Part shown: positions 1 to 51,894 of the stretch, piece after piece
Layout: every line of letters begins with the position of its first letter
How positions within the stretch are numbered: the stretch's first letter is position 1
Source of the DNA: Candidatus Magnetaquicoccus inordinatus
GTDB lineage: Bacteria > Pseudomonadota > Magnetococcia > Magnetococcales > Magnetaquicoccaceae
NCBI RefSeq assembly: GCF_004217665.1
Contig: NZ_RXIU01000002.1
Location: 7,769 to 59,662 of the forward strand
DNA: 51,894 nt
Direction of reading: 5' to 3'
Program-made: the position numbers and the translations under genes
Notes under the pieces: generated by a model
The model's database searches: none
What the model was told of the DNA's origin: nothing
The model's input: only the letters and a program-made list of their open reading frames with translations

Positions 1-777
1 CTTGATCACCTGCTCACAGAGGGCGCTGTTGTCCAAAATCCGTAAACAACGCTCTACCTCACGCAGACAATAGTTAAACGAACGAGGAAAGGCTCGATCC
101 TTCAATAAAAAAGAGACGACCTGCACCGCATTGATCCGTGGATTGACATAATGCCGGTACATATGCTCCCCGGAAACCGAACGCAATAGACTTAACCATA
201 ATGTATCCCGCCCAATCCCGGTCTGCCATACCACCGGCTCAATATCCAACAAGCGCGTGCACATGTCCGCTCGCTCCATGTGCTGACCCATGCGAAAAAA
301 ATTAAAGGCCGGTCCCCGCGATAAAGTCCCAATCAAAATCCCTACCACCGTCTGACAATGGCGAATCACCTCAGCCAAAAAGGCGGTTCGCTGCGAGGAG
401 ATATTGCCCCTCTCCCCATGCTCACGCACAAAAATCGATAAATCATTGATGCTCTCCCAACACTCATGCGGAAAAATCGCCCGCATGCAGCGTAAATTCT
501 CCCGCGCAAATCCTAACGATGAAACCAACGACGATAAATTCTCCCCCGATGACAATAACCACTCCACACCATCCCGCTCCTCTACCTTGCGGCCACTCTG
601 CTCATAGGTCGCTGCACTGCCGGTAATGGTGATCAATCGCCTCCAACCATACTCCTCCCCCAATCCCGGTTGATCCAATAACAAATTGGTCGTGACATTT
701 ACCAAGCGCGCCGTGTTCTCCGCACGCTCCAAATAGCGCCCCATCCAGTATATGTTTTCTGCTACCCGCGAGAGCAT
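1..777 (-). CDS. alpha-E domain protein (partial, C-terminus beyond window)
   Basis: The reverse strand reads in frame from an ATG at 777 to the window edge, giving 259 codons with no stop. The protein begins MLSRVAENIYWMGRYLERAE, the hallmark opening of the alpha-E family (COG2307, all-helical). A second conserved stretch, FFRMGQHMERADM, lies about two thirds of the way along. AGGAGG sits just upstream, inside the last codons of the ATP-grasp gene, whose stop ends one base before this start, so the two are surely translationally coupled. Alpha-E proteins have no proven biochemistry; they accompany circularly permuted ATP-grasp enzymes and transglutaminases in predicted peptide-ligation systems. 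The usual length is about 310 residues, so roughly 50 residues are missing here. Family assignment is firm; function is inference. Confidence 0.88.
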   Translation of the reverse strand, partial: MLSRVAENIYWMGRYLERAENTARLVNVTTNLLLDQPGLGEEYGWRRLITITGSAATYEQSGRKVEERDGVEWLLSSGENLSSLVSSLGFARENLRCMRAIFPHECWESINDLSIFVREHGERGNISSQRTAFLAEVIRHCQTVVGILIGTLSRGPAFNFFRMGQHMERADMCTRLLDIEPVVWQTGIGRDTLWLSLLRSVSGEHMYRHYVNPRINAVQVVSFLLKDRAFPRSFNYCLREVERCLRILDNSALCEQVIK

Positions 778-778
778 C

Positions 779-2230
779 TTAATCCTCCTTCGCCACGATC
801 CACGTGTCCTTGCTGCCTCCCCCCTGCGAGGAGTTGACCACCAACGAACCCTTGCGCAACGCTACCCGCGTCAACCCTCCTGCCGTGACATAACTCCCCT
901 TCCCCTGCAATATAAATGGCCGCAAATCAACATGCCTCGGCTCCAACTCCCCCTCCTCCGTCAAAGTGGGCACCGTCGATAAATCTACCACCGGTTGCGC
1001 GATATAATTGCGCGGATCCTGACGAATCCGCTCCGCCATCTCCGCATGCTCCGCGCGCGTCGCCTTGGGGCCAATCATCATGCCATAACCACCCGATTCA
1101 TTGGCCGGCTTGACCACCAACTCCGGCAAATGATCCAAAACATAGGATAAATCACCAGACTGCAAACATTTCCAAGTCGGCACATTCGGTAAAATCGCCT
1201 CCTCCCCCAAATAATAGCGAATCACCTCCGGTACATAGGCATACACAACCTTGTCATCCGCCACCCCCGCTCCCGGCGCATTCACCAATATGACCTTGCC
1301 ACGACACCAGGATCGCATCAATCCCGGCACACCTAACATCGAATCAGGATGAAACACCTCAGGATCCAAAAACAGATCGTCCAAACGACGATAAATCACA
1401 TCCACTCCCTGCAAACCAAATATCGTCTTCATGTAGACCCGGTCATCATCTCCCACCAGCAAATCCCGCCCCTCTACCAACTCCACGCCCATCCGCTGCG
1501 CCAAATAGACATGCTCAAAATAGGCAGAGTTGTATATCCCAGGGGTCAATAATACCACCCGCGGATTCTCTCGCTGCGGCAAGGCCAACTCCGCCAATGT
1601 GTCATACAAACGCGCCGGATAATCATCCACAGGACGCACCCGATGTCTGGCAAACAGCTCCGGCAAAACCCTCTTGGTCACCATCCGGTTTTCCAACATG
1701 TACGATACCCCAGACGGTACCCGTAAATTATCCTCCAATATGTGAAAGGCTCCCTGCCGATCGCGTACCAAATCACTGCCACAAATATGCGCCCATACCC
1801 CAAACACCGGACGCATCCCCACACACTCCTTGCGAAAGTTGCGCGATTGCGCCAACACCTCCCCCGGAAAAATGCCATCCTTGATGATCCGCTGCTCCCC
1901 ATACAAATCACCAATAAACAGATTGAGCGCCTGCAATCGCTGCACAAGACCACGCTCGACCCGGTCCCACTCCTCGGCACTGATTAATCGCGGGACTATG
2001 TCAAAAGGCCAGGCCCGGTCAATATTGTCACCTTGTGAATAGACCGTAAAAGTGATCCCCTGGTTGATGATCGTCGCATCCGCTGCCTGTTGCCGCAAGC
2101 GTAACTCCTCACGCTCCAGTGCAGACAAATAGTGATACAACCCCTCTGCACTCTGTCGTGGCGTCAGCGTCTGGCTGAGCAACTCATCATACCCATCAGT
2201 AAAAGGATAGCGCTCCCACTCTGTGCTCAC
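779..2230 (-). CDS. circularly permuted type 2 ATP-grasp protein
   Basis: This 483-residue protein belongs to the circularly permuted ATP-grasp family (COG2308, formerly DUF404/DUF407), predicted ATP-dependent peptide or amide ligases. The expected residues are present: an acidic HILEDNLRVPSG segment (E166, D167, N168) and the ATP-binding loop VVKPANESGGYGM around K374. The C-terminal LRPFI and SSQGGGSKDTW segments also fit. The start is a GTG at 2230 with GGGAGGAAG upstream. It overlaps the regulatory region of a divergent operon that encodes a fused paralogue and two transglutaminases, and it is followed directly by an alpha-E gene. This copy looks catalytically competent, unlike the fused paralogue at 5955-8504. 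The substrate is unknown. Confidence 0.9.
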   Translation of the reverse strand: MSTEWERYPFTDGYDELLSQTLTPRQSAEGLYHYLSALEREELRLRQQAADATIINQGITFTVYSQGDNIDRAWPFDIVPRLISAEEWDRVERGLVQRLQALNLFIGDLYGEQRIIKDGIFPGEVLAQSRNFRKECVGMRPVFGVWAHICGSDLVRDRQGAFHILEDNLRVPSGVSYMLENRMVTKRVLPELFARHRVRPVDDYPARLYDTLAELALPQRENPRVVLLTPGIYNSAYFEHVYLAQRMGVELVEGRDLLVGDDDRVYMKTIFGLQGVDVIYRRLDDLFLDPEVFHPDSMLGVPGLMRSWCRGKVILVNAPGAGVADDKVVYAYVPEVIRYYLGEEAILPNVPTWKCLQSGDLSYVLDHLPELVVKPANESGGYGMMIGPKATRAEHAEMAERIRQDPRNYIAQPVVDLSTVPTLTEEGELEPRHVDLRPFILQGKGSYVTAGGLTRVALRKGSLVVNSSQGGGSKDTWIVAKED

Positions 2231-2288
2231 ACTGCTTCCTCCCCTTTATCTATAACCTTCTCTGCCGTTTACCTGCCCGGTTATTCGC

Positions 2289-2540
2289 ATGAACCGCAAC
2301 CCTTGTGCCACTCAGATAACTCCATTATATGACTCCATCTTTTGCCCCATGTTGCGCAATTTGGAAAAAATCAATCCTCTTGATCCACTCTGCGCACTCC
2401 CAAAAATGCCTGCTTTTTGTGCAGCATGCCCAGAAAAGATGCGTCCACTGCTCGGATTGCTGGCAGGCACTCCCCGCGCATTGCGTGATAAATGGCTGGA
2501 AGAGTTCCTGTTTCTGCTTGGCTCTTTTCTTGCCCCATAA
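2289..2540 (+). CDS. possible small hypothetical protein in divergent intergenic region
   Basis: The 363 bases between the divergent starts at 2230 and 2594 hold one open frame of 83 codons, or 63 if started at the internal ATG at 2349. The latter part is protein-like, with an amphipathic leucine-rich end (DKWLEEFLFLLGSFLAP) and several cysteines. Neither start has a convincing ribosome binding site and no family is recognised. The region must also hold promoters for both flanking operons, so the frame may be fortuitous. Confidence 0.22.
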   Translation: MNRNPCATQITPLYDSIFCPMLRNLEKINPLDPLCALPKMPAFCAACPEKMRPLLGLLAGTPRALRDKWLEEFLFLLGSFLAP

Positions 2541-2593
2541 GGCAAAAATGGCGTTGTCCCCTGTTCACTACTTTTTGCTTACCGTGACCCATC

Positions 2594-5500
2594 ATGACTA
2601 TCCGCGTTGCCATCCATCACCTGACCCGCTATGACTATGATCGGCACATAGCCCTCGGAGCACAGACCATCCGCCTGCGTCCCGCAAGCCACTGCCGCAC
2701 CCCTATCCGCGCCTACTCCCTGAAAATCGAGCCACAACCCCATTTTATCAACTGGCAACAGGATCCCTTTGGCAACTATCTGGCCCGCGTCGTCTTTCCT
2801 GAAAAATGTCGCTTCCTGCAGATTGAAGTCGAGCTGATCGCCGATCTGACCATAATCAATCCCTTCGATTTCTTTGTCGAAGAGTATGCGGAAATCTTTC
2901 CCTTCACCTATGAACCCTCCCTCGCCAAAGAGCTGACCCCCTATCTGGAGGCCCTTCCCGCCGGTCCACGACTGAACAAATGGCTGGAGCAGATCCCTCG
3001 CCAACCGATCAATACCGTCTCCTTTTTGGTCGATCTGAACCAACGCCTGTGGCGCGACATCGGCTATACCATCCGCATGGAGCCAGGAGTGCAAAGTTGT
3101 GAAGAGACGCTCTCCTGCCGTACCGGCTCCTGCCGCGACTCTGCCTGGTTGCTGGTGGAGATCCTGCGCCACCTGGGACTGGCAGCCCGCTTCGTCTCGG
3201 GCTATCTGGTGCAACTCACCGCCGATCAACCCTCCCTCGATGGCCCCTCCGGACCCGAAAAGGATTTTACCGACCTGCATGCCTGGGCCGAAGTCTATAT
3301 TCCAGGAGCCGGCTGGATCGGTCTTGACCCCACCTCCGGCCTCTGCGCCGGAGAGGGACATATCCCACTGGCCTGTACCCCACAACCTGGAAGTGCTGCT
3401 CCCATCAGCGGTTTGATGGATCACTGTGATACCACCTTCCATTATCAAAACAATGTAACCCGCATCCGTGAATATCCACGAGTCACCAAACCCTATGACG
3501 AAAGTGATTGGCAAATTATTCAGGCGGTGGGGCAGCTTGTGGATGAAAAATTACAGCAACAGGATGTCCGACTCACCATGGGCGGTGAACCCACCTTCAT
3601 TGCCATTGAGGAAACCAACCGTCCCGAATGGCACTTTGCCGCCGACGGCGCGCATAAACGCCACCTGGCCCGCCAGTTGATGGCTCGCCTGCAAAATCGC
3701 TTTGCCCCCGGCAGCGTGCTGCAGTTGGGTCAAGGAAAATGGTATCCCGGTGAAGAGCTCCCACGCTGGCGTTATGCCTGCTTCTGGCGCCGCGATGGCC
3801 AACCCATCTGGCATAATCCCCAACGTCTGGCCTGGTTGCCCAACCATCAATCGGCCAGCACCCAGGATGGCATACGTTTTCTGCAAGCGGTCGCCCGCCG
3901 CCTTGGCGTTGCCGGAGAGCATGTGCAACCCGCCTACGAGGATCCCTTCTATCATCTCTGGCAGGAGATGCGTACCCCTCCAGACCGTGATCCCGCTCAG
4001 GCTACTGCTGAAGATGAACTGGATCGGCAACGTCTGGCAGCCCTCCTGCAACGGGGTATCGACACCCCCACAGGTTATATTTTGCCCCTTTCCTGCAACG
4101 AACAGGGGTGGCTCTCCTCGCTCTGGCCGCTGCGTCGGCAAAAAATCTTTCTGCTGCCCGGTGACTCCCCCATGGGTTGGCGCCTGCCTCTCGACGGACT
4201 ACCCGAACAAGCACCAGCACTCCATGAGTTGTACAGCGAACAATCGCTTTTTGCCCCGCTCTCTCCCTTGCCCGAGCGTGCGCAACTTCTGGCCGCCAGC
4301 ACTCCGCTCCCACAGGCCGCCACCTCAGCCGCCCAAAAAGCCACCTCGGCGCCGCAAAGTTTTACTTCGGTCATCCGCAGCGCCCTCTGCGCCGAACCGC
4401 GTGCTGGCATCCTGCATATCTTCCTCCCCCCTCTCGGCTTGCTGGAACACTATCTGGCCCTGATCAGCGCCATCGAACAGTGCGCCGAAGAGTTGGATAT
4501 GGTGGTCCGTCTGGAAGGATATGAACCACCCAATGATCTGCGGTTGCAGCGACTCCTGGTTACCCCGGATCCGGGGGTGATCGAAGTCAATATCCATCCC
4601 ACCGATAATTGGCAATCCTTATGCGAAACGACCCTGGCTCTCTACGATGAGGCCCGTCTCGCCCGTCTGACCAGCGAAAAATTTATGCTCGATGGCCGCC
4701 ATACCGGCACCGGGGGCGGCAACCATCTGGTCCTCGGGGGAGCCACTCCTGCCGACAGCCCCTTTCTGCGCCGCCCCGATCTCCTGCGCAGCCTGCTCAC
4801 CCTCTGGCAACACCATCCAGGGCTCTCCTATCTCTTCTCCGGCCTTTTTATCGGACCAACCAGTCAGGCTCCTCGTGTCGATGAAGCCCGCCCGGAAGCC
4901 CTCTACGAACTGGAAATCGCCTTCCAGCAGATGCCTGATGGTATCGTCAACACCCCCTGGTTGGTGGATCGCCTGCTGCGCCATCTTCTGGTGGATCTTA
5001 CCGGAAACACCCATCGCGCCGAATTTTGTATCGATAAGCTCTACTCCCCTGAAGGAGAGAGCGGCAGAGTCGGACTACTGGAGCTGCGCGCCTTTGAAAT
5101 GCCTCCTCATGCGCAGATGAGTTTGGTGCAATCCCTGCTCATTCGCTCCCTGATCGCCTGGTTCTGGCAAACCCCCTACCAGGGAGCCCTGGTGCGTTGG
5201 GGAACTGCTTTGCACGACCGCTTCATGTTGCCTCACTATGTGCGCCGCGATGTCCTGGAGGTGACGGCAGCCCTGCGTCGCGCCGGTATCCCCTTTCAGG
5301 ATAGCTGGTTGGAACCCTTTGTTGAATTTCGTTTTCCCCGTTACGGAACCGTCACCCTTGGCGATATACAACTGGAGCTGCGCATGGCCATCGAACCCTG
5401 GCCGGTACTCGGTGAAGAGTTGACCCGCATGGGAACCGCCCGTTTTGTCGATTCTTCCCTGGAACGTCTGCAGGTAAAAGTCACAGGATTAACGGAAGGA

Positions 5501-5947
5501 CGCCACATACTGTCCTGTAACGGTCGCAGAGTCCCCCTGCGACCAACCGGTACCCATGATGAACAGGTCGCCGGGATCCGCTTCCGGGCTTGGCAACCTC
5601 CTTCTGCACTGCATCCGACCATTGCCGTGCATACCCCACTGGTCTTTGACCTGATGGATACCTGGAACAACCGCTCGCTGGGAGGCTGTACCTATCATGC
5701 CGCCCATCCCGGCGGGCGTAACCATGAACATCTGCCGGTCAACAGCTTTGAGGCAGAAGCCAGACGCTGGATCCGCTTCCACGAGTTTGGCCACACTCCC
5801 GGCACCATTCAACCACCCGCCGATTGGCAACACCTGGCCAGCTTTCTGCCGCATGGCCCACTGCCAACCCCTTGCCAACCCCCAGCAGAAGAGCCAAACG
5901 GAGAATATCCCCATACCCTTGACATGCGGCGAGCCCCAGGATTCTAA
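2594..5947 (+). CDS. transglutaminase-like / DUF2126 protein
   Basis: A 1117-residue protein. Residues 1 to about 290 form a bacterial transglutaminase-like cysteine-protease-fold domain: an N-terminal beta region beginning MTIRVAIHHLTRYDYD, then the triad Cys in RTGSCRDSAW (about residue 180), His in DLHAWAEV (about 228) and Asp in GLDPTSG (about 244). The rest, from about residue 310, is the large DUF2126 region, which opens with RLTMGGEPTFIAIEE. This is the usual architecture of the long transglutaminase in ATP-grasp/alpha-E neighbourhoods. It probably cleaves or transfers peptide bonds at glutamine or on a peptide tag (inference). The gene ends with tandem stops TAA TAG and is the first of a three-gene operon. 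The ATG has only a weak ribosome binding site. Confidence 0.9.
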   Translation: MTIRVAIHHLTRYDYDRHIALGAQTIRLRPASHCRTPIRAYSLKIEPQPHFINWQQDPFGNYLARVVFPEKCRFLQIEVELIADLTIINPFDFFVEEYAEIFPFTYEPSLAKELTPYLEALPAGPRLNKWLEQIPRQPINTVSFLVDLNQRLWRDIGYTIRMEPGVQSCEETLSCRTGSCRDSAWLLVEILRHLGLAARFVSGYLVQLTADQPSLDGPSGPEKDFTDLHAWAEVYIPGAGWIGLDPTSGLCAGEGHIPLACTPQPGSAAPISGLMDHCDTTFHYQNNVTRIREYPRVTKPYDESDWQIIQAVGQLVDEKLQQQDVRLTMGGEPTFIAIEETNRPEWHFAADGAHKRHLARQLMARLQNRFAPGSVLQLGQGKWYPGEELPRWRYACFWRRDGQPIWHNPQRLAWLPNHQSASTQDGIRFLQAVARRLGVAGEHVQPAYEDPFYHLWQEMRTPPDRDPAQATAEDELDRQRLAALLQRGIDTPTGYILPLSCNEQGWLSSLWPLRRQKIFLLPGDSPMGWRLPLDGLPEQAPALHELYSEQSLFAPLSPLPERAQLLAASTPLPQAATSAAQKATSAPQSFTSVIRSALCAEPRAGILHIFLPPLGLLEHYLALISAIEQCAEELDMVVRLEGYEPPNDLRLQRLLVTPDPGVIEVNIHPTDNWQSLCETTLALYDEARLARLTSEKFMLDGRHTGTGGGNHLVLGGATPADSPFLRRPDLLRSLLTLWQHHPGLSYLFSGLFIGPTSQAPRVDEARPEALYELEIAFQQMPDGIVNTPWLVDRLLRHLLVDLTGNTHRAEFCIDKLYSPEGESGRVGLLELRAFEMPPHAQMSLVQSLLIRSLIAWFWQTPYQGALVRWGTALHDRFMLPHYVRRDVLEVTAALRRAGIPFQDSWLEPFVEFRFPRYGTVTLGDIQLELRMAIEPWPVLGEELTRMGTARFVDSSLERLQVKVTGLTEGRHILSCNGRRVPLRPTGTHDEQVAGIRFRAWQPPSALHPTIAVHTPLVFDLMDTWNNRSLGGCTYHAAHPGGRNHEHLPVNSFEAEARRWIRFHEFGHTPGTIQPPADWQHLASFLPHGPLPTPCQPPAEEPNGEYPHTLDMRRAPGF

Positions 5948-5954
5948 TAGGCTG

Positions 5955-8504
5955 ATGAACCAGAATTTGATCGCCTCCTCCCGTTGGCAACTGCTGCGGG
6001 ATTATACCCCGCCGCCCGGCTACGATGAGATTCTCCTGGCCAATGGGGAGGTACGCCCTGATTGGTCAATGCTCTTGAACCATCTCAACCAACTGGGCGA
6101 ACAACGTCTGGAGTCTCTGCGTCAACAGGCCAGACACCTGCTGCGCGAAAATGGCCTCACCTTCAATCTCTTCCAAAGCGAAAATGGTGACAGTCGCGCC
6201 TGGGATCTCGATCTGCTCCCCCTGCTCCTCGCCGAACAAGAGTGGCTGAACCTGGAGCAGGGGCTCAAACAGCGCCATCGGGTGTTGGAGATGCTTCTGG
6301 CCGATCTTTACGGCAAACAGGAGACCCTGCGCCATGGCATCATCCCCCCCACTCTGCTCTTTTCCGATCCCGGCTATCTGCGCGCCTGTCATGGCCTGCC
6401 CCATCCCCGTGGTGCTCTGCTTCCATGGTGGGCAGTCGATCTGGTCCGTACCCCTCAAGGCTCCTTCCAGGTGGTCGGCGACCTCCTGCAAACCCCCAGC
6501 GGTGCCGGTTATGCCCTGGAAAACAGGCAAATCCTCTTCCGCCTGCTGCGCCAACCTCTGAACGAAAATCGTGTGCGCCTGCTTTTGCCCTTCTTCTCCG
6601 CCTTGCGCACCCATCTCAACGATGCCAGCCCCCTGCTTAAGGAAGATCCGCAAATTGTCCTGCTCACCCCGGGACCAGGAGAAAAAATCTATTTTGAACA
6701 TGCCTTCTTGGCCAATTATCTGGGTTTGACCCTGGTGCAAGGCGAAGATCTGACCGTGCGTACTGGTCGTCTGCATATCAAAACCCTGGATGGCCTGCAT
6801 CCGGTCGATGTGGTCTGGCGCATGCTCAACGATCTGCAATGCGACCCCCTGGAGCTCAATGAAAGTGGCTTCCTGGGTGTGGCCGGACTGGTCCAGGCGG
6901 TGCAAGGGGAACGGGCCGCCGTGATCAACCATCCCGGTGCCGCCGTCTTGGAAAATCGTGCCCTGCTGGGATATTTTCCCGCCATCTGCCAACATTTTCT
7001 CGGCGAATCTCCCCGTCTCGCCGTTACCTCCACCCGCTGGTGCGGCGACCCGGTCGCCCGTGCGGAAATTCTCGATACCCCTGAGCAATGGCTCTTGCAG
7101 CATCGTTCGCATCCCAGTCGCCCCACCATCAATCCCAGAACCTTAACCCGCGAGCAACTGCAAAAAGAGATCCAAAATTATCCACATGAATGGATCGCCA
7201 CCCCCCCCATTGTCCCCTCTACCCTGCCGGTCATGACCGCCATGGGGGTCCGCCCCGGACATGTCATCCTGCGCACCTTTGCCACTGCCGGTCGCTTGGG
7301 CGTGGAGGTGATGCCAGGCGGTTTGGCACGGATGATCACCGAACCCGAACAGATCCACACCTTCGATGATCCCTCAGGAATCACCAAAGATGTCTGGGTC
7401 ATCTCGCACAATCAGGTGGTCACGCGCACCAACCGCATGCCCATGGAACGGCTCTCTGAACCCTCCATCTTCAGCGGTGACATCTCCAGCCGGATGGCAG
7501 AAAATCTTTTCTGGGCCGGTCGATATGCCGAACGCGGCGAATATACCTTGCGTCTGTTGCGCATGCTCTTGCTGCTACCCCGCCCAGAAGGCAACGAACA
7601 GGGTGAAAATGCTGAACTGGATGCCATGCGCCTGCTCTATAGCGCTCTTACCCAGGTAACTGCCAGCGAACCCGGTTTTACAGGAGAAGGAGCCGAACAG
7701 CGCTTTTGCAATCCCGAAGAGGAGTTTCGCTCCTTGATCGTGGCACAAGATCGCCCAGGAAGCCTCTACTCCTCCATCCGCGCACTGCTATTGGCTGCGC
7801 ACCGGGTGCGCGAACGCCTCTCCAATGACACCTGGCGCGTCCTTAATCAACTGATGGCCCTGCACCAAAGTCTGGGCCGCCATAAACTGACCGCCGATAT
7901 GGTCGGGGAGATGGAAAGCCTGATTACCGCCTTTGCCGCCCTTGCCGGTCTGGCCCAGGAAAATATGACCCGTGGCCTTGGTTGGCGTTTTCTTGATCTG
8001 GGACGACGGGTAGAACGGGCCATCTATCAGGTAGAGCTGTTGCGGGCAACCTTGATCCGCCCCCTGTCGGCAGAAGGGGAACGTTTTCTGCTCGATGCCC
8101 TTCTCAGCATCAGCGACAGCAGCATCACCTATCGCCGCCGCTATCGCACCCATTTGGCCATTAAACCTTTTCTGGAATTGATTCTGCTGGATGAGACCAA
8201 TCCGCGCAGTCTGGCCAGTCAATTGGCCCTCATGAACGAACATGTGGCGGCTCTTCCCTATCGTCGTCCCACCCCTCCACATCGCACCCCATGTGGTCGC
8301 ATCGCCATGGAGAGCTTCAGTGCTCTGCGCATGGCGGAACCGGATCTGCTCGGCATGGTCGGCGAAGCCGGGGAATACAGCAATCTTGCCGCACTCTTGG
8401 AACGCTTTCAGGGATTGTTGCCTCTCTTCTCCCTGGAACTGGCCCACACCTTCTTTCAGCACTCCTCTTCCCGCTCCCTGGGAGGAGGCGCCCGTGAATT
8501 ATGA
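5955..8504 (+). CDS. fused circularly permuted ATP-grasp / alpha-E protein
   Basis: This 849-residue protein starts at the ATG at 5955, just after the upstream tandem stops; the frame is open further upstream, but that part overlaps the preceding gene. Residues 1 to about 480 align by eye with the ATP-grasp protein at 779-2230, and residues from about 500 with the alpha-E protein at 1-777 (ISSRMAENLFWAGRYAERGE). The ATP-grasp half is degenerate: the acidic EDN triplet is VGDLLQTPSG here (about residue 175), and the KPxxxSGGYG loop is replaced by unrelated sequence near residue 377. Such fusions are a known subfamily and may all be divergent. It overlaps the next gene by ATGA. It could be a non-catalytic partner or act on another ligand. 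Confidence 0.88.
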   Translation: MNQNLIASSRWQLLRDYTPPPGYDEILLANGEVRPDWSMLLNHLNQLGEQRLESLRQQARHLLRENGLTFNLFQSENGDSRAWDLDLLPLLLAEQEWLNLEQGLKQRHRVLEMLLADLYGKQETLRHGIIPPTLLFSDPGYLRACHGLPHPRGALLPWWAVDLVRTPQGSFQVVGDLLQTPSGAGYALENRQILFRLLRQPLNENRVRLLLPFFSALRTHLNDASPLLKEDPQIVLLTPGPGEKIYFEHAFLANYLGLTLVQGEDLTVRTGRLHIKTLDGLHPVDVVWRMLNDLQCDPLELNESGFLGVAGLVQAVQGERAAVINHPGAAVLENRALLGYFPAICQHFLGESPRLAVTSTRWCGDPVARAEILDTPEQWLLQHRSHPSRPTINPRTLTREQLQKEIQNYPHEWIATPPIVPSTLPVMTAMGVRPGHVILRTFATAGRLGVEVMPGGLARMITEPEQIHTFDDPSGITKDVWVISHNQVVTRTNRMPMERLSEPSIFSGDISSRMAENLFWAGRYAERGEYTLRLLRMLLLLPRPEGNEQGENAELDAMRLLYSALTQVTASEPGFTGEGAEQRFCNPEEEFRSLIVAQDRPGSLYSSIRALLLAAHRVRERLSNDTWRVLNQLMALHQSLGRHKLTADMVGEMESLITAFAALAGLAQENMTRGLGWRFLDLGRRVERAIYQVELLRATLIRPLSAEGERFLLDALLSISDSSITYRRRYRTHLAIKPFLELILLDETNPRSLASQLALMNEHVAALPYRRPTPPHRTPCGRIAMESFSALRMAEPDLLGMVGEAGEYSNLAALLERFQGLLPLFSLELAHTFFQHSSSRSLGGGAREL

Positions 8505-9406
8505 AATACCGTATTCGCCATAGCACGCGCTATATCTTCGCCGAAGCGGTTTCCATCAGCCATAACCTGACTTGGCTGCAACCGCGAGCCACTCCGGAAC
8601 AAACTCCCCTCTATTTTGACTGGCAGATCGATCCCACCCCAACCATCCTCCAGGAACGCCGCGATATTTTTGACAACCGCGTGCACTATTTTGAGATCCT
8701 GGAACCGCATCGCACCCTGTCGGTCACCTCGGTCAACCATGTGGAGCGCCATCCCAAACCTCTCCCCAAAAAGGCGGATCGTCCTTGGGAAGAGGTACGC
8801 TCCCTGCTGCTGCAGAGCCGTACCCCTGAACTGCTGCTGGCGCAACAGTTTCTCCTCGCCTCCCCCCTGGTGCGACACAACGCCACCCTGGCCGACTATG
8901 CCGCCCTCTCTTTTCCTCCAGGACGCTCTTTTCTTGCAGCAATCCAGGATCTCATGCAGCGCATCCATACGGATTTTACCTATCTCCCCCAAGTCACCAC
9001 CATCTCCACCCCCCTCGAAGAGATCATGGAAAAACGTCAGGGAGTCTGCCAGGATTTTGCCCATATCGGTATCGCCGCCTTGCGCTCTCTGGGGCTGGCA
9101 GCCCGCTATGTCAGTGGTTATCTGGAGACCATCCCCCCCCCAGGACAACCACGACTGACCGGTGTGGATGCTTCGCACGCCTGGTTTTCCACCCTGCTGC
9201 CAGATGGCGGCTGGATCGACCTGGATCCCACCAACAACCTCCTGCCCAGCAGCCAACATATCACTATCGCCTGGGGTCGGGACTATTCCGACATCCCTCC
9301 CTTGAAAGGGGTGGTCATCGGTGGCGGCAGTCACTCCTCCCTGCAGGTGGAGGTGGATGTGGCACGGATGCACGAGGAAAAAACCGAAGCAAACCATTCC
9401 TGCTAA
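8501..9406 (+). CDS. transglutaminase family protein
   Basis: A 301-residue stand-alone member of the bacterial transglutaminase-like family (COG1305). The N-terminal beta domain starts MKYRIRHSTRYIF. The catalytic core carries Cys in RQGVCQDFAH (about residue 182), His in DASHAWF (about 226) and Asp in IDLDPTNN (about 241). No signal peptide is visible, so it is predicted to be cytoplasmic. Its start overlaps the stop of the ATP-grasp/alpha-E fusion by ATGA, showing tight coupling. Together with the DUF2126 protein this gives the operon two transglutaminase-fold enzymes. Substrate unknown; the neighbourhood suggests release or transfer of a peptide made by the ATP-grasp enzyme. Confidence 0.92.
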   Translation: MKYRIRHSTRYIFAEAVSISHNLTWLQPRATPEQTPLYFDWQIDPTPTILQERRDIFDNRVHYFEILEPHRTLSVTSVNHVERHPKPLPKKADRPWEEVRSLLLQSRTPELLLAQQFLLASPLVRHNATLADYAALSFPPGRSFLAAIQDLMQRIHTDFTYLPQVTTISTPLEEIMEKRQGVCQDFAHIGIAALRSLGLAARYVSGYLETIPPPGQPRLTGVDASHAWFSTLLPDGGWIDLDPTNNLLPSSQHITIAWGRDYSDIPPLKGVVIGGGSHSSLQVEVDVARMHEEKTEANHSC

Positions 9407-9492
9407 ATTACTGCCACTCCTGGCTTGCCACAGCCAAACCAGCTATCCTTTCTCCCTTTACTACAGCATTAAACCGCAGGAGCCTGCGTGGC

Positions 9493-10638
9493 ATGTCCAG
9501 ACAAGCCCTTTTACTGTTATTGATCACCCTGCTCATCGGCTATTACGGTTTTCAAGAGCGAGCTCGCTGGCAGCCCATTCTGCAATCCCTGAGCAGCACT
9601 CCCCCTGCCACTGGCAAAAGCAGCGCCCCCGTTCCGGTCAAAGTGCTGACCTTGGCCGCACGCAACTTTCCGGTACAGTTGGAAACTCTCGCCACTGTCG
9701 AATCTCCTGCCAGCGTCACCATCAAGTCACGCATTGACGGCCAACTGCTGCAGGCTTGGTTTGTGGAAGGCAAAGCAGTGCGCAAAGGAGATCGCCTCTT
9801 TACCCTCGATGATCGCCCCTTCGTGGCCCAACTGCAACAAGCCAAGGCCAATCTGGCCAAAGATCAGGCGCAACTGGACAAGGCGCAGCAGGATCTTAAA
9901 CGCTATACCGATCTGGTCAAACAGGATGTCACCTCAAAAGGTCAGTGGGAAAGCTATCAAGCGGCAGTCGCCACCCTCAGCGCTACCGTGGAGGCCGACA
10001 AAGCCCTGGTCGAACAGGCACGTCTGCAGCTTGCCTTTGCCACCATAGACTCCCCTCTCGATGGAGTCGCCGGGGCATTGCTCACCCATCCCGGCAATCT
10101 GGTCAAAAACAACGAAAACCCCCTGGTCACCATCCAGCAGATCCAACCCATCGATGTCCGCTTTGCAGTTGCCGAAAAATATCTGACCCCCTTGCGCCAA
10201 CGCCTGCAGCAAGGTGCAACCCCGGTGGCCATTCGTCTGCCCGACAGCGACAGCATACTGGCCGAAGGCACCCTCTCCTTCATCAACAATATGGTTGACG
10301 CAAGCAGCGGCACCCTCTTGGTCAAAGCCCGCACCGATAACCGTTCCGGCACACTGCTCCCTGGCCAATATGTGCGCGTCGCTGTCACTCTGCAAACCCT
10401 TGAACAGGCTCTCGTCGTCCCCAGCGCCGCCATTCAACAAGGACAGCAGGGCTTTTTTGTCTTTGTCATCGATCAGGAAGAGAAGGCCAGCAATCGTACC
10501 GTCACCGTTCTCGCCTCCCACAAGGGCGAATCGGCCCTCTCGGGACAATTGCAAGTGGGAGATCGGGTAGTCATCGATGGCCATGTCCGCCTCTTTAGTG
10601 GCGCCAAAGTGCTCGTTCGCGATGCCGACAAACCGTGA
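9493..10638 (+). CDS. RND efflux periplasmic adaptor (membrane fusion protein)
   Basis: A 381-residue membrane fusion protein of the MdtA/AcrA type. It links an inner-membrane RND pump to an outer-membrane channel. One N-terminal membrane anchor is visible (ALLLLLITLLIGYYGF) with no lipobox cysteine. Split lipoyl/barrel-sandwich halves flank a short helical hairpin (LAKDQAQLDKAQQDLKRYTDLV), followed by beta-barrel segments containing LLPGQYVRVAV and VVPSAAIQQ. Start: ATG at 9493 with AGGAG about 12 bases upstream. The pump gene follows after 62 bases containing an odd repeated start-codon motif. No outer-membrane channel gene lies nearby. Drug specificity cannot be read from the sequence. Confidence 0.93.
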   Translation: MSRQALLLLLITLLIGYYGFQERARWQPILQSLSSTPPATGKSSAPVPVKVLTLAARNFPVQLETLATVESPASVTIKSRIDGQLLQAWFVEGKAVRKGDRLFTLDDRPFVAQLQQAKANLAKDQAQLDKAQQDLKRYTDLVKQDVTSKGQWESYQAAVATLSATVEADKALVEQARLQLAFATIDSPLDGVAGALLTHPGNLVKNNENPLVTIQQIQPIDVRFAVAEKYLTPLRQRLQQGATPVAIRLPDSDSILAEGTLSFINNMVDASSGTLLVKARTDNRSGTLLPGQYVRVAVTLQTLEQALVVPSAAIQQGQQGFFVFVIDQEEKASNRTVTVLASHKGESALSGQLQVGDRVVIDGHVRLFSGAKVLVRDADKP

Positions 10639-10716
10639 AGATGCCTGAACGCTGAGAGCGATAGCGTATGAATTTGTCTGAACCTTGAGACCAATAAACC
10701 ATGAATTTGCCTGAAC
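10639..10716 (+). repeat. triplicated start-codon motif with two minigenes before the RND pump gene
   Basis: Three imperfect in-frame copies of a gene-start motif occur at 10641, 10668 and 10701. The first reads ATG CCT GAA CGC TGA and the second ATG AAT TTG TCT GAA CCT TGA. The third is the real pump start (ATG AAT TTG CCT GAA CTC). Spacings are 27 and 33 bases, so all share one frame, and the first two end in stops after four and six codons. They look like tandem duplications of the pump's 5' end and may affect initiation. Confidence 0.6.
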
Positions 10717-13700
10717 TCTGCATTCGTCGCCCGGTCATGACCATTCTGGTCATGTTTGCCATTTTTTTCTTTGGCAGTGTCGCCTATAAAGATCTGCCGA
10801 TGAGCGAATTGCCGAATGTGGATTTTCCCACCATCCAGGTCAATGCCGATTTTCCCGGCGCCAATCCCGAAACCATGGCCACCGCCGTGGCTACCCCCTT
10901 GGAGGCTCAATTTGCCGGCATCGCCGGTCTGGACAGCATGACCTCTGTTAGCGCCCAGGGTAACACCCGCATCACGCTGCAATTTTTGCTCGACCGCAAC
11001 ATCGATGCAGCCGCCCAGGATGTGCAATCGGCCATTGCTGCCGCCATGCGCAACCTGCCTGCAGAAATGAATAATCCCCCCTCCTTCCGCAAAACCAACC
11101 CGGCAGATCTGCCCATTTTTTATGTAGCTCTCTACTCCTTGACCCTGCCTCTGCCCATCGTCAACGAATTTGCCGAAACCAAATTGGGACAACGCCTCTC
11201 CACCATTCCCGGAGTGGCCCAGGTGCAGGTGTTTGGTTCACAAAAATATGCCGTGCGCATTCGCGCCAAACCAGAAAAATTGGCCGCCATGGGCTTGACT
11301 CTGGCCGATGTACAAACAGCCATCCAGGGCGCCAATGTCAATCAACCCACCGGACGCCTCGATGGACCAGTACGCACCTATCCCATCCAGGCAGATGGCA
11401 AACTGGAAAATGCCGCCGCCTATCACTCCATCGCCATCGCCTATCGCAACGGTGCACCGGTTCGCCTGCACGAAGTTGCCGAGGCGATTGATGGGGTCGA
11501 AAATGATAAAGTGGCTGGCTGGTTTCGCTCCCACCGAGGCATCGTGCTGGCCGTCCAACGACAACCCGGCACCAATGCAGTGGCAACCGTCGATGCCATC
11601 CGCAAAATGCTGCCCAGTTTTATGAGCTCTCTGCCTTCGGCCATCCATCTGGAAATCCTCTACGACCGCACCATCTCCATCCGCGCTTCCGTCGCTGAAG
11701 TACAATTTTCCCTGTTGCTGGCGGCACTGCTGGTGGTGCTGGTCATCTTCCTCTTCTTGCGCAACCTCTCCTCTACCCTGGTCCCCGGTCTGGCCATGAT
11801 CCTTTCGGTCGTCGGTACCTTTGCCGCCATGCGCATGCTCGGCTTCAGCCTGAACAACCTCTCCCTGCTGGCCCTGACCCTCTCGGTCGGCTTTGTGGTC
11901 GATGATGCCATCGTCATGCTGGAAAATATCATGCGTCACCTGGAACAAGGAAAAACCCCCTGGGAAGCCTCCCTGATTGGCGCCCGCGAAATCGGCTTTA
12001 CCATCCTCTCCATGACCCTCTCCCTGGTGGCGGTTTTTATCCCCCTGCTGTTCATGGGGGGGATCATGGGCCGACTGTTGCACGAATTTTCCCTCACCAT
12101 CTGTGTAGCCATCCTGGTCTCTGGATTTGTCTCCCTGACCTTGACCCCCATGCTCTGCAGCCGACTTTTGCGCCCGCACAAGGGTTTTGAAGAGAATCAG
12201 CAGCATCGACCTCTGGATCGCTTTTTTGCCATCCTGGAACAGGGCTTCAACCTACTGCTGGAGGGGTATCGGCGCAGCCTGCACTTTGCCATGCGCCATC
12301 CCCGCTGGATGCTCTTCTCTCTGTTGGCCACCCTCCTCGGCAGCGCCTTTCTCTATACCATCCTGCCCAGAGATTTTATTCCCACCGGGGACTCAGGCCA
12401 GATCATCATCTTCAATGAAGGCCCAGAAGATGCCTCCTTTGCCTCCATGGTGACTCACCAAAGGGCTGTTGCCGCCATCGTCGAGCAAGAGCCTGCCATG
12501 GAATCCTATATGTCCTTCGTCGGTCCAGGCGGTCCCAAATCGACCAGCAACTCTGGACGGATCTTTCTCCGCCTCAAACCGCTCAATGAACGCAGTGAAA
12601 GTGCTGAAACCATCATGCGCAAGCTGCGTCAACAGTTGACCAGCATCACCGGTTTCAAATCTTTCCTGCAAATTCCTCCGCCGATCCGCATCGGTGGTCA
12701 ACTGACCTCCGCCCAATATCAATATGCCCTGCAACATACCGACCTGGACCAACTGTACGAATGGACCGACCGTTTTGTCAGCCAACTGAAAAAAGAGCCG
12801 GGGATTCAGGATGTCACCAGCAATCTCTCCCTGAACACCCCAACGCTGATGATTCGCATCGACCGGGATAAATGCAGCGCTCTGGGTATCACCGTCGCCC
12901 AGGTGGAAGATGCCTTGGGAGCCGCCTACGGCGCGCGCCAAATCTCCACCATCTATGGCGCCGCCAACCAATATGCCGTGATCCTGGAAGTAAACCGCGA
13001 GGCCCAAAACAATCCTGAGGATATTCAACAACTCTATCTGCGCAATCGCAATAATGAGCTGGTTCCCCTCGCCACCGTGGTCAACATCGAACAAAAACGC
13101 GACAGTCTCACCGTCAACCACTTGGGACAGATGCCCTCTGCCACCCTCTCCTTCAACCTGGCACCCGGTTTTGCCCTCAGCCATGCCGTGGAGTTTATTC
13201 GCAAGGCATACGACACCCTGCAACCCCCCATCGGTCTGGTCGGCAGTCTGCAAGGAGCAGCACAAGCCTTTGAATCCTCCTGGCAAGGAATGGGACAACT
13301 GTTGCTGATCGCCTTGGTGGTGGTCTATATCGTCCTGGGTATCCTCTACGAAAGCTTTCGCCATCCACTCACCATCCTCTCTGGCTTGCCTTCGGCTGGA
13401 GTGGGCGCATTGCTTACTTTATGGATTTTCAAAGTTGATTTAAGCTTTTACGCTTTTGTAGGGGTGGTCATGCTGATTGGAATTGTCAAAAAGAATGCCA
13501 TCATGATGATCGATTTTGCCTTGGAGATGCAGCGCCAGCAACAGAGCAGTGCCGAAGAGGCTATTGTCCAAGCTGCCTTGATTCGTTTCCGCCCGATCAT
13601 GATGACCACCATGGCGGCGCTGATGGGCACGCTACCTATTGCCATCGGCAGCGGCTATGGTTCAGAAGCCCGGCAACCTCTGGGACTGGCGGTGGTGGGA

Positions 13701-13781
13701 GGTCTGCTGCTCTCGCAATTTTTGACCCTCTACCTGACACCGGTCATCTATCTTTATTTGGAACGGTGGCAGAAGCGTTGA
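10701..13781 (+). CDS. RND efflux transporter permease (AcrB/MdtB-MdtC type)
   Basis: A 1026-residue inner-membrane proton-driven RND pump. The N-terminus (PELCIRRPVMTILVMFAIFFFG) and the SELPNVDFPTIQVNADFPGA motif are typical of the MdtB/MdtC branch. The proton-relay residues are present: paired aspartates in GFVVDDAIVMLEN in the fourth membrane helix and the lysine in GIVKKNAIMMIDF in the tenth. Two periplasmic docking/porter loops sit between helix sets as expected, and length is normal. It is co-transcribed with the adaptor upstream. Its 3' end overlaps the convergent AlbA-type gene by 38 bases. Substrate is unknown. Confidence 0.95.
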   Translation: MNLPELCIRRPVMTILVMFAIFFFGSVAYKDLPMSELPNVDFPTIQVNADFPGANPETMATAVATPLEAQFAGIAGLDSMTSVSAQGNTRITLQFLLDRNIDAAAQDVQSAIAAAMRNLPAEMNNPPSFRKTNPADLPIFYVALYSLTLPLPIVNEFAETKLGQRLSTIPGVAQVQVFGSQKYAVRIRAKPEKLAAMGLTLADVQTAIQGANVNQPTGRLDGPVRTYPIQADGKLENAAAYHSIAIAYRNGAPVRLHEVAEAIDGVENDKVAGWFRSHRGIVLAVQRQPGTNAVATVDAIRKMLPSFMSSLPSAIHLEILYDRTISIRASVAEVQFSLLLAALLVVLVIFLFLRNLSSTLVPGLAMILSVVGTFAAMRMLGFSLNNLSLLALTLSVGFVVDDAIVMLENIMRHLEQGKTPWEASLIGAREIGFTILSMTLSLVAVFIPLLFMGGIMGRLLHEFSLTICVAILVSGFVSLTLTPMLCSRLLRPHKGFEENQQHRPLDRFFAILEQGFNLLLEGYRRSLHFAMRHPRWMLFSLLATLLGSAFLYTILPRDFIPTGDSGQIIIFNEGPEDASFASMVTHQRAVAAIVEQEPAMESYMSFVGPGGPKSTSNSGRIFLRLKPLNERSESAETIMRKLRQQLTSITGFKSFLQIPPPIRIGGQLTSAQYQYALQHTDLDQLYEWTDRFVSQLKKEPGIQDVTSNLSLNTPTLMIRIDRDKCSALGITVAQVEDALGAAYGARQISTIYGAANQYAVILEVNREAQNNPEDIQQLYLRNRNNELVPLATVVNIEQKRDSLTVNHLGQMPSATLSFNLAPGFALSHAVEFIRKAYDTLQPPIGLVGSLQGAAQAFESSWQGMGQLLLIALVVVYIVLGILYESFRHPLTILSGLPSAGVGALLTLWIFKVDLSFYAFVGVVMLIGIVKKNAIMMIDFALEMQRQQQSSAEEAIVQAALIRFRPIMMTTMAALMGTLPIAIGSGYGSEARQPLGLAVVGGLLLSQFLTLYLTPVIYLYLERWQKR

Positions 13782-15807
13782 CCAAAGCGGCTCTCCCACT
13801 ATCCAAGCGTTGCAACGATTCCAGGAATCGAGACTCTTCCGGCATCAACTCCACCGCTTTTGCAAAAGCGTTGCGAATATCATGACTGTTCATCTTGCAC
13901 CATTTTAATACTTGACCCAAATCATGCCAAGCCCAGGCATGTCTGGCACGTGGGGCATCCATCTGTATGATGCGCTGCAGCATCTCCCTGGCTTCATCCA
14001 ATAATTTACGGCTGGCCGACATTTGTCGAAAACCAGGTTTGTTTTTTGTACGACCTCCACTCCGTTCATCGTGCCATGCTTTGGCTGCCAATCTCATCTT
14101 TACTTGGGCAAACTCATGCAATGCCTTTACGTCCTGCATAACCTGTTCGCCTGTCAACGAAAAATATCGGTGTGCCCGCTCATAACGCCCAGCACGTTTT
14201 TCCTGAATGGCGGCCTCAAACGCTTCATCCGTATTGGGTAGTTGAGACAACCGATCCAGCCATATCCTCGCTTTCTCCTGTTTTCCCCGGTCCAGATAAG
14301 CCGTTGCCATCAGGATGATCAATGATGTGGTCGAATTGGGATTGGCCCGTGCAAACTCTTCGTAAAGCGTTTCCGCTGCATACAAATCATCCTGCGCAAT
14401 CCATGTCCGAACCAACTCCATAGCCAAACCGAGGCTTGAGGGTGATTTTGCTAACGCCTCTTGCAACTCTTGCAAAGCCCCGTGATAGTCCCCAACAACC
14501 CGCAAATAAGCAATATTCTGCAACACCAAAACGGTCTGATATTCTGGATGAACAGGTAAAGTAACCCGCAGATAGGTGCGATTCTCATCAAAATCAAAAC
14601 GCGGTGGGCCTGACCCATTTTGGCGCATCACTCGTCTCAGCTTGGGAATGCCCGTACCTCGCCCTTCAGCCAGACCCAAATCTTTTAACAACTCACCAAT
14701 ACGCCGGTTGCGCGCCGAAACGGGAGGCAAGGAGATCTCTCCTGACAGATGGTGCATCTCTATTCCCGGTAACGGACCGGGATGACTGATTATCTCCATT
14801 CTGTCGGGAAAAAGGTAAACTTTGCTAGGCTCCAGAATGTGCTCCTTCTCATAGGAGCGGTGATAAACAGCGTTGACCAAAGCTTCTCGTACTGCCGGAA
14901 TGGGATAATCCAACCAACGCGAAGCTTGAAATGAATTCGATAATTTTTTGGTTAAACGACCAGACAAACTTTCCAGATAAGCAAGACAGGCTCGAAGTTG
15001 TTCATGAATTGGTTGCTTGGCAAATATGCGCTCCGCCAGTACATCACCAGATTTATCGGTCGCAGCAAACTGTACAACCTCAATACGGGCACCTGGAAAC
15101 CAAAATCCAGGATCCTGACTGAAAAACAGCAAACCAATATTTTTCGGAACATAATGACTATTCACTGCTTCAACAATGCGGAAATGTCGATAAAGTCGTC
15201 CAGTATCCAGTTCATCAGCCAATTCACTTCTTACTTCATGCAAAAATTCTCGCACTTTGCTTTCACGAATATCCGACACCTCCGCTTGCAAGGCTCTTCG
15301 GTCATCAAAGGGAACCTGAGCAGTCATTTGCAATAACTGAGTCTTTAAGACAGGCTTGGAATCAGCATCTATCGTGCTTGAAGCAATGCGAATATAAAAT
15401 TTTCTGGTTGATTTGTTTTCATTCGATTCTGGGGCTGAATGGGGACGTTGATTACTCCCTGGCGCCCACAAAACCAGAACATGCTTATTATCAATTATTT
15501 CTGGTGAAAACACTGGATAATATACCGGATCTATACGGTTGCATCGTCCACGAATCCACTTTTCAGCTTCTTCCAACTCCTTAGCTGTCAACCCTTTGGC
15601 TGGCAAGAGAGCCTTACCATTTTCTTCTGCTACACCAATCACAATGTAGCCACCGTTGACATTTTGAAAATCATTGGCAAAAGCGCACAAAGTGCGGATC
15701 ACCTGTAATCCGGTACTCTCTTCATCCCAGGATGCTTTGAATTCCACTCGAAGAGATTCCATCCTGAGCAGAATATCATGAACATTGCATGGTAATGATG
15801 AAGTCAT
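13744..15807 (-). CDS. AlbA_2/Schlafen-type ATP-binding protein with C-terminal TPR region
   Basis: A 687-residue protein. Residues about 15-140 form an AlbA_2 (Schlafen-like, formerly AAA_4) domain: ESLRVEFKASWDE, then NVNGGYIVIGV. Residues about 290-420 match the HATPase_c_4 module often annotated RecG-like, with REALVNAVYHRSY and GLAEGRGTGIPKLRR. From about residue 430 to the end are TPR-like helical repeats (NIAYLRVVGDYHGALQELQEAL; LYEEFARANPNSTTSLIILMATAYLDRG). It is not a helicase. The 5' two thirds are visibly AT-richer than neighbouring genes, suggesting transfer. An internal Met at residue 16 is an alternative start; neither has a strong ribosome binding site. Such proteins are suspected regulators or defence factors, but no role is established here. 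Confidence 0.85.
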   Translation of the reverse strand: MTSSLPCNVHDILLRMESLRVEFKASWDEESTGLQVIRTLCAFANDFQNVNGGYIVIGVAEENGKALLPAKGLTAKELEEAEKWIRGRCNRIDPVYYPVFSPEIIDNKHVLVLWAPGSNQRPHSAPESNENKSTRKFYIRIASSTIDADSKPVLKTQLLQMTAQVPFDDRRALQAEVSDIRESKVREFLHEVRSELADELDTGRLYRHFRIVEAVNSHYVPKNIGLLFFSQDPGFWFPGARIEVVQFAATDKSGDVLAERIFAKQPIHEQLRACLAYLESLSGRLTKKLSNSFQASRWLDYPIPAVREALVNAVYHRSYEKEHILEPSKVYLFPDRMEIISHPGPLPGIEMHHLSGEISLPPVSARNRRIGELLKDLGLAEGRGTGIPKLRRVMRQNGSGPPRFDFDENRTYLRVTLPVHPEYQTVLVLQNIAYLRVVGDYHGALQELQEALAKSPSSLGLAMELVRTWIAQDDLYAAETLYEEFARANPNSTTSLIILMATAYLDRGKQEKARIWLDRLSQLPNTDEAFEAAIQEKRAGRYERAHRYFSLTGEQVMQDVKALHEFAQVKMRLAAKAWHDERSGGRTKNKPGFRQMSASRKLLDEAREMLQRIIQMDAPRARHAWAWHDLGQVLKWCKMNSHDIRNAFAKAVELMPEESRFLESLQRLDSGRAALVNASATVPNKDR

Positions 15808-15856
15808 GGAAACAGAAACTCAACAAAAGAGAGACGACGTGACAACGACGGGACAG

Positions 15857-17188
15857 TTATAACATTTCCCCTATTATTTCCTGCCTTTCGGCATCATATC
15901 CGCGAACCATCACCTTGTAAAGCGCTCCGTTATGTACATTCTCGGCAACGCGAAAGCGCACTGGCAAAAAGCCGGCACTTTTGCCACGGGCTATGCCCTC
16001 GCTGCACTGCTCCACCAGCACCTCCTCACGACAACCTAATCTCTTCTGGGCCTGCAGCGGCAAACGCCCAGCAGCCCATTGGCGCAAGCTCTCGGCACGC
16101 CGCTTGATCTCCCTTTCGGCAACCCGAAAACGTCCAGGAATCGCCGAAGCCGGAGTACCAGGCCGATCGGAATAACGGAAGACATGCAAAAAGGTGACAT
16201 CGATCTCCTCCAGCAAAGCCAGACTCTGCTGATGCGCCGCACTGCTTTCGGTGGGAAAACCGGCAATAAGATCTGCACCCAACAGCAGATCGGGAACCCG
16301 TTCGCGCAAACGCGCCACCCTATCGATCACCCAAGCTCGACCATAGCCGCGCCCCATGCGTTTCAAAATACGCTCATCCCCCGACTGCAGCGACAAATGC
16401 AGATAGGGACACAATCCCGATCCCTCGGCAAAAGCGGCCAACACGCTCTCATCCAGATCCAGAGGATCAATGGAAGAGAGTCGCAACCGACTCTCCCCAC
16501 GCTCTTTGGCCAACAAGGTCAGCAATTGCCCCAAACCGATACCAGAAGAGAGATCCCGCCCATAGCTACCCAGATTAATCCCGGTCAACACAATCTCCCG
16601 GTATCCATGTTCACGAAAACGCGCCACCTGGGCCAATAAATATTCGGGAGCAAAGGAGCGGCTTGCCCCTCGCAATGCCGGAATCGTACAAAAAGTACAA
16701 CGACGATCACAACCATCCTGCACCTGCAAAAAGGCTCGACTGCGCTCGGCAAAATGGTCCACCAAGGCTATCTCATCCTGCTGAGGACGCTCGGCAATGG
16801 CCGCGACATGCACCTGCGCAGGCGCCCTGACCACATCTTTTTGCGCCGCAGTTGCGCTCTGTGGCAGTTGTGCAAGATACTGCCATAAACGCTCCTTTTC
16901 CCCATTTCCCAGCACCAAAACCACACCATCCAACGCTGCCAATCCCGCCGCATCGGCCTGGGCATAACAACCCGTCACCACCAAGCCAGCTTGCGGATGT
17001 TCACGCGCCAAACGACGAATCAGTTGTCGCGCTTGACGATCACTTTCCGAAGTCACCGAACACGTGTTAATAATGAGTAGATCAGGTGAGTGATCCCCCT
17101 GCAGCGGAAAATAGCCATAACGCGCACCTGAATGCGATAATCGTTCTGTTTCCACTTGATTGACCCGGCAACCCATGGTCACCACCAT
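15857..17188 (-). CDS. mtaB: tRNA t6A37 methylthiotransferase (MtaB-like)
   Basis: This radical SAM methylthiotransferase adds a methylthio group to t6A37 of tRNA. The N-terminal cluster-binding cysteines are in MGCRVNQVE, INTCSVTSESD and VTGCYAQ. The radical SAM motif CDRRCTFC is near residue 160, and the TRAM domain is C-terminal (EEVLVEQ... to YDAERQEIIGEML). I start it at the ATG at 17188, giving 443 residues beginning MVVTMGCRVNQ as in the family; a longer frame to 17332 would run over the divergent gene and has no family match. Only 24 bases separate this start from that of the CCA-family gene. MtaB rather than MiaB or RimO is favoured by the motif spacing (moderately sure). Confidence 0.9.
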   Translation of the reverse strand: MVVTMGCRVNQVETERLSHSGARYGYFPLQGDHSPDLLIINTCSVTSESDRQARQLIRRLAREHPQAGLVVTGCYAQADAAGLAALDGVVLVLGNGEKERLWQYLAQLPQSATAAQKDVVRAPAQVHVAAIAERPQQDEIALVDHFAERSRAFLQVQDGCDRRCTFCTIPALRGASRSFAPEYLLAQVARFREHGYREIVLTGINLGSYGRDLSSGIGLGQLLTLLAKERGESRLRLSSIDPLDLDESVLAAFAEGSGLCPYLHLSLQSGDERILKRMGRGYGRAWVIDRVARLRERVPDLLLGADLIAGFPTESSAAHQQSLALLEEIDVTFLHVFRYSDRPGTPASAIPGRFRVAEREIKRRAESLRQWAAGRLPLQAQKRLGCREEVLVEQCSEGIARGKSAGFLPVRFRVAENVHNGALYKVMVRGYDAERQEIIGEML

Positions 17189-17212
17189 GAAATAGCGGGC
17201 AGGAGAGGTCGA

Positions 17213-18679
17213 ATGACCAGCAACATCCAGGATCTGTTTGCCCCTTCCATCCAATCCCTGCTGAATAAACTCAATATGCTGATCGGTCCGATCTATCTGG
17301 TCGGTGGCACCGTGCGCAATATGCTCGATCATAAACCCCTCGCCAATGAACTCAATTTATTGGTGCAACGCCCTTTGCCAGAGTGCTTTGATCTCCTGCG
17401 CGAAGGGGGCGGCTCCTTTCTCACCCTGAACACCAAACAGCACAAAGTCTGGACCGCTGGTTACAGCAGCCTGATTTTGCCACTCAAAAAGGGCAACGCT
17501 GGAGAAACGCTGCATCCCGATGATGAAATATTCCACTTTGCCATGCCCCTGTCGCACATCGAAATTGCCACCTGTCGCCACCGACCCGACCGGGAAGCCA
17601 CCATCGAAGAGGATCTGCTGCATCGCGATTTGACAGTCAATGCCATGGCCTTTGCCTGGCCAAACGGTCCCCTGATTGATCCTTTTCATGGCAAAGAGGA
17701 TTTGGCACAACGCCGTATCCGTCTGGTCAACGGGATCACCTCCCTGGAAGATGATCCACTGCGTGCCCTGCGCTATTTTCGTTTTCTCCTGCAGCTCGAA
17801 GGCAGCAGCGATGAACGCGAAAGAGATATGGCCTCGGAATATTCCTTGGAATCAATACCTCCCAAAAAACTGCGTGCCGAACTGGACCGCTTTTTTTCCC
17901 TCTCCTTTTCAGGAACGGCACGACAAAAAATTGTCCATGATTTTTTCTACTCGCCGCTGGCCCAGGATATCTTTTCTGATATGGCCACACCTCCCATCTG
18001 CAACAGCGGCGCCACCCCTGCCCATCGCTGTCGTTGGGCGATTCAGGTCATGAGCGAAATCAGCGAACCAGAAGCCGATGAGATCATTCCCTGGCATGAT
18101 CTGCGCTGGACAGCCATGTTTTATGCCATGGGCGAACTCAATTGCATCGCCAGAGAAAAAGGCCACACCCGCTCCGCCCTGCATGGCCTCTCCACCCGAA
18201 AAATTCAAGAGATTCTGAAACAATTCCGCTTCTCGCAACGACGACAACAACATATTTTTCAAATGCTGCAGCACATGGACTCCTCCCTGGTTCCAACCGA
18301 TCGGACCTTAACCCGTCTCATGCACCAGGGTATACCCATTCCTGGCCTTTTCCGCCTGGTGCATGCTCTGCAGAGCGCACGCGCAAAAGAGCCAAACCAA
18401 CCAACGGAGATTGATACACCACAAGGCTTGGACAAACAACTGGGCCGCGTCTTGAACCGCTACCGCAGTTTGCAACAGGCCACACAGCGTCTGCAACCCA
18501 AAGATTTGGCCATCTCCGGTGGGGAAATACTCGATCTGGTGCGCCTGCCGCAAGGGGAGTGGATGCGTGAGTTAATCGATGAATTATTGGCCTGGATCAG
18601 TCAGGATCGTACCCGTAATCAACGAGCCATGCTGTATGATAAAATCCGTGAGTGGATTGCCAACGGCAACCGTTATTAA
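17213..18679 (+). CDS. CCA-adding enzyme / poly(A) polymerase family protein, catalytic DxD lost
   Basis: A 488-residue class II nucleotidyltransferase-family protein started at the ATG at 17213, which has AGGAGAGG upstream. Family landmarks are clear: YLVGGTVRN (residues 28-36), SHIEIATCR, the HRDLTVNAMAF motif, LIDPFHGKEDL and LEDDPLRALRYFRF. The key difference is the metal-binding DxD after the GG motif. The family has GGxVRDxLLGxxxxDxD; here residues 35-48 read RNMLDHKPLANELN, so both catalytic aspartates, and the Asp after Arg, are gone. The glutamate in IEIAT is kept. The protein may still bind tRNA or nucleotide but should not polymerise. No HD motif was recognised in the C-terminal half. 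It could be a regulator or structural paralogue, with the functional CCA enzyme elsewhere. Confidence 0.85.
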   Translation: MTSNIQDLFAPSIQSLLNKLNMLIGPIYLVGGTVRNMLDHKPLANELNLLVQRPLPECFDLLREGGGSFLTLNTKQHKVWTAGYSSLILPLKKGNAGETLHPDDEIFHFAMPLSHIEIATCRHRPDREATIEEDLLHRDLTVNAMAFAWPNGPLIDPFHGKEDLAQRRIRLVNGITSLEDDPLRALRYFRFLLQLEGSSDERERDMASEYSLESIPPKKLRAELDRFFSLSFSGTARQKIVHDFFYSPLAQDIFSDMATPPICNSGATPAHRCRWAIQVMSEISEPEADEIIPWHDLRWTAMFYAMGELNCIAREKGHTRSALHGLSTRKIQEILKQFRFSQRRQQHIFQMLQHMDSSLVPTDRTLTRLMHQGIPIPGLFRLVHALQSARAKEPNQPTEIDTPQGLDKQLGRVLNRYRSLQQATQRLQPKDLAISGGEILDLVRLPQGEWMRELIDELLAWISQDRTRNQRAMLYDKIREWIANGNRY

Positions 18680-18718
18680 GGTCATTCTCAACCTCAGCAA
18701 ATCTTTTGCCGCACCTGT

Positions 18719-21154
18719 TTATTTTTCCTCTGAAAAATAGCTTGCCAACACCTCCAACAAGCGCTTTTTACTCACTGGTTTGGTAAGACACAAATCACAT
18801 CCCGCCTCTTTGGCCCGATCCAATGACTCCTTCATGGCATCAGCAGTGACCGCAACAATGGGAATGCGTTGTTGTGGATGCAGTGCTTTTTCCCAGGCAC
18901 GGATCTTTTGGGTGGCGGCATAACCATCCAGCACCGGCATTTGAATATCCATCAATATCAAATCATAACGCACTCGCTGAATCTGTTCAACCGCCTCCGC
19001 GCCATTATTGACCACATCCAAACGATAGCGTCCCGATCGCAAATAGGCCCTGATCAAGATTTGATTTTCTTCCGAATCCTCAACCAACAACAGTTGCGGC
19101 GAGCCCTGCTCCGCATCTGCCATACGCACTCCCTTTGACTCATCCTTGCCAATCCTCTCCCGCTCCAACTCAGGCGAAGAGGTGCGCGGCAACGGCCAAT
19201 AAAAATAAAAATGACTTCCCTCGCCCAAACGGCTCTCCACTGCAATCTGTCCACCGGCATGCTGAATAATCTGCCGACAGATGGTTAAACCCAAACCGGT
19301 CCCGCCAAATGTCCGTGTGACCGAACTATCCGCTTGGTTAAAAGGTAAAAAGATCGCCTCCAACTTTTCTGGAGCTATGCCAATCCCTGTATCACGCACC
19401 GAAAAATGCAGAAAATCTCCTGCTCCAGCCCCAACTGTCACCGTCACCAACCCCTGTTGGGTAAATTTAAGGGCGTTGTTCACCAGATTCAGCAAGACCT
19501 GTCGCAACCGCCCCGGATCGCCGATCACCCACTGCGGCAGCGCCTCCTGCCAATGCAGCTCCAAGCGATTGCCCCGATCCTTGGCCAACAGGTTGAGAAT
19601 CTCCACCGTCCCTGTGATCAAATTGGGCAAATCAAAAACAACCCTCTCCATATCCAACTGCCCGGCCTCAATTTTTGACAAGTCCAAAATATCATTGATC
19701 AAGGCCAACAAAGCAGCCCCGGATTGATTGGAAATTTCCAGAAAATAGCGCTGCTCATCGCTCAGAGAGGTCTCCAACAACAGCTCACCCATCCCCAACA
19801 AGGCATTGATCGGCGTGCGTATTTCATGACTCATGGTTGCCAAAAATTGGCTCTTTGCCCGCGTTGCCGATTCAGCCTCCTCTTTGGCAGCATGCAGCGC
19901 CGCCTCACCTCTTTTTCGCTCCGAAATATCGCGAATAATCCCTGTAAAAAAGGGCTGCTCACCGGCAACCCACGTCGATATGGACAACTCCAGTGGAACC
20001 TCCTGCCCATCCTTGCGCAGGCCATTAAACTCTTGTGGCGTCCCAATAATCTGCGTTTCTCCACCGGCCAACAGCGCTCCAATTCCTGCCAGACATGCCT
20101 GCCGGTAGCGCTCTGGCATCAGCAACGCCACTGAAGCCCCTATACTCTCTGCCTCAGTATAGTGAAAAATGGCCGTCGCGCCCCGATTCCAGGAGACAAT
20201 CTGGGCCCTGCTGTCAATGGTCACTATCCCTTCATTGGCCGATTCAGCAACCGCCCGATAACGCTGCTCGCTCTCCCGCAAAGAGATTTCCGCCTTTTCT
20301 CTCTCCTGAATCTCCCGAGTCAATGCGGCTGTCCGTTCGGCAACTCGATCCTCTAAAGCATCCAAAATAGATTGCAACGCCTGTTGCGCATCACTCCGTT
20401 TTTTTATTTCAGCATTGAGATTTTCTGTCATGGTATGCAATTGACCAATCTGTTGCACCACTTGCCGTACCATGGGACGAAAAATTAATAACACCTCCAA
20501 AACAAGCGCCAACAGGGTCAAAAACAAAACCCCACTCTCCATACGGTGCAAATTTTTGATCACCGCCTCACCCTCACGCTGATATTGCCACACCATGGCA
20601 TCCAGCGATGTCAACAAGGCTCCGGGAGCTGTTGTCAAAATATAATGCACATAGGGTAGATCGGTGTGCAAAGCACCAAATGGGGTCTCCAGCACCTGGC
20701 GCAAGGAGGCAATAAAGGTGCGCATACGACCATCCAAAGGTGCCTCACCAGAAAAATACATGGCGTGAACCTGTTGACTCATCGTGCTCGGCAAACCAAG
20801 CTCCACACTCCCCTTGGTCAAGCCATCGTGAGACATTTCAATACGATCAGTCGCTTTCAACAGTTCAGCACGCGAGGCGGCATACTCTTCGGGAGTATGC
20901 GAAAGCAGCATCCGCTGCACAAACAGCGTCGAACGCTGTGAGAGCATCCGTTGCCGGCCACTGATATTGACTACCGCACCGGTACTCTCTTGCTGGGCAA
21001 TAACCAGACTTAAAGCAAAATAGGCTGTACAAGCCAACAGCGCAATCACCGTCAATGCCAAAGCATAGCGTTTGGTCATCCAGCGACTGGACTCTTTTTG
21101 CTGAGCAAAGGGCATAGAAAAAGCCTTGCGTTGGAGCATAAAAACGATACACAT
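18719..21154 (-). CDS. hybrid sensor histidine kinase/response regulator with PilJ/NarX-like sensor
   Basis: An 811-residue membrane sensor kinase. A first membrane helix (about 28-52) is followed by a periplasmic region with SGRQRMLSQRSTLFVQRML, resembling the type IV pili/NarX-type sensor module. A second helix lies near 205-230, then coiled coil, PAS (about 300-410), HisKA with H in FLATMSHEIRTPIN (about 440), HATPase with NLVNNALKFTQQG and GTGLGLTICRQI, and a C-terminal REC with the phospho-acceptor in LILMDIQMPVLDG. All catalytic residues are present. The start is uncertain: ATG at 21154 has purines very close, and ATGs at residues 6 and 14 are alternatives. No partner regulator lies beside it, and it runs convergent to the CCA-family gene. 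Ligand unknown. Confidence 0.9.
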   Translation of the reverse strand: MCIVFMLQRKAFSMPFAQQKESSRWMTKRYALALTVIALLACTAYFALSLVIAQQESTGAVVNISGRQRMLSQRSTLFVQRMLLSHTPEEYAASRAELLKATDRIEMSHDGLTKGSVELGLPSTMSQQVHAMYFSGEAPLDGRMRTFIASLRQVLETPFGALHTDLPYVHYILTTAPGALLTSLDAMVWQYQREGEAVIKNLHRMESGVLFLTLLALVLEVLLIFRPMVRQVVQQIGQLHTMTENLNAEIKKRSDAQQALQSILDALEDRVAERTAALTREIQEREKAEISLRESEQRYRAVAESANEGIVTIDSRAQIVSWNRGATAIFHYTEAESIGASVALLMPERYRQACLAGIGALLAGGETQIIGTPQEFNGLRKDGQEVPLELSISTWVAGEQPFFTGIIRDISERKRGEAALHAAKEEAESATRAKSQFLATMSHEIRTPINALLGMGELLLETSLSDEQRYFLEISNQSGAALLALINDILDLSKIEAGQLDMERVVFDLPNLITGTVEILNLLAKDRGNRLELHWQEALPQWVIGDPGRLRQVLLNLVNNALKFTQQGLVTVTVGAGAGDFLHFSVRDTGIGIAPEKLEAIFLPFNQADSSVTRTFGGTGLGLTICRQIIQHAGGQIAVESRLGEGSHFYFYWPLPRTSSPELERERIGKDESKGVRMADAEQGSPQLLLVEDSEENQILIRAYLRSGRYRLDVVNNGAEAVEQIQRVRYDLILMDIQMPVLDGYAATQKIRAWEKALHPQQRIPIVAVTADAMKESLDRAKEAGCDLCLTKPVSKKRLLEVLASYFSEEK

Positions 21155-21276
21155 CCCTCTCTTGCTGCGTGAGGTTCCGCAATCCCTCCCTGGATGTCAA
21201 GAGCTCTTCTGTGCCAAGCAATCATTTCCCTGCTATCGGCAACTAATGCAAATTCTTACAAATTTGCAATCACCCC

Positions 21277-24200
21277 TCATCCAGAATAGGACCAACTGCG
21301 CCAACCGCAATGCAAGGGAAAATAGAGTCCCAAACGGATCGGCTGTGCGGAGATCGTGTGCAGCAACATCCCATAACGAGACAACTGCTCTTGATAACGC
21401 AGTTGTTCATTATCAAAAAAGGCTTCCCGATCCTGACCAGAATGCCAACTGCTTTTGAAATCAATGATCCACCGCACCCCGGAACGATCAATAAAGGTCC
21501 GATCCAAAACCACATGCTGCACACCATCATGGATAACCCCGCTCAAGGCATATTCGCTGCGCGCCTCCTGATGCAATCGATCATCCAATATCCAACACCC
21601 TCTTTCATCCTGCAGCGTGTTCAATAGCGCCTCTCGAACCATGGTCACCGCCCGCTCCATCTGTTCATCGGGCAGACCAAGACGGGACAAATGGCTGATA
21701 ATGGCCACTCTTTTGCTGTTGATACGCTCGGTGGTCCATAGATTGATGCCTTCTCGGACAATCAAATGCAAAAAACGATGCACCACAATACCCACCAAGC
21801 GCACCATCTCTCCCGCCCAGGCAAACTCTACCGCCTCCTCATGGATGCTCCACGGCACCGCTTGCACCTGCACAGCAGGAGGAAGGGGGGGGTTGTGCCA
21901 ATCGCTGGGCAACACCCGCATCGCCTTGCTGAGTGGCGCTGCACTACTGGCAGCAACAGCCGATGCCCCACTCTCCTTGCCAAAAGCGCTCTCCACAGTT
22001 GGCCACAACATGCCCAGAAAAGAGCGAGAGGAGGGTTTTTTGCCAGGCTCTACAGCCTGTCCCAGCAAATGCAGCTCTTTTTTGGCCCGCGTCACCGCCA
22101 CATACAGCAAGCGTTTGGCCTCGTGATTGCTTTTTTTTCTTTCCAAATAGCGTATATAGGCTTGAATGGGATCCTCTTGCTCCTGATCGACCCGCTTCAA
22201 CGGTCCCAACAACAATCCCCTCTCCAACAACTGCCAGGAGAGCAGAGTCCGATCTTCCACACGCGGCATGCGTGCCAACCCCGGTATAATGACCGTATCA
22301 AACTCCAAACCCTTGGCCTTATGAATGGTCATGATTGCTACACTGCTATCGGCCTGCTCATCCACACCCGCATACAATCTCTCGACCTGACGCAGAAAGC
22401 CACTCCAATCGGCCAGATCACCTCCCCGTTCCTGCGCAGCAAGCAGGGCAAAATAGCGTCTGGCATCCTGCAGTGCCGCCGCAGAGGGCAATGTGGCCGG
22501 TCCACCCAACTCTTGCCAACAAGATTCCACAGAAAAACGCAACGTGGCAATTCCAGGAAAGGCTTGGCAGCGACGGCGCTCAGCCACAGCCTGTAACAGA
22601 ATATTGGCTACCCGCAGCAAACGCATCCGTCCCTCACTGCTGAGAGGCAGATCATCGGCAGCCATCGTGATCCGCTGCCACACTGTTGCTAGCCTCTGCC
22701 CCTCCCCTGCAGGCTGCCACTCCAGAAAACGGGTCAAATCAGCCAGTGACAACCCACACCAGGGAGCCCGCAACAGCGCCAACCAGGCAATATGATCCGA
22801 GGGAAACAGCAATGCCCTGGTCAACGACAGCAGATCCTGAATCACCATGGAATGCAGCAAAGGGGCCAGATCAATCCCCTGATAAGAGATTGCCGCCTGC
22901 TGCAAAGAGGGCAAAACAGCCTGCAGATGGCTGCGCGTGCGCACCAGGATGGCTGTGCTCTGCCCCTTTTCCCGTGCCCGCTTGAGCAACTCTACCACCT
23001 GCTCCGCCTCTTGCGCACTATTCTGGCTCGGATGCAACTGCACTGCCGGACCCGGCAAAGGAGCACGAAAAGCTACCGAAGCATGAAAAGAAACCGCCCC
23101 TTCTGCCACATCGTCTGCATCGGGAAACAGTGTGCAAAAACTTTGATTGACCCACTCTACCAAGGAGGACTGCGCCCGAAAGTTGACCGTCAAACGCAAC
23201 GGGTGCAACGCCACCTGGGCAATACCCTGCTGCTGTGCCCGCAAAAACAGCCCGACCTCCGCCTCCCGGAATCGATAGATCGACTGCATCGGATCGCCCA
23301 CCACAAAAAGGGTACGCCCATCTCCGTTTTGCCATCCGGCAAGCAGACGTTCGATAAAACGATATTGCCCCAAAGAGGTATCCTGAAATTCATCGACCAG
23401 CAGATGACGGATTTGATAATCCAATTTCATCGCCAAAGGGGTGGGCTGTTCGGAATCGCCCAACGCCTCTTCGGCACGCAGCGCCACTTCGGCAAAATCG
23501 ACCTGACCTGTCAACTGAAAACGTATCCGCAACTGCGCCACCGCCATCGGCAACAGCAACAACAGGGAGGATAATATCTCCCATTGTCCCTCGCTGTAAG
23601 CGGCGGGCGGCAGCATCCGCAATCCGCGCAAAGATTCCAGCAAAGAGGTGTCTTCTGCCAAAGCGGCCAGACAGGCCAAAGCCTCCTGCTTTTTCTCGCC
23701 AAAACGTGCGCGCTCGGCAGCGCTCTTGCCCTGACTGGCAGGGGGAAAACCCACCCGCAGATCAACCTGTTTGCGCCACTCTCCCTCTTTGCTCAACAAC
23801 CAATCGCTCAGCGCCAGCCAATAATCGAGATCCTCCAGACGGCACAGCGGCGGTTCTCCATCCGGCAGACATCTGGACAGAGGGCACTCCACCTGTTTTT
23901 GCCGCATATTTTCACCCGCATAGAGAGTCAGTTGCCACAACTGCTCTTTTTGCTGCCGGGAAAGCTGGCGATCCACCGCTTGGATCCCTTCGACAACCAC
24001 CTGCGCCAACACCTGCTGCAAGCTGTCGCGTGCCTCTGCCATCCTTGCGCCACCCAACCAGTGCAACCATTGATCACGGCGCGCCAGCAGACGCGCCAAC
24101 AAGGTTTCCACCCGCTCCAACTGGTTGTCCATATGATCCAGCAAACGCGCAATCGGCTCCGACCAGCGCCCCGACTCCCGCCCTGCCAACAAGGTTGCCC

Positions 24201-24684
24201 GTGCCGCCTGGCGATAATCCTGTTCACTTTCGTCGCCGATCTGAAATCTTCCCCCCATGCGCGACAAAATCGGCAACTGTCTGGTCAACATCGCCGCCAG
24301 TGCATCCATGGTCAAAATACGCAAGCGGCCAGGCTGCTCCAACAACCGCCAGTTGCACTCGGCATCCCGTTGCAGCACCTGGCGCGCCAAAGCATGGCTC
24401 TGTTGCCGATAGGGATCGACCTGTTCTGGAAGCTCCTCGGTTGCAGAGTGCAGGGCCTCCACAATCCGGCTCTGCATTTCAGCCGCTGCCTTGCGGGTAA
24501 AAGTAATTGCAATCAGCTCTTCCGGCTGCTCCACCCCTGCCAGCAGACATAAAAAGCGTTGGGTCAACAAACCAGTTTTACCGGATCCCGCCGGTGCCTG
24601 CACAATATAGGAGTGCCGAGGATCGATGGCCAAACGACGCGCTTCCGCGTCTGCCAATGTGACACCTTCAGAATGCAGATTCAT
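21277..24684 (-). CDS. addA: AddA-like helicase-nuclease (UvrD family)
   Basis: A 1135-residue UvrD-type helicase/nuclease of the AddA/RexA class, which processes double-strand DNA ends for RecA-dependent repair. Helicase motif I is VQAPAGSGKTGLL (K36), followed by ITFTRKAAAEMQSRI (motif Ia), LLVDEFQDTS (motif II) and TIHKAKGLEFDTVIIPG (motif V/VI region). The C-terminal PD-(D/E)xK nuclease motif is visible as WIIDFKSS, so nuclease activity is expected. The ATG overlaps the stop of addB by ATGA, so addB and addA form an operon with addB first. Length and order fit proteobacterial AddBA. Confidence 0.92.
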   Translation of the reverse strand: MNLHSEGVTLADAEARRLAIDPRHSYIVQAPAGSGKTGLLTQRFLCLLAGVEQPEELIAITFTRKAAAEMQSRIVEALHSATEELPEQVDPYRQQSHALARQVLQRDAECNWRLLEQPGRLRILTMDALAAMLTRQLPILSRMGGRFQIGDESEQDYRQAARATLLAGRESGRWSEPIARLLDHMDNQLERVETLLARLLARRDQWLHWLGGARMAEARDSLQQVLAQVVVEGIQAVDRQLSRQQKEQLWQLTLYAGENMRQKQVECPLSRCLPDGEPPLCRLEDLDYWLALSDWLLSKEGEWRKQVDLRVGFPPASQGKSAAERARFGEKKQEALACLAALAEDTSLLESLRGLRMLPPAAYSEGQWEILSSLLLLLPMAVAQLRIRFQLTGQVDFAEVALRAEEALGDSEQPTPLAMKLDYQIRHLLVDEFQDTSLGQYRFIERLLAGWQNGDGRTLFVVGDPMQSIYRFREAEVGLFLRAQQQGIAQVALHPLRLTVNFRAQSSLVEWVNQSFCTLFPDADDVAEGAVSFHASVAFRAPLPGPAVQLHPSQNSAQEAEQVVELLKRAREKGQSTAILVRTRSHLQAVLPSLQQAAISYQGIDLAPLLHSMVIQDLLSLTRALLFPSDHIAWLALLRAPWCGLSLADLTRFLEWQPAGEGQRLATVWQRITMAADDLPLSSEGRMRLLRVANILLQAVAERRRCQAFPGIATLRFSVESCWQELGGPATLPSAAALQDARRYFALLAAQERGGDLADWSGFLRQVERLYAGVDEQADSSVAIMTIHKAKGLEFDTVIIPGLARMPRVEDRTLLSWQLLERGLLLGPLKRVDQEQEDPIQAYIRYLERKKSNHEAKRLLYVAVTRAKKELHLLGQAVEPGKKPSSRSFLGMLWPTVESAFGKESGASAVAASSAAPLSKAMRVLPSDWHNPPLPPAVQVQAVPWSIHEEAVEFAWAGEMVRLVGIVVHRFLHLIVREGINLWTTERINSKRVAIISHLSRLGLPDEQMERAVTMVREALLNTLQDERGCWILDDRLHQEARSEYALSGVIHDGVQHVVLDRTFIDRSGVRWIIDFKSSWHSGQDREAFFDNEQLRYQEQLSRYGMLLHTISAQPIRLGLYFPLHCGWRSWSYSG

Positions 24685-27425
24685 GCCTCCTCCTCCTCAT
24701 GGCTGCCTGCGCCACCCTGCTCCAAACGTCGGCACAACGGTGTCAGATCACAATATTGACAAACTCCTGGCAAGGGATCCACCGCCGCCTCGCCTCGATA
24801 ATAGCGTTCTGCCAAGGAGCTTAACACCCGTTGCCATTCGGCCAACAGGGCCGCCCAACTATCCATTTCCTGATATTTTTTCTGAAAATGCAGCACATTG
24901 GGCAACAAGCCATCGGCAACCGCCAAACCACTGAATTGACACGCCCCTGCACGCACCTGACAAAAAGCCACCGCCGCTATCTCTTCGCTGCCATTCTCGT
25001 TTTGGGCCAGCACATAGAGTGGCAACTGGGGATCCTGCGGACGCTCCCCCAACCAATCCTCCACACGACTTACACCGGTTTTATAATCCAAAATCACCAA
25101 CGAACCATTCTGCAGACGGTCCAAACGATCCAAACGGAGCCGCACCAATAACGGCCCTAAACGCAGTGTGCGCTCCACCTCCTGGCCCACCACAGCAAAC
25201 GGCTCTTGTCGCTCCTGCTCCAAAACCACACATGCGGCCAGCAGACGACATAAACGACTGCTCTCCAAGGCACGAAAAAAGGGATGCAACGGCTCCGGCC
25301 ACTGCTCTGCAGCCTGTTGCAACACCTGCTCAACCGCCTGCGCGATGTAGATTTCCGTTGCCGCATGCAGGCTCTGCAGCCTCTGCTGCGGATTCGGCAA
25401 CACTGACCACAACTGATGCAAAGCGGCATGCACCACCTCGCCCCGTTGCCGGGCATCCAAACCCAGCCCCGGCTCGCTGCGCCCCCGCGCCCCCAAACGG
25501 TAGCGCGCATAGGCTTGAAAGGGACAGTGCGCTTGCGCTTTCAATACTCCAGAACTGACTTCAAGCGCGCTCTCAGCCAAAGGCAGCGGCTCCTCCTCCT
25601 GGAGCCATTGCCAACGGGCAGATTGAAAAATCAACTGCGCATAATCCGTTTCCCCACTGGCCACCGCAGTTGCAGCCTCTCTCTGTTGCTGGGGCAGGCG
25701 TTGCCAAAAGGGCGAGGGAGCCATCAGTTGCTCTTCCTCCTGCTCGGCATAACTGCATAGCACCTGTTCAGCCGACTGCAACAACTGCTGAAAACGCCGT
25801 TCGGCCACCTCCCATTCCCGCCGCACATCGGAAAATGGCAGGCCATGGCGGCGTTGCCAGGCAATCGGCAACAAGGGATTGGCCTCCATCGGCGGAGGCC
25901 AACCATCTACAGTCAAACCCGTTATCCATAAATGGGTAAACTCCCCACCCAATGCCTCCAGAATTCCTAAAATCTGTACCGGCGCCTGTTCTGACTCCGG
26001 TTGAAAGGGGGTATCATTGGCCATGCGCGCCAACTGTTCCAAAGCATCATTCAGGCTCAACAAACCGGCTGTCTTATCCAAGGTGGCAAAGAGCACCAAC
26101 AGCTCCTGCCAGGCCAATCGGTTTTGATATTCCGCACTGCTCAACGCCTGTTCACCCGGCCAACCCAGTTGTCGCAACCAACTGGCAAAACGCTCCATCC
26201 ATTGCGAAGGTTTGCGCAGCTCGGTCCGGCCTGCTGTGTCGGCACCCTCCCTTTGCACACGCTGCAAAAAATCACCTAAAACCGCAGCCAATTGCGGGCA
26301 GGCAGGACTCTCCCGCTCGCCATGCTGCGCCTCACGGCGCAAGCGACTGACCCGCACCTGCAAAAACCGCTGGCGCCGCAAACGCTCATCCAACAGGCTG
26401 CGTTCTGCCCATTCCCTCTCTCCCCCACGCCAAAAGGGAGAGTGCAATAGTCCAGTCACCTGCTCTATGGTCAAGAAACCTCGCCCCAAGGAAAGCAATA
26501 AAAGGGCATCGCGAATCATCGGGGTACTGCTCAACGATGCGCCCAAAGAGAGGTTGAACAGCTTGCTGCGCGCATCCAATTGCGATGGCTTGATGCCCGG
26601 ATAAAAGATCCGGGAAAAAATCTCCACCACCTGCGATAACGATCGCTCCAACTGCGGCACCACCACCGCAATGCGGCTTGTCGGCTGCTCTATCACCCTC
26701 TCTCTTGCCCAACGCGCCGCCGTCAACAGCTCCTCTTCTGGAGTGGCACAACTCACAGCTTGCACCTCTGCGCTCTTGTGCAGAGAGGGCCAGTCGGCAA
26801 CGCTGACCCCTTCTTGCTGCAACGCCAAAAAAAATTGCTGCAACAAGGGGGGCAACGGCTGTCCATAGGCCGTGAAACCGGCTAAAAAAATTCTTTTTGG
26901 CAGAATGAGTTGCGATAATTTACTCTGCAGAAAACGTGGCAGGCTTGCCTGATCCAACCATCCCTGTTTATTACAAATACTTGCAAATTTTTCTGACCAA
27001 GCGTAAAAAGCCTCTGCATCCTCGTGATCGTAGAGGTCAGTTGCGTGCAGTGTCACCTGCCACTCCTGTAGCCGTTGCCACGCCTGGCGCGCCAACTCCG
27101 CCGCCTCCGCCTGCCGCAACAAAAGGCTGCCCTGTGCAGAGGTCGTAATGATCTGCTCCCACAGCAGTCGTTCTTGCCACGGTGTCAGCAATGTCGGCAG
27201 TTTGCTGCGCACGGGCGAGGGAGAGCTCTCCTGGCTATCCAGAAACTGCTCCCAGCACTGCTCCAACCAGGCAGATAAAGGCATGACCTGCGGCGTTGGC
27301 CAGAGCAGAGCACCCCGATCTCGTTGCGCATGATCCTGTTGTTCACGCACCAGGCGCGCCAAACGACGGTTGACGGTCAGAACCAGATCCTCAGGCTCCA
27401 GGATGTACACGGCATCACGCATCAT
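24681..27425 (-). CDS. addB: AddB-like PD-(D/E)xK nuclease
   Basis: This 914-residue partner of AddA starts at the ATG at 27425 (tandem ATG ATG), preceded by GGAGGGG. The longer open frame to 27638 runs over fabG and is not homologous. The N-terminal helicase-like region lacks a Walker A motif (DLVLTVNRRLARLV), as in the inactivated helicase of many AddB proteins. The C-terminal nuclease carries VILDYKTG. Cysteines for a 4Fe-4S staple are seen in AHCPFQAYARYRLG upstream and CQYCDLTPLCRR at the end. AddB with AddA recognises Chi-like sites and resects DNA ends. It is divergent from fabG with 63 bases between starts. Confidence 0.9.
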   Translation of the reverse strand: MMRDAVYILEPEDLVLTVNRRLARLVREQQDHAQRDRGALLWPTPQVMPLSAWLEQCWEQFLDSQESSPSPVRSKLPTLLTPWQERLLWEQIITTSAQGSLLLRQAEAAELARQAWQRLQEWQVTLHATDLYDHEDAEAFYAWSEKFASICNKQGWLDQASLPRFLQSKLSQLILPKRIFLAGFTAYGQPLPPLLQQFFLALQQEGVSVADWPSLHKSAEVQAVSCATPEEELLTAARWARERVIEQPTSRIAVVVPQLERSLSQVVEIFSRIFYPGIKPSQLDARSKLFNLSLGASLSSTPMIRDALLLLSLGRGFLTIEQVTGLLHSPFWRGGEREWAERSLLDERLRRQRFLQVRVSRLRREAQHGERESPACPQLAAVLGDFLQRVQREGADTAGRTELRKPSQWMERFASWLRQLGWPGEQALSSAEYQNRLAWQELLVLFATLDKTAGLLSLNDALEQLARMANDTPFQPESEQAPVQILGILEALGGEFTHLWITGLTVDGWPPPMEANPLLPIAWQRRHGLPFSDVRREWEVAERRFQQLLQSAEQVLCSYAEQEEEQLMAPSPFWQRLPQQQREAATAVASGETDYAQLIFQSARWQWLQEEEPLPLAESALEVSSGVLKAQAHCPFQAYARYRLGARGRSEPGLGLDARQRGEVVHAALHQLWSVLPNPQQRLQSLHAATEIYIAQAVEQVLQQAAEQWPEPLHPFFRALESSRLCRLLAACVVLEQERQEPFAVVGQEVERTLRLGPLLVRLRLDRLDRLQNGSLVILDYKTGVSRVEDWLGERPQDPQLPLYVLAQNENGSEEIAAVAFCQVRAGACQFSGLAVADGLLPNVLHFQKKYQEMDSWAALLAEWQRVLSSLAERYYRGEAAVDPLPGVCQYCDLTPLCRRLEQGGAGSHEEEEA

Positions 27426-27488
27426 TGCCACCCCTCCGGCATGGTAGTGTGTGGATGGAATCACTTCCAACAAAGGATTATCCGGTTT

Positions 27489-28229
27489 ATGTTGAAGGAT
27501 CAGGTTGCCCTTGTCACCGGCTCCAGTAGTGGTATCGGGCGCGTCATCGCCCTCGAACTGGCCAAACGTGGTGCCAAACTGGTGTTGATCAGCAATGAAT
27601 CCATTCGTCTGCTCGAAGCCCTCGAAGAGATCCGTCAATACTCTCCCGATTCAGAAGCCTATGAAGCCGATGTCACCTCCTTTCCCTGCGTCAACGAAGC
27701 GGTCAGCCTGACTCTGGAAAAGTTTTCCCGCATCGACATCCTGGTCAACAACGCCGGCATTACCCGCGACAGCCTGGTCATGCGCATGGGCAACGATGAT
27801 TGGCAAAAAGTCTTGAGCATCAACCTGGAAAGTGTGTTTCGCCTGACCCAATTGGTTTTGCGTACCATGGTCAAGGCCCGCTACGGTCGCATCATCAATA
27901 TCTCTTCCGTGGTGGGACATACCGGCAACCCCGGCCAAGCCAATTATGTCGCCAGCAAAGCCGCTCTGGAAGGCTTTGCAAAAACTGTAGCCATGGAAGT
28001 GGCCTCCCGGAATATTACCGTCAACTGCGTTGCCCCAGGATTTATTCGCTCGGCAATGACCGATAAGTTGAATTCCAAAGCAAGGGAGGCTATCCTGGCA
28101 CGCATCCCGTTGGGCATCCCCGGAGAACCGGAAGATGTCGCATACGCCGTAGCCTTTCTGGCCTCGGCAGAAGCCCGGTATATTACCGGCACTACCCTGC
28201 ACGTCAACGGCGGAATGTTTATGGGGTAG
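27489..28229 (+). CDS. fabG: 3-oxoacyl-ACP reductase
   Basis: A 246-residue short-chain dehydrogenase that reduces 3-oxoacyl-ACP in fatty acid elongation using NADPH. The cofactor motif TGSSSGIGR, the NNAG motif and the catalytic Ser/Tyr/Lys set (ISSVVG... then YVASK) are present. The end, HVNGGMFMG, is a standard FabG C-terminus. I start at the ATG at 27489 ([11 protein letters not shown]); AAGGA lies about 13 bases upstream, and the open frame further upstream overlaps addB and has no homology. It is first of the fabG-acpP-fabF group. No fabD or plsX is present, because addBA lies upstream in the opposite direction. Confidence 0.95.
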
Positions 28230-28306
28230 TTCGGAAAATCTCCCTGGAACATTGGGTTTTCAACGGAGGTTTGATCTTTTGGCATTGTTTTATCAAGGAA
28301 AAAATC

Positions 28307-28543
28307 ATGAGCGATATCGCAGCACGGGTCAAAAAAATTGTCATGGAACAGTTGGGCGTCGGTGAAGATCAGGTTACCGAACAAGCACACTTCGTCAATG
28401 ATCTGGGTGCCGACTCCCTGGATACAGTGGAATTGGTCATGGCACTGGAAGAAGAGTTCGGCTGCGAAATCCCCGATGAAGCCGCTGAAAAGATCGAAAC
28501 AGTCCAACAGGCTATCGAATTTATCGAAAAAAGTGCCGGTTGA
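28307..28543 (+). CDS. acpP: acyl carrier protein
   Basis: A 78-residue acidic acyl carrier protein with the 4'-phosphopantetheine attachment serine in [19 protein letters not shown]. It carries growing acyl chains between FabG, FabF and other enzymes. The start is the ATG at 28307 with AAGGA well placed upstream. It lies 77 bases after fabG and 54 bases before fabF, the classical order. Nothing unusual is seen. Confidence 0.97.
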
Positions 28544-28597
28544 GATACCGGTTGCGATTGCCTACCCTGCTGCACAGTTATTGAAAAAGGAGCTGCC

Positions 28598-29839
28598 GTG
28601 AATCGTCGCGTGGTGATCACCGGTCTGGGTCTGGTAACCCCGATGGGGTTGGGGACCGAGACTACCTGGTCCGGACTGGTGGCCGGACGCTCCGGAATCG
28701 GAGCTATCAGTCGATTCGATACAACCGGCTATGATTCCCGTATCGCGGGTGAATGTCGGGAGTTTCAAGCCGAAACCTGGATCCCCAAGAAAGAGATCAA
28801 AAAAATGGATCTCTTTATGCAATATGGTATCGCAGCCGCACAAATGGCTTGGGAGAGTTCCGGTTATACCTGTAACGAAGAGAATGCCTCTCGTGTCGGC
28901 GTGATGATCGGTTCGGGCATTGGCGGTTTGATGGCCATCCAAAATCAGGCCATGCAGTTGCAAAGTCGCGGTCCCAGTCGCATCTCTCCCTTTTTCATCC
29001 CCATGTCCTTGATCAATCTGATCTCTGGACATGTCGCCATCCGCTTCGGCCTGAAAGGGCCCAACCATGCCGTCGTCACTGCCTGTGCCACCGGCACCCA
29101 CGCCATCGGTGATGCGGCACGCCTCATCCGGCATGGCGAAGCCGATGCCATGTTGGCCGGAGGCGCCGAAGCAACTATCTGTGAACTGGCCGTCGGAGGC
29201 TTCGCCGCTGCCAAAGCCCTGAGCGTGCGCAACGATGCCCCAGAAAAAGCCTCCCGCCCCTGGGACCGCGAACGCGATGGCTTTGTCATCGCCGAAGGAG
29301 CCGGCATCATCTTCCTCGAAGAGATGGAATCCGCAAAAAAACGCGGTGCCACCATCTATGCCGAGGTGATCGGTTATGGCATGTCCGGTGATGCCCATCA
29401 TATTACCGCTCCCGATCCTAATGGTGATGGCGCAATTCGCTGCATGCGCGCCGCTCTCAAGGATGCCAATCTCGACTCCGAGTTGATCGATTATATCAAT
29501 GCCCATGGCACCTCCACGCCCCAGGGCGATGCTGTGGAAACAGAGGCAATCAAAACCCTTTTCGGCATCGAAAAAGCAAAAAAATTGATGGTCTCTTCCA
29601 CAAAATCGATGACTGGACATCTCCTGGGCGCAGCAGGAGGTGTGGAGGCGATTTTTACCGCTCTGAGCCTGTATCACCAAATAATTCCACCTACCATCAA
29701 TCTGGATTATCCCGATCCTCTCTGTGATTTGGATTATGTGCCGAATACTGCACGTGACTGCCACATGGAATTTGCACTCTCCAACTCATTCGGATTTGGT
29801 GGTACCAACGCTTCACTTTTATTGAAACGTGCACCTTGA
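28598..29839 (+). CDS. fabF: beta-ketoacyl-ACP synthase II
   Basis: A 413-residue condensing enzyme that elongates acyl-ACP with malonyl-ACP. The Cys-His-His catalytic set is visible: Cys in VVTACATGTHAIG (about residue 165), His in INAHGTSTP (about 302) and His in MTGHLLGAAGG (about 340). The glycine-rich NSFGFGGTNASL end is typical. It starts with GTG at 28598 behind AAAGGAG. Its TGA stop overlaps the proposed TTG start of mltG, suggesting coupling of lipid and cell-wall genes. Confidence 0.96.
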   Translation: MNRRVVITGLGLVTPMGLGTETTWSGLVAGRSGIGAISRFDTTGYDSRIAGECREFQAETWIPKKEIKKMDLFMQYGIAAAQMAWESSGYTCNEENASRVGVMIGSGIGGLMAIQNQAMQLQSRGPSRISPFFIPMSLINLISGHVAIRFGLKGPNHAVVTACATGTHAIGDAARLIRHGEADAMLAGGAEATICELAVGGFAAAKALSVRNDAPEKASRPWDRERDGFVIAEGAGIIFLEEMESAKKRGATIYAEVIGYGMSGDAHHITAPDPNGDGAIRCMRAALKDANLDSELIDYINAHGTSTPQGDAVETEAIKTLFGIEKAKKLMVSSTKSMTGHLLGAAGGVEAIFTALSLYHQIIPPTINLDYPDPLCDLDYVPNTARDCHMEFALSNSFGFGGTNASLLLKRAP

Positions 29840-31029
29840 CTCCTTGCCAGACCACTCAAGAACCGCCTCTCGATCCGCAATCTGCTGCGGATCACGAACT
29901 CGCAGCTTCGCAAAACCAGGAGGGGGAGCCCCCTCCTGGGCAAGCACCCTCCCAGAGAGTGCGCAAAAGAGCAATCTGGGTGCTGGCTGGCCTGTTGTTG
30001 CCGGCTTTGGGCGGTAGTATCGTTGCTGATTATTTACATTTTTTGCAACAGGGAAGCACGCAAACCATCACCCTGGAGATCGAACGCGGCGCCTCCTTGG
30101 CACAAATTGCCAAAAAGCTGGAGCAGAATCATGTCATCTCCTCAGCCTTGCGCTTCACCCTCCTTGCCCGTTGGCAACGCCTGCACATCTCCAGCAATGG
30201 AGTGCAACTTGCTCCTGGCATTCAGGCCGGAGAGTATGAATTTCCTGCTGGAGAGTTGCCGCAACAGGTTTTGCTCCGCCTCAGCACTGGCAATCAAGTG
30301 GTACATCGCCTGAGCATCCCAGAGGGGTTGACCGTACAGGATATTTTGCAGCGCCTACAGTCACAAGGCTGGCACAATCCTGAAAAGGTTGCCAATGACC
30401 CAGAGTGGCTGAAAAAAATGGCCCTTGCGACCCCCTCACTGGAAGGTTGGCTCTTTCCCAGCACCTATCACTATCATCGTCATGATTCCACTGCGGAAAT
30501 TTTATCCCGCATGGTGAAACAAACCCAACAGGTCCTGGATGAACTGTGGCAAACAGCCCAGCAGGAGGGAGCACAACGCTCCACACGTGCCGTAGATCTC
30601 TCTCCCGTGGAAACTCTCATTCTCGCCTCCATCATCGAAAAAGAGACCGGACAGGCCAGCGAACGAGCAAGAGTCTCGGCGGTGTTTCATAACCGCCTGC
30701 GCAAAAAAATGCGCCTGCAAAGCGACCCGACAGTCATCTATGGTCTGCAGAAAGGGCTGGCTGGCCACAGCTTCGACGGCAACCTGACCCGGCAACATCT
30801 GCGCGAAGCAACCCCCTATAACACCTATACCCAATATGGTCTGCCACCTACACCTATCTGTAATCCTGGCAAGGCTTCCATCCGCGCTGCCCTCTTTCCC
30901 GAAGAGAGTGATGATCTCTATTTTGTGGCCCGTGGCGAAGGCTTTCACGTCTTTGCCAAAACCTTGCCCGAACATGAGGCCAATGTAGATCGCTATCAAC
31001 GCCATCTGCCTCCCCCCAAAAAGAGGTGA
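29836..31029 (+). CDS. mltG: endolytic murein transglycosylase MltG
   Basis: A 397-residue MltG (YceG family) that cuts nascent glycan strands at the inner membrane. A single membrane helix at about residues 46-68 anchors it. The catalytic glutamate is in LILASIIEKETG (E268), followed by SAVFHNRLRKKM and LPPTPICNPG. The best start is a TTG at 29836 overlapping the fabF stop, without a clear ribosome binding site; a start nearer the helix is possible. About 45 hydrophilic residues precede the helix, and that stretch contains a perfect 11-base-pair DNA palindrome. The order fabF-mltG-tmk-holB is widespread in proteobacteria. Confidence 0.92.
   Translation: MTPCQTTQEPPLDPQSAADHELAASQNQEGEPPPGQAPSQRVRKRAIWVLAGLLLPALGGSIVADYLHFLQQGSTQTITLEIERGASLAQIAKKLEQNHVISSALRFTLLARWQRLHISSNGVQLAPGIQAGEYEFPAGELPQQVLLRLSTGNQVVHRLSIPEGLTVQDILQRLQSQGWHNPEKVANDPEWLKKMALATPSLEGWLFPSTYHYHRHDSTAEILSRMVKQTQQVLDELWQTAQQEGAQRSTRAVDLSPVETLILASIIEKETGQASERARVSAVFHNRLRKKMRLQSDPTVIYGLQKGLAGHSFDGNLTRQHLREATPYNTYTQYGLPPTPICNPGKASIRAALFPEESDDLYFVARGEGFHVFAKTLPEHEANVDRYQRHLPPPKKR
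29916..29939. repeat. perfect palindrome inside the mltG N-terminal coding region
   Basis: CCAGGAGGGGG is followed after two bases (AG) by its exact complement CCCCCTCCTGG. It falls in the non-conserved hydrophilic leader of MltG. Hairpins of similar composition occur inside both miniature elements of this window (for example 36752-36772 and 49626-49650), so it may be a related dispersed palindrome. Confidence 0.7.
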
Positions 31030-31031
31030 TC

Positions 31032-31682
31032 ATGTCCACTTTCTCCCACACGGGACGTTTTCTCAGCTTTGAAGGAGGGGATGGCGCCGGAAAATCTCTG
31101 CAACAAAGGATGCTGGCCCAGCGCCTGCGGGAGTTGGATATTCCTGTGCTCAGCACTCGTGAGCCGGGCGGATCCCCTTTGGCAGAAGAGATTCGTCACC
31201 TGCTGCTCGCTGCCGACAGTATGCGCAGCCCGGAAACAGAGCTGTTGCTGCTGCTTGCCGCACGCAGTGATCATCTGCAGCAGCGTATCCTGCCCACCTT
31301 GCAACAGGGTGTCTGGGTCTTGTGTGATCGTTTTCTGGAGAGCACCTTGGCCTATCAAGGTTATGGCAAAGGAATGGATTTGTCCTGGTTGTATCAATGC
31401 CACCAACAGTTTTGCGCTGCTCTTTTACCCGACCGCACGCTGTTGTTGGATGTGGATCCCACCCTGGGACTGCAACGATCGCGCAACTCGCGCCCGCCAG
31501 ATGAGCCTCTCGACTATTTTGAACAGCAACAGTTGGCTTTTCACCAACGAGTGCGCGACGGTTTTCTGCACATGGCAAGCCAACAACCGCAACGCATCCG
31601 CCGCATTGATGCCAGTCAAACCATTGATGCCGTAGCTGAACGCATTTGGGAGGAGATCCGTGTCCTTCTGCCCCACTCTTGA
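31032..31682 (+). CDS. tmk: thymidylate kinase
   Basis: A 216-residue kinase that phosphorylates dTMP to dTDP. The P-loop FEGGDGAGKS lies near residues 12-21, the TREPGG substrate motif follows, and the DRF-LESTLAYQGYG segment is typical. I start at the ATG at 31032, preceded by AAGAGGTG; a GTG two codons upstream overlaps the mltG stop. The 3' end overlaps holB by 23 bases. Confidence 0.96.
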   Translation: MSTFSHTGRFLSFEGGDGAGKSLQQRMLAQRLRELDIPVLSTREPGGSPLAEEIRHLLLAADSMRSPETELLLLLAARSDHLQQRILPTLQQGVWVLCDRFLESTLAYQGYGKGMDLSWLYQCHQQFCAALLPDRTLLLDVDPTLGLQRSRNSRPPDEPLDYFEQQQLAFHQRVRDGFLHMASQQPQRIRRIDASQTIDAVAERIWEEIRVLLPHS

Positions 31683-32655
31683 ACAGATCGTCGGCCATGC
31701 GACCGTACTCGGCAACCTGAAACGGGCAATGGCATTGCACCATCCCGGCCATGCCCATCTGTTTTTTGGTCCTCCCGGTATCGGCAAAGCCACCGTGGCC
31801 AAAGCCTTTGTGCAAGCCCTGTTTTGCCCCCATCAAGCTGCCCATAACGGCTCTGGATGCGGACAGTGCCCCCCCTGCCGCAAGGTGGCTACCGATTCCC
31901 ATGGGGATTTGGTCGAACTGACCGTCGCTGAAGGCAAAACCCGTATCAGTGTCGATCAGATCCGCCAACTGTCCGGCTTTTTTGCTCTGACTCCCATGGA
32001 GGCACCCTGGAAAGTGGCCATCGTGAATGATGCCGCCGCCATGAACGAAGCCGCCGCCAATGCCTTGCTGAAAACCCTGGAAGAGCCGCCCGCCCGCTCC
32101 CTGGTGCTCCTGCTCACCAGTCAGGCAGGCACTCTGTTGCCGACTATTCGTTCCCGCTGTTTGAAAACCCGTTTTTCGCGTTTGTCTGAAGAGGAGATTA
32201 TCCACATCCTGCGCCAGCATCCTGATGCCAAAACATTGGCTGCTCTGCCCACTGCTGACCTTCAGGAGGCTATTCGCATCGGGGGCCAGCAAGTGGGGCG
32301 CATCCTCACCTTCAGCCAAGGAGAGTGGCCAAAACTGCGTCAGCAATTTCAGCAGGAGATGGAACGCCTGCCCGCAACCTCACTGGCAGAGATTATCCGC
32401 TGGGCAGAACATTGGGCCGCAGCAGAAAAATTTCCTCTGTTTCCCGTTTTGTTGCGTGCCTGGCTGCAAACACAACTGCATAATGATGCCCATCGACAAC
32501 AGGAAATTCCAGGCGACTTCTTGGAAAAAAAGGTGCAATTTGCCAATACCACCGACTCTTTATTACGGCGGGCTGCCGCTATCAATCTGAACCGCCGTCT
32601 GCTTTTGGAAACCATTTATATTCGTTTGGCACGCCTGCATGGTGCTGCCTTCTGA
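31660..32655 (+). CDS. holB: DNA polymerase III delta' subunit
   Basis: A 331-residue clamp-loader subunit. The P-loop-like GPPGIGKATVAKAF and a zinc module with cysteines in GSGCGQCPPCRKV are visible, as is the NALLKTLEEPPA segment that is highly conserved in delta' and DnaX. It starts with GTG at 31660 behind GGGAGGAG and overlaps tmk, the common tmk-holB arrangement. It loads the beta clamp at replication forks. Confidence 0.94.
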   Translation: MSFCPTLEQIVGHATVLGNLKRAMALHHPGHAHLFFGPPGIGKATVAKAFVQALFCPHQAAHNGSGCGQCPPCRKVATDSHGDLVELTVAEGKTRISVDQIRQLSGFFALTPMEAPWKVAIVNDAAAMNEAAANALLKTLEEPPARSLVLLLTSQAGTLLPTIRSRCLKTRFSRLSEEEIIHILRQHPDAKTLAALPTADLQEAIRIGGQQVGRILTFSQGEWPKLRQQFQQEMERLPATSLAEIIRWAEHWAAAEKFPLFPVLLRAWLQTQLHNDAHRQQEIPGDFLEKKVQFANTTDSLLRRAAAINLNRRLLLETIYIRLARLHGAAF

Positions 32656-32670
32656 CAGGACTTCTTGGCC

Positions 32671-34035
32671 ATGAATGAGCCGTTATCCAATGCCCTACCC
32701 CAAATCACCGCCGAAATTCCGCCTGATCCGCTGCACGAATCGCCAAGCACTTCCTCCCAGCCACGCAAGCACTCTGGACAAGGCAGATCTGCACGAGGAG
32801 AGGGACAGCCGAACAAAGAAGGAGGCCCGCAACGTAAAACAGCTAAACTGGTGGGCGTGCGTGTGGACTCCTCGGGCATGGTGTACCGTTTTCTCTCTAC
32901 CTTAAGAGAGATCAAAAGCGGTGACCTGGTCTATTTGCACGGCAAAGAAGAGGAGATCCTGGCGCAAGTTCTTTTTGTCGTGGAGGCACAACCGGGGGAC
33001 AATCTCCAGGAGCGCCTCTATACCGGCAGCTTTGATAAAATTGGTCGCATTCTCAGCGCCAGCGAAAAACAGTTTGTTGCCGAAAAAAGCTCTCTGGAAC
33101 AAAAAGCCAAGCAGCTCTGTCGAAAATATATGCAGGATCTGCAGTTGGAAATGCGCCTTTCCCATATCCACTACCAACCGGGTGGCAACCGGATTATCGT
33201 CTATTTTACGGCAGAAAATCGGGTGGATTTTCGTGAATTGGTGCGTCTCTTGGGAACGCAACTCAAAGTGCGGGTGGAAATGCGCCACATTGGTGTCCGC
33301 GATGAAACCAAGCTGTTGGGAGGAATGGGTCTGTGCGGGCAACCATTTTGCTGTGCCTCTTATCTGAAACGGTTTCATCCGGTTTCCGTGCGCATGGCAA
33401 AAAACCAGGAACTCTCCTTAAATCCAGAAGGAATTTCCGGCACCTGTGGTCGCTTGCTCTGCTGCCTGGAGTATGAAAACAGCACCTATCAAGCGTTGCG
33501 AGAGGGGATGCCGCGCTTAAAACAGATGGTACAAACCAACGATGGCCGAGAGGGAGTGGTACAAGCCATTCATCCTCTGACTGAAACGGTGGATCTGCAG
33601 CTTGCCGATGGCAACCGGCTTTGTGTAGCGCGTTGTGATCTTTGCCTCAAGCAACAACCCCCTCCAGCCACTGAGGAAGAGGAGAGCCTCAACCTCGAAG
33701 AGGAGGAGATTTTTCGCGAGGAGTTGCCAGCCGCCACTCCTCCCCAGCAAGGAGCAGAGCGCCGCCCGGCCGAGACCAGGCGTCAGCAACCGCGTCCCCA
33801 CTTGGCAAAACGGGAGAATCAACGCGAGCGCCCCAACAGTCGCAATCAGGCTGCTGCAATGACGCCAGACCAAACCGTGGCGGCGGTCGCCGAAACAAAC
33901 CCATCTGGAAGCAGCACCCAAACAGCAGCAGAGTCCAACCCTGAGCCGACAGCAGTGGGTACGCCGCCACAAACCCGCAAACGTCGGCGCCGCCGCCGTG
34001 GCCCCCCACCTGCGGAAACAAAGGAGACAGCATGA
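32671..34035 (+). CDS. PSP1 domain protein (RicT/YaaT-like) with basic C-terminal tail
   Basis: A 454-residue protein. The PSP1 domain (about residues 60-290) has the signature cysteines GLCGQPFCC and GTCGRLLCC, which in the Bacillus homologue bind Fe-S clusters. The start at ATG 32671 has AGGA upstream; a TTG two codons earlier is possible. Unusually, about 130 residues follow the domain: an acidic stretch, then a Gln/Arg/Pro-rich low-complexity tail ending in a run of arginines (RKRRRRRRGPPP), reminiscent of RNA-binding tails. RicT acts with other factors on RNase Y-dependent RNA processing in Bacillus; here an RNA-related role is inference. Its stop overlaps the next start by ATGA. Confidence 0.88.
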   Translation: MNEPLSNALPQITAEIPPDPLHESPSTSSQPRKHSGQGRSARGEGQPNKEGGPQRKTAKLVGVRVDSSGMVYRFLSTLREIKSGDLVYLHGKEEEILAQVLFVVEAQPGDNLQERLYTGSFDKIGRILSASEKQFVAEKSSLEQKAKQLCRKYMQDLQLEMRLSHIHYQPGGNRIIVYFTAENRVDFRELVRLLGTQLKVRVEMRHIGVRDETKLLGGMGLCGQPFCCASYLKRFHPVSVRMAKNQELSLNPEGISGTCGRLLCCLEYENSTYQALREGMPRLKQMVQTNDGREGVVQAIHPLTETVDLQLADGNRLCVARCDLCLKQQPPPATEEEESLNLEEEEIFREELPAATPPQQGAERRPAETRRQQPRPHLAKRENQRERPNSRNQAAAMTPDQTVAAVAETNPSGSSTQTAAESNPEPTAVGTPPQTRKRRRRRRGPPPAETKETA

Positions 34036-35501
34036 GCAGCCATTCACATCACACTCAGCACAGTGCAAGCAGTTCCTTGCACACCGATAGCCTTTTTGCC
34101 GACAGCCATGCCCATCTCGATTTTCCCGATTTTGCTGCCGATCAAGAGGCTGTGCTGCAGCGCGCCCATGCTGCCGGAGTCAATTGGATCACTACCATCT
34201 CCACCCGTCTCACCACCGTTGCCAATCTGCTGGCGATATGTGACCGCTATAACAACGTGGCAGCCAGTGTCGGCATTCATCCCCATTATGCCGCAGAAGA
34301 GCCGGAAAGCTCTGTGGAGGCGATTGTCGCTGCCGGCAACCATCCACACATTATCGCGGTGGGCGAAACCGGCCTGGATTATCACTATCTCTACAGCCCT
34401 GCCGAGCAACAGGAGCAGGTGTTTCGCAATCATATCCAGGCCGCCAAAATTCTCGATCTGCCTCTGATTATCCATACCCGCGAGGCAGAGGCAGATACCC
34501 GCCGGATCGTGGAAAGTGAGGGCCTGCCAGCAAAGGGGGGTGTTTTGCACTGCTTTACCGGCTCCCTGGAGATGGCCGAATGGGCGATACAACAAGGGCT
34601 GCATATCTCCTTTTCCGGCGTGCTCACCTTCAAAAGCGGGGATGCTCTGCGGCAAATTGCCCAGCAACTGCCTTTGGATCGTCTGCTGATTGAAACCGAT
34701 GCCCCCTATTTGGCTCCCATGCCCCATCGAGGCAAACGCAATGAACCGGCCATGGTGGTACGTATTGCCGAAACCCTGGCCCATCTGCATGGACTCCCTT
34801 TGCAACAGGTGGCCAGCATCACCACCCAAAATTATCTGCGCCTGTTTCGTCCTGATGAACTGGCAAAAATTCTCAGCCCAGCACCCGCAGTCATGGCGCC
34901 ACAACCACCAACGCTCGCCTATGCAATCGGCTCCGGTCTTTATCTGAATATCAGTAAAGGGTGCACCTTGCGCTGCCACTTTTGCCCCAAATGGGTTGCC
35001 CCGGTCGTGCACCAGTATGATCTTACTCTGCCACGCAACCCCACTGCAGAGGAGATCCTGCAAGCCATGGGTGACTATTCCGCCTACCAGGAAATTGTCT
35101 TTTGCGGCTATGGAGAGCCCACCTTGCGCCTGCCGGTCCTGCTGCAGGTGGCACAGGCCATCAAACAACAGTGCGCGATTCCCATCCGCATCAATACCGA
35201 TGGGCTGGCCAATCGGGTCTATCGCAGCGACATCACCCCCCGTTTACGCGGTCTGATTGATGCGGTTTCCGTCTCTCTCAATGCACAAAATGAAGAGATA
35301 TACAATCGCCATAGCCGACCAACCGTTCCCGGTGCCTATCAAGCAGTCAAAGATTTTTTACTCGCCGCCAAAGCCCATATTCCCTCGGTCACCGCAACCG
35401 CCATCGAAGGATTGGAGGGGGTGGATATAAAGGCGTGTGCAGAGATCGCCCACCAATTGGGAGTCCATTTTCGCAAACGCATTCTCAACCAGGTCGGCTG
35501 A
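34032..35501 (+). CDS. TatD-family nuclease fused to TatD-linked radical SAM domain
   Basis: A 489-residue two-domain protein. Residues about 17-275 are a TatD metal-dependent nuclease with the metal ligands in DSHAHLDF, GETGLDYHY, IIHTREAEA, LHCFTGS and ETDAPYLAP. Residues about 295-489 are a short radical SAM domain with CTLRCHFC (C311, C315, C318) and GYGEPTLR, matching the radical SAM family usually encoded next to or fused to TatD. The two activities have no known joint substrate. The nuclease half may act in DNA repair or RNA/tRNA turnover. It is coupled to the PSP1 gene by an ATGA overlap. Confidence 0.93.
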   Translation: MSSHSHHTQHSASSSLHTDSLFADSHAHLDFPDFAADQEAVLQRAHAAGVNWITTISTRLTTVANLLAICDRYNNVAASVGIHPHYAAEEPESSVEAIVAAGNHPHIIAVGETGLDYHYLYSPAEQQEQVFRNHIQAAKILDLPLIIHTREAEADTRRIVESEGLPAKGGVLHCFTGSLEMAEWAIQQGLHISFSGVLTFKSGDALRQIAQQLPLDRLLIETDAPYLAPMPHRGKRNEPAMVVRIAETLAHLHGLPLQQVASITTQNYLRLFRPDELAKILSPAPAVMAPQPPTLAYAIGSGLYLNISKGCTLRCHFCPKWVAPVVHQYDLTLPRNPTAEEILQAMGDYSAYQEIVFCGYGEPTLRLPVLLQVAQAIKQQCAIPIRINTDGLANRVYRSDITPRLRGLIDAVSVSLNAQNEEIYNRHSRPTVPGAYQAVKDFLLAAKAHIPSVTATAIEGLEGVDIKACAEIAHQLGVHFRKRILNQVG

Positions 35502-35525
35502 GCGGCCCTGCAGAGTGCGCCAAAG

Positions 35526-36713
35526 ATGACACAGCCTCGCCTCTGGGATGTGCTGGTTTTGGGAGCCGGGGCTGCCGGTCTGTTCTGTGCTGGAGAGGCG
35601 GGACGGCGCGGTCGCTCGGTGTTGCTGCTGGATCATGTCAACCAGCCGGGAAGAAAAATTGCCCTCTCCGGTGGAGGACATGGCAACATCACCCACCGGC
35701 ATCTGGGCAAAGAGCACTATCTTTGCCAACAACCACACTTTTGTCTCCCCGCCTTGCGCCGCTTTGACAACCAGGCCATCCTCGCCCGACTAAAAAAAGC
35801 GGCTATCCCGGTCGAAGAGCGCCCATCGGGACAATATTTTTGCAGCGGTTCCGCCCGACAGATCGTCGAATGGCTGCTCCAGGAGTGCCGCAACAGCCAG
35901 GTGCACTTTGCTCTGGGCCATGCCATCCAGCGGGTTGAACGGCGCGAGCAGGCTTTTCTGATTCACAGCCAAGCGGGACAATTCAGCGGCAAAAAATTGG
36001 TGGTGGCTACGGGTGGACTCTCCTTTCCCAAATTGGGAGCATCGGATCTGGGACTACGCCTGGCCAAACAGTGGCAACTGCCAATCATCCCCACACGTCC
36101 CGGACTGGTGCCTTTGCAACTGCCGCCAGGCGGCTTGCGCAGCCACGCCTCCCTGGCTGGCCTGTCGCTTCCTGCGCGCATCGATTGCCAAAACAGACAC
36201 TTTTCTGGACCGCTGCTCTTCACCCATCGCGGCATCAGCGGTCCTGTGGTGTTGCAAATCTCCTCTTACTGGCAACCAGAAACCCCCTTGCATATCAATC
36301 TTTTGCCCGATCACAATCTCTGCACCCTGTTGCGTCAGGCGCGCTCCCTGCATCCCAAACAAACTGTCAGCAATGTGCTGGCGCAGTGGCTGCCTAAACG
36401 CTTGGCGCAAACTCTCACCCAGCATCTGCAGATCTCCACCCGTTTGGCGGAGACTGCCGATGCCACCTTGCTCCGCCTGGCAGACACAGTACACAAATGG
36501 ATCATTACCCCCACAGGCGATGAGGGGTATCGGGTGGCTGAAGTCACCACCGGCGGCGTCGCCACCAGCTCTCTTCATGCACAAACCATGGAGTGCCGCA
36601 CCATTCCGGGACTCTATTTTATTGGCGAAGTGCTGGATGTAACCGGCCATTTGGGAGGTTATAACCTGCAATGGGCTTGGTCTTCTGCTTTCCTGGCGGC
36701 ACAAAATATCTAA
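35526..36713 (+). CDS. BaiN/YhiN-family FAD-dependent oxidoreductase
   Basis: A 395-residue flavoprotein of the HI0933/YhiN family. The FAD dinucleotide-binding motif is VLVLGAGAAGLFCAGEAG, followed by GGHGNITH and GRKIALSGGG, and the C-terminal GGVATSSL and GEVLDVTGHLGGYNLQWAW motifs are diagnostic. The physiological substrate of this family is not settled. The stop codon TAA at 36711-36713 shares its last base with the target duplication of a miniature element, so the element inserted directly behind the gene without truncating it. Confidence 0.92.
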   Translation: MTQPRLWDVLVLGAGAAGLFCAGEAGRRGRSVLLLDHVNQPGRKIALSGGGHGNITHRHLGKEHYLCQQPHFCLPALRRFDNQAILARLKKAAIPVEERPSGQYFCSGSARQIVEWLLQECRNSQVHFALGHAIQRVERREQAFLIHSQAGQFSGKKLVVATGGLSFPKLGASDLGLRLAKQWQLPIIPTRPGLVPLQLPPGGLRSHASLAGLSLPARIDCQNRHFSGPLLFTHRGISGPVVLQISSYWQPETPLHINLLPDHNLCTLLRQARSLHPKQTVSNVLAQWLPKRLAQTLTQHLQISTRLAETADATLLRLADTVHKWIITPTGDEGYRVAEVTTGGVATSSLHAQTMECRTIPGLYFIGEVLDVTGHLGGYNLQWAWSSAFLAAQNI

Positions 36714-36720
36714 AACCGTT
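36713..36720. repeat. target site duplication, left (family A)
   Basis: AAACCGTT directly precedes the element and recurs exactly at 36979-36986. Its first base is the last base of the baiN stop codon. Confidence 0.85.
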
Positions 36721-36978
36721 GTAACTATTCAGCATCCAAATCAACTGCGGGTCCAGGGAGGGCACCTCCCTGGCCGGGTCCAGGGAGGGAATCCCTGGGA
36801 TTTTGCTTTTAATCTTTTGCTTTTGGCGCGCCTTTCACAACAAGCCAACGCGCTTTTTGCGTCGGCTTAAGCGCCTAATGGAAGCAAGCTGTGCGGATTG
36901 GCGCGTATTTTTGCGCTAATTCGCACAGCATCCCCATGGGGGTAGAGCTGGCGAGCCAGCACAAACCTGAATAGTTAC
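36721..36978. mobile_element. miniature element, family A (IS66-like ends), complete copy
   Basis: A 258-base element bounded by the inverted repeat GTAACTATTCAG / CTGAATAGTTAC. It is flanked by an 8-base direct repeat AAACCGTT (36713-36720 and 36979-36986). Ends beginning GTAA with 8-base duplications are typical of the IS66 family. No transposase frame is present, so it is non-autonomous. Inside is a perfect hairpin (CCAGGGAGG, GCA, complement). A second copy in opposite orientation starts at 51689. Confidence 0.88.
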
Positions 36979-36986
36979 AAACCGTT
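36979..36986. repeat. target site duplication, right (family A)
   Basis: Exact repeat of 36713-36720, immediately after the right inverted repeat. Confidence 0.85.
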
Positions 36987-36994
36987 TTTGATGC

Positions 36995-37241
36995 CAGGAC
37001 AATCGCATTTGCAAACCATAAAAATATTATGGAGGTCCATGAGGAGATTATCTCCTCCTGGTGGGTGCAGAGCAAAGCCCTGCTGAAAATGTGCGGCGTT
37101 GCACCAGAAGCAAATGCAAAGCATTCGCGCACGCCGCACCAATCTGTGCCCCAAAGGAACACTCTTTGGGAGGGCGGACGCCCGACAGGCACCGTTTCGC
37201 TTGTGGCAACAGTGAGGAAATTGGCAAATGCGCTTGCCCTG
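36995..37241. mobile_element. miniature element, family B, copy 1
   Basis: A 247-base element ending in CAGGACAATCGCATTTGC on the left and GCAAATGCGCTTGCCCTG on the right, an 18-base inverted repeat with two mismatches. The flanking 10-mers are TTTTTGATGC (36985-36994) and TTTTTTATGC (37242-37251), a near-perfect duplication. It is closely similar along its length to 49580-49823. No plausible transposase is encoded; the short open frames inside are fragments. Confidence 0.85.
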
Positions 37242-37260
37242 TTTTTTATGCAAGAAAAAC

Positions 37261-37290
37261 TTGCAATCATAGTAAAAATTGAAATACAAT
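37261..37290 (+). promoter_or_regulatory. candidate sigma-70 promoter for the kinase-like/REC gene
   Basis: TTGCAA at 37261-37266 and TACAAT at 37285-37290 are separated by 18 bases in an AT-rich stretch. It lies 110 bases upstream of the start at 37401 and 20 bases downstream of the family B element. The leader also contains CCTCTCGG and its complement CCGAGAGG, which could pair. Confidence 0.5.
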
Positions 37291-37400
37291 AGAGTCACTC
37301 CTCTCGGAATCCCCTCCTCAGCCGCTACTCTTTCCTAAAACCAGACTGCTCACGCCGAGAGGCTTCACCCCTTTCCCGCACCAGCCAACGGAGAGAACAA

Positions 37401-38606
37401 ATGGATAATCGTTCAGGTATTTCAGGTTTGGTCAAATCAACTCTGTTCAGCGACGCCACCGACCATTCACACCATGCCGAAAACAGACCTATTGTGGTCA
37501 CTGTATCCCGCGAATTTGGCTCCAATGGCGGTAAAATTGCTGAGCTGTTGGCCGAACAGCTCCATGTTCCCTGCTATGGTTATTCCATGATCGATCAGCT
37601 TGTGCAAACCAGCCATACAACCAACAAGCTGATCTCCCTGATGGATGAAAAGTTGCCACGCGCCATCGATGCCTTTTTATATTCGCTGTTTATTGAACCA
37701 GAGCAGTCGGTTGCCGGCTATTATAAAAATTTGATCAAGGCGGTAAATCGCATCGCCCAAACAGGAGGAGTCATTCTCGGTCGCGGAGCACGCCTGATCT
37801 TGGCCGATCACCCCCATGTCTTTCGGGTGCGCATTGAAGGATCGCGCGATATTTGTATCCAGCGCATCGCCCAACGCGAAGGCATTACCACCGATGCGGC
37901 CAAAGAGAAACTTCTCTCCATTGAAAAAGAGCGCAGTCGCTTTCTCAAAGGTCTCTACAAACGCTTTCCCAACCGGCGCACCTACTATGATCTGGTCATC
38001 AACTCCGACCGCATCGAACCTCTGCGCGTTGCCGCGGTCATTGTGCAGGCCATGGAGGGAATGGGCTTTCTGAAGACTCAAAAATCAAGCTTGCCTGAGG
38101 CAGCTCCGCTACACCATGCGCCGCTCGCCACTCCCCCTGTCAGCGCCGAACAGACACACTTTCGGGTCTTGCAACCCGGTTTGCATTTTTTAATTGTGGA
38201 AGATGAACCAGAGTTTGTCGAATTGGTCCGTGGCTGGCTCAACAACCCGTCCAGCAACAAAGATTCGGCACTGCGCATGCCCTCCTTGACCCTGACCCAT
38301 GCCGCCACTTTTCGCGAAACAGAACAACGACTGGCGGAACAACATTTTGATCTGATTCTTCTTGATCTCAATTTAAGCGACAGTCATGGCTATGAAGAGA
38401 CCTTCGGACGACTGAATCAAAAACATTTGGAAACCCCGATCATCCTCTTTACCGGCATTGACGATGAACAAAAAGCGATTCAATCGGTTGATGAGGGTGC
38501 ACAAGATTATCTGGTAAAAGGACAGATCACCAGAAAAACTCTGGTCCGCTCTATTCGCCATGCCCTCTCCCGTTATCGGATTTTGAAGGGCTGTCAACAC
38601 AAGTAA
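37401..38606 (+). CDS. cytidylate-kinase-like domain fused to a response-regulator receiver
   Basis: A 401-residue protein. Residues about 30-220 match the cytidylate-kinase-like family (Cytidylate_kin2): P-loop-like TVSREFGSNGGKIAELLAE, VILGRGARLIL, a basic RDICIQRIAQREG region and KERSRFLKGLYKRF. After a linker of about 35 residues, residues about 260-395 form a receiver domain with acidic VEDEPEF, phospho-acceptor D322 in LILLDLNLSD, threonine in LFTGIDD and lysine in YLVKGQ. All switch residues are intact. Receivers usually carry DNA-binding or enzyme outputs at the C-terminus; a nucleotide-kinase-like N-terminal partner is unusual. Start: ATG at 37401 behind GGAGAG. A lone receiver and a PilZ gene follow. 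Real substrate unknown. Confidence 0.9.
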   Translation: MDNRSGISGLVKSTLFSDATDHSHHAENRPIVVTVSREFGSNGGKIAELLAEQLHVPCYGYSMIDQLVQTSHTTNKLISLMDEKLPRAIDAFLYSLFIEPEQSVAGYYKNLIKAVNRIAQTGGVILGRGARLILADHPHVFRVRIEGSRDICIQRIAQREGITTDAAKEKLLSIEKERSRFLKGLYKRFPNRRTYYDLVINSDRIEPLRVAAVIVQAMEGMGFLKTQKSSLPEAAPLHHAPLATPPVSAEQTHFRVLQPGLHFLIVEDEPEFVELVRGWLNNPSSNKDSALRMPSLTLTHAATFRETEQRLAEQHFDLILLDLNLSDSHGYEETFGRLNQKHLETPIILFTGIDDEQKAIQSVDEGAQDYLVKGQITRKTLVRSIRHALSRYRILKGCQHK

Positions 38607-38642
38607 TGCGCGATTTTCCGTGGCAAAAGGAGAGTATCAACC

Positions 38643-39035
38643 ATGGCCCACATTCTCGTAGTGGATGATGACCCGGATATTCTGGCACTGTTGAGCGAAA
38701 TCTTGCAACAGAGTGGACATACGCTTGATGTCGCAGAAAATGGCAATGAAGCACTGCACATCCTCTCGCAGACCCCCGTTGCTCTGCTGATCACCGACAT
38801 TTTTATGCCAGAGATCGATGGCATCGATTTGATAGCCAATCTGCTCAGAGAGTATCCCCAACTGCCTATCATCGCCATGTCGGGAGGCTACCGGGCCATG
38901 AACCCACAATTAACCTTGCGCATGGCCAGTATGTTTGGCGCCCAAGAGATCATCAGTAAACCATTGCTAACCAGCATGGTACAACAAGCTGTCGAGCGTA
39001 CTCTACAGCGCACTGCAAAGAATAATTGGCCTTGA
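38643..39035 (+). CDS. single-domain response regulator (CheY-like)
   Basis: A 130-residue receiver with acidic VVDDDPD, phospho-acceptor D52 in LLITDIFMPEIDG, and lysine in IISKPL; there is no output domain. The start is the ATG at 38643 behind AAAGGAG. It lies 36 bases after the kinase-like/REC fusion and before a PilZ protein, so it may relay phosphate within a local signalling set. The cognate kinase is not in this cluster. Confidence 0.93.
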   Translation: MAHILVVDDDPDILALLSEILQQSGHTLDVAENGNEALHILSQTPVALLITDIFMPEIDGIDLIANLLREYPQLPIIAMSGGYRAMNPQLTLRMASMFGAQEIISKPLLTSMVQQAVERTLQRTAKNNWP

Positions 39036-39092
39036 ATCCAGTACTCTTCTTCAACCTCTCCATGTTAACGCACCTCCAACAGGAGAAAAACC

Positions 39093-40043
39093 ATGAACAC
39101 TCACTCCCTCTGGCAACAACTGAGCAGCGCCATGAGCCGACTGACCGGCCATGGCCAACCCAGACACCCCAACGCCTCCAGCAGCCGGGATGGTGACCGC
39201 TCCGCACAAAGCGAATTGCTGCAAAACAAAACAAAAATAGCGGAGCTCCTCATGCAGGCCAGCGATGCCCATACAGAGCTGCATATCTCTTTCGGTAGTC
39301 GGGTCTTGGAATATAAAACCCGCATTCTCCCAGACAAAGAGATGATCCATGCGGGTGCGACTGCGCTTTCCAGCGAATATCTGCGCAACCACACCCATCT
39401 GCTTTTGGGCTGCACCGATCCCGCCGATGGCAACGATAAAATTCATCTGGGACGCATGGGGGTCGTCACCTTCATCCTGGGAGGAAAACTGCATGAGTTC
39501 AAAACCATGCGCCTGCCCTCCGACACACCAAGCCCCGGCAATGCCCATCGCATGCAGTTTCCTGAACAGATGAGCCGCAAAGCCTTGCGTCGCGACGCTG
39601 CCCGCATTCCCTATCAACCAGCCAGTGGCGTCTCCTTGCGTCTTGTTGATGAAGATGGCTCCAGCTTTGAGGCCATCATCCTGGACATCAGCATGGGAGG
39701 ATGCCGCTTCCTGCTCCCCCATGACCAGTCACCGCCTGCAGAAGGCAGTCAAGTACGCTTCTTCTTTCAATGGCGCGATGACCAGGAGCTGGTGCAACAA
39801 GGAACTCTCTTCAAAGTGCAATACCGCCAGGGCGAAATAGTCGGACATGCCGGTTTTCATGCCGATAATTATGAAGCCATCCGTATGATCGGTGAACTGG
39901 TCACACATGTCGAACGCATCAACTTGCGCCTTCGCCACAATCTCTCCCCGACAGAAACCGAAAATATCGCGGATCTCTTCCAATCGGCACATCTGGACAC
40001 GATTGCCCACGAATTGGAAGCACGCTCCAACCGCGTCCGTTGA
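39093..40043 (+). CDS. PilZ domain protein (YcgR-like organisation)
   Basis: A 316-residue protein. An N-terminal segment (about 45-155) resembles the YcgR-type flagellar-brake N domain in position and length, though weakly. The C-terminal PilZ domain has the c-di-GMP-binding residues R167-xxx-R171 in RRDAAR and D198-x-S-x-x-G203 in DISMGG, so c-di-GMP binding is expected. The start is the ATG at 39093 behind AGGAGA. It is third in a signalling cluster, suggesting output on motility or surface behaviour (inference). Confidence 0.88.
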   Translation: MNTHSLWQQLSSAMSRLTGHGQPRHPNASSSRDGDRSAQSELLQNKTKIAELLMQASDAHTELHISFGSRVLEYKTRILPDKEMIHAGATALSSEYLRNHTHLLLGCTDPADGNDKIHLGRMGVVTFILGGKLHEFKTMRLPSDTPSPGNAHRMQFPEQMSRKALRRDAARIPYQPASGVSLRLVDEDGSSFEAIILDISMGGCRFLLPHDQSPPAEGSQVRFFFQWRDDQELVQQGTLFKVQYRQGEIVGHAGFHADNYEAIRMIGELVTHVERINLRLRHNLSPTETENIADLFQSAHLDTIAHELEARSNRVR

Positions 40044-40086
40044 CAAAATAGTGGTCGGCAAATCAATCTCTAACCCCCAAAAAACC

Positions 40087-40120
40087 AAGGGGCGTGATCG
40101 ATGTTCCGATCACGCCCCTT
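40087..40120 (-). terminator. intrinsic terminator for the ankyrin gene (stem may serve both strands)
   Basis: AAGGGGCGTGATCG and its exact complement CGATCACGCCCCTT form a 14-base-pair stem around a six-base loop. Read on the minus strand the stem is followed by GGTTTTTT, which fits termination of the minus-strand gene ending at 40146. On the plus strand no T-run follows, but the hairpin may slow read-through from the PilZ gene. Confidence 0.85.
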
Positions 40121-40145
40121 GTGGGCAAGGTGTCCGGTCGCCTGC

Positions 40146-41111
40146 TTAACCGGTATGATCCATATCGGTCAACAGTTTCCTTAAACCATTGCTCCGACCC
40201 TGTTTGCGCAGATAATCTCGCGCCGTGTGGCCATCCTTGTCCACCAGGGAGATCTGAATACCTCTGTCCAACAGCAGATGCGCTGTATCCAGATGATTGT
40301 AACGAGCAGCAAACATCAGGGCCGAAATACCCATATAGTTGACGGCATTGACATCTGCTCCATGGTCCAACAACATGCGCACAATCCCTGTGTAGCCTTT
40401 TTCAGCCGCCGCCAACATGGCCGTGCAACCGCATTTATGGCGATAATCCTGCTTGGCGCCATTGGCCAACAAGGAGCTCACTATCCATTCATGTCCTTGT
40501 TCCGCCGCCAACAACAACGGACTATATCCCTGCTTGTTCTGCACGTTGGGTGAGGCTCCAGCCGCCAATAGTGCCGTCATGATCGGCTCACTTCCCACAC
40601 GAGCCGCATGCACAATCGGACTATTGCCATCCCGATCCGCTGTGTTGACCTCTACACCATGCGCCAACAATATCGCTACCATATCCGCCAATCCATAACG
40701 GGCCGCCAACGCCAGCGCGGTTTGCCCACCCTGCGTCCGCCGATCCGCATCTGCTCCATGGCTTAACAACATCTCCACAATTGCGCGATGGTTCCACTGC
40801 ACCGCCAAGTGCAAAGGAGTGAATCCTGCCGGATCAAGAGCATGCACATCGGCTCCCGCCTGTAGCAACTGCTCAACAACCCGAACATGACCATTCTCCG
40901 CCGCCCAACTCAACGGCGAAATCGCCATCCGACCATGGGCCTCTACACTGACCCCATTGGCCAACAACTTGGCAACTTGCACCGCATCACCGTCCATTGC
41001 CGCAACGGACATCTCCTTTCCTGCCGATGAGCCCCCTCCCCCAGAGATATCCGCAATAGCCGTTGCGGCGGCCAGTACGGTTAGGGCTAACCCTATTTTC
41101 ATCCCGTTCAT
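40146..41111 (-). CDS. secreted ankyrin repeat protein
   Basis: A 321-residue protein with a signal peptide (MNGMKIGLALTVLAAATAIA) followed by about eight ankyrin repeats covering the rest, with repeated units such as GFTPLHLAVQWNHRAIVEMLL and NSPIVHAARVGSEPI. The ATG at 41111 has AGGAGA at good spacing; the longer open frame upstream lacks signal-peptide logic. It probably binds other proteins in the periplasm; the partner is unknown. It is divergent from the EF-hand/sigma cluster across 269 bases. Confidence 0.88.
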   Translation of the reverse strand: MNGMKIGLALTVLAAATAIADISGGGGSSAGKEMSVAAMDGDAVQVAKLLANGVSVEAHGRMAISPLSWAAENGHVRVVEQLLQAGADVHALDPAGFTPLHLAVQWNHRAIVEMLLSHGADADRRTQGGQTALALAARYGLADMVAILLAHGVEVNTADRDGNSPIVHAARVGSEPIMTALLAAGASPNVQNKQGYSPLLLAAEQGHEWIVSSLLANGAKQDYRHKCGCTAMLAAAEKGYTGIVRMLLDHGADVNAVNYMGISALMFAARYNHLDTAHLLLDRGIQISLVDKDGHTARDYLRKQGRSNGLRKLLTDMDHTG

Positions 41112-41380
41112 CTGCTTTCTCCTCATTGACGCTTCTGCAAGCGCTGCCACGCATTGTGTTGATTGTTCATGCCACCAACGATCTACCATCGCAAAGTGGA
41201 TGCTTGTATTATTTTCCAACCTTGCAAAAAATGCAATGAAAATCTTTTCTGCCAACAGCGCAAATATTATTTTTTTCTGCGACCGGAAAGTGTCTGCACC
41301 ACGTTTAAGTAAGCAAAAGGAGGATTATGCAACTGGCAAGTGATAATTCCCTTCCGCTTCTACCTTTCTGGAGAAAAAAA

Positions 41381-41758
41381 ATGCCTATTTCCTTGCGACT
41401 TTCCACAGCACTCTTGATGGTCGGCAGTCTGTTGCTGCTCTCCTGGCCAAGCAGTACCGCCGCACAAACCATGCTTGATCGTCGGGCACAACACTTTGCC
41501 GCCCTCGACCGCAATCAGGATGGTCAACTCAACAACGAGGAGTTGGCAAATCTGTCCTGCGCCCGACAAGCGAATCTTCCTTGTCCTATGCTCGGCAATC
41601 GCGATACCAATCAGGATGGTCAGATTTCCAAAGAGGAGTTTATGGCCTTCACTCCTCCCGGAATGGGCCGCATGCGCGCCAACAACCAGCCTCGTTGCCT
41701 TGGTGGTCAAGCTCCAGGAAGAGGTTGGCGTGGTGGCTGGGGCGGTCCAGGTTGGTAA
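41381..41758 (+). CDS. periplasmic EF-hand protein
   Basis: A 125-residue exported protein: signal peptide MPISLRLSTALLMVGSLLLL ending near TAAQ, then two EF-hand calcium loops (DRNQDGQLNNEE and DTNQDGQISKEE) and a Gly/Arg/Trp-rich end (GRGWRGGWGGPGW). I prefer the ATG at 41381 (GGAGA upstream) because it begins the signal peptide. An in-frame ATG at 41327 has AAAGGAGG only three bases away, so a longer leader is possible. It precedes a sigma factor, putative anti-sigma factor and Spy-like protein, suggesting a metal or envelope-stress role. Confidence 0.85.
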   Translation: MPISLRLSTALLMVGSLLLLSWPSSTAAQTMLDRRAQHFAALDRNQDGQLNNEELANLSCARQANLPCPMLGNRDTNQDGQISKEEFMAFTPPGMGRMRANNQPRCLGGQAPGRGWRGGWGGPGW

Positions 41759-41764
41759 ACAACA

Positions 41765-41793
41765 GCTCTCTCTGCCCTAACCAGGGAGAGAGC
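41765..41793 (+). other. hairpin between EF-hand and sigma-factor genes
   Basis: GCTCTCTC at 41765-41772 pairs with GAGAGAGC at 41786-41793, with further CCT/AGG pairing inside. There is no T-run, so it is more likely an mRNA processing, stabilising or attenuating element than a true terminator. Confidence 0.45.
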
Positions 41794-41840
41794 ACGCCTT
41801 GCTTGAGGTGCTTTGACCCTCAACCTCACCCGGAGCCTGC

Positions 41841-42440
41841 ATGCCTGAAGCAATAACCACTCACGAGCTCTACCAGGCGGATGCCCAACTGATGCACCAG
41901 GTGGCGCATCAGGATGACACCGCCTGGAACACTCTGCTCGAACACCATTTGGGCAAGGTGCTGTTGTTGGTCAAACGCTTGTTGCACGATCATCAGGAGG
42001 CCGAAGATGTGACTCAGGAATGCTTTATCCGGCTCTGGCAACAGGCAGCCCACTGGCAACCTCAGGCTCGCATCGCCACCTGGCTCTACCGCGTGGCGCA
42101 TAATCTGGCCATGGATCGCTTGCGCAAACGTCAGCGCCAGCAAGAAGAAACTCTGGATGAACAACAGGAATATGACTCGATTATGGCCCCGCCAACACAC
42201 TCTCCTCTGGCCATTCTTGAGGAAAAGGAGCGTCAGCAGTGGCTCCTGTCGGCTCTGGATCGCTTGCCAGCACGCAATCGCAGCGTGGTGCTCCTGGTCA
42301 ATCGCCTGGGACTACGCATCAGCGAAGCCGCTCAGGTGCTGCAACTGAGTGAAGAGGCTACCGCCTCTCTGCTGGCCCGCAGCCGCAAACAATTGCGTAC
42401 CATGCTCGCACCCTTGTACCACGATCTGCGCGGAGATTGA
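41841..42440 (+). CDS. ECF-type RNA polymerase sigma factor
   Basis: A 199-residue sigma-70-family protein. Region 2 has EDVTQECFIRLWQQ and WLYRVAHNLAMDRLRKR. Region 4 has LPARNRSVVLLVNRLGLRISEAAQVLQLSEE and SRKQLRTML. Regions 1 and 3 are missing, as in ECF factors. It is followed three bases after its stop by a small one-helix membrane protein that is probably its anti-sigma factor. I could not place a convincing autoregulated ECF promoter upstream. Confidence 0.92.
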   Translation: MPEAITTHELYQADAQLMHQVAHQDDTAWNTLLEHHLGKVLLLVKRLLHDHQEAEDVTQECFIRLWQQAAHWQPQARIATWLYRVAHNLAMDRLRKRQRQQEETLDEQQEYDSIMAPPTHSPLAILEEKERQQWLLSALDRLPARNRSVVLLVNRLGLRISEAAQVLQLSEEATASLLARSRKQLRTMLAPLYHDLRGD

Positions 42441-42443
42441 GCT

Positions 42444-42758
42444 ATGCAACCCTCATCACCATCTTGGCAAGAAGATCCATTGGAGCACTTGCTGGCTTCC
42501 CTGCCGGAAGAGCAACCCTCAGGAAAGTTGCGCAAACAATTGAGCGCATTAACAAAAAAATCCACTCCCTCAATGCGCTTTCTCTGCTGGCCCTTCGGCT
42601 CGCTCTGGCAACCTGCTGCCGTGTTAGCCTGTTCAGCCATGCTGGGCTTGGCACTGGGGCACTATGAGCCCCCACCCTCTTCCACCATGCCGCTTGCTTC
42701 TGGGGAAGAGATCTCATTTTTACTGTTTGGCATTGGTGATGAGGAGGAACTACCATGA
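42444..42758 (+). CDS. putative anti-sigma factor, one membrane helix
   Basis: A 104-residue protein with a soluble N-terminal half (about 45 residues), one membrane helix (LWQPAAVLACSAMLGLALG) and a short acidic C-terminal tail ending GIGDEEELP. No known family is recognised. Position directly behind the sigma gene, size and topology fit an anti-sigma factor. Its stop overlaps the next start by ATGA. Function is inference from context. Confidence 0.7.
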   Translation: MQPSSPSWQEDPLEHLLASLPEEQPSGKLRKQLSALTKKSTPSMRFLCWPFGSLWQPAAVLACSAMLGLALGHYEPPPSSTMPLASGEEISFLLFGIGDEEELP

Positions 42759-43255
42759 ATTGGCAACGAGAAACTGTGTTACCTCTGCTGTTATTGCTCT
42801 CTTTGGCAGGCAATCTCTTTGCGGCCGGCCTGCTGCTTGGCTCAAACAAACCGGCAGCGCTCCCACCAGCAACCGGTAATTTACAACAAACTACTGGAGA
42901 AACAACAACTGGAGAAACAGTCCAACAAGGGTGGCAACACTCTCCCCTGATGCACACGCTCCACCAACAAGAGCGGGAACAACTGCGCCAGCGTATGCAC
43001 AACCTGCATGCTGCCCAACAACAAATTCGTCAGATTCTGCAAAACGCCACCTGGGATCCACAAAGCCTGGAACAGGCATTGGCGCACTTGCGTCGGCAAA
43101 CCACCGCTGCCCAAGAGGAGTGGCATCAACTTTTGCTGACTAGCGCCGCCCGTCTGCCAAGCTCAGAACGGGCCCAATTGGCCAACTGGAGCATGCGTCC
43201 GGGGATGGGGCGAGGCCGGGGTATGGGCAGACATACCCCAGACAGCCCTCCTTGA
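42755..43255 (+). CDS. Spy/CnrX-like periplasmic metal-sensor protein
   Basis: A 166-residue protein with one N-terminal membrane helix (LPLLLLLSLAGNLFAAGLLLG), a Thr/Gly-rich linker, then long helices rich in Gln and Arg (QEREQLRQRMHNLHAAQQQIRQIL... and LRRQTTAAQEEWHQLLL), the pattern of the periplasmic heavy-metal sensor / Spy superfamily. A Met/Gly/Arg tail follows (RPGMGRGRGMGRH). In CnrX-type systems such a protein signals to an anti-sigma factor. The gene order here supports that. The metal is unknown. Confidence 0.75.
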   Translation: MNWQRETVLPLLLLLSLAGNLFAAGLLLGSNKPAALPPATGNLQQTTGETTTGETVQQGWQHSPLMHTLHQQEREQLRQRMHNLHAAQQQIRQILQNATWDPQSLEQALAHLRRQTTAAQEEWHQLLLTSAARLPSSERAQLANWSMRPGMGRGRGMGRHTPDSPP

Positions 43256-43367
43256 TCTTTGCCGACACCTGTTGCTCCATGCCGTTGCTCGGCTGGCTAC
43301 TCTACTCTACTTTGCTCCGCGTCATCGCCCGGTTAGAGACTCTCTTTTACCTCCTGCCGATAACCGC

Positions 43368-44597
43368 CTAGTGACTCTTTTTTGCTTCGTGCCGGTGACC
43401 GGCTACCCGAACCAATAGACCAGGACGATGTTTTTCCGTAAGCGCCACGGCCGCACGAATCTCTGCTATATTGTGTTCGGATTCCAACAATAATTGGCAA
43501 ATCCGCTCGCTATCTTCTTGAATCTCTGCCCAACTGCGCAGCGCATCCACAACCAACACGAGATCCAAATGGATTCCTTCACGGGAATAGTGTGCCTGCA
43601 AGCGCTGCAAATCCACCACTGCACCTCCAGCAAGCAGCTCTTTGCGCACCCAGCCATGCAATTTTTTGCGCCCGGCATGAATCAGCACACTCTGCTCCAT
43701 GTCATCTTCCGTATCGACATGCACCACCACCTCTGAAATGGCTTCCACATGCTTTAACAAATTTTGCCGTACCAACTCTGCCACTTGATGCCCCTCCGAC
43801 ACCGACAGAGACAAAGGCACCTCCACATGCACATCCACAATAATATCTGGCCCCAACTGCCGAGGCGAAACAAAATGGGCCGACAATACTTCAGGAATTT
43901 CATGAATCAATTGGTTGATCTGTTCGCGAATCTCGGCATCCACAGCATCTGAGGCATCGGTCAACTCTTTCACCGCATCACGGCCAATTTCAAAACCCAC
44001 TTTGCTGACAAAAAAGGCTACCGCAATTGCCGCAATCGGATCCAGAATCGGATACCCCATCAAAGCCCCGCCAATACCCAACAAAGCCGCCAGCGAGGAG
44101 ATGGAATCGGCCCGATGATGCCAGGCATTGGCCATGATAATATTGGACTTCAGCTTGCGACCCACCCGCACCGTATAATGAAAGAGCGCCTCCTTGGTCA
44201 CGATGGAGATCAAGGCCGCCCAAAAAGCCAACTGGCCAGGTGCTTGCAAATTGCCCTCTTTCATCCGCTGTACCGCATCCACTACCACACCTACCGCCAC
44301 CAGCAACAAAATCACCGCCAACAACAGGCTGATCAACCCCTCAAACTTGCCATGTCCATAGGGATGATCCTCGTCGGGTTTTTTGCGGGCAATTTTCATC
44401 CCGACCAAAACCACCAAATCAAACAACAAATCTGCTCCGGAATGAAAGCCTTCCGCAACCAGTGCCGCTGAACCGGTCCAATAACCAATGATCAATTTGC
44501 CAAAAGTCAATAGGGTATCTCCACCGGTACCTACCTGGGTCACCCGTTTGGCCTCTGCATACTGTGCATCCTTTTTGCTGATCTCCATGCCTGACAT
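43368..44597 (-). CDS. cation diffusion facilitator family metal transporter
   Basis: A 409-residue CDF protein. Metal-site motifs are HxxxD in EGFHSGADLLFD (helix 2) and HxxxD in AWHHRADSISS (helix 5), with the conserved DEDHPYGHGKFE loop between helices. A C-terminal cytoplasmic domain holds QIHE-like and HVDTEDDMEQ segments, and about 100 further residues extend it beyond the common length. The HxxxD pairs permit Zn, Fe or Mn export; specificity is not clear. The start ATG at 44597 has AAGGAAAG upstream. It converges on the Spy-like gene. Confidence 0.92.
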   Translation of the reverse strand: MSGMEISKKDAQYAEAKRVTQVGTGGDTLLTFGKLIIGYWTGSAALVAEGFHSGADLLFDLVVLVGMKIARKKPDEDHPYGHGKFEGLISLLLAVILLLVAVGVVVDAVQRMKEGNLQAPGQLAFWAALISIVTKEALFHYTVRVGRKLKSNIIMANAWHHRADSISSLAALLGIGGALMGYPILDPIAAIAVAFFVSKVGFEIGRDAVKELTDASDAVDAEIREQINQLIHEIPEVLSAHFVSPRQLGPDIIVDVHVEVPLSLSVSEGHQVAELVRQNLLKHVEAISEVVVHVDTEDDMEQSVLIHAGRKKLHGWVRKELLAGGAVVDLQRLQAHYSREGIHLDLVLVVDALRSWAEIQEDSERICQLLLESEHNIAEIRAAVALTEKHRPGLLVRVAGHRHEAKKSH

Positions 44598-44659
44598 GCT
44601 CTTTCCTTCCCTTTGTCTTTGTATTGATCCTTATCTCCAGCGCACACACCACTTCAGAC

Positions 44660-45022
44660 TCAATCCTTCTCTCCCTCTTCCTCCTTGCTGTACAACAAAC
44701 GCCCACTGCGGGCGTCATATCCCTCTTCCAGCAAACGTCCCTGTTCATCCATATATTGGATTTCATAAATCCATTGACCCTGCTTTTGCTGCAACTCAAC
44801 TGCCAGTAAACGACCTTTTCCATGCTGCGCCAAGCCAGAAACAATCTGTTCCAAAGGCAAAATCTCTCCCTTGCGCATCAGGTGCCTGGCCCGATCATGA
44901 TCGCCATGCTCCCCTCGGTCTGCCCAAAGCGACCCAAGCGACACATCAAATCCCAGCAATGCTCCGCCAAAAAGCACTCCAGACAAAAGAGATCTCTTAC
45001 CTCGCAACAGTGCTACACTCAT
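44660..45022 (-). CDS. exported PepSY-domain protein
   Basis: A 120-residue protein started at the ATG at 45022 behind AGGAGG. The N-terminal hydrophobic segment (SLLSGVLFGGALLGFDVSLGSL) suggests export. The rest matches a PepSY domain: ILPLEQIV, GRLLAVELQQKQGQWIYEIQ and YDARSGRLL. It is last of the minus-strand operon cytochrome b - SHP - diheme cytochrome - PepSY. PepSY proteins often accompany OmpR-type two-component systems controlling redox operons, as found divergently here. Confidence 0.85.
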   Translation of the reverse strand: MSVALLRGKRSLLSGVLFGGALLGFDVSLGSLWADRGEHGDHDRARHLMRKGEILPLEQIVSGLAQHGKGRLLAVELQQKQGQWIYEIQYMDEQGRLLEEGYDARSGRLLYSKEEEGEKD

Positions 45023-45069
45023 CTTGCCCTCCTGTACCAATCTTTGGCTCGACACGCCTGCGACCACAA

Positions 45070-45603
45070 CTAGCGATTCCGTGAAGAGATGCGCAGCTTA
45101 TGCTCATCAAAAAATCCCTGTTCTGCCCGCGGATGACACTGCTCACAACGACTCACAGAGATCTTCTCCCCCGATCCAGGAATCTTCACCAGCCTATGCT
45201 CCCCATGTTCATGACGAAAATAGGCTGTCTCGGAAATACGCAGGGGCATCTGCTGTGCCGGAATAGAAGCAGCTATCTTTTGCGAACGCCGATAGCTGGA
45301 TTGATCCGCCCCATGCTTGCGCAGATAATCCTCCAACTCTACCCGAAGCTCCCCAGAGAGTTCGGCATTTTCGCCAAAATGCTCCTCCAGACCTGACAGA
45401 ATCTTCTCCCAGGAGCGACTGGGTAACAGGCCAGGGGGATAGGCAAGATGACAGGATCCACACTCTGCCCGATACAGTGCATTCTCCACCGGCGCCACAT
45501 CCCGCTTGCCATCTCCTTGTTTATGCTCGGAAGAGTAGGCAAAAACCAACCACCCCATAAACAGAAAAGCCACTCCCCCCATCCAACCCAAACGATAAGG
45601 CAT
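45070..45603 (-). CDS. diheme cytochrome c (DHC family)
   Basis: A 177-residue periplasmic cytochrome. Membrane anchor or signal near residues 8-23 (MGGVAFLFMGWLVFAY). Heme motifs CGSCH (48-52) and CEQCH (153-157) are at the two ends, with the SWEKILSGLEEHFGENAEL segment typical of the DHC family. It starts at the ATG at 45603 behind GAGAGGAT. DHC is the natural electron partner of the SHP cytochrome encoded upstream. Confidence 0.9.
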   Translation of the reverse strand: MPYRLGWMGGVAFLFMGWLVFAYSSEHKQGDGKRDVAPVENALYRAECGSCHLAYPPGLLPSRSWEKILSGLEEHFGENAELSGELRVELEDYLRKHGADQSSYRRSQKIAASIPAQQMPLRISETAYFRHEHGEHRLVKIPGSGEKISVSRCEQCHPRAEQGFFDEHKLRISSRNR

Positions 45604-45617
45604 TGTTCTATCCTCTC

Positions 45618-46025
45618 TCAGCGCGCCGTTGTCAAGTAACGTAAAAAATCTCCCTTTTCCTGAGGAGTGCACTCTCGACCCAGGCTCCCCTTGCAGTTGC
45701 GCAAAAACCATTTTTCCACCTTGGCCGCATCCTGTAACCGCTCTGGATTGACCTGCGGCGAGAGTGGCGCAATCTCCTTGCCGGTGCGAACATGTTTGCC
45801 CACTTTGCGCGGATCCTCAGCATGACACTCTGCACAACGGCTCCCCTCATCCCCCGTGCCAGGCTGTCGGTACAAACGCTCTCCCCGTTGTGCATTGAAT
45901 GGCCCAGCCCCCTGCTCCTGATAGCGATTCAACAACTCCTCAACCACAGCCGCTTCCGCCTCAACCAGAAAAAGAGCAAACAACAACATCCAAGCTAATG
46001 AAAAAAAACAGCTTCTACCTTGCAT
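45618..46025 (-). CDS. SHP-type monoheme cytochrome c (DUF1924)
   Basis: A 135-residue periplasmic cytochrome: signal peptide (FSLAWMLLFALFLVEAEA), then one heme site CAECH (residues 64-68), followed by HVRTGKEIAPLSP and VEKWFLRNCKGSLGRECTPQEKGDFLRYL, diagnostic of the DUF1924/sphaeroides heme protein family, including the second pair of cysteines (NC and EC). SHP binds oxygen and is reduced by DHC. The ATG at 46025 has AAGGAG nine bases away, overlapping the end of the cytochrome b gene. Confidence 0.92.
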   Translation of the reverse strand: MQGRSCFFSLAWMLLFALFLVEAEAAVVEELLNRYQEQGAGPFNAQRGERLYRQPGTGDEGSRCAECHAEDPRKVGKHVRTGKEIAPLSPQVNPERLQDAAKVEKWFLRNCKGSLGRECTPQEKGDFLRYLTTAR

Positions 46026-46031
46026 TGTCAC

Positions 46032-46655
46032 TCACTCCTTGCCTGCCACATGCTCATGGTTGGCAGTTGCGACCTGCTCTTTTTCCCATATCCGCAACAT
46101 GGCCCGCACTGTGTCATGACCCGCCCAATGATGCAGCATCGCCATGCTGGCATGCACAATCAAATAGAACCACATCAAAGTTCCCAACAGCTCATGCCCC
46201 TCTTTGACATCATGCAGCCAACCCACCATGGCCACACCCTCCGCTGCCGCATTTGACAACAGCAGTCCGCTCCCCCCCAAAAGTGTGGCCAGCATCAACC
46301 CCACTCCCTGCACAGCCGCTGCCAAAGGACTAAAACGCCCCCCCTCCGGTATTTTTCGTTGCCAAAAATGGCTGAGCATCTGGCGCGCATCGGCCACAAT
46401 GCCGGGAATCTGCGACGGGGTAAACCATGGCCATAATTGCAGCAGCTTGACCTCCCCTTGCCGCAGCAATGACCACAACCAATGGATCATCAACAATGCC
46501 AACAGCACTTGCCCCCCCGCATCGTGCATGGCATAAAGAGCATCTCCGGCTCGGCCAGGCTTGGGATGCGTCATCAGCAGTGAACTGAGCAACTGCACAA
46601 CACCCCCAACGGCAATAGTCAGGTGCAACACACGGGTAAACCGGTCATAATACAT
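46032..46655 (-). CDS. cytochrome b561-type membrane protein
   Basis: A 207-residue integral membrane diheme cytochrome b (prokaryotic b561 / Ni-Fe hydrogenase cytochrome b fold). Four to five membrane segments are visible. Candidate heme ligands are His in TRVLHLTIAVGG, MHDAGGQ, IHWLWSL, GHELLGTLMWFYLIVHA and MLHHWAGH. It likely passes electrons from the quinone pool to the periplasmic DHC and SHP encoded behind it. It is first gene of the operon and divergent from an OmpR-type regulator. Confidence 0.9.
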   Translation of the reverse strand: MYYDRFTRVLHLTIAVGGVVQLLSSLLMTHPKPGRAGDALYAMHDAGGQVLLALLMIHWLWSLLRQGEVKLLQLWPWFTPSQIPGIVADARQMLSHFWQRKIPEGGRFSPLAAAVQGVGLMLATLLGGSGLLLSNAAAEGVAMVGWLHDVKEGHELLGTLMWFYLIVHASMAMLHHWAGHDTVRAMLRIWEKEQVATANHEHVAGKE

Positions 46656-46685
46656 TCTCTCTCTCCTTTTCCAGAATCCAGCAGC

Positions 46686-46701
46686 AGGGGAAATATCCCC
46701 T
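46686..46701. promoter_or_regulatory. inverted repeat in the divergent regulatory region
   Basis: AGGGGA and TCCCCT flank AATA in the 140-base region between the divergent cytochrome b and response-regulator genes. It may be an operator or leader hairpin. No clear -35/-10 pair could be assigned to either direction. Confidence 0.35.
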
Positions 46702-46795
46702 CTGCGTTACTTATGGAGCAGGAGTATGTCAGAGCAAGATGAACTGAATCTGAAAATCGGGAGCTGTATATTATTTTTTTTCAGGGAGAGTTTTT

Positions 46796-47461
46796 GTGCG
46801 TCTGCTTCTGGTCGAAGATGATCACACCCTCGCCGACACCCTGCAACATAACCTCGCTCGTGCCGGCTTTGCCGTTGATTGCTGTGCCGATGGCAACGAA
46901 GCCGAATATCTGGGCGATGAAGAGCCCTATGATGCCATCATTCTTGATCTGGGTTTGCCTGGTCAACCTGGCCTGGAAGTATTGAAAAATTGGCGCAAAA
47001 AAAACAACAATGTCCCCGTCCTGATCCTCACCGCCTGGGATGCCTGGCATGAACGGGTCGATGGCTTCAAAGCGGGAGCCGATGACTATTTGGGCAAACC
47101 ATTCCATGTTGAAGAGTTGCTGGCCCGCCTCAACGCCTTGATCCGCCGCAGCCAGGATCGACCGCAACAGGCCATCCAGATCGATGGCGTGCTCTTGAAC
47201 GAGGAGCGCCAATCGCTGATCCTCCCCTCTGGCGAAGAAAAAAATTTAACCGGTACCGAATTCCGCCTGCTGCGCTATTTCATGCACCACCCGGATAAAC
47301 CGCTCTCAAAAAGTCGTCTGACTGAGCATGTCTATGAATATGATGCCGACAAAGAGAGCAATGTCATCGAGGTCTACGTCAAACGTCTGCGCCAATTGTT
47401 GGGCCAGGAACGGATCGAAACCCGGCGAGGTCAAGGCTATCTTTTTCGGAGCAAAGTGTGA
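46796..47461 (+). CDS. OmpR/PhoB-family response regulator
   Basis: A 221-residue regulator with a receiver (VEDDHTLADTL; phospho-acceptor in AIILDLGLPGQPG; lysine in YLGKPF) and a winged-helix DNA-binding domain (LTGTEFRLLRYFMHHPDKPLSKSRL, NVIEVYVKRLRQLLG). GTG start at 46796 with AGGGAGAG upstream. It overlaps the kinase gene by four bases and is divergent from the cytochrome operon, its likely target. Confidence 0.94.
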   Translation: MRLLLVEDDHTLADTLQHNLARAGFAVDCCADGNEAEYLGDEEPYDAIILDLGLPGQPGLEVLKNWRKKNNNVPVLILTAWDAWHERVDGFKAGADDYLGKPFHVEELLARLNALIRRSQDRPQQAIQIDGVLLNEERQSLILPSGEEKNLTGTEFRLLRYFMHHPDKPLSKSRLTEHVYEYDADKESNVIEVYVKRLRQLLGQERIETRRGQGYLFRSKV

Positions 47462-48813
47462 ACCCCTCCCTGCAACGCCGCTTGGCCATGGGATCAATCA
47501 TCCTCCTCTTGCCCCTCTTTTTTGGGCTCTGGCTGTTGTTGAGCATGGCCAGCCAACAAATTTATACCGACTATATCGTCTCCCGCCTGCAACATGATGT
47601 GGATGCCCTGCTTACCGCCATCCGCTTGCACAAACAGGGCGTTGCCCAACCCTATCTCGCTACAGGGCATCTCGATCCCATCTATCTGCGCCCCTGGTCG
47701 GGACACTATTTTCATATCCGCATCAATGAAAACTCTTTTCGCTCCCGCTCTCTGTGGGATACCGACCTGCCCTTGCCCCCCTTCCTTGAGGGACAAGAGC
47801 AGGTATTGACCCTCAGCGGACCACGCCAAGAGCCGTTGCTGACCTTTACCCGCCATCTCAGCCGCCAGGGCTTTGCCATCACCATTCTGGTTGCCGAAGA
47901 GATCCGCGACCAACAAAGCCTGCTGGCAACCACCCGCCTCTGGTATGGTCTGATTGCCCTGCTCACCCTGATGCTGCTCCTGCTGCTGCAGCGGGAGATG
48001 GTCAAACGGGCTTTGGCCCCACTCACCCAAGCCAAGGAAGAGATCCGCCTTTTGGAGCAGGGGGAGCTTCCTGCCCTTTCCACCCACTCCGTACCGATAG
48101 AAATTTTACCGTTTGTCAGCGAGATCAACCTGCTGCTCTCCACTCTGGAACAGCGTCTGCGCCGCTTTCGCGAAGTCGGCAGCAATCTGGCACACGCCAT
48201 CAAGACCCCTTTGGCCATCATGATGCAGTGGCTGGCCAGCAGTGAGCTGGACCACCATCCACAACTGCGCCAACAGTTGCAACAACAGATCGAAGCGATT
48301 CGCGCCTGGACCGATCGGGTACTCAAACGAGCCCGGTTTGCTGGCAGCACCAGCTCAACCACCTGGCTGGACCTGCCGATGGAAGTCCACTCTTTGGTTG
48401 GGCTGCTGCGGCAGATGTATCGACAACGCCACATCGACATCCAACTACAAAGCGCAGACCATCTTTTTGTGCATATGGACCGGGAAGATGCCTTGGAAAT
48501 GATCGGCAATCTGCTCGATAATGCCTGCAAATGGGCATCAACAAGAGTGCTCTGCAGATTGATACGACAGAACGGGTTGCTGATTTGCATTGAAGATGAT
48601 GGACCCGGTTGTTCCGCCGAACAGTATGAACAGATTCTCAACCGGGGGATCCGTTTTGACCCCTCTACACCTGGCCATGGTATCGGCCTGGCTTTGGTGC
48701 AAGAGATCGTCCTGGTATATAAAGGTATTTTACAGGTGGGGGTTTCTCAAGAGCTGGGTGGCCTGCAGGTTACCATTCAGTTGGAGGAACGCTACCTCTC
48801 CTCTACAGAATAA
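47458..48813 (+). CDS. sensor histidine kinase
   Basis: A 451-residue membrane kinase. Membrane helices are at about residues 12-32 and 163-183, with a periplasmic domain between. A HAMP-like region follows, then phospho-accepting His in GSNLAHAIKTPLAIMMQWL (about 246), N-box in NLLDNACKWAS, and G-boxes in EDDGPGCS and GHGIGLALVQEIV. The fold resembles PhoQ/QseC-type kinases. It pairs with the OmpR-type regulator by GTGA overlap. Signal unknown; redox or ligand control of the cytochrome operon is likely. Confidence 0.93.
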   Translation: MNPSLQRRLAMGSIILLLPLFFGLWLLLSMASQQIYTDYIVSRLQHDVDALLTAIRLHKQGVAQPYLATGHLDPIYLRPWSGHYFHIRINENSFRSRSLWDTDLPLPPFLEGQEQVLTLSGPRQEPLLTFTRHLSRQGFAITILVAEEIRDQQSLLATTRLWYGLIALLTLMLLLLLQREMVKRALAPLTQAKEEIRLLEQGELPALSTHSVPIEILPFVSEINLLLSTLEQRLRRFREVGSNLAHAIKTPLAIMMQWLASSELDHHPQLRQQLQQQIEAIRAWTDRVLKRARFAGSTSSTTWLDLPMEVHSLVGLLRQMYRQRHIDIQLQSADHLFVHMDREDALEMIGNLLDNACKWASTRVLCRLIRQNGLLICIEDDGPGCSAEQYEQILNRGIRFDPSTPGHGIGLALVQEIVLVYKGILQVGVSQELGGLQVTIQLEERYLSSTE

Positions 48814-48832
48814 CCCCCTACAGAAAAACATT

Positions 48833-49432
48833 TTATTGCGCAGTCGCCGCTCTGCGCAAACGCTCCCAGGCCATCTCTTCCGCCTGCTGGCGTTGCGCCG
48901 CAGTCAAATGTTGGGCCAATACATCCAGATTGGGGCCCGCCTCTTGATAGCCTCCACGAAAGGCCAACTGAAACCACATGTAGGCTTGCAGCGGATCCGC
49001 CTGCACCCCTTGACCAGTGGCATAGAGAAAACCCAAATTATTCTGGGAGATGGACAATCCTTGATCCGCCGCCTTGTGATACAGCTCAATAGCCGCAGGC
49101 CAGTTCAACTCCACACCACCCGTTCCAGTCGAATAGAGAGCCGCCAAATAGTGCTGTGCCTTGGGTTGTCCCGCTGCTGCCGCCGCCCGCAAGCGCTTCA
49201 ACTCATCCTGGGCAGCATCCTCTTCTGCGGCCGGAGCACTCTCCTCAGAGGCTGCAGCAACGACTGGAGCAGAGGTTGCGGCAGGAGAGGCAGGCAACTC
49301 GGTGGCCAAAAATTGGCTGATCTCCTCAGGTACCGGTCTGAAATGGGCATGCAGATCGGCAGAAAACAGTGTGCCCCAATGGGCAGAGAGAGTGACAAAT
49401 TCTTCAGCGCTCTTCACATCACATATCCGCAT
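48833..49432 (-). CDS. Sel1-like repeat protein
   Basis: A 199-residue protein: about 55 residues of no known family, an Ala/Glu-rich linker (SAPVVAAASEESAPAAEEDAA), then three Sel1-type repeats (AGQPKAQHYLAALYSTG, NWPAAIELYHKAADQGLSISQNNLGFLY, DPLQAYMWFQLAFRGGYQEAG). There is no signal peptide. Sel1 proteins are scaffolds; the partner is unknown. Its upstream region holds two imperfect 41-base tandem repeats. Confidence 0.82.
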   Translation of the reverse strand: MRICDVKSAEEFVTLSAHWGTLFSADLHAHFRPVPEEISQFLATELPASPAATSAPVVAAASEESAPAAEEDAAQDELKRLRAAAAAGQPKAQHYLAALYSTGTGGVELNWPAAIELYHKAADQGLSISQNNLGFLYATGQGVQADPLQAYMWFQLAFRGGYQEAGPNLDVLAQHLTAAQRQQAEEMAWERLRRAATAQ

Positions 49433-49440
49433 GATTGACC

Positions 49441-49522
49441 TGACAACCCGGTCCGTACCACAACCGGGTCCAAAGATTGTCTGACCAGTTGATCCGTGCT
49501 ACAACCGGGTCCAAAATTATCA
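49441..49522. repeat. two imperfect 41-base tandem repeats upstream of the Sel1 gene
   Basis: Units start at 49441 and 49482 and share TGAC, TCCGT and ACAACCGGGTCCAAA at matching positions. The first unit also has ACCCGGT paired with ACCGGGT across ten bases. Lying next to the start codon of the Sel1 gene, they could be operators or a leader structure. Confidence 0.55.
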
Positions 49523-49579
49523 CAACAGTGGACAGTAGCAGAGAGAGCATCGCCTTGCAATAGCAAGAGACCATTGCCT

Positions 49580-49823
49580 CAGGGCAAGCGCATTTGCAAA
49601 GCAGAAAATTATTATGGAGGTCCAGGAGGAGATTATCTCCTCCTGGCAGGTGCAGGACAGAGTCCTGCATGTAGCGGCGTTGCACCAGAAGCGAATGCGC
49701 AAGCATTCGCGCACGCCGCGACAATCTGTGCCCCGCAGGGGCACTCTTTGGGAGGGCGGAGGCCCGACATGCACAGTTTCGCTTGTGGCAACAGTGAGGA
49801 AATTGGCAAATGCGCTTGCCCTG
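49580..49823. mobile_element. miniature element, family B, copy 2
   Basis: A 244-base element with perfect 18-base inverted ends CAGGGCAAGCGCATTTGC / GCAAATGCGCTTGCCCTG and a perfect 10-base target duplication ACCATTGCCT (49570-49579 and 49824-49833). It contains a perfect hairpin CCAGGAGGAGA, TTA, complement. It is closely similar to 36995-37241 and encodes no plausible transposase. It sits right behind the stop of the metal ABC permease gene. Confidence 0.92.
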
Positions 49824-49833
49824 ACCATTGCCT

Positions 49834-50709
49834 TTACCCTTTGCGATGACGACCATGACGGAGCAGACGACTGCGCACGATACCCAACGGTGCAAACATC
49901 ATAGAAAAAAGATGCAGCATGCCTGCAGTAAGAATAATCGCTGGCCCGGAAGGTAAACGATAATGAAAAGAAAACAATAGACCAAACACCCCGGAACCGA
50001 GTGCCAACACTATGCTGGTCGCCATCAAACTCCAGATCTCTTTGGCCCAAAAGCGGGCAGCAATAGCCGGCAACATCATGATCCCAACCGCCATCATCGC
50101 CCCCATCGCCTGAAACCCTGCCACCAGATCCATGGCCACAGTGGCCAAAAACAGCAGTTGCCAACGCATGCCAGAGCTGCCACTGCGCTGCAGATACCCC
50201 GGATCAAAGCTGTCGATGATCAAAGGGCGATAGATAAAAACCAGCAACAGCAAAGAGAGAGAGGCAATGGCTGCGGTTATCAGCAATGCCTGATCATCCA
50301 CCGCCAATACCGAGCCAAACAATATGTGCATCAGATTGACATTGCCACCCTTGGTCGAGACGATCAAGACGCCCAAGGCCATGGAGATCAATTGCAGGGC
50401 GGCAAAGCTGGCATCCTCACGCAACAGGGTAAAGCGAGCGGCTGTCCCAGCCAACAAAACCACCCCCAAACCGGCGATAAAGCCACCAATGGTCATGGCT
50501 GGCAGAGAAAAGCCGGCGATTAAAAAGCCCACCGCCACACCAGGCAACAGAGCGTGCGACAGGGCATCCCCCATCAGACTCATCCGCCGTAACAGCAAAA
50601 AAATACCGACAGGACCACAGGCCAGAGACAAGGCCAAACAGGCTGCCAAAGCGCGACGCATGAAGGCAAATTGGGCGAACGGGTCGATAAAAAATTCATA
50701 CAGGGTCAT
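49834..50709 (-). CDS. metal (Zn/Mn-type) ABC transporter permease
   Basis: A 291-residue member of the ABC-3 permease family that imports Zn, Mn or Fe. About eight membrane helices are visible. The family motif MGDALSHALLPGVAVGF lies near residue 50, and GAMMAVGIMMLPAIAARFW near 210. It overlaps the ATPase gene by four bases. The periplasmic binding protein is not in the window and may lie beyond its end. The 3' end adjoins a miniature element but is intact. Confidence 0.92.
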   Translation of the reverse strand: MTLYEFFIDPFAQFAFMRRALAACLALSLACGPVGIFLLLRRMSLMGDALSHALLPGVAVGFLIAGFSLPAMTIGGFIAGLGVVLLAGTAARFTLLREDASFAALQLISMALGVLIVSTKGGNVNLMHILFGSVLAVDDQALLITAAIASLSLLLLVFIYRPLIIDSFDPGYLQRSGSSGMRWQLLFLATVAMDLVAGFQAMGAMMAVGIMMLPAIAARFWAKEIWSLMATSIVLALGSGVFGLLFSFHYRLPSGPAIILTAGMLHLFSMMFAPLGIVRSRLLRHGRHRKG

Positions 50710-51449
50710 GAGGACTCCACAAAGCAGTAGGGGGCCGACTCATCCCATGATTCACTCATCACCCGCCCATGGGCAACCAGCTCCGGCGTCAACACCTTAT
50801 CGGTCTCCCCCCAGGCCAAAGCATGACGAACCAGATAGAGGCACTGGGGAAAATGGTGACGGATCTGTTCCAGATCATGCAATACCGCCAACACCGTTCG
50901 CCCCTGTGCATGCCAAGCCTGCACAATCGCCAGCAAATCGTTGACCGTGCGTTGGTCGATAGCGGCAAAAGGCTCATCCAAAAGAATCAGCGCCGCATCC
51001 TCCACCAACAGGCGGGCAAAGAGCACCCGTTGCCGTTGTCCACCGCTCAAGCTGCCCACGCTGCGCCGTTCAAAACCCTGCAGTCCAACACGCCGCAAGG
51101 CTTCTTGGGTTTGCAAATGGCTCTCTCTGCCTAAAGAGCGCCAGGCTCCAACCCGTCGCCAGTGACCCATGGTCACCGCATCCCATACCGAGATTGGAAA
51201 ATCGGCTTCCAGATCGGTCTGTTGCGGCAAATAGGAGATTGTGCCTTGCAGGGAGTCGGCAATCTTGATTGTCCCGCCCAGGGGCGGCAGCAGCCCCAGA
51301 ATACCCTTCAAGAGTGTACTTTTGCCCGCCCCGTTTGGACCGGTGATAGCGGTCAGTGAACCCAAGGCAAAAGAGCCGCTGAGATGGTGCACAGCCGGAT
51401 GACGATCATAGCCCAGGGTCAGGTTGCGACAGGCAATGGCGCTGTTCAT
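50706..51449 (-). CDS. metal ABC transporter ATP-binding protein (ZnuC-like)
   Basis: A 247-residue ATPase: Walker A GPNGAGKST, Q-loop LPQQTDLEADFPISVWDAV, signature SLSGGQRQRV, Walker B LILLDEPFAAID, H-loop VLHDL. This set matches the Zn/Mn importer class. I start at the ATG at 51449 (MNSAIACRNLTLGYD), which overlaps by ATGA the end of an upstream small membrane-protein frame; a longer frame to 51632 is not homologous. It pairs with the permease gene downstream. Confidence 0.92.
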   Translation of the reverse strand: MNSAIACRNLTLGYDRHPAVHHLSGSFALGSLTAITGPNGAGKSTLLKGILGLLPPLGGTIKIADSLQGTISYLPQQTDLEADFPISVWDAVTMGHWRRVGAWRSLGRESHLQTQEALRRVGLQGFERRSVGSLSGGQRQRVLFARLLVEDAALILLDEPFAAIDQRTVNDLLAIVQAWHAQGRTVLAVLHDLEQIRHHFPQCLYLVRHALAWGETDKVLTPELVAHGRVMSESWDESAPYCFVESS

Positions 51450-51592
51450 AAACCAGCCAACCAATCCAGAGCCCAGGCCACCACCAGCCATAACAGAGCA
51501 AGCAAAGCCGTGACCACCGCCAAGCGCTGGGATAATCCCCACGCAAAGGGTGATTTGGGAAAGGGTGCGGCATCCTGGGCAGCCGGGGACAT
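51446..51592 (-). CDS. small single-helix membrane protein in metal ABC operon
   Basis: A 48-residue frame from the ATG at 51592 (AGGAG ten bases upstream) ending with a stop that overlaps the ATPase start as ATGA. It has one membrane helix, RLAVVTALLALLWLVVAWALDW, behind a short hydrophilic N-terminus. A longer form from the ATG at 51634 is possible. No known family is recognised. The precise coupling to the ATPase gene supports it being real. Confidence 0.55.
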   Translation of the reverse strand: MSPAAQDAAPFPKSPFAWGLSQRLAVVTALLALLWLVVAWALDWLAGL

Positions 51593-51688
51593 GGGGGAGA
51601 AATCTCCTGACACGAAAAAACAGTACCAACACATTACAGCGTCATGAATGCAATCGGGCAACCGCTATATCACAACCAATTTATTTTT

Positions 51689-51894
51689 GTAACTATTCAG
51701 GTTCGTACTGGCTCGCCAGCTCTACCCCCATGGTGATGCTGTGCGGATTGGCGCAGAAATGCGCGCCAATCCGCACAGCTTGCTTCCATTAGGCGCGCTG
51801 CGCCGACGCAAAAGGCACGTCGGCTTCGTGTGTAAAGCGCGCCAAAGGCAAAAGATTACAAGCAAAATCCCAGGGATTCCATCCCTGGACCCGG
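51689..51894. mobile_element. miniature element, family A, second copy (truncated by window end)
   Basis: Starts GTAACTATTCAG and matches the reverse complement of 36721-36978 closely along 206 bases, until the window ends. Left flank is TTATTTTT; the right end and target duplication lie outside. Orientation is opposite to the first copy. Confidence 0.9.

What the first reader, a model, noticed from the sequence alone, without database searches (positions are those of the whole stretch)
17213..18679. CCA-enzyme/poly(A)-polymerase family protein without its catalytic aspartates
The family's DxD metal site after the GGxVRD motif is replaced by NELN (residues 45-48), and the Asp after Arg is Asn (residue 36), while the downstream motifs (IEIATCR, HRDLTVNAMAF, LEDDPLRALRYFRF) are kept. 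This suggests a protein that still folds and may bind tRNA or nucleotide but cannot polymerise: a pseudoenzyme. It sits 24 bases from, and divergent to, the tRNA-modifying gene mtaB, so a shared tRNA-related role is possible. The changes are seen directly; the loss of activity is inferred from the known requirement for these carboxylates.
Basis: partly seen in the sequence, partly recalled or inferred. Interest (0 to 1): 0.72.

Follow-up and report, generated by a model that had tools for sequence, protein, structure and literature searches.

The report
Dead CCA-enzyme paralogue in magnetotactic cocci
In practically every sequenced member of one bacterial order (Magnetococcales, the magnetotactic cocci and relatives), a copy of the tRNA-tail-adding enzyme has lost parts of its catalytic site in different ways but is still strictly conserved beside a tRNA-modifying gene, so it probably now works as a non-catalytic tRNA/RNA-binding protein.

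Summary
The 488-aa protein at 17213-18679 (+) is a class II tRNA nucleotidyltransferase homologue (PF01743 head, PF13735 tail). Its metal site is altered: profile alignments put E46 at the first catalytic Asp and N48 at the second, with one inserted residue. Glu at position 1 and Asn at residue 36 also occur in canonical relatives, so N48 is the telling lesion.
The window is from Magnetococcales. The paralogue is in 47 of 48 genomes of the order and in none of 368 other sampled Pseudomonadota at comparable score. It forms one clade on a long stem. All 46 full-length copies lack at least one catalytic element, a different one in different lineages. Motif B and tail residues are invariant, and dN/dS is 0.04-0.18. 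41 of 48 genomes also carry a second family member, an intact Cca wherever read. This assembly shows none, but it also lacks about a quarter of its tRNA genes.
The head-to-head pairing with mtaB is kept in 46 of 47 loci.
Best reading: an order-wide pseudoenzyme kept for tRNA/RNA binding or regulation. Loss of activity, tRNA binding and any link to MtaB are untested. AlphaFold failed on the two-sequence alignment permitted.

The parts
17213..18679 (+). Degenerate class II tRNA nucleotidyltransferase paralogue, 488 aa
   Evidence: PF01743 and PF13735 above cut-off; orthologues in 47 of 48 Magnetococcales genomes; dN/dS 0.04-0.18
17303..17320 (+). Motif A first half, residues 31-36 GGTVRN (canonical GGxVRD)
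   Evidence: N36 also seen in canonical relatives with intact DxD
17345..17356 (+). Metal site, residues 45-48 NELN; E46 at the first catalytic Asp position, N48 at the second
   Evidence: profile alignments; second Asp invariant in 46 canonical proteins
17558..17578 (+). Strand with third acidic position, residues 116-122 IEIATCR (E117)
17621..17650 (+). Motif B, residues 137-146 HRDLTVNAMA (canonical RRDxTxNAMA); R138, D139, N143, A144 invariant in 46 orthologues
17750..17785 (+). Motif C/D, residues 180-191 DDPLRALRYFRF; base-templating D181 and R184 kept here
   Evidence: changed in the sister genus
18485..18676 (+). Tail, residues 425-488, with invariant L432, G436, G437, G448, W450, N469, W481
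   Evidence: PF13735 match 326-476
15857..17188 (-). mtaB, t6A37 methylthiotransferase, divergent neighbour
   Evidence: TIGR01579 at 430 bits, cut-off 357; head-to-head in 46 of 47 loci
17189..17212 (.). 24-base gap between the two start codons, same length in all six same-genus loci

Best explanation
This is an order-wide pseudoenzyme. A class II tRNA nucleotidyltransferase was acquired or duplicated before the radiation of Magnetococcales. It lost the complete metal and nucleotide site needed for nucleotide addition and was kept because it still folds and binds tRNA (acceptor/T arm) or a tRNA-like RNA. The intact Cca does the CCA repair. The degenerate paralogue most likely acts as an RNA-binding scaffold or regulator in tRNA maturation or surveillance, possibly coupled with MtaB, whose gene is divergently paired with it. 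Shown: homology, site erosion, vertical retention, purifying selection, gene pairing. Inferred: no polymerase activity, tRNA binding, link to MtaB.
For: 47 of 48 genomes of the order have it as one clade with support 100. None of 46 full-length copies keeps GG, R, first acid, second Asp, third acid and motif D together, and different lineages lack different ones, with at least 5, 4 and 6 changes at the second Asp, the third acid and the second Gly. Canonical Cca of the same genomes keep GG, R, D and the second Asp without exception. Motif B, neck, body and tail residues are invariant and dN/dS is 0.04-0.18. mtaB is head-to-head in 46 of 47 loci. Degenerate CCA-enzyme folds are known to be kept for RNA work (Utp22, PMC3794860).
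Against: E46 and E117 remain acidic and D181/R184 of the template are kept in this protein, so residual nucleotide binding or slow chemistry cannot be excluded. No reliable structure, no assay. This genome and G025 show no intact Cca. addA also lies close in part of the loci, so the mtaB pairing may be plain synteny.
Confidence: 0.62

Rival explanations
1. It is still an active nucleotidyltransferase with an altered or slow active site (for example limited A- or C-addition, or transfer to another acceptor), using E46, E117 and perhaps another residue for metal binding.
For: First-position Glu occurs in 14 of 46 canonical proteins. G033 keeps D-x-D and the third acid. Motif B and, in most lineages, motif D are kept. 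G025 (99% complete) has no other family member.
Against: Second Asp is Asn, Thr, Ala, Gly or Glu in 39 of 46, and those with Asp there mostly lack the third acid. The sister genus lacks GG, R, the first acid and the template Asp together. No canonical relative has a changed second Asp.
Confidence: 0.15
2. It is an inactive subunit or regulator of the canonical Cca or another RNA enzyme, kept for protein-protein contact and not for RNA binding of its own.
For: 41 of 48 genomes carry both. The head surface, neck and tail keep invariant residues.
Against: G025 keeps it without a detected Cca. No gene linkage to cca was seen in the loci read.
Confidence: 0.12
3. It is a nucleotide (ATP/CTP) sensor or transcriptional/translational regulator of mtaB rather than a tRNA-binding factor.
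For: Divergent head-to-head arrangement with mtaB in 46 of 47 loci, a layout common for regulators. Motif D kept in most lineages.
Against: No DNA-binding domain found. The sister genus lost the template Asp.
Confidence: 0.06
4. Decaying pseudogene or sequencing/assembly error.
For: Catalytic residues missing.
Against: Open frame in all orthologues found; dN/dS 0.04-0.18; same-genus orthologues from separate assemblies share the residues.
Confidence: 0.01

Closest known systems
Class II tRNA nucleotidyltransferases without HD domain (Planococcus halocryophilus 6ibp, Geobacillus stearothermophilus 1miv, alphaproteobacterial type)
   Same: Head and neck alignable over about 200 residues by profile, and a related C-terminal tail motif; PF01743 and PF13735
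   Different: Second catalytic Asp replaced, one-residue insertion in motif A, RRD changed to HRD, long separate stem in the tree
Canonical Cca of the same genomes (Escherichia coli type, with HDxGK region)
   Same: Same superfamily; motifs B, C and D alignable
   Different: 22-25% identity, intact GGxVRD and [D/E]xD, different C-terminal half
Utp22 (yeast), class I CCA-enzyme-like ribosome synthesis factor, PMC3794860
   Same: A CCA-enzyme fold with degenerate catalytic acids kept for an RNA-related, non-polymerase role
   Different: Eukaryotic, class I, intramolecular dimer bound to Rrp7; the present protein is bacterial, class II and single-module; likeness of fate, not membership
Bacterial poly(A) polymerase PcnB
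   Same: Same superfamily; weak match to TIGR01942
   Different: 41 bits against a cut-off of 306; catalytic site not intact

Membership tests
Class II tRNA nucleotidyltransferase / poly(A) polymerase superfamily (homology) | PF01743 head domain above cut-off | tested here: met
   47.9 bits, cut-off 23; all 30 orthologues of A2 match
Class II tRNA nucleotidyltransferase / poly(A) polymerase superfamily (homology) | Body/tail domains that hold the tRNA acceptor/T arm | tested here: inconclusive
   PF13735 above cut-off in the window protein, matched in 22 of 30 orthologues at E 0.001 but below cut-off in G037; invariant tail residues; no structure
Functional CCA-adding enzyme | Two catalytic acids, [D/E]-x-D, after the GGxVR motif | tested here: not met
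   E46-x-N48 by profile alignment; second Asp invariant in 46 canonical proteins
Functional CCA-adding enzyme | Third catalytic carboxylate | tested here: met
   E117 by alignment; lost in 6 of 46 orthologues
Functional CCA-adding enzyme | Base-templating EDxxR motif (Asp and Arg) | tested here: met
   D181 and R184 kept, first residue is D in place of E; changed in the sister genus
Functional CCA-adding enzyme | NCBIfam CCA equivalog model above cut-off | tested here: not met
   best 85 bits against 290 for PRK13299
Functional CCA-adding enzyme | C/A addition to tRNA | not testable with these tools
   needs an assay
Pseudoenzyme | Gene retained under purifying selection while catalytic residues vary | tested here: met
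   dN/dS 0.04-0.18; catalytic columns at middling entropy ranks, motif B invariant
Pseudoenzyme | Active paralogue in the same genomes | tested here: met
   41 of 48 genomes have a second member; the 35 read are intact. Not found in this assembly
Pseudoenzyme | No catalytic activity but a biological function | not testable with these tools
   needs assay and deletion

The most novel reading that the evidence does not exclude
A bacterial order has turned a class II CCA-adding enzyme into a dedicated non-catalytic tRNA-binding factor that works with MtaB (for example presenting or checking t6A-containing tRNAs for ms2t6A37 formation, or sensing CCA-less tRNA to regulate mtaB): a bacterial counterpart of the Utp22 story.
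Probability: 0.27. Interest if true: 0.75.

Novelty: new variant of a known kind. Interest (0 to 1): 0.58.

Why it matters
Catalytically dead homologues of CCA-adding enzymes appear to be rare: the searches of the held paper library surfaced only the eukaryotic, class I-like Utp22. An order-wide bacterial class II case, with an intact paralogue in most of the same genomes and site erosion that can be followed lineage by lineage, is a clean system for asking what these folds do when they stop polymerising, and whether tRNA 3'-end recognition is coupled to anticodon-loop modification. It is also a warning for annotation: domain matches alone would name this protein a CCA enzyme or poly(A) polymerase, and in assemblies missing the true cca gene would count it as present.

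Tried and rejected
It gave mean pLDDT 34.9, so no structural alignment or fold search was used. A defence-system role was considered: no PADLOC match. The idea that this genome truly lacks Cca was tested with a same-genus Cca protein; none was found, but only 33 tRNA genes against 44-48 in same-genus genomes were found, so the absence is most likely a gap in the assembly. The 33 tRNA genes whose ends were inspected all encode CCA, so loss of Cca need not be lethal. A first attempt to read tRNA ends by script returned nothing. The reading that N36 is a lesion was dropped because canonical relatives share it. The pseudogene reading was rejected by dN/dS.

Full report
What is there. The reading frame 17213-18679 (+) encodes 488 aa with an ATG start and a GGAG upstream. 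It matches the Pfam poly A polymerase head domain and the tRNA_NucTran2_2 domain above their cut-offs, but falls far below every NCBIfam equivalog cut-off for CCA enzymes and the PcnB cut-off. The neighbour on the minus strand is mtaB by TIGR01579, above cut-off, with 24 bases between the two start codons.

Organism. A scan of named genomes found a 75% identical copy in Magnetococcales bacterium YD0425bin7. So the window is from Magnetococcales (Pseudomonadota, Magnetococcia).

The substitutions, read carefully. An ungapped alignment would set N45 and L47 against the two aspartates. Profile alignments to solved CCA enzymes and profile-profile alignments to canonical relatives insert one residue. 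They place E46 at the first Asp, N48 at the second and E117 at the position of the third acid (class II enzymes have three catalytic carboxylates: PMC3925840). Among 46 canonical relatives the first position is D in 32 and E in 14, and the second is D in all 46. Two alphaproteobacterial-type relatives with an intact DxD have VRN instead of VRD. Thus N36 and E46 are tolerated states, and N48 is the substitution that no canonical relative shares. Replacing both aspartates by alanine inactivates E. coli Cca (PMC11784652); the effect of Asn at the second position alone is inferred.

Order-wide comparison. The six same-genus orthologues all have GGTVRN and E-x-N or E-x-T. The sister genus has lost GG and R of motif A and the templating Asp of motif D, and has Thr at the first acid (VGEAPLCGI...NTLEILV...QNPLR). 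Across the order 47 of 48 genomes have the paralogue; the exception, G004, is 75% complete. Of 46 full-length copies none keeps GG, R, first acid, second Asp, third acid and motif D together. Only G033 keeps all three acids, and there GG is GE. The E-x-D lineages (including the single-contig genome G037) have Asn, Gln, Ser or His at the third acid. Parsimony needs at least 5 changes at the second Asp, 4 at the third acid and 6 at the second Gly. In the canonical Cca of the same order GG, R, D and the second Asp are invariant. Different losses in different lineages with a kept gene is what loss of catalytic constraint looks like.

Kept parts. Motif B (R138, D139, N143, A144), the IDPFxGxxDL stretch, R190, R221, E223, D225, R298, W299, R343, R344 and the tail residues G436, G437, G448, W450, N469, W481 are invariant in the 46. 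dN/dS against near relatives is 0.04-0.18, in most pairs lower than for the adjacent mtaB. The gene is functional.

Origin. In a 101-protein tree the 46 paralogues form one group with support 100 on a stem of about 2 changes per site, apart from the Cca of the same genomes, which lie on another branch together with gammaproteobacteria-like Cca. Among 398 genomes drawn from the phylum, the 30 Magnetococcales match the family profile at E below 1e-170; the best of the other 368 is 4.5e-25, at the level of ordinary Cca. So the paralogue looks like an innovation of this order. Other phyla were not searched.

Second copy. 41 of 48 genomes of the order carry a second family member. The 35 read here keep GGxVRD and [D/E]xD. 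In this assembly only the paralogue was found, by family model and by a same-genus Cca protein. The assembly has 546 contigs and 33 tRNA genes against 44-48 in three same-genus genomes, so this absence carries little weight. G025 (99% complete) also shows only the paralogue. The 33 tRNA genes whose ends were inspected all encode CCA, so Cca would be a repair enzyme here and its loss need not be fatal.

Gene pairing. mtaB lies head-to-head with the paralogue in 46 of 47 loci examined (42 of 43, plus four), at 24 bases in all six same-genus loci and mostly 78-175 elsewhere. addA lies downstream in part of the loci, so some of this may be plain synteny. MtaB methylthiolates t6A37 in tRNA (family name), so a joint tRNA role is plausible but not shown.

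Mechanism. Best explanation: a pseudoenzyme that keeps RNA/tRNA binding and perhaps nucleotide binding, acting as scaffold, chaperone or regulator. Shown: homology, erosion, retention, pairing. Inferred: inactivity, tRNA binding, link to MtaB. The closest functional analogy is Utp22, a CCA-enzyme-like protein with degenerate acids that acts in ribosome synthesis (PMC3794860). It is class I and eukaryotic, so this is a likeness of fate and not membership.

Limits. Structure prediction was restricted to two sequences and failed (pLDDT 34.9). Literature searches in the held open-access library found no report of a bacterial tRNA nucleotidyltransferase pseudoenzyme, which does not exclude one elsewhere.

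Noticed in passing
34032-35501 (+): A TatD-type DNase domain (residues 24-273) fused to a radical SAM domain (306-471) in one open frame.
   Followed up: partly
37401-38606 (+): A cytidylate-kinase-like domain fused to a response-regulator receiver domain.
   Followed up: partly
13744-15807 (-): Schlafen/AlbA_2 and RecG-C-like domains followed by TPR repeats in one 687-aa protein next to mtaB; not seen beside mtaB in other genera with the short flanks read.
   Followed up: partly
L018-L028 (sister-genus orthologues): The motif A region reads VGEAPLCGI or VGDAPWCGI and is nearly constant within that genus, which may mean a new constraint at the old active site.
   Followed up: no
G025 (order Magnetococcales): A 99% complete genome in which only the degenerate paralogue and no canonical Cca was found.
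   Followed up: partly
G035:C42 and G035:C61: Two separate canonical-type matches besides the paralogue in one genome; the assembly has 6% contamination.
   Followed up: no
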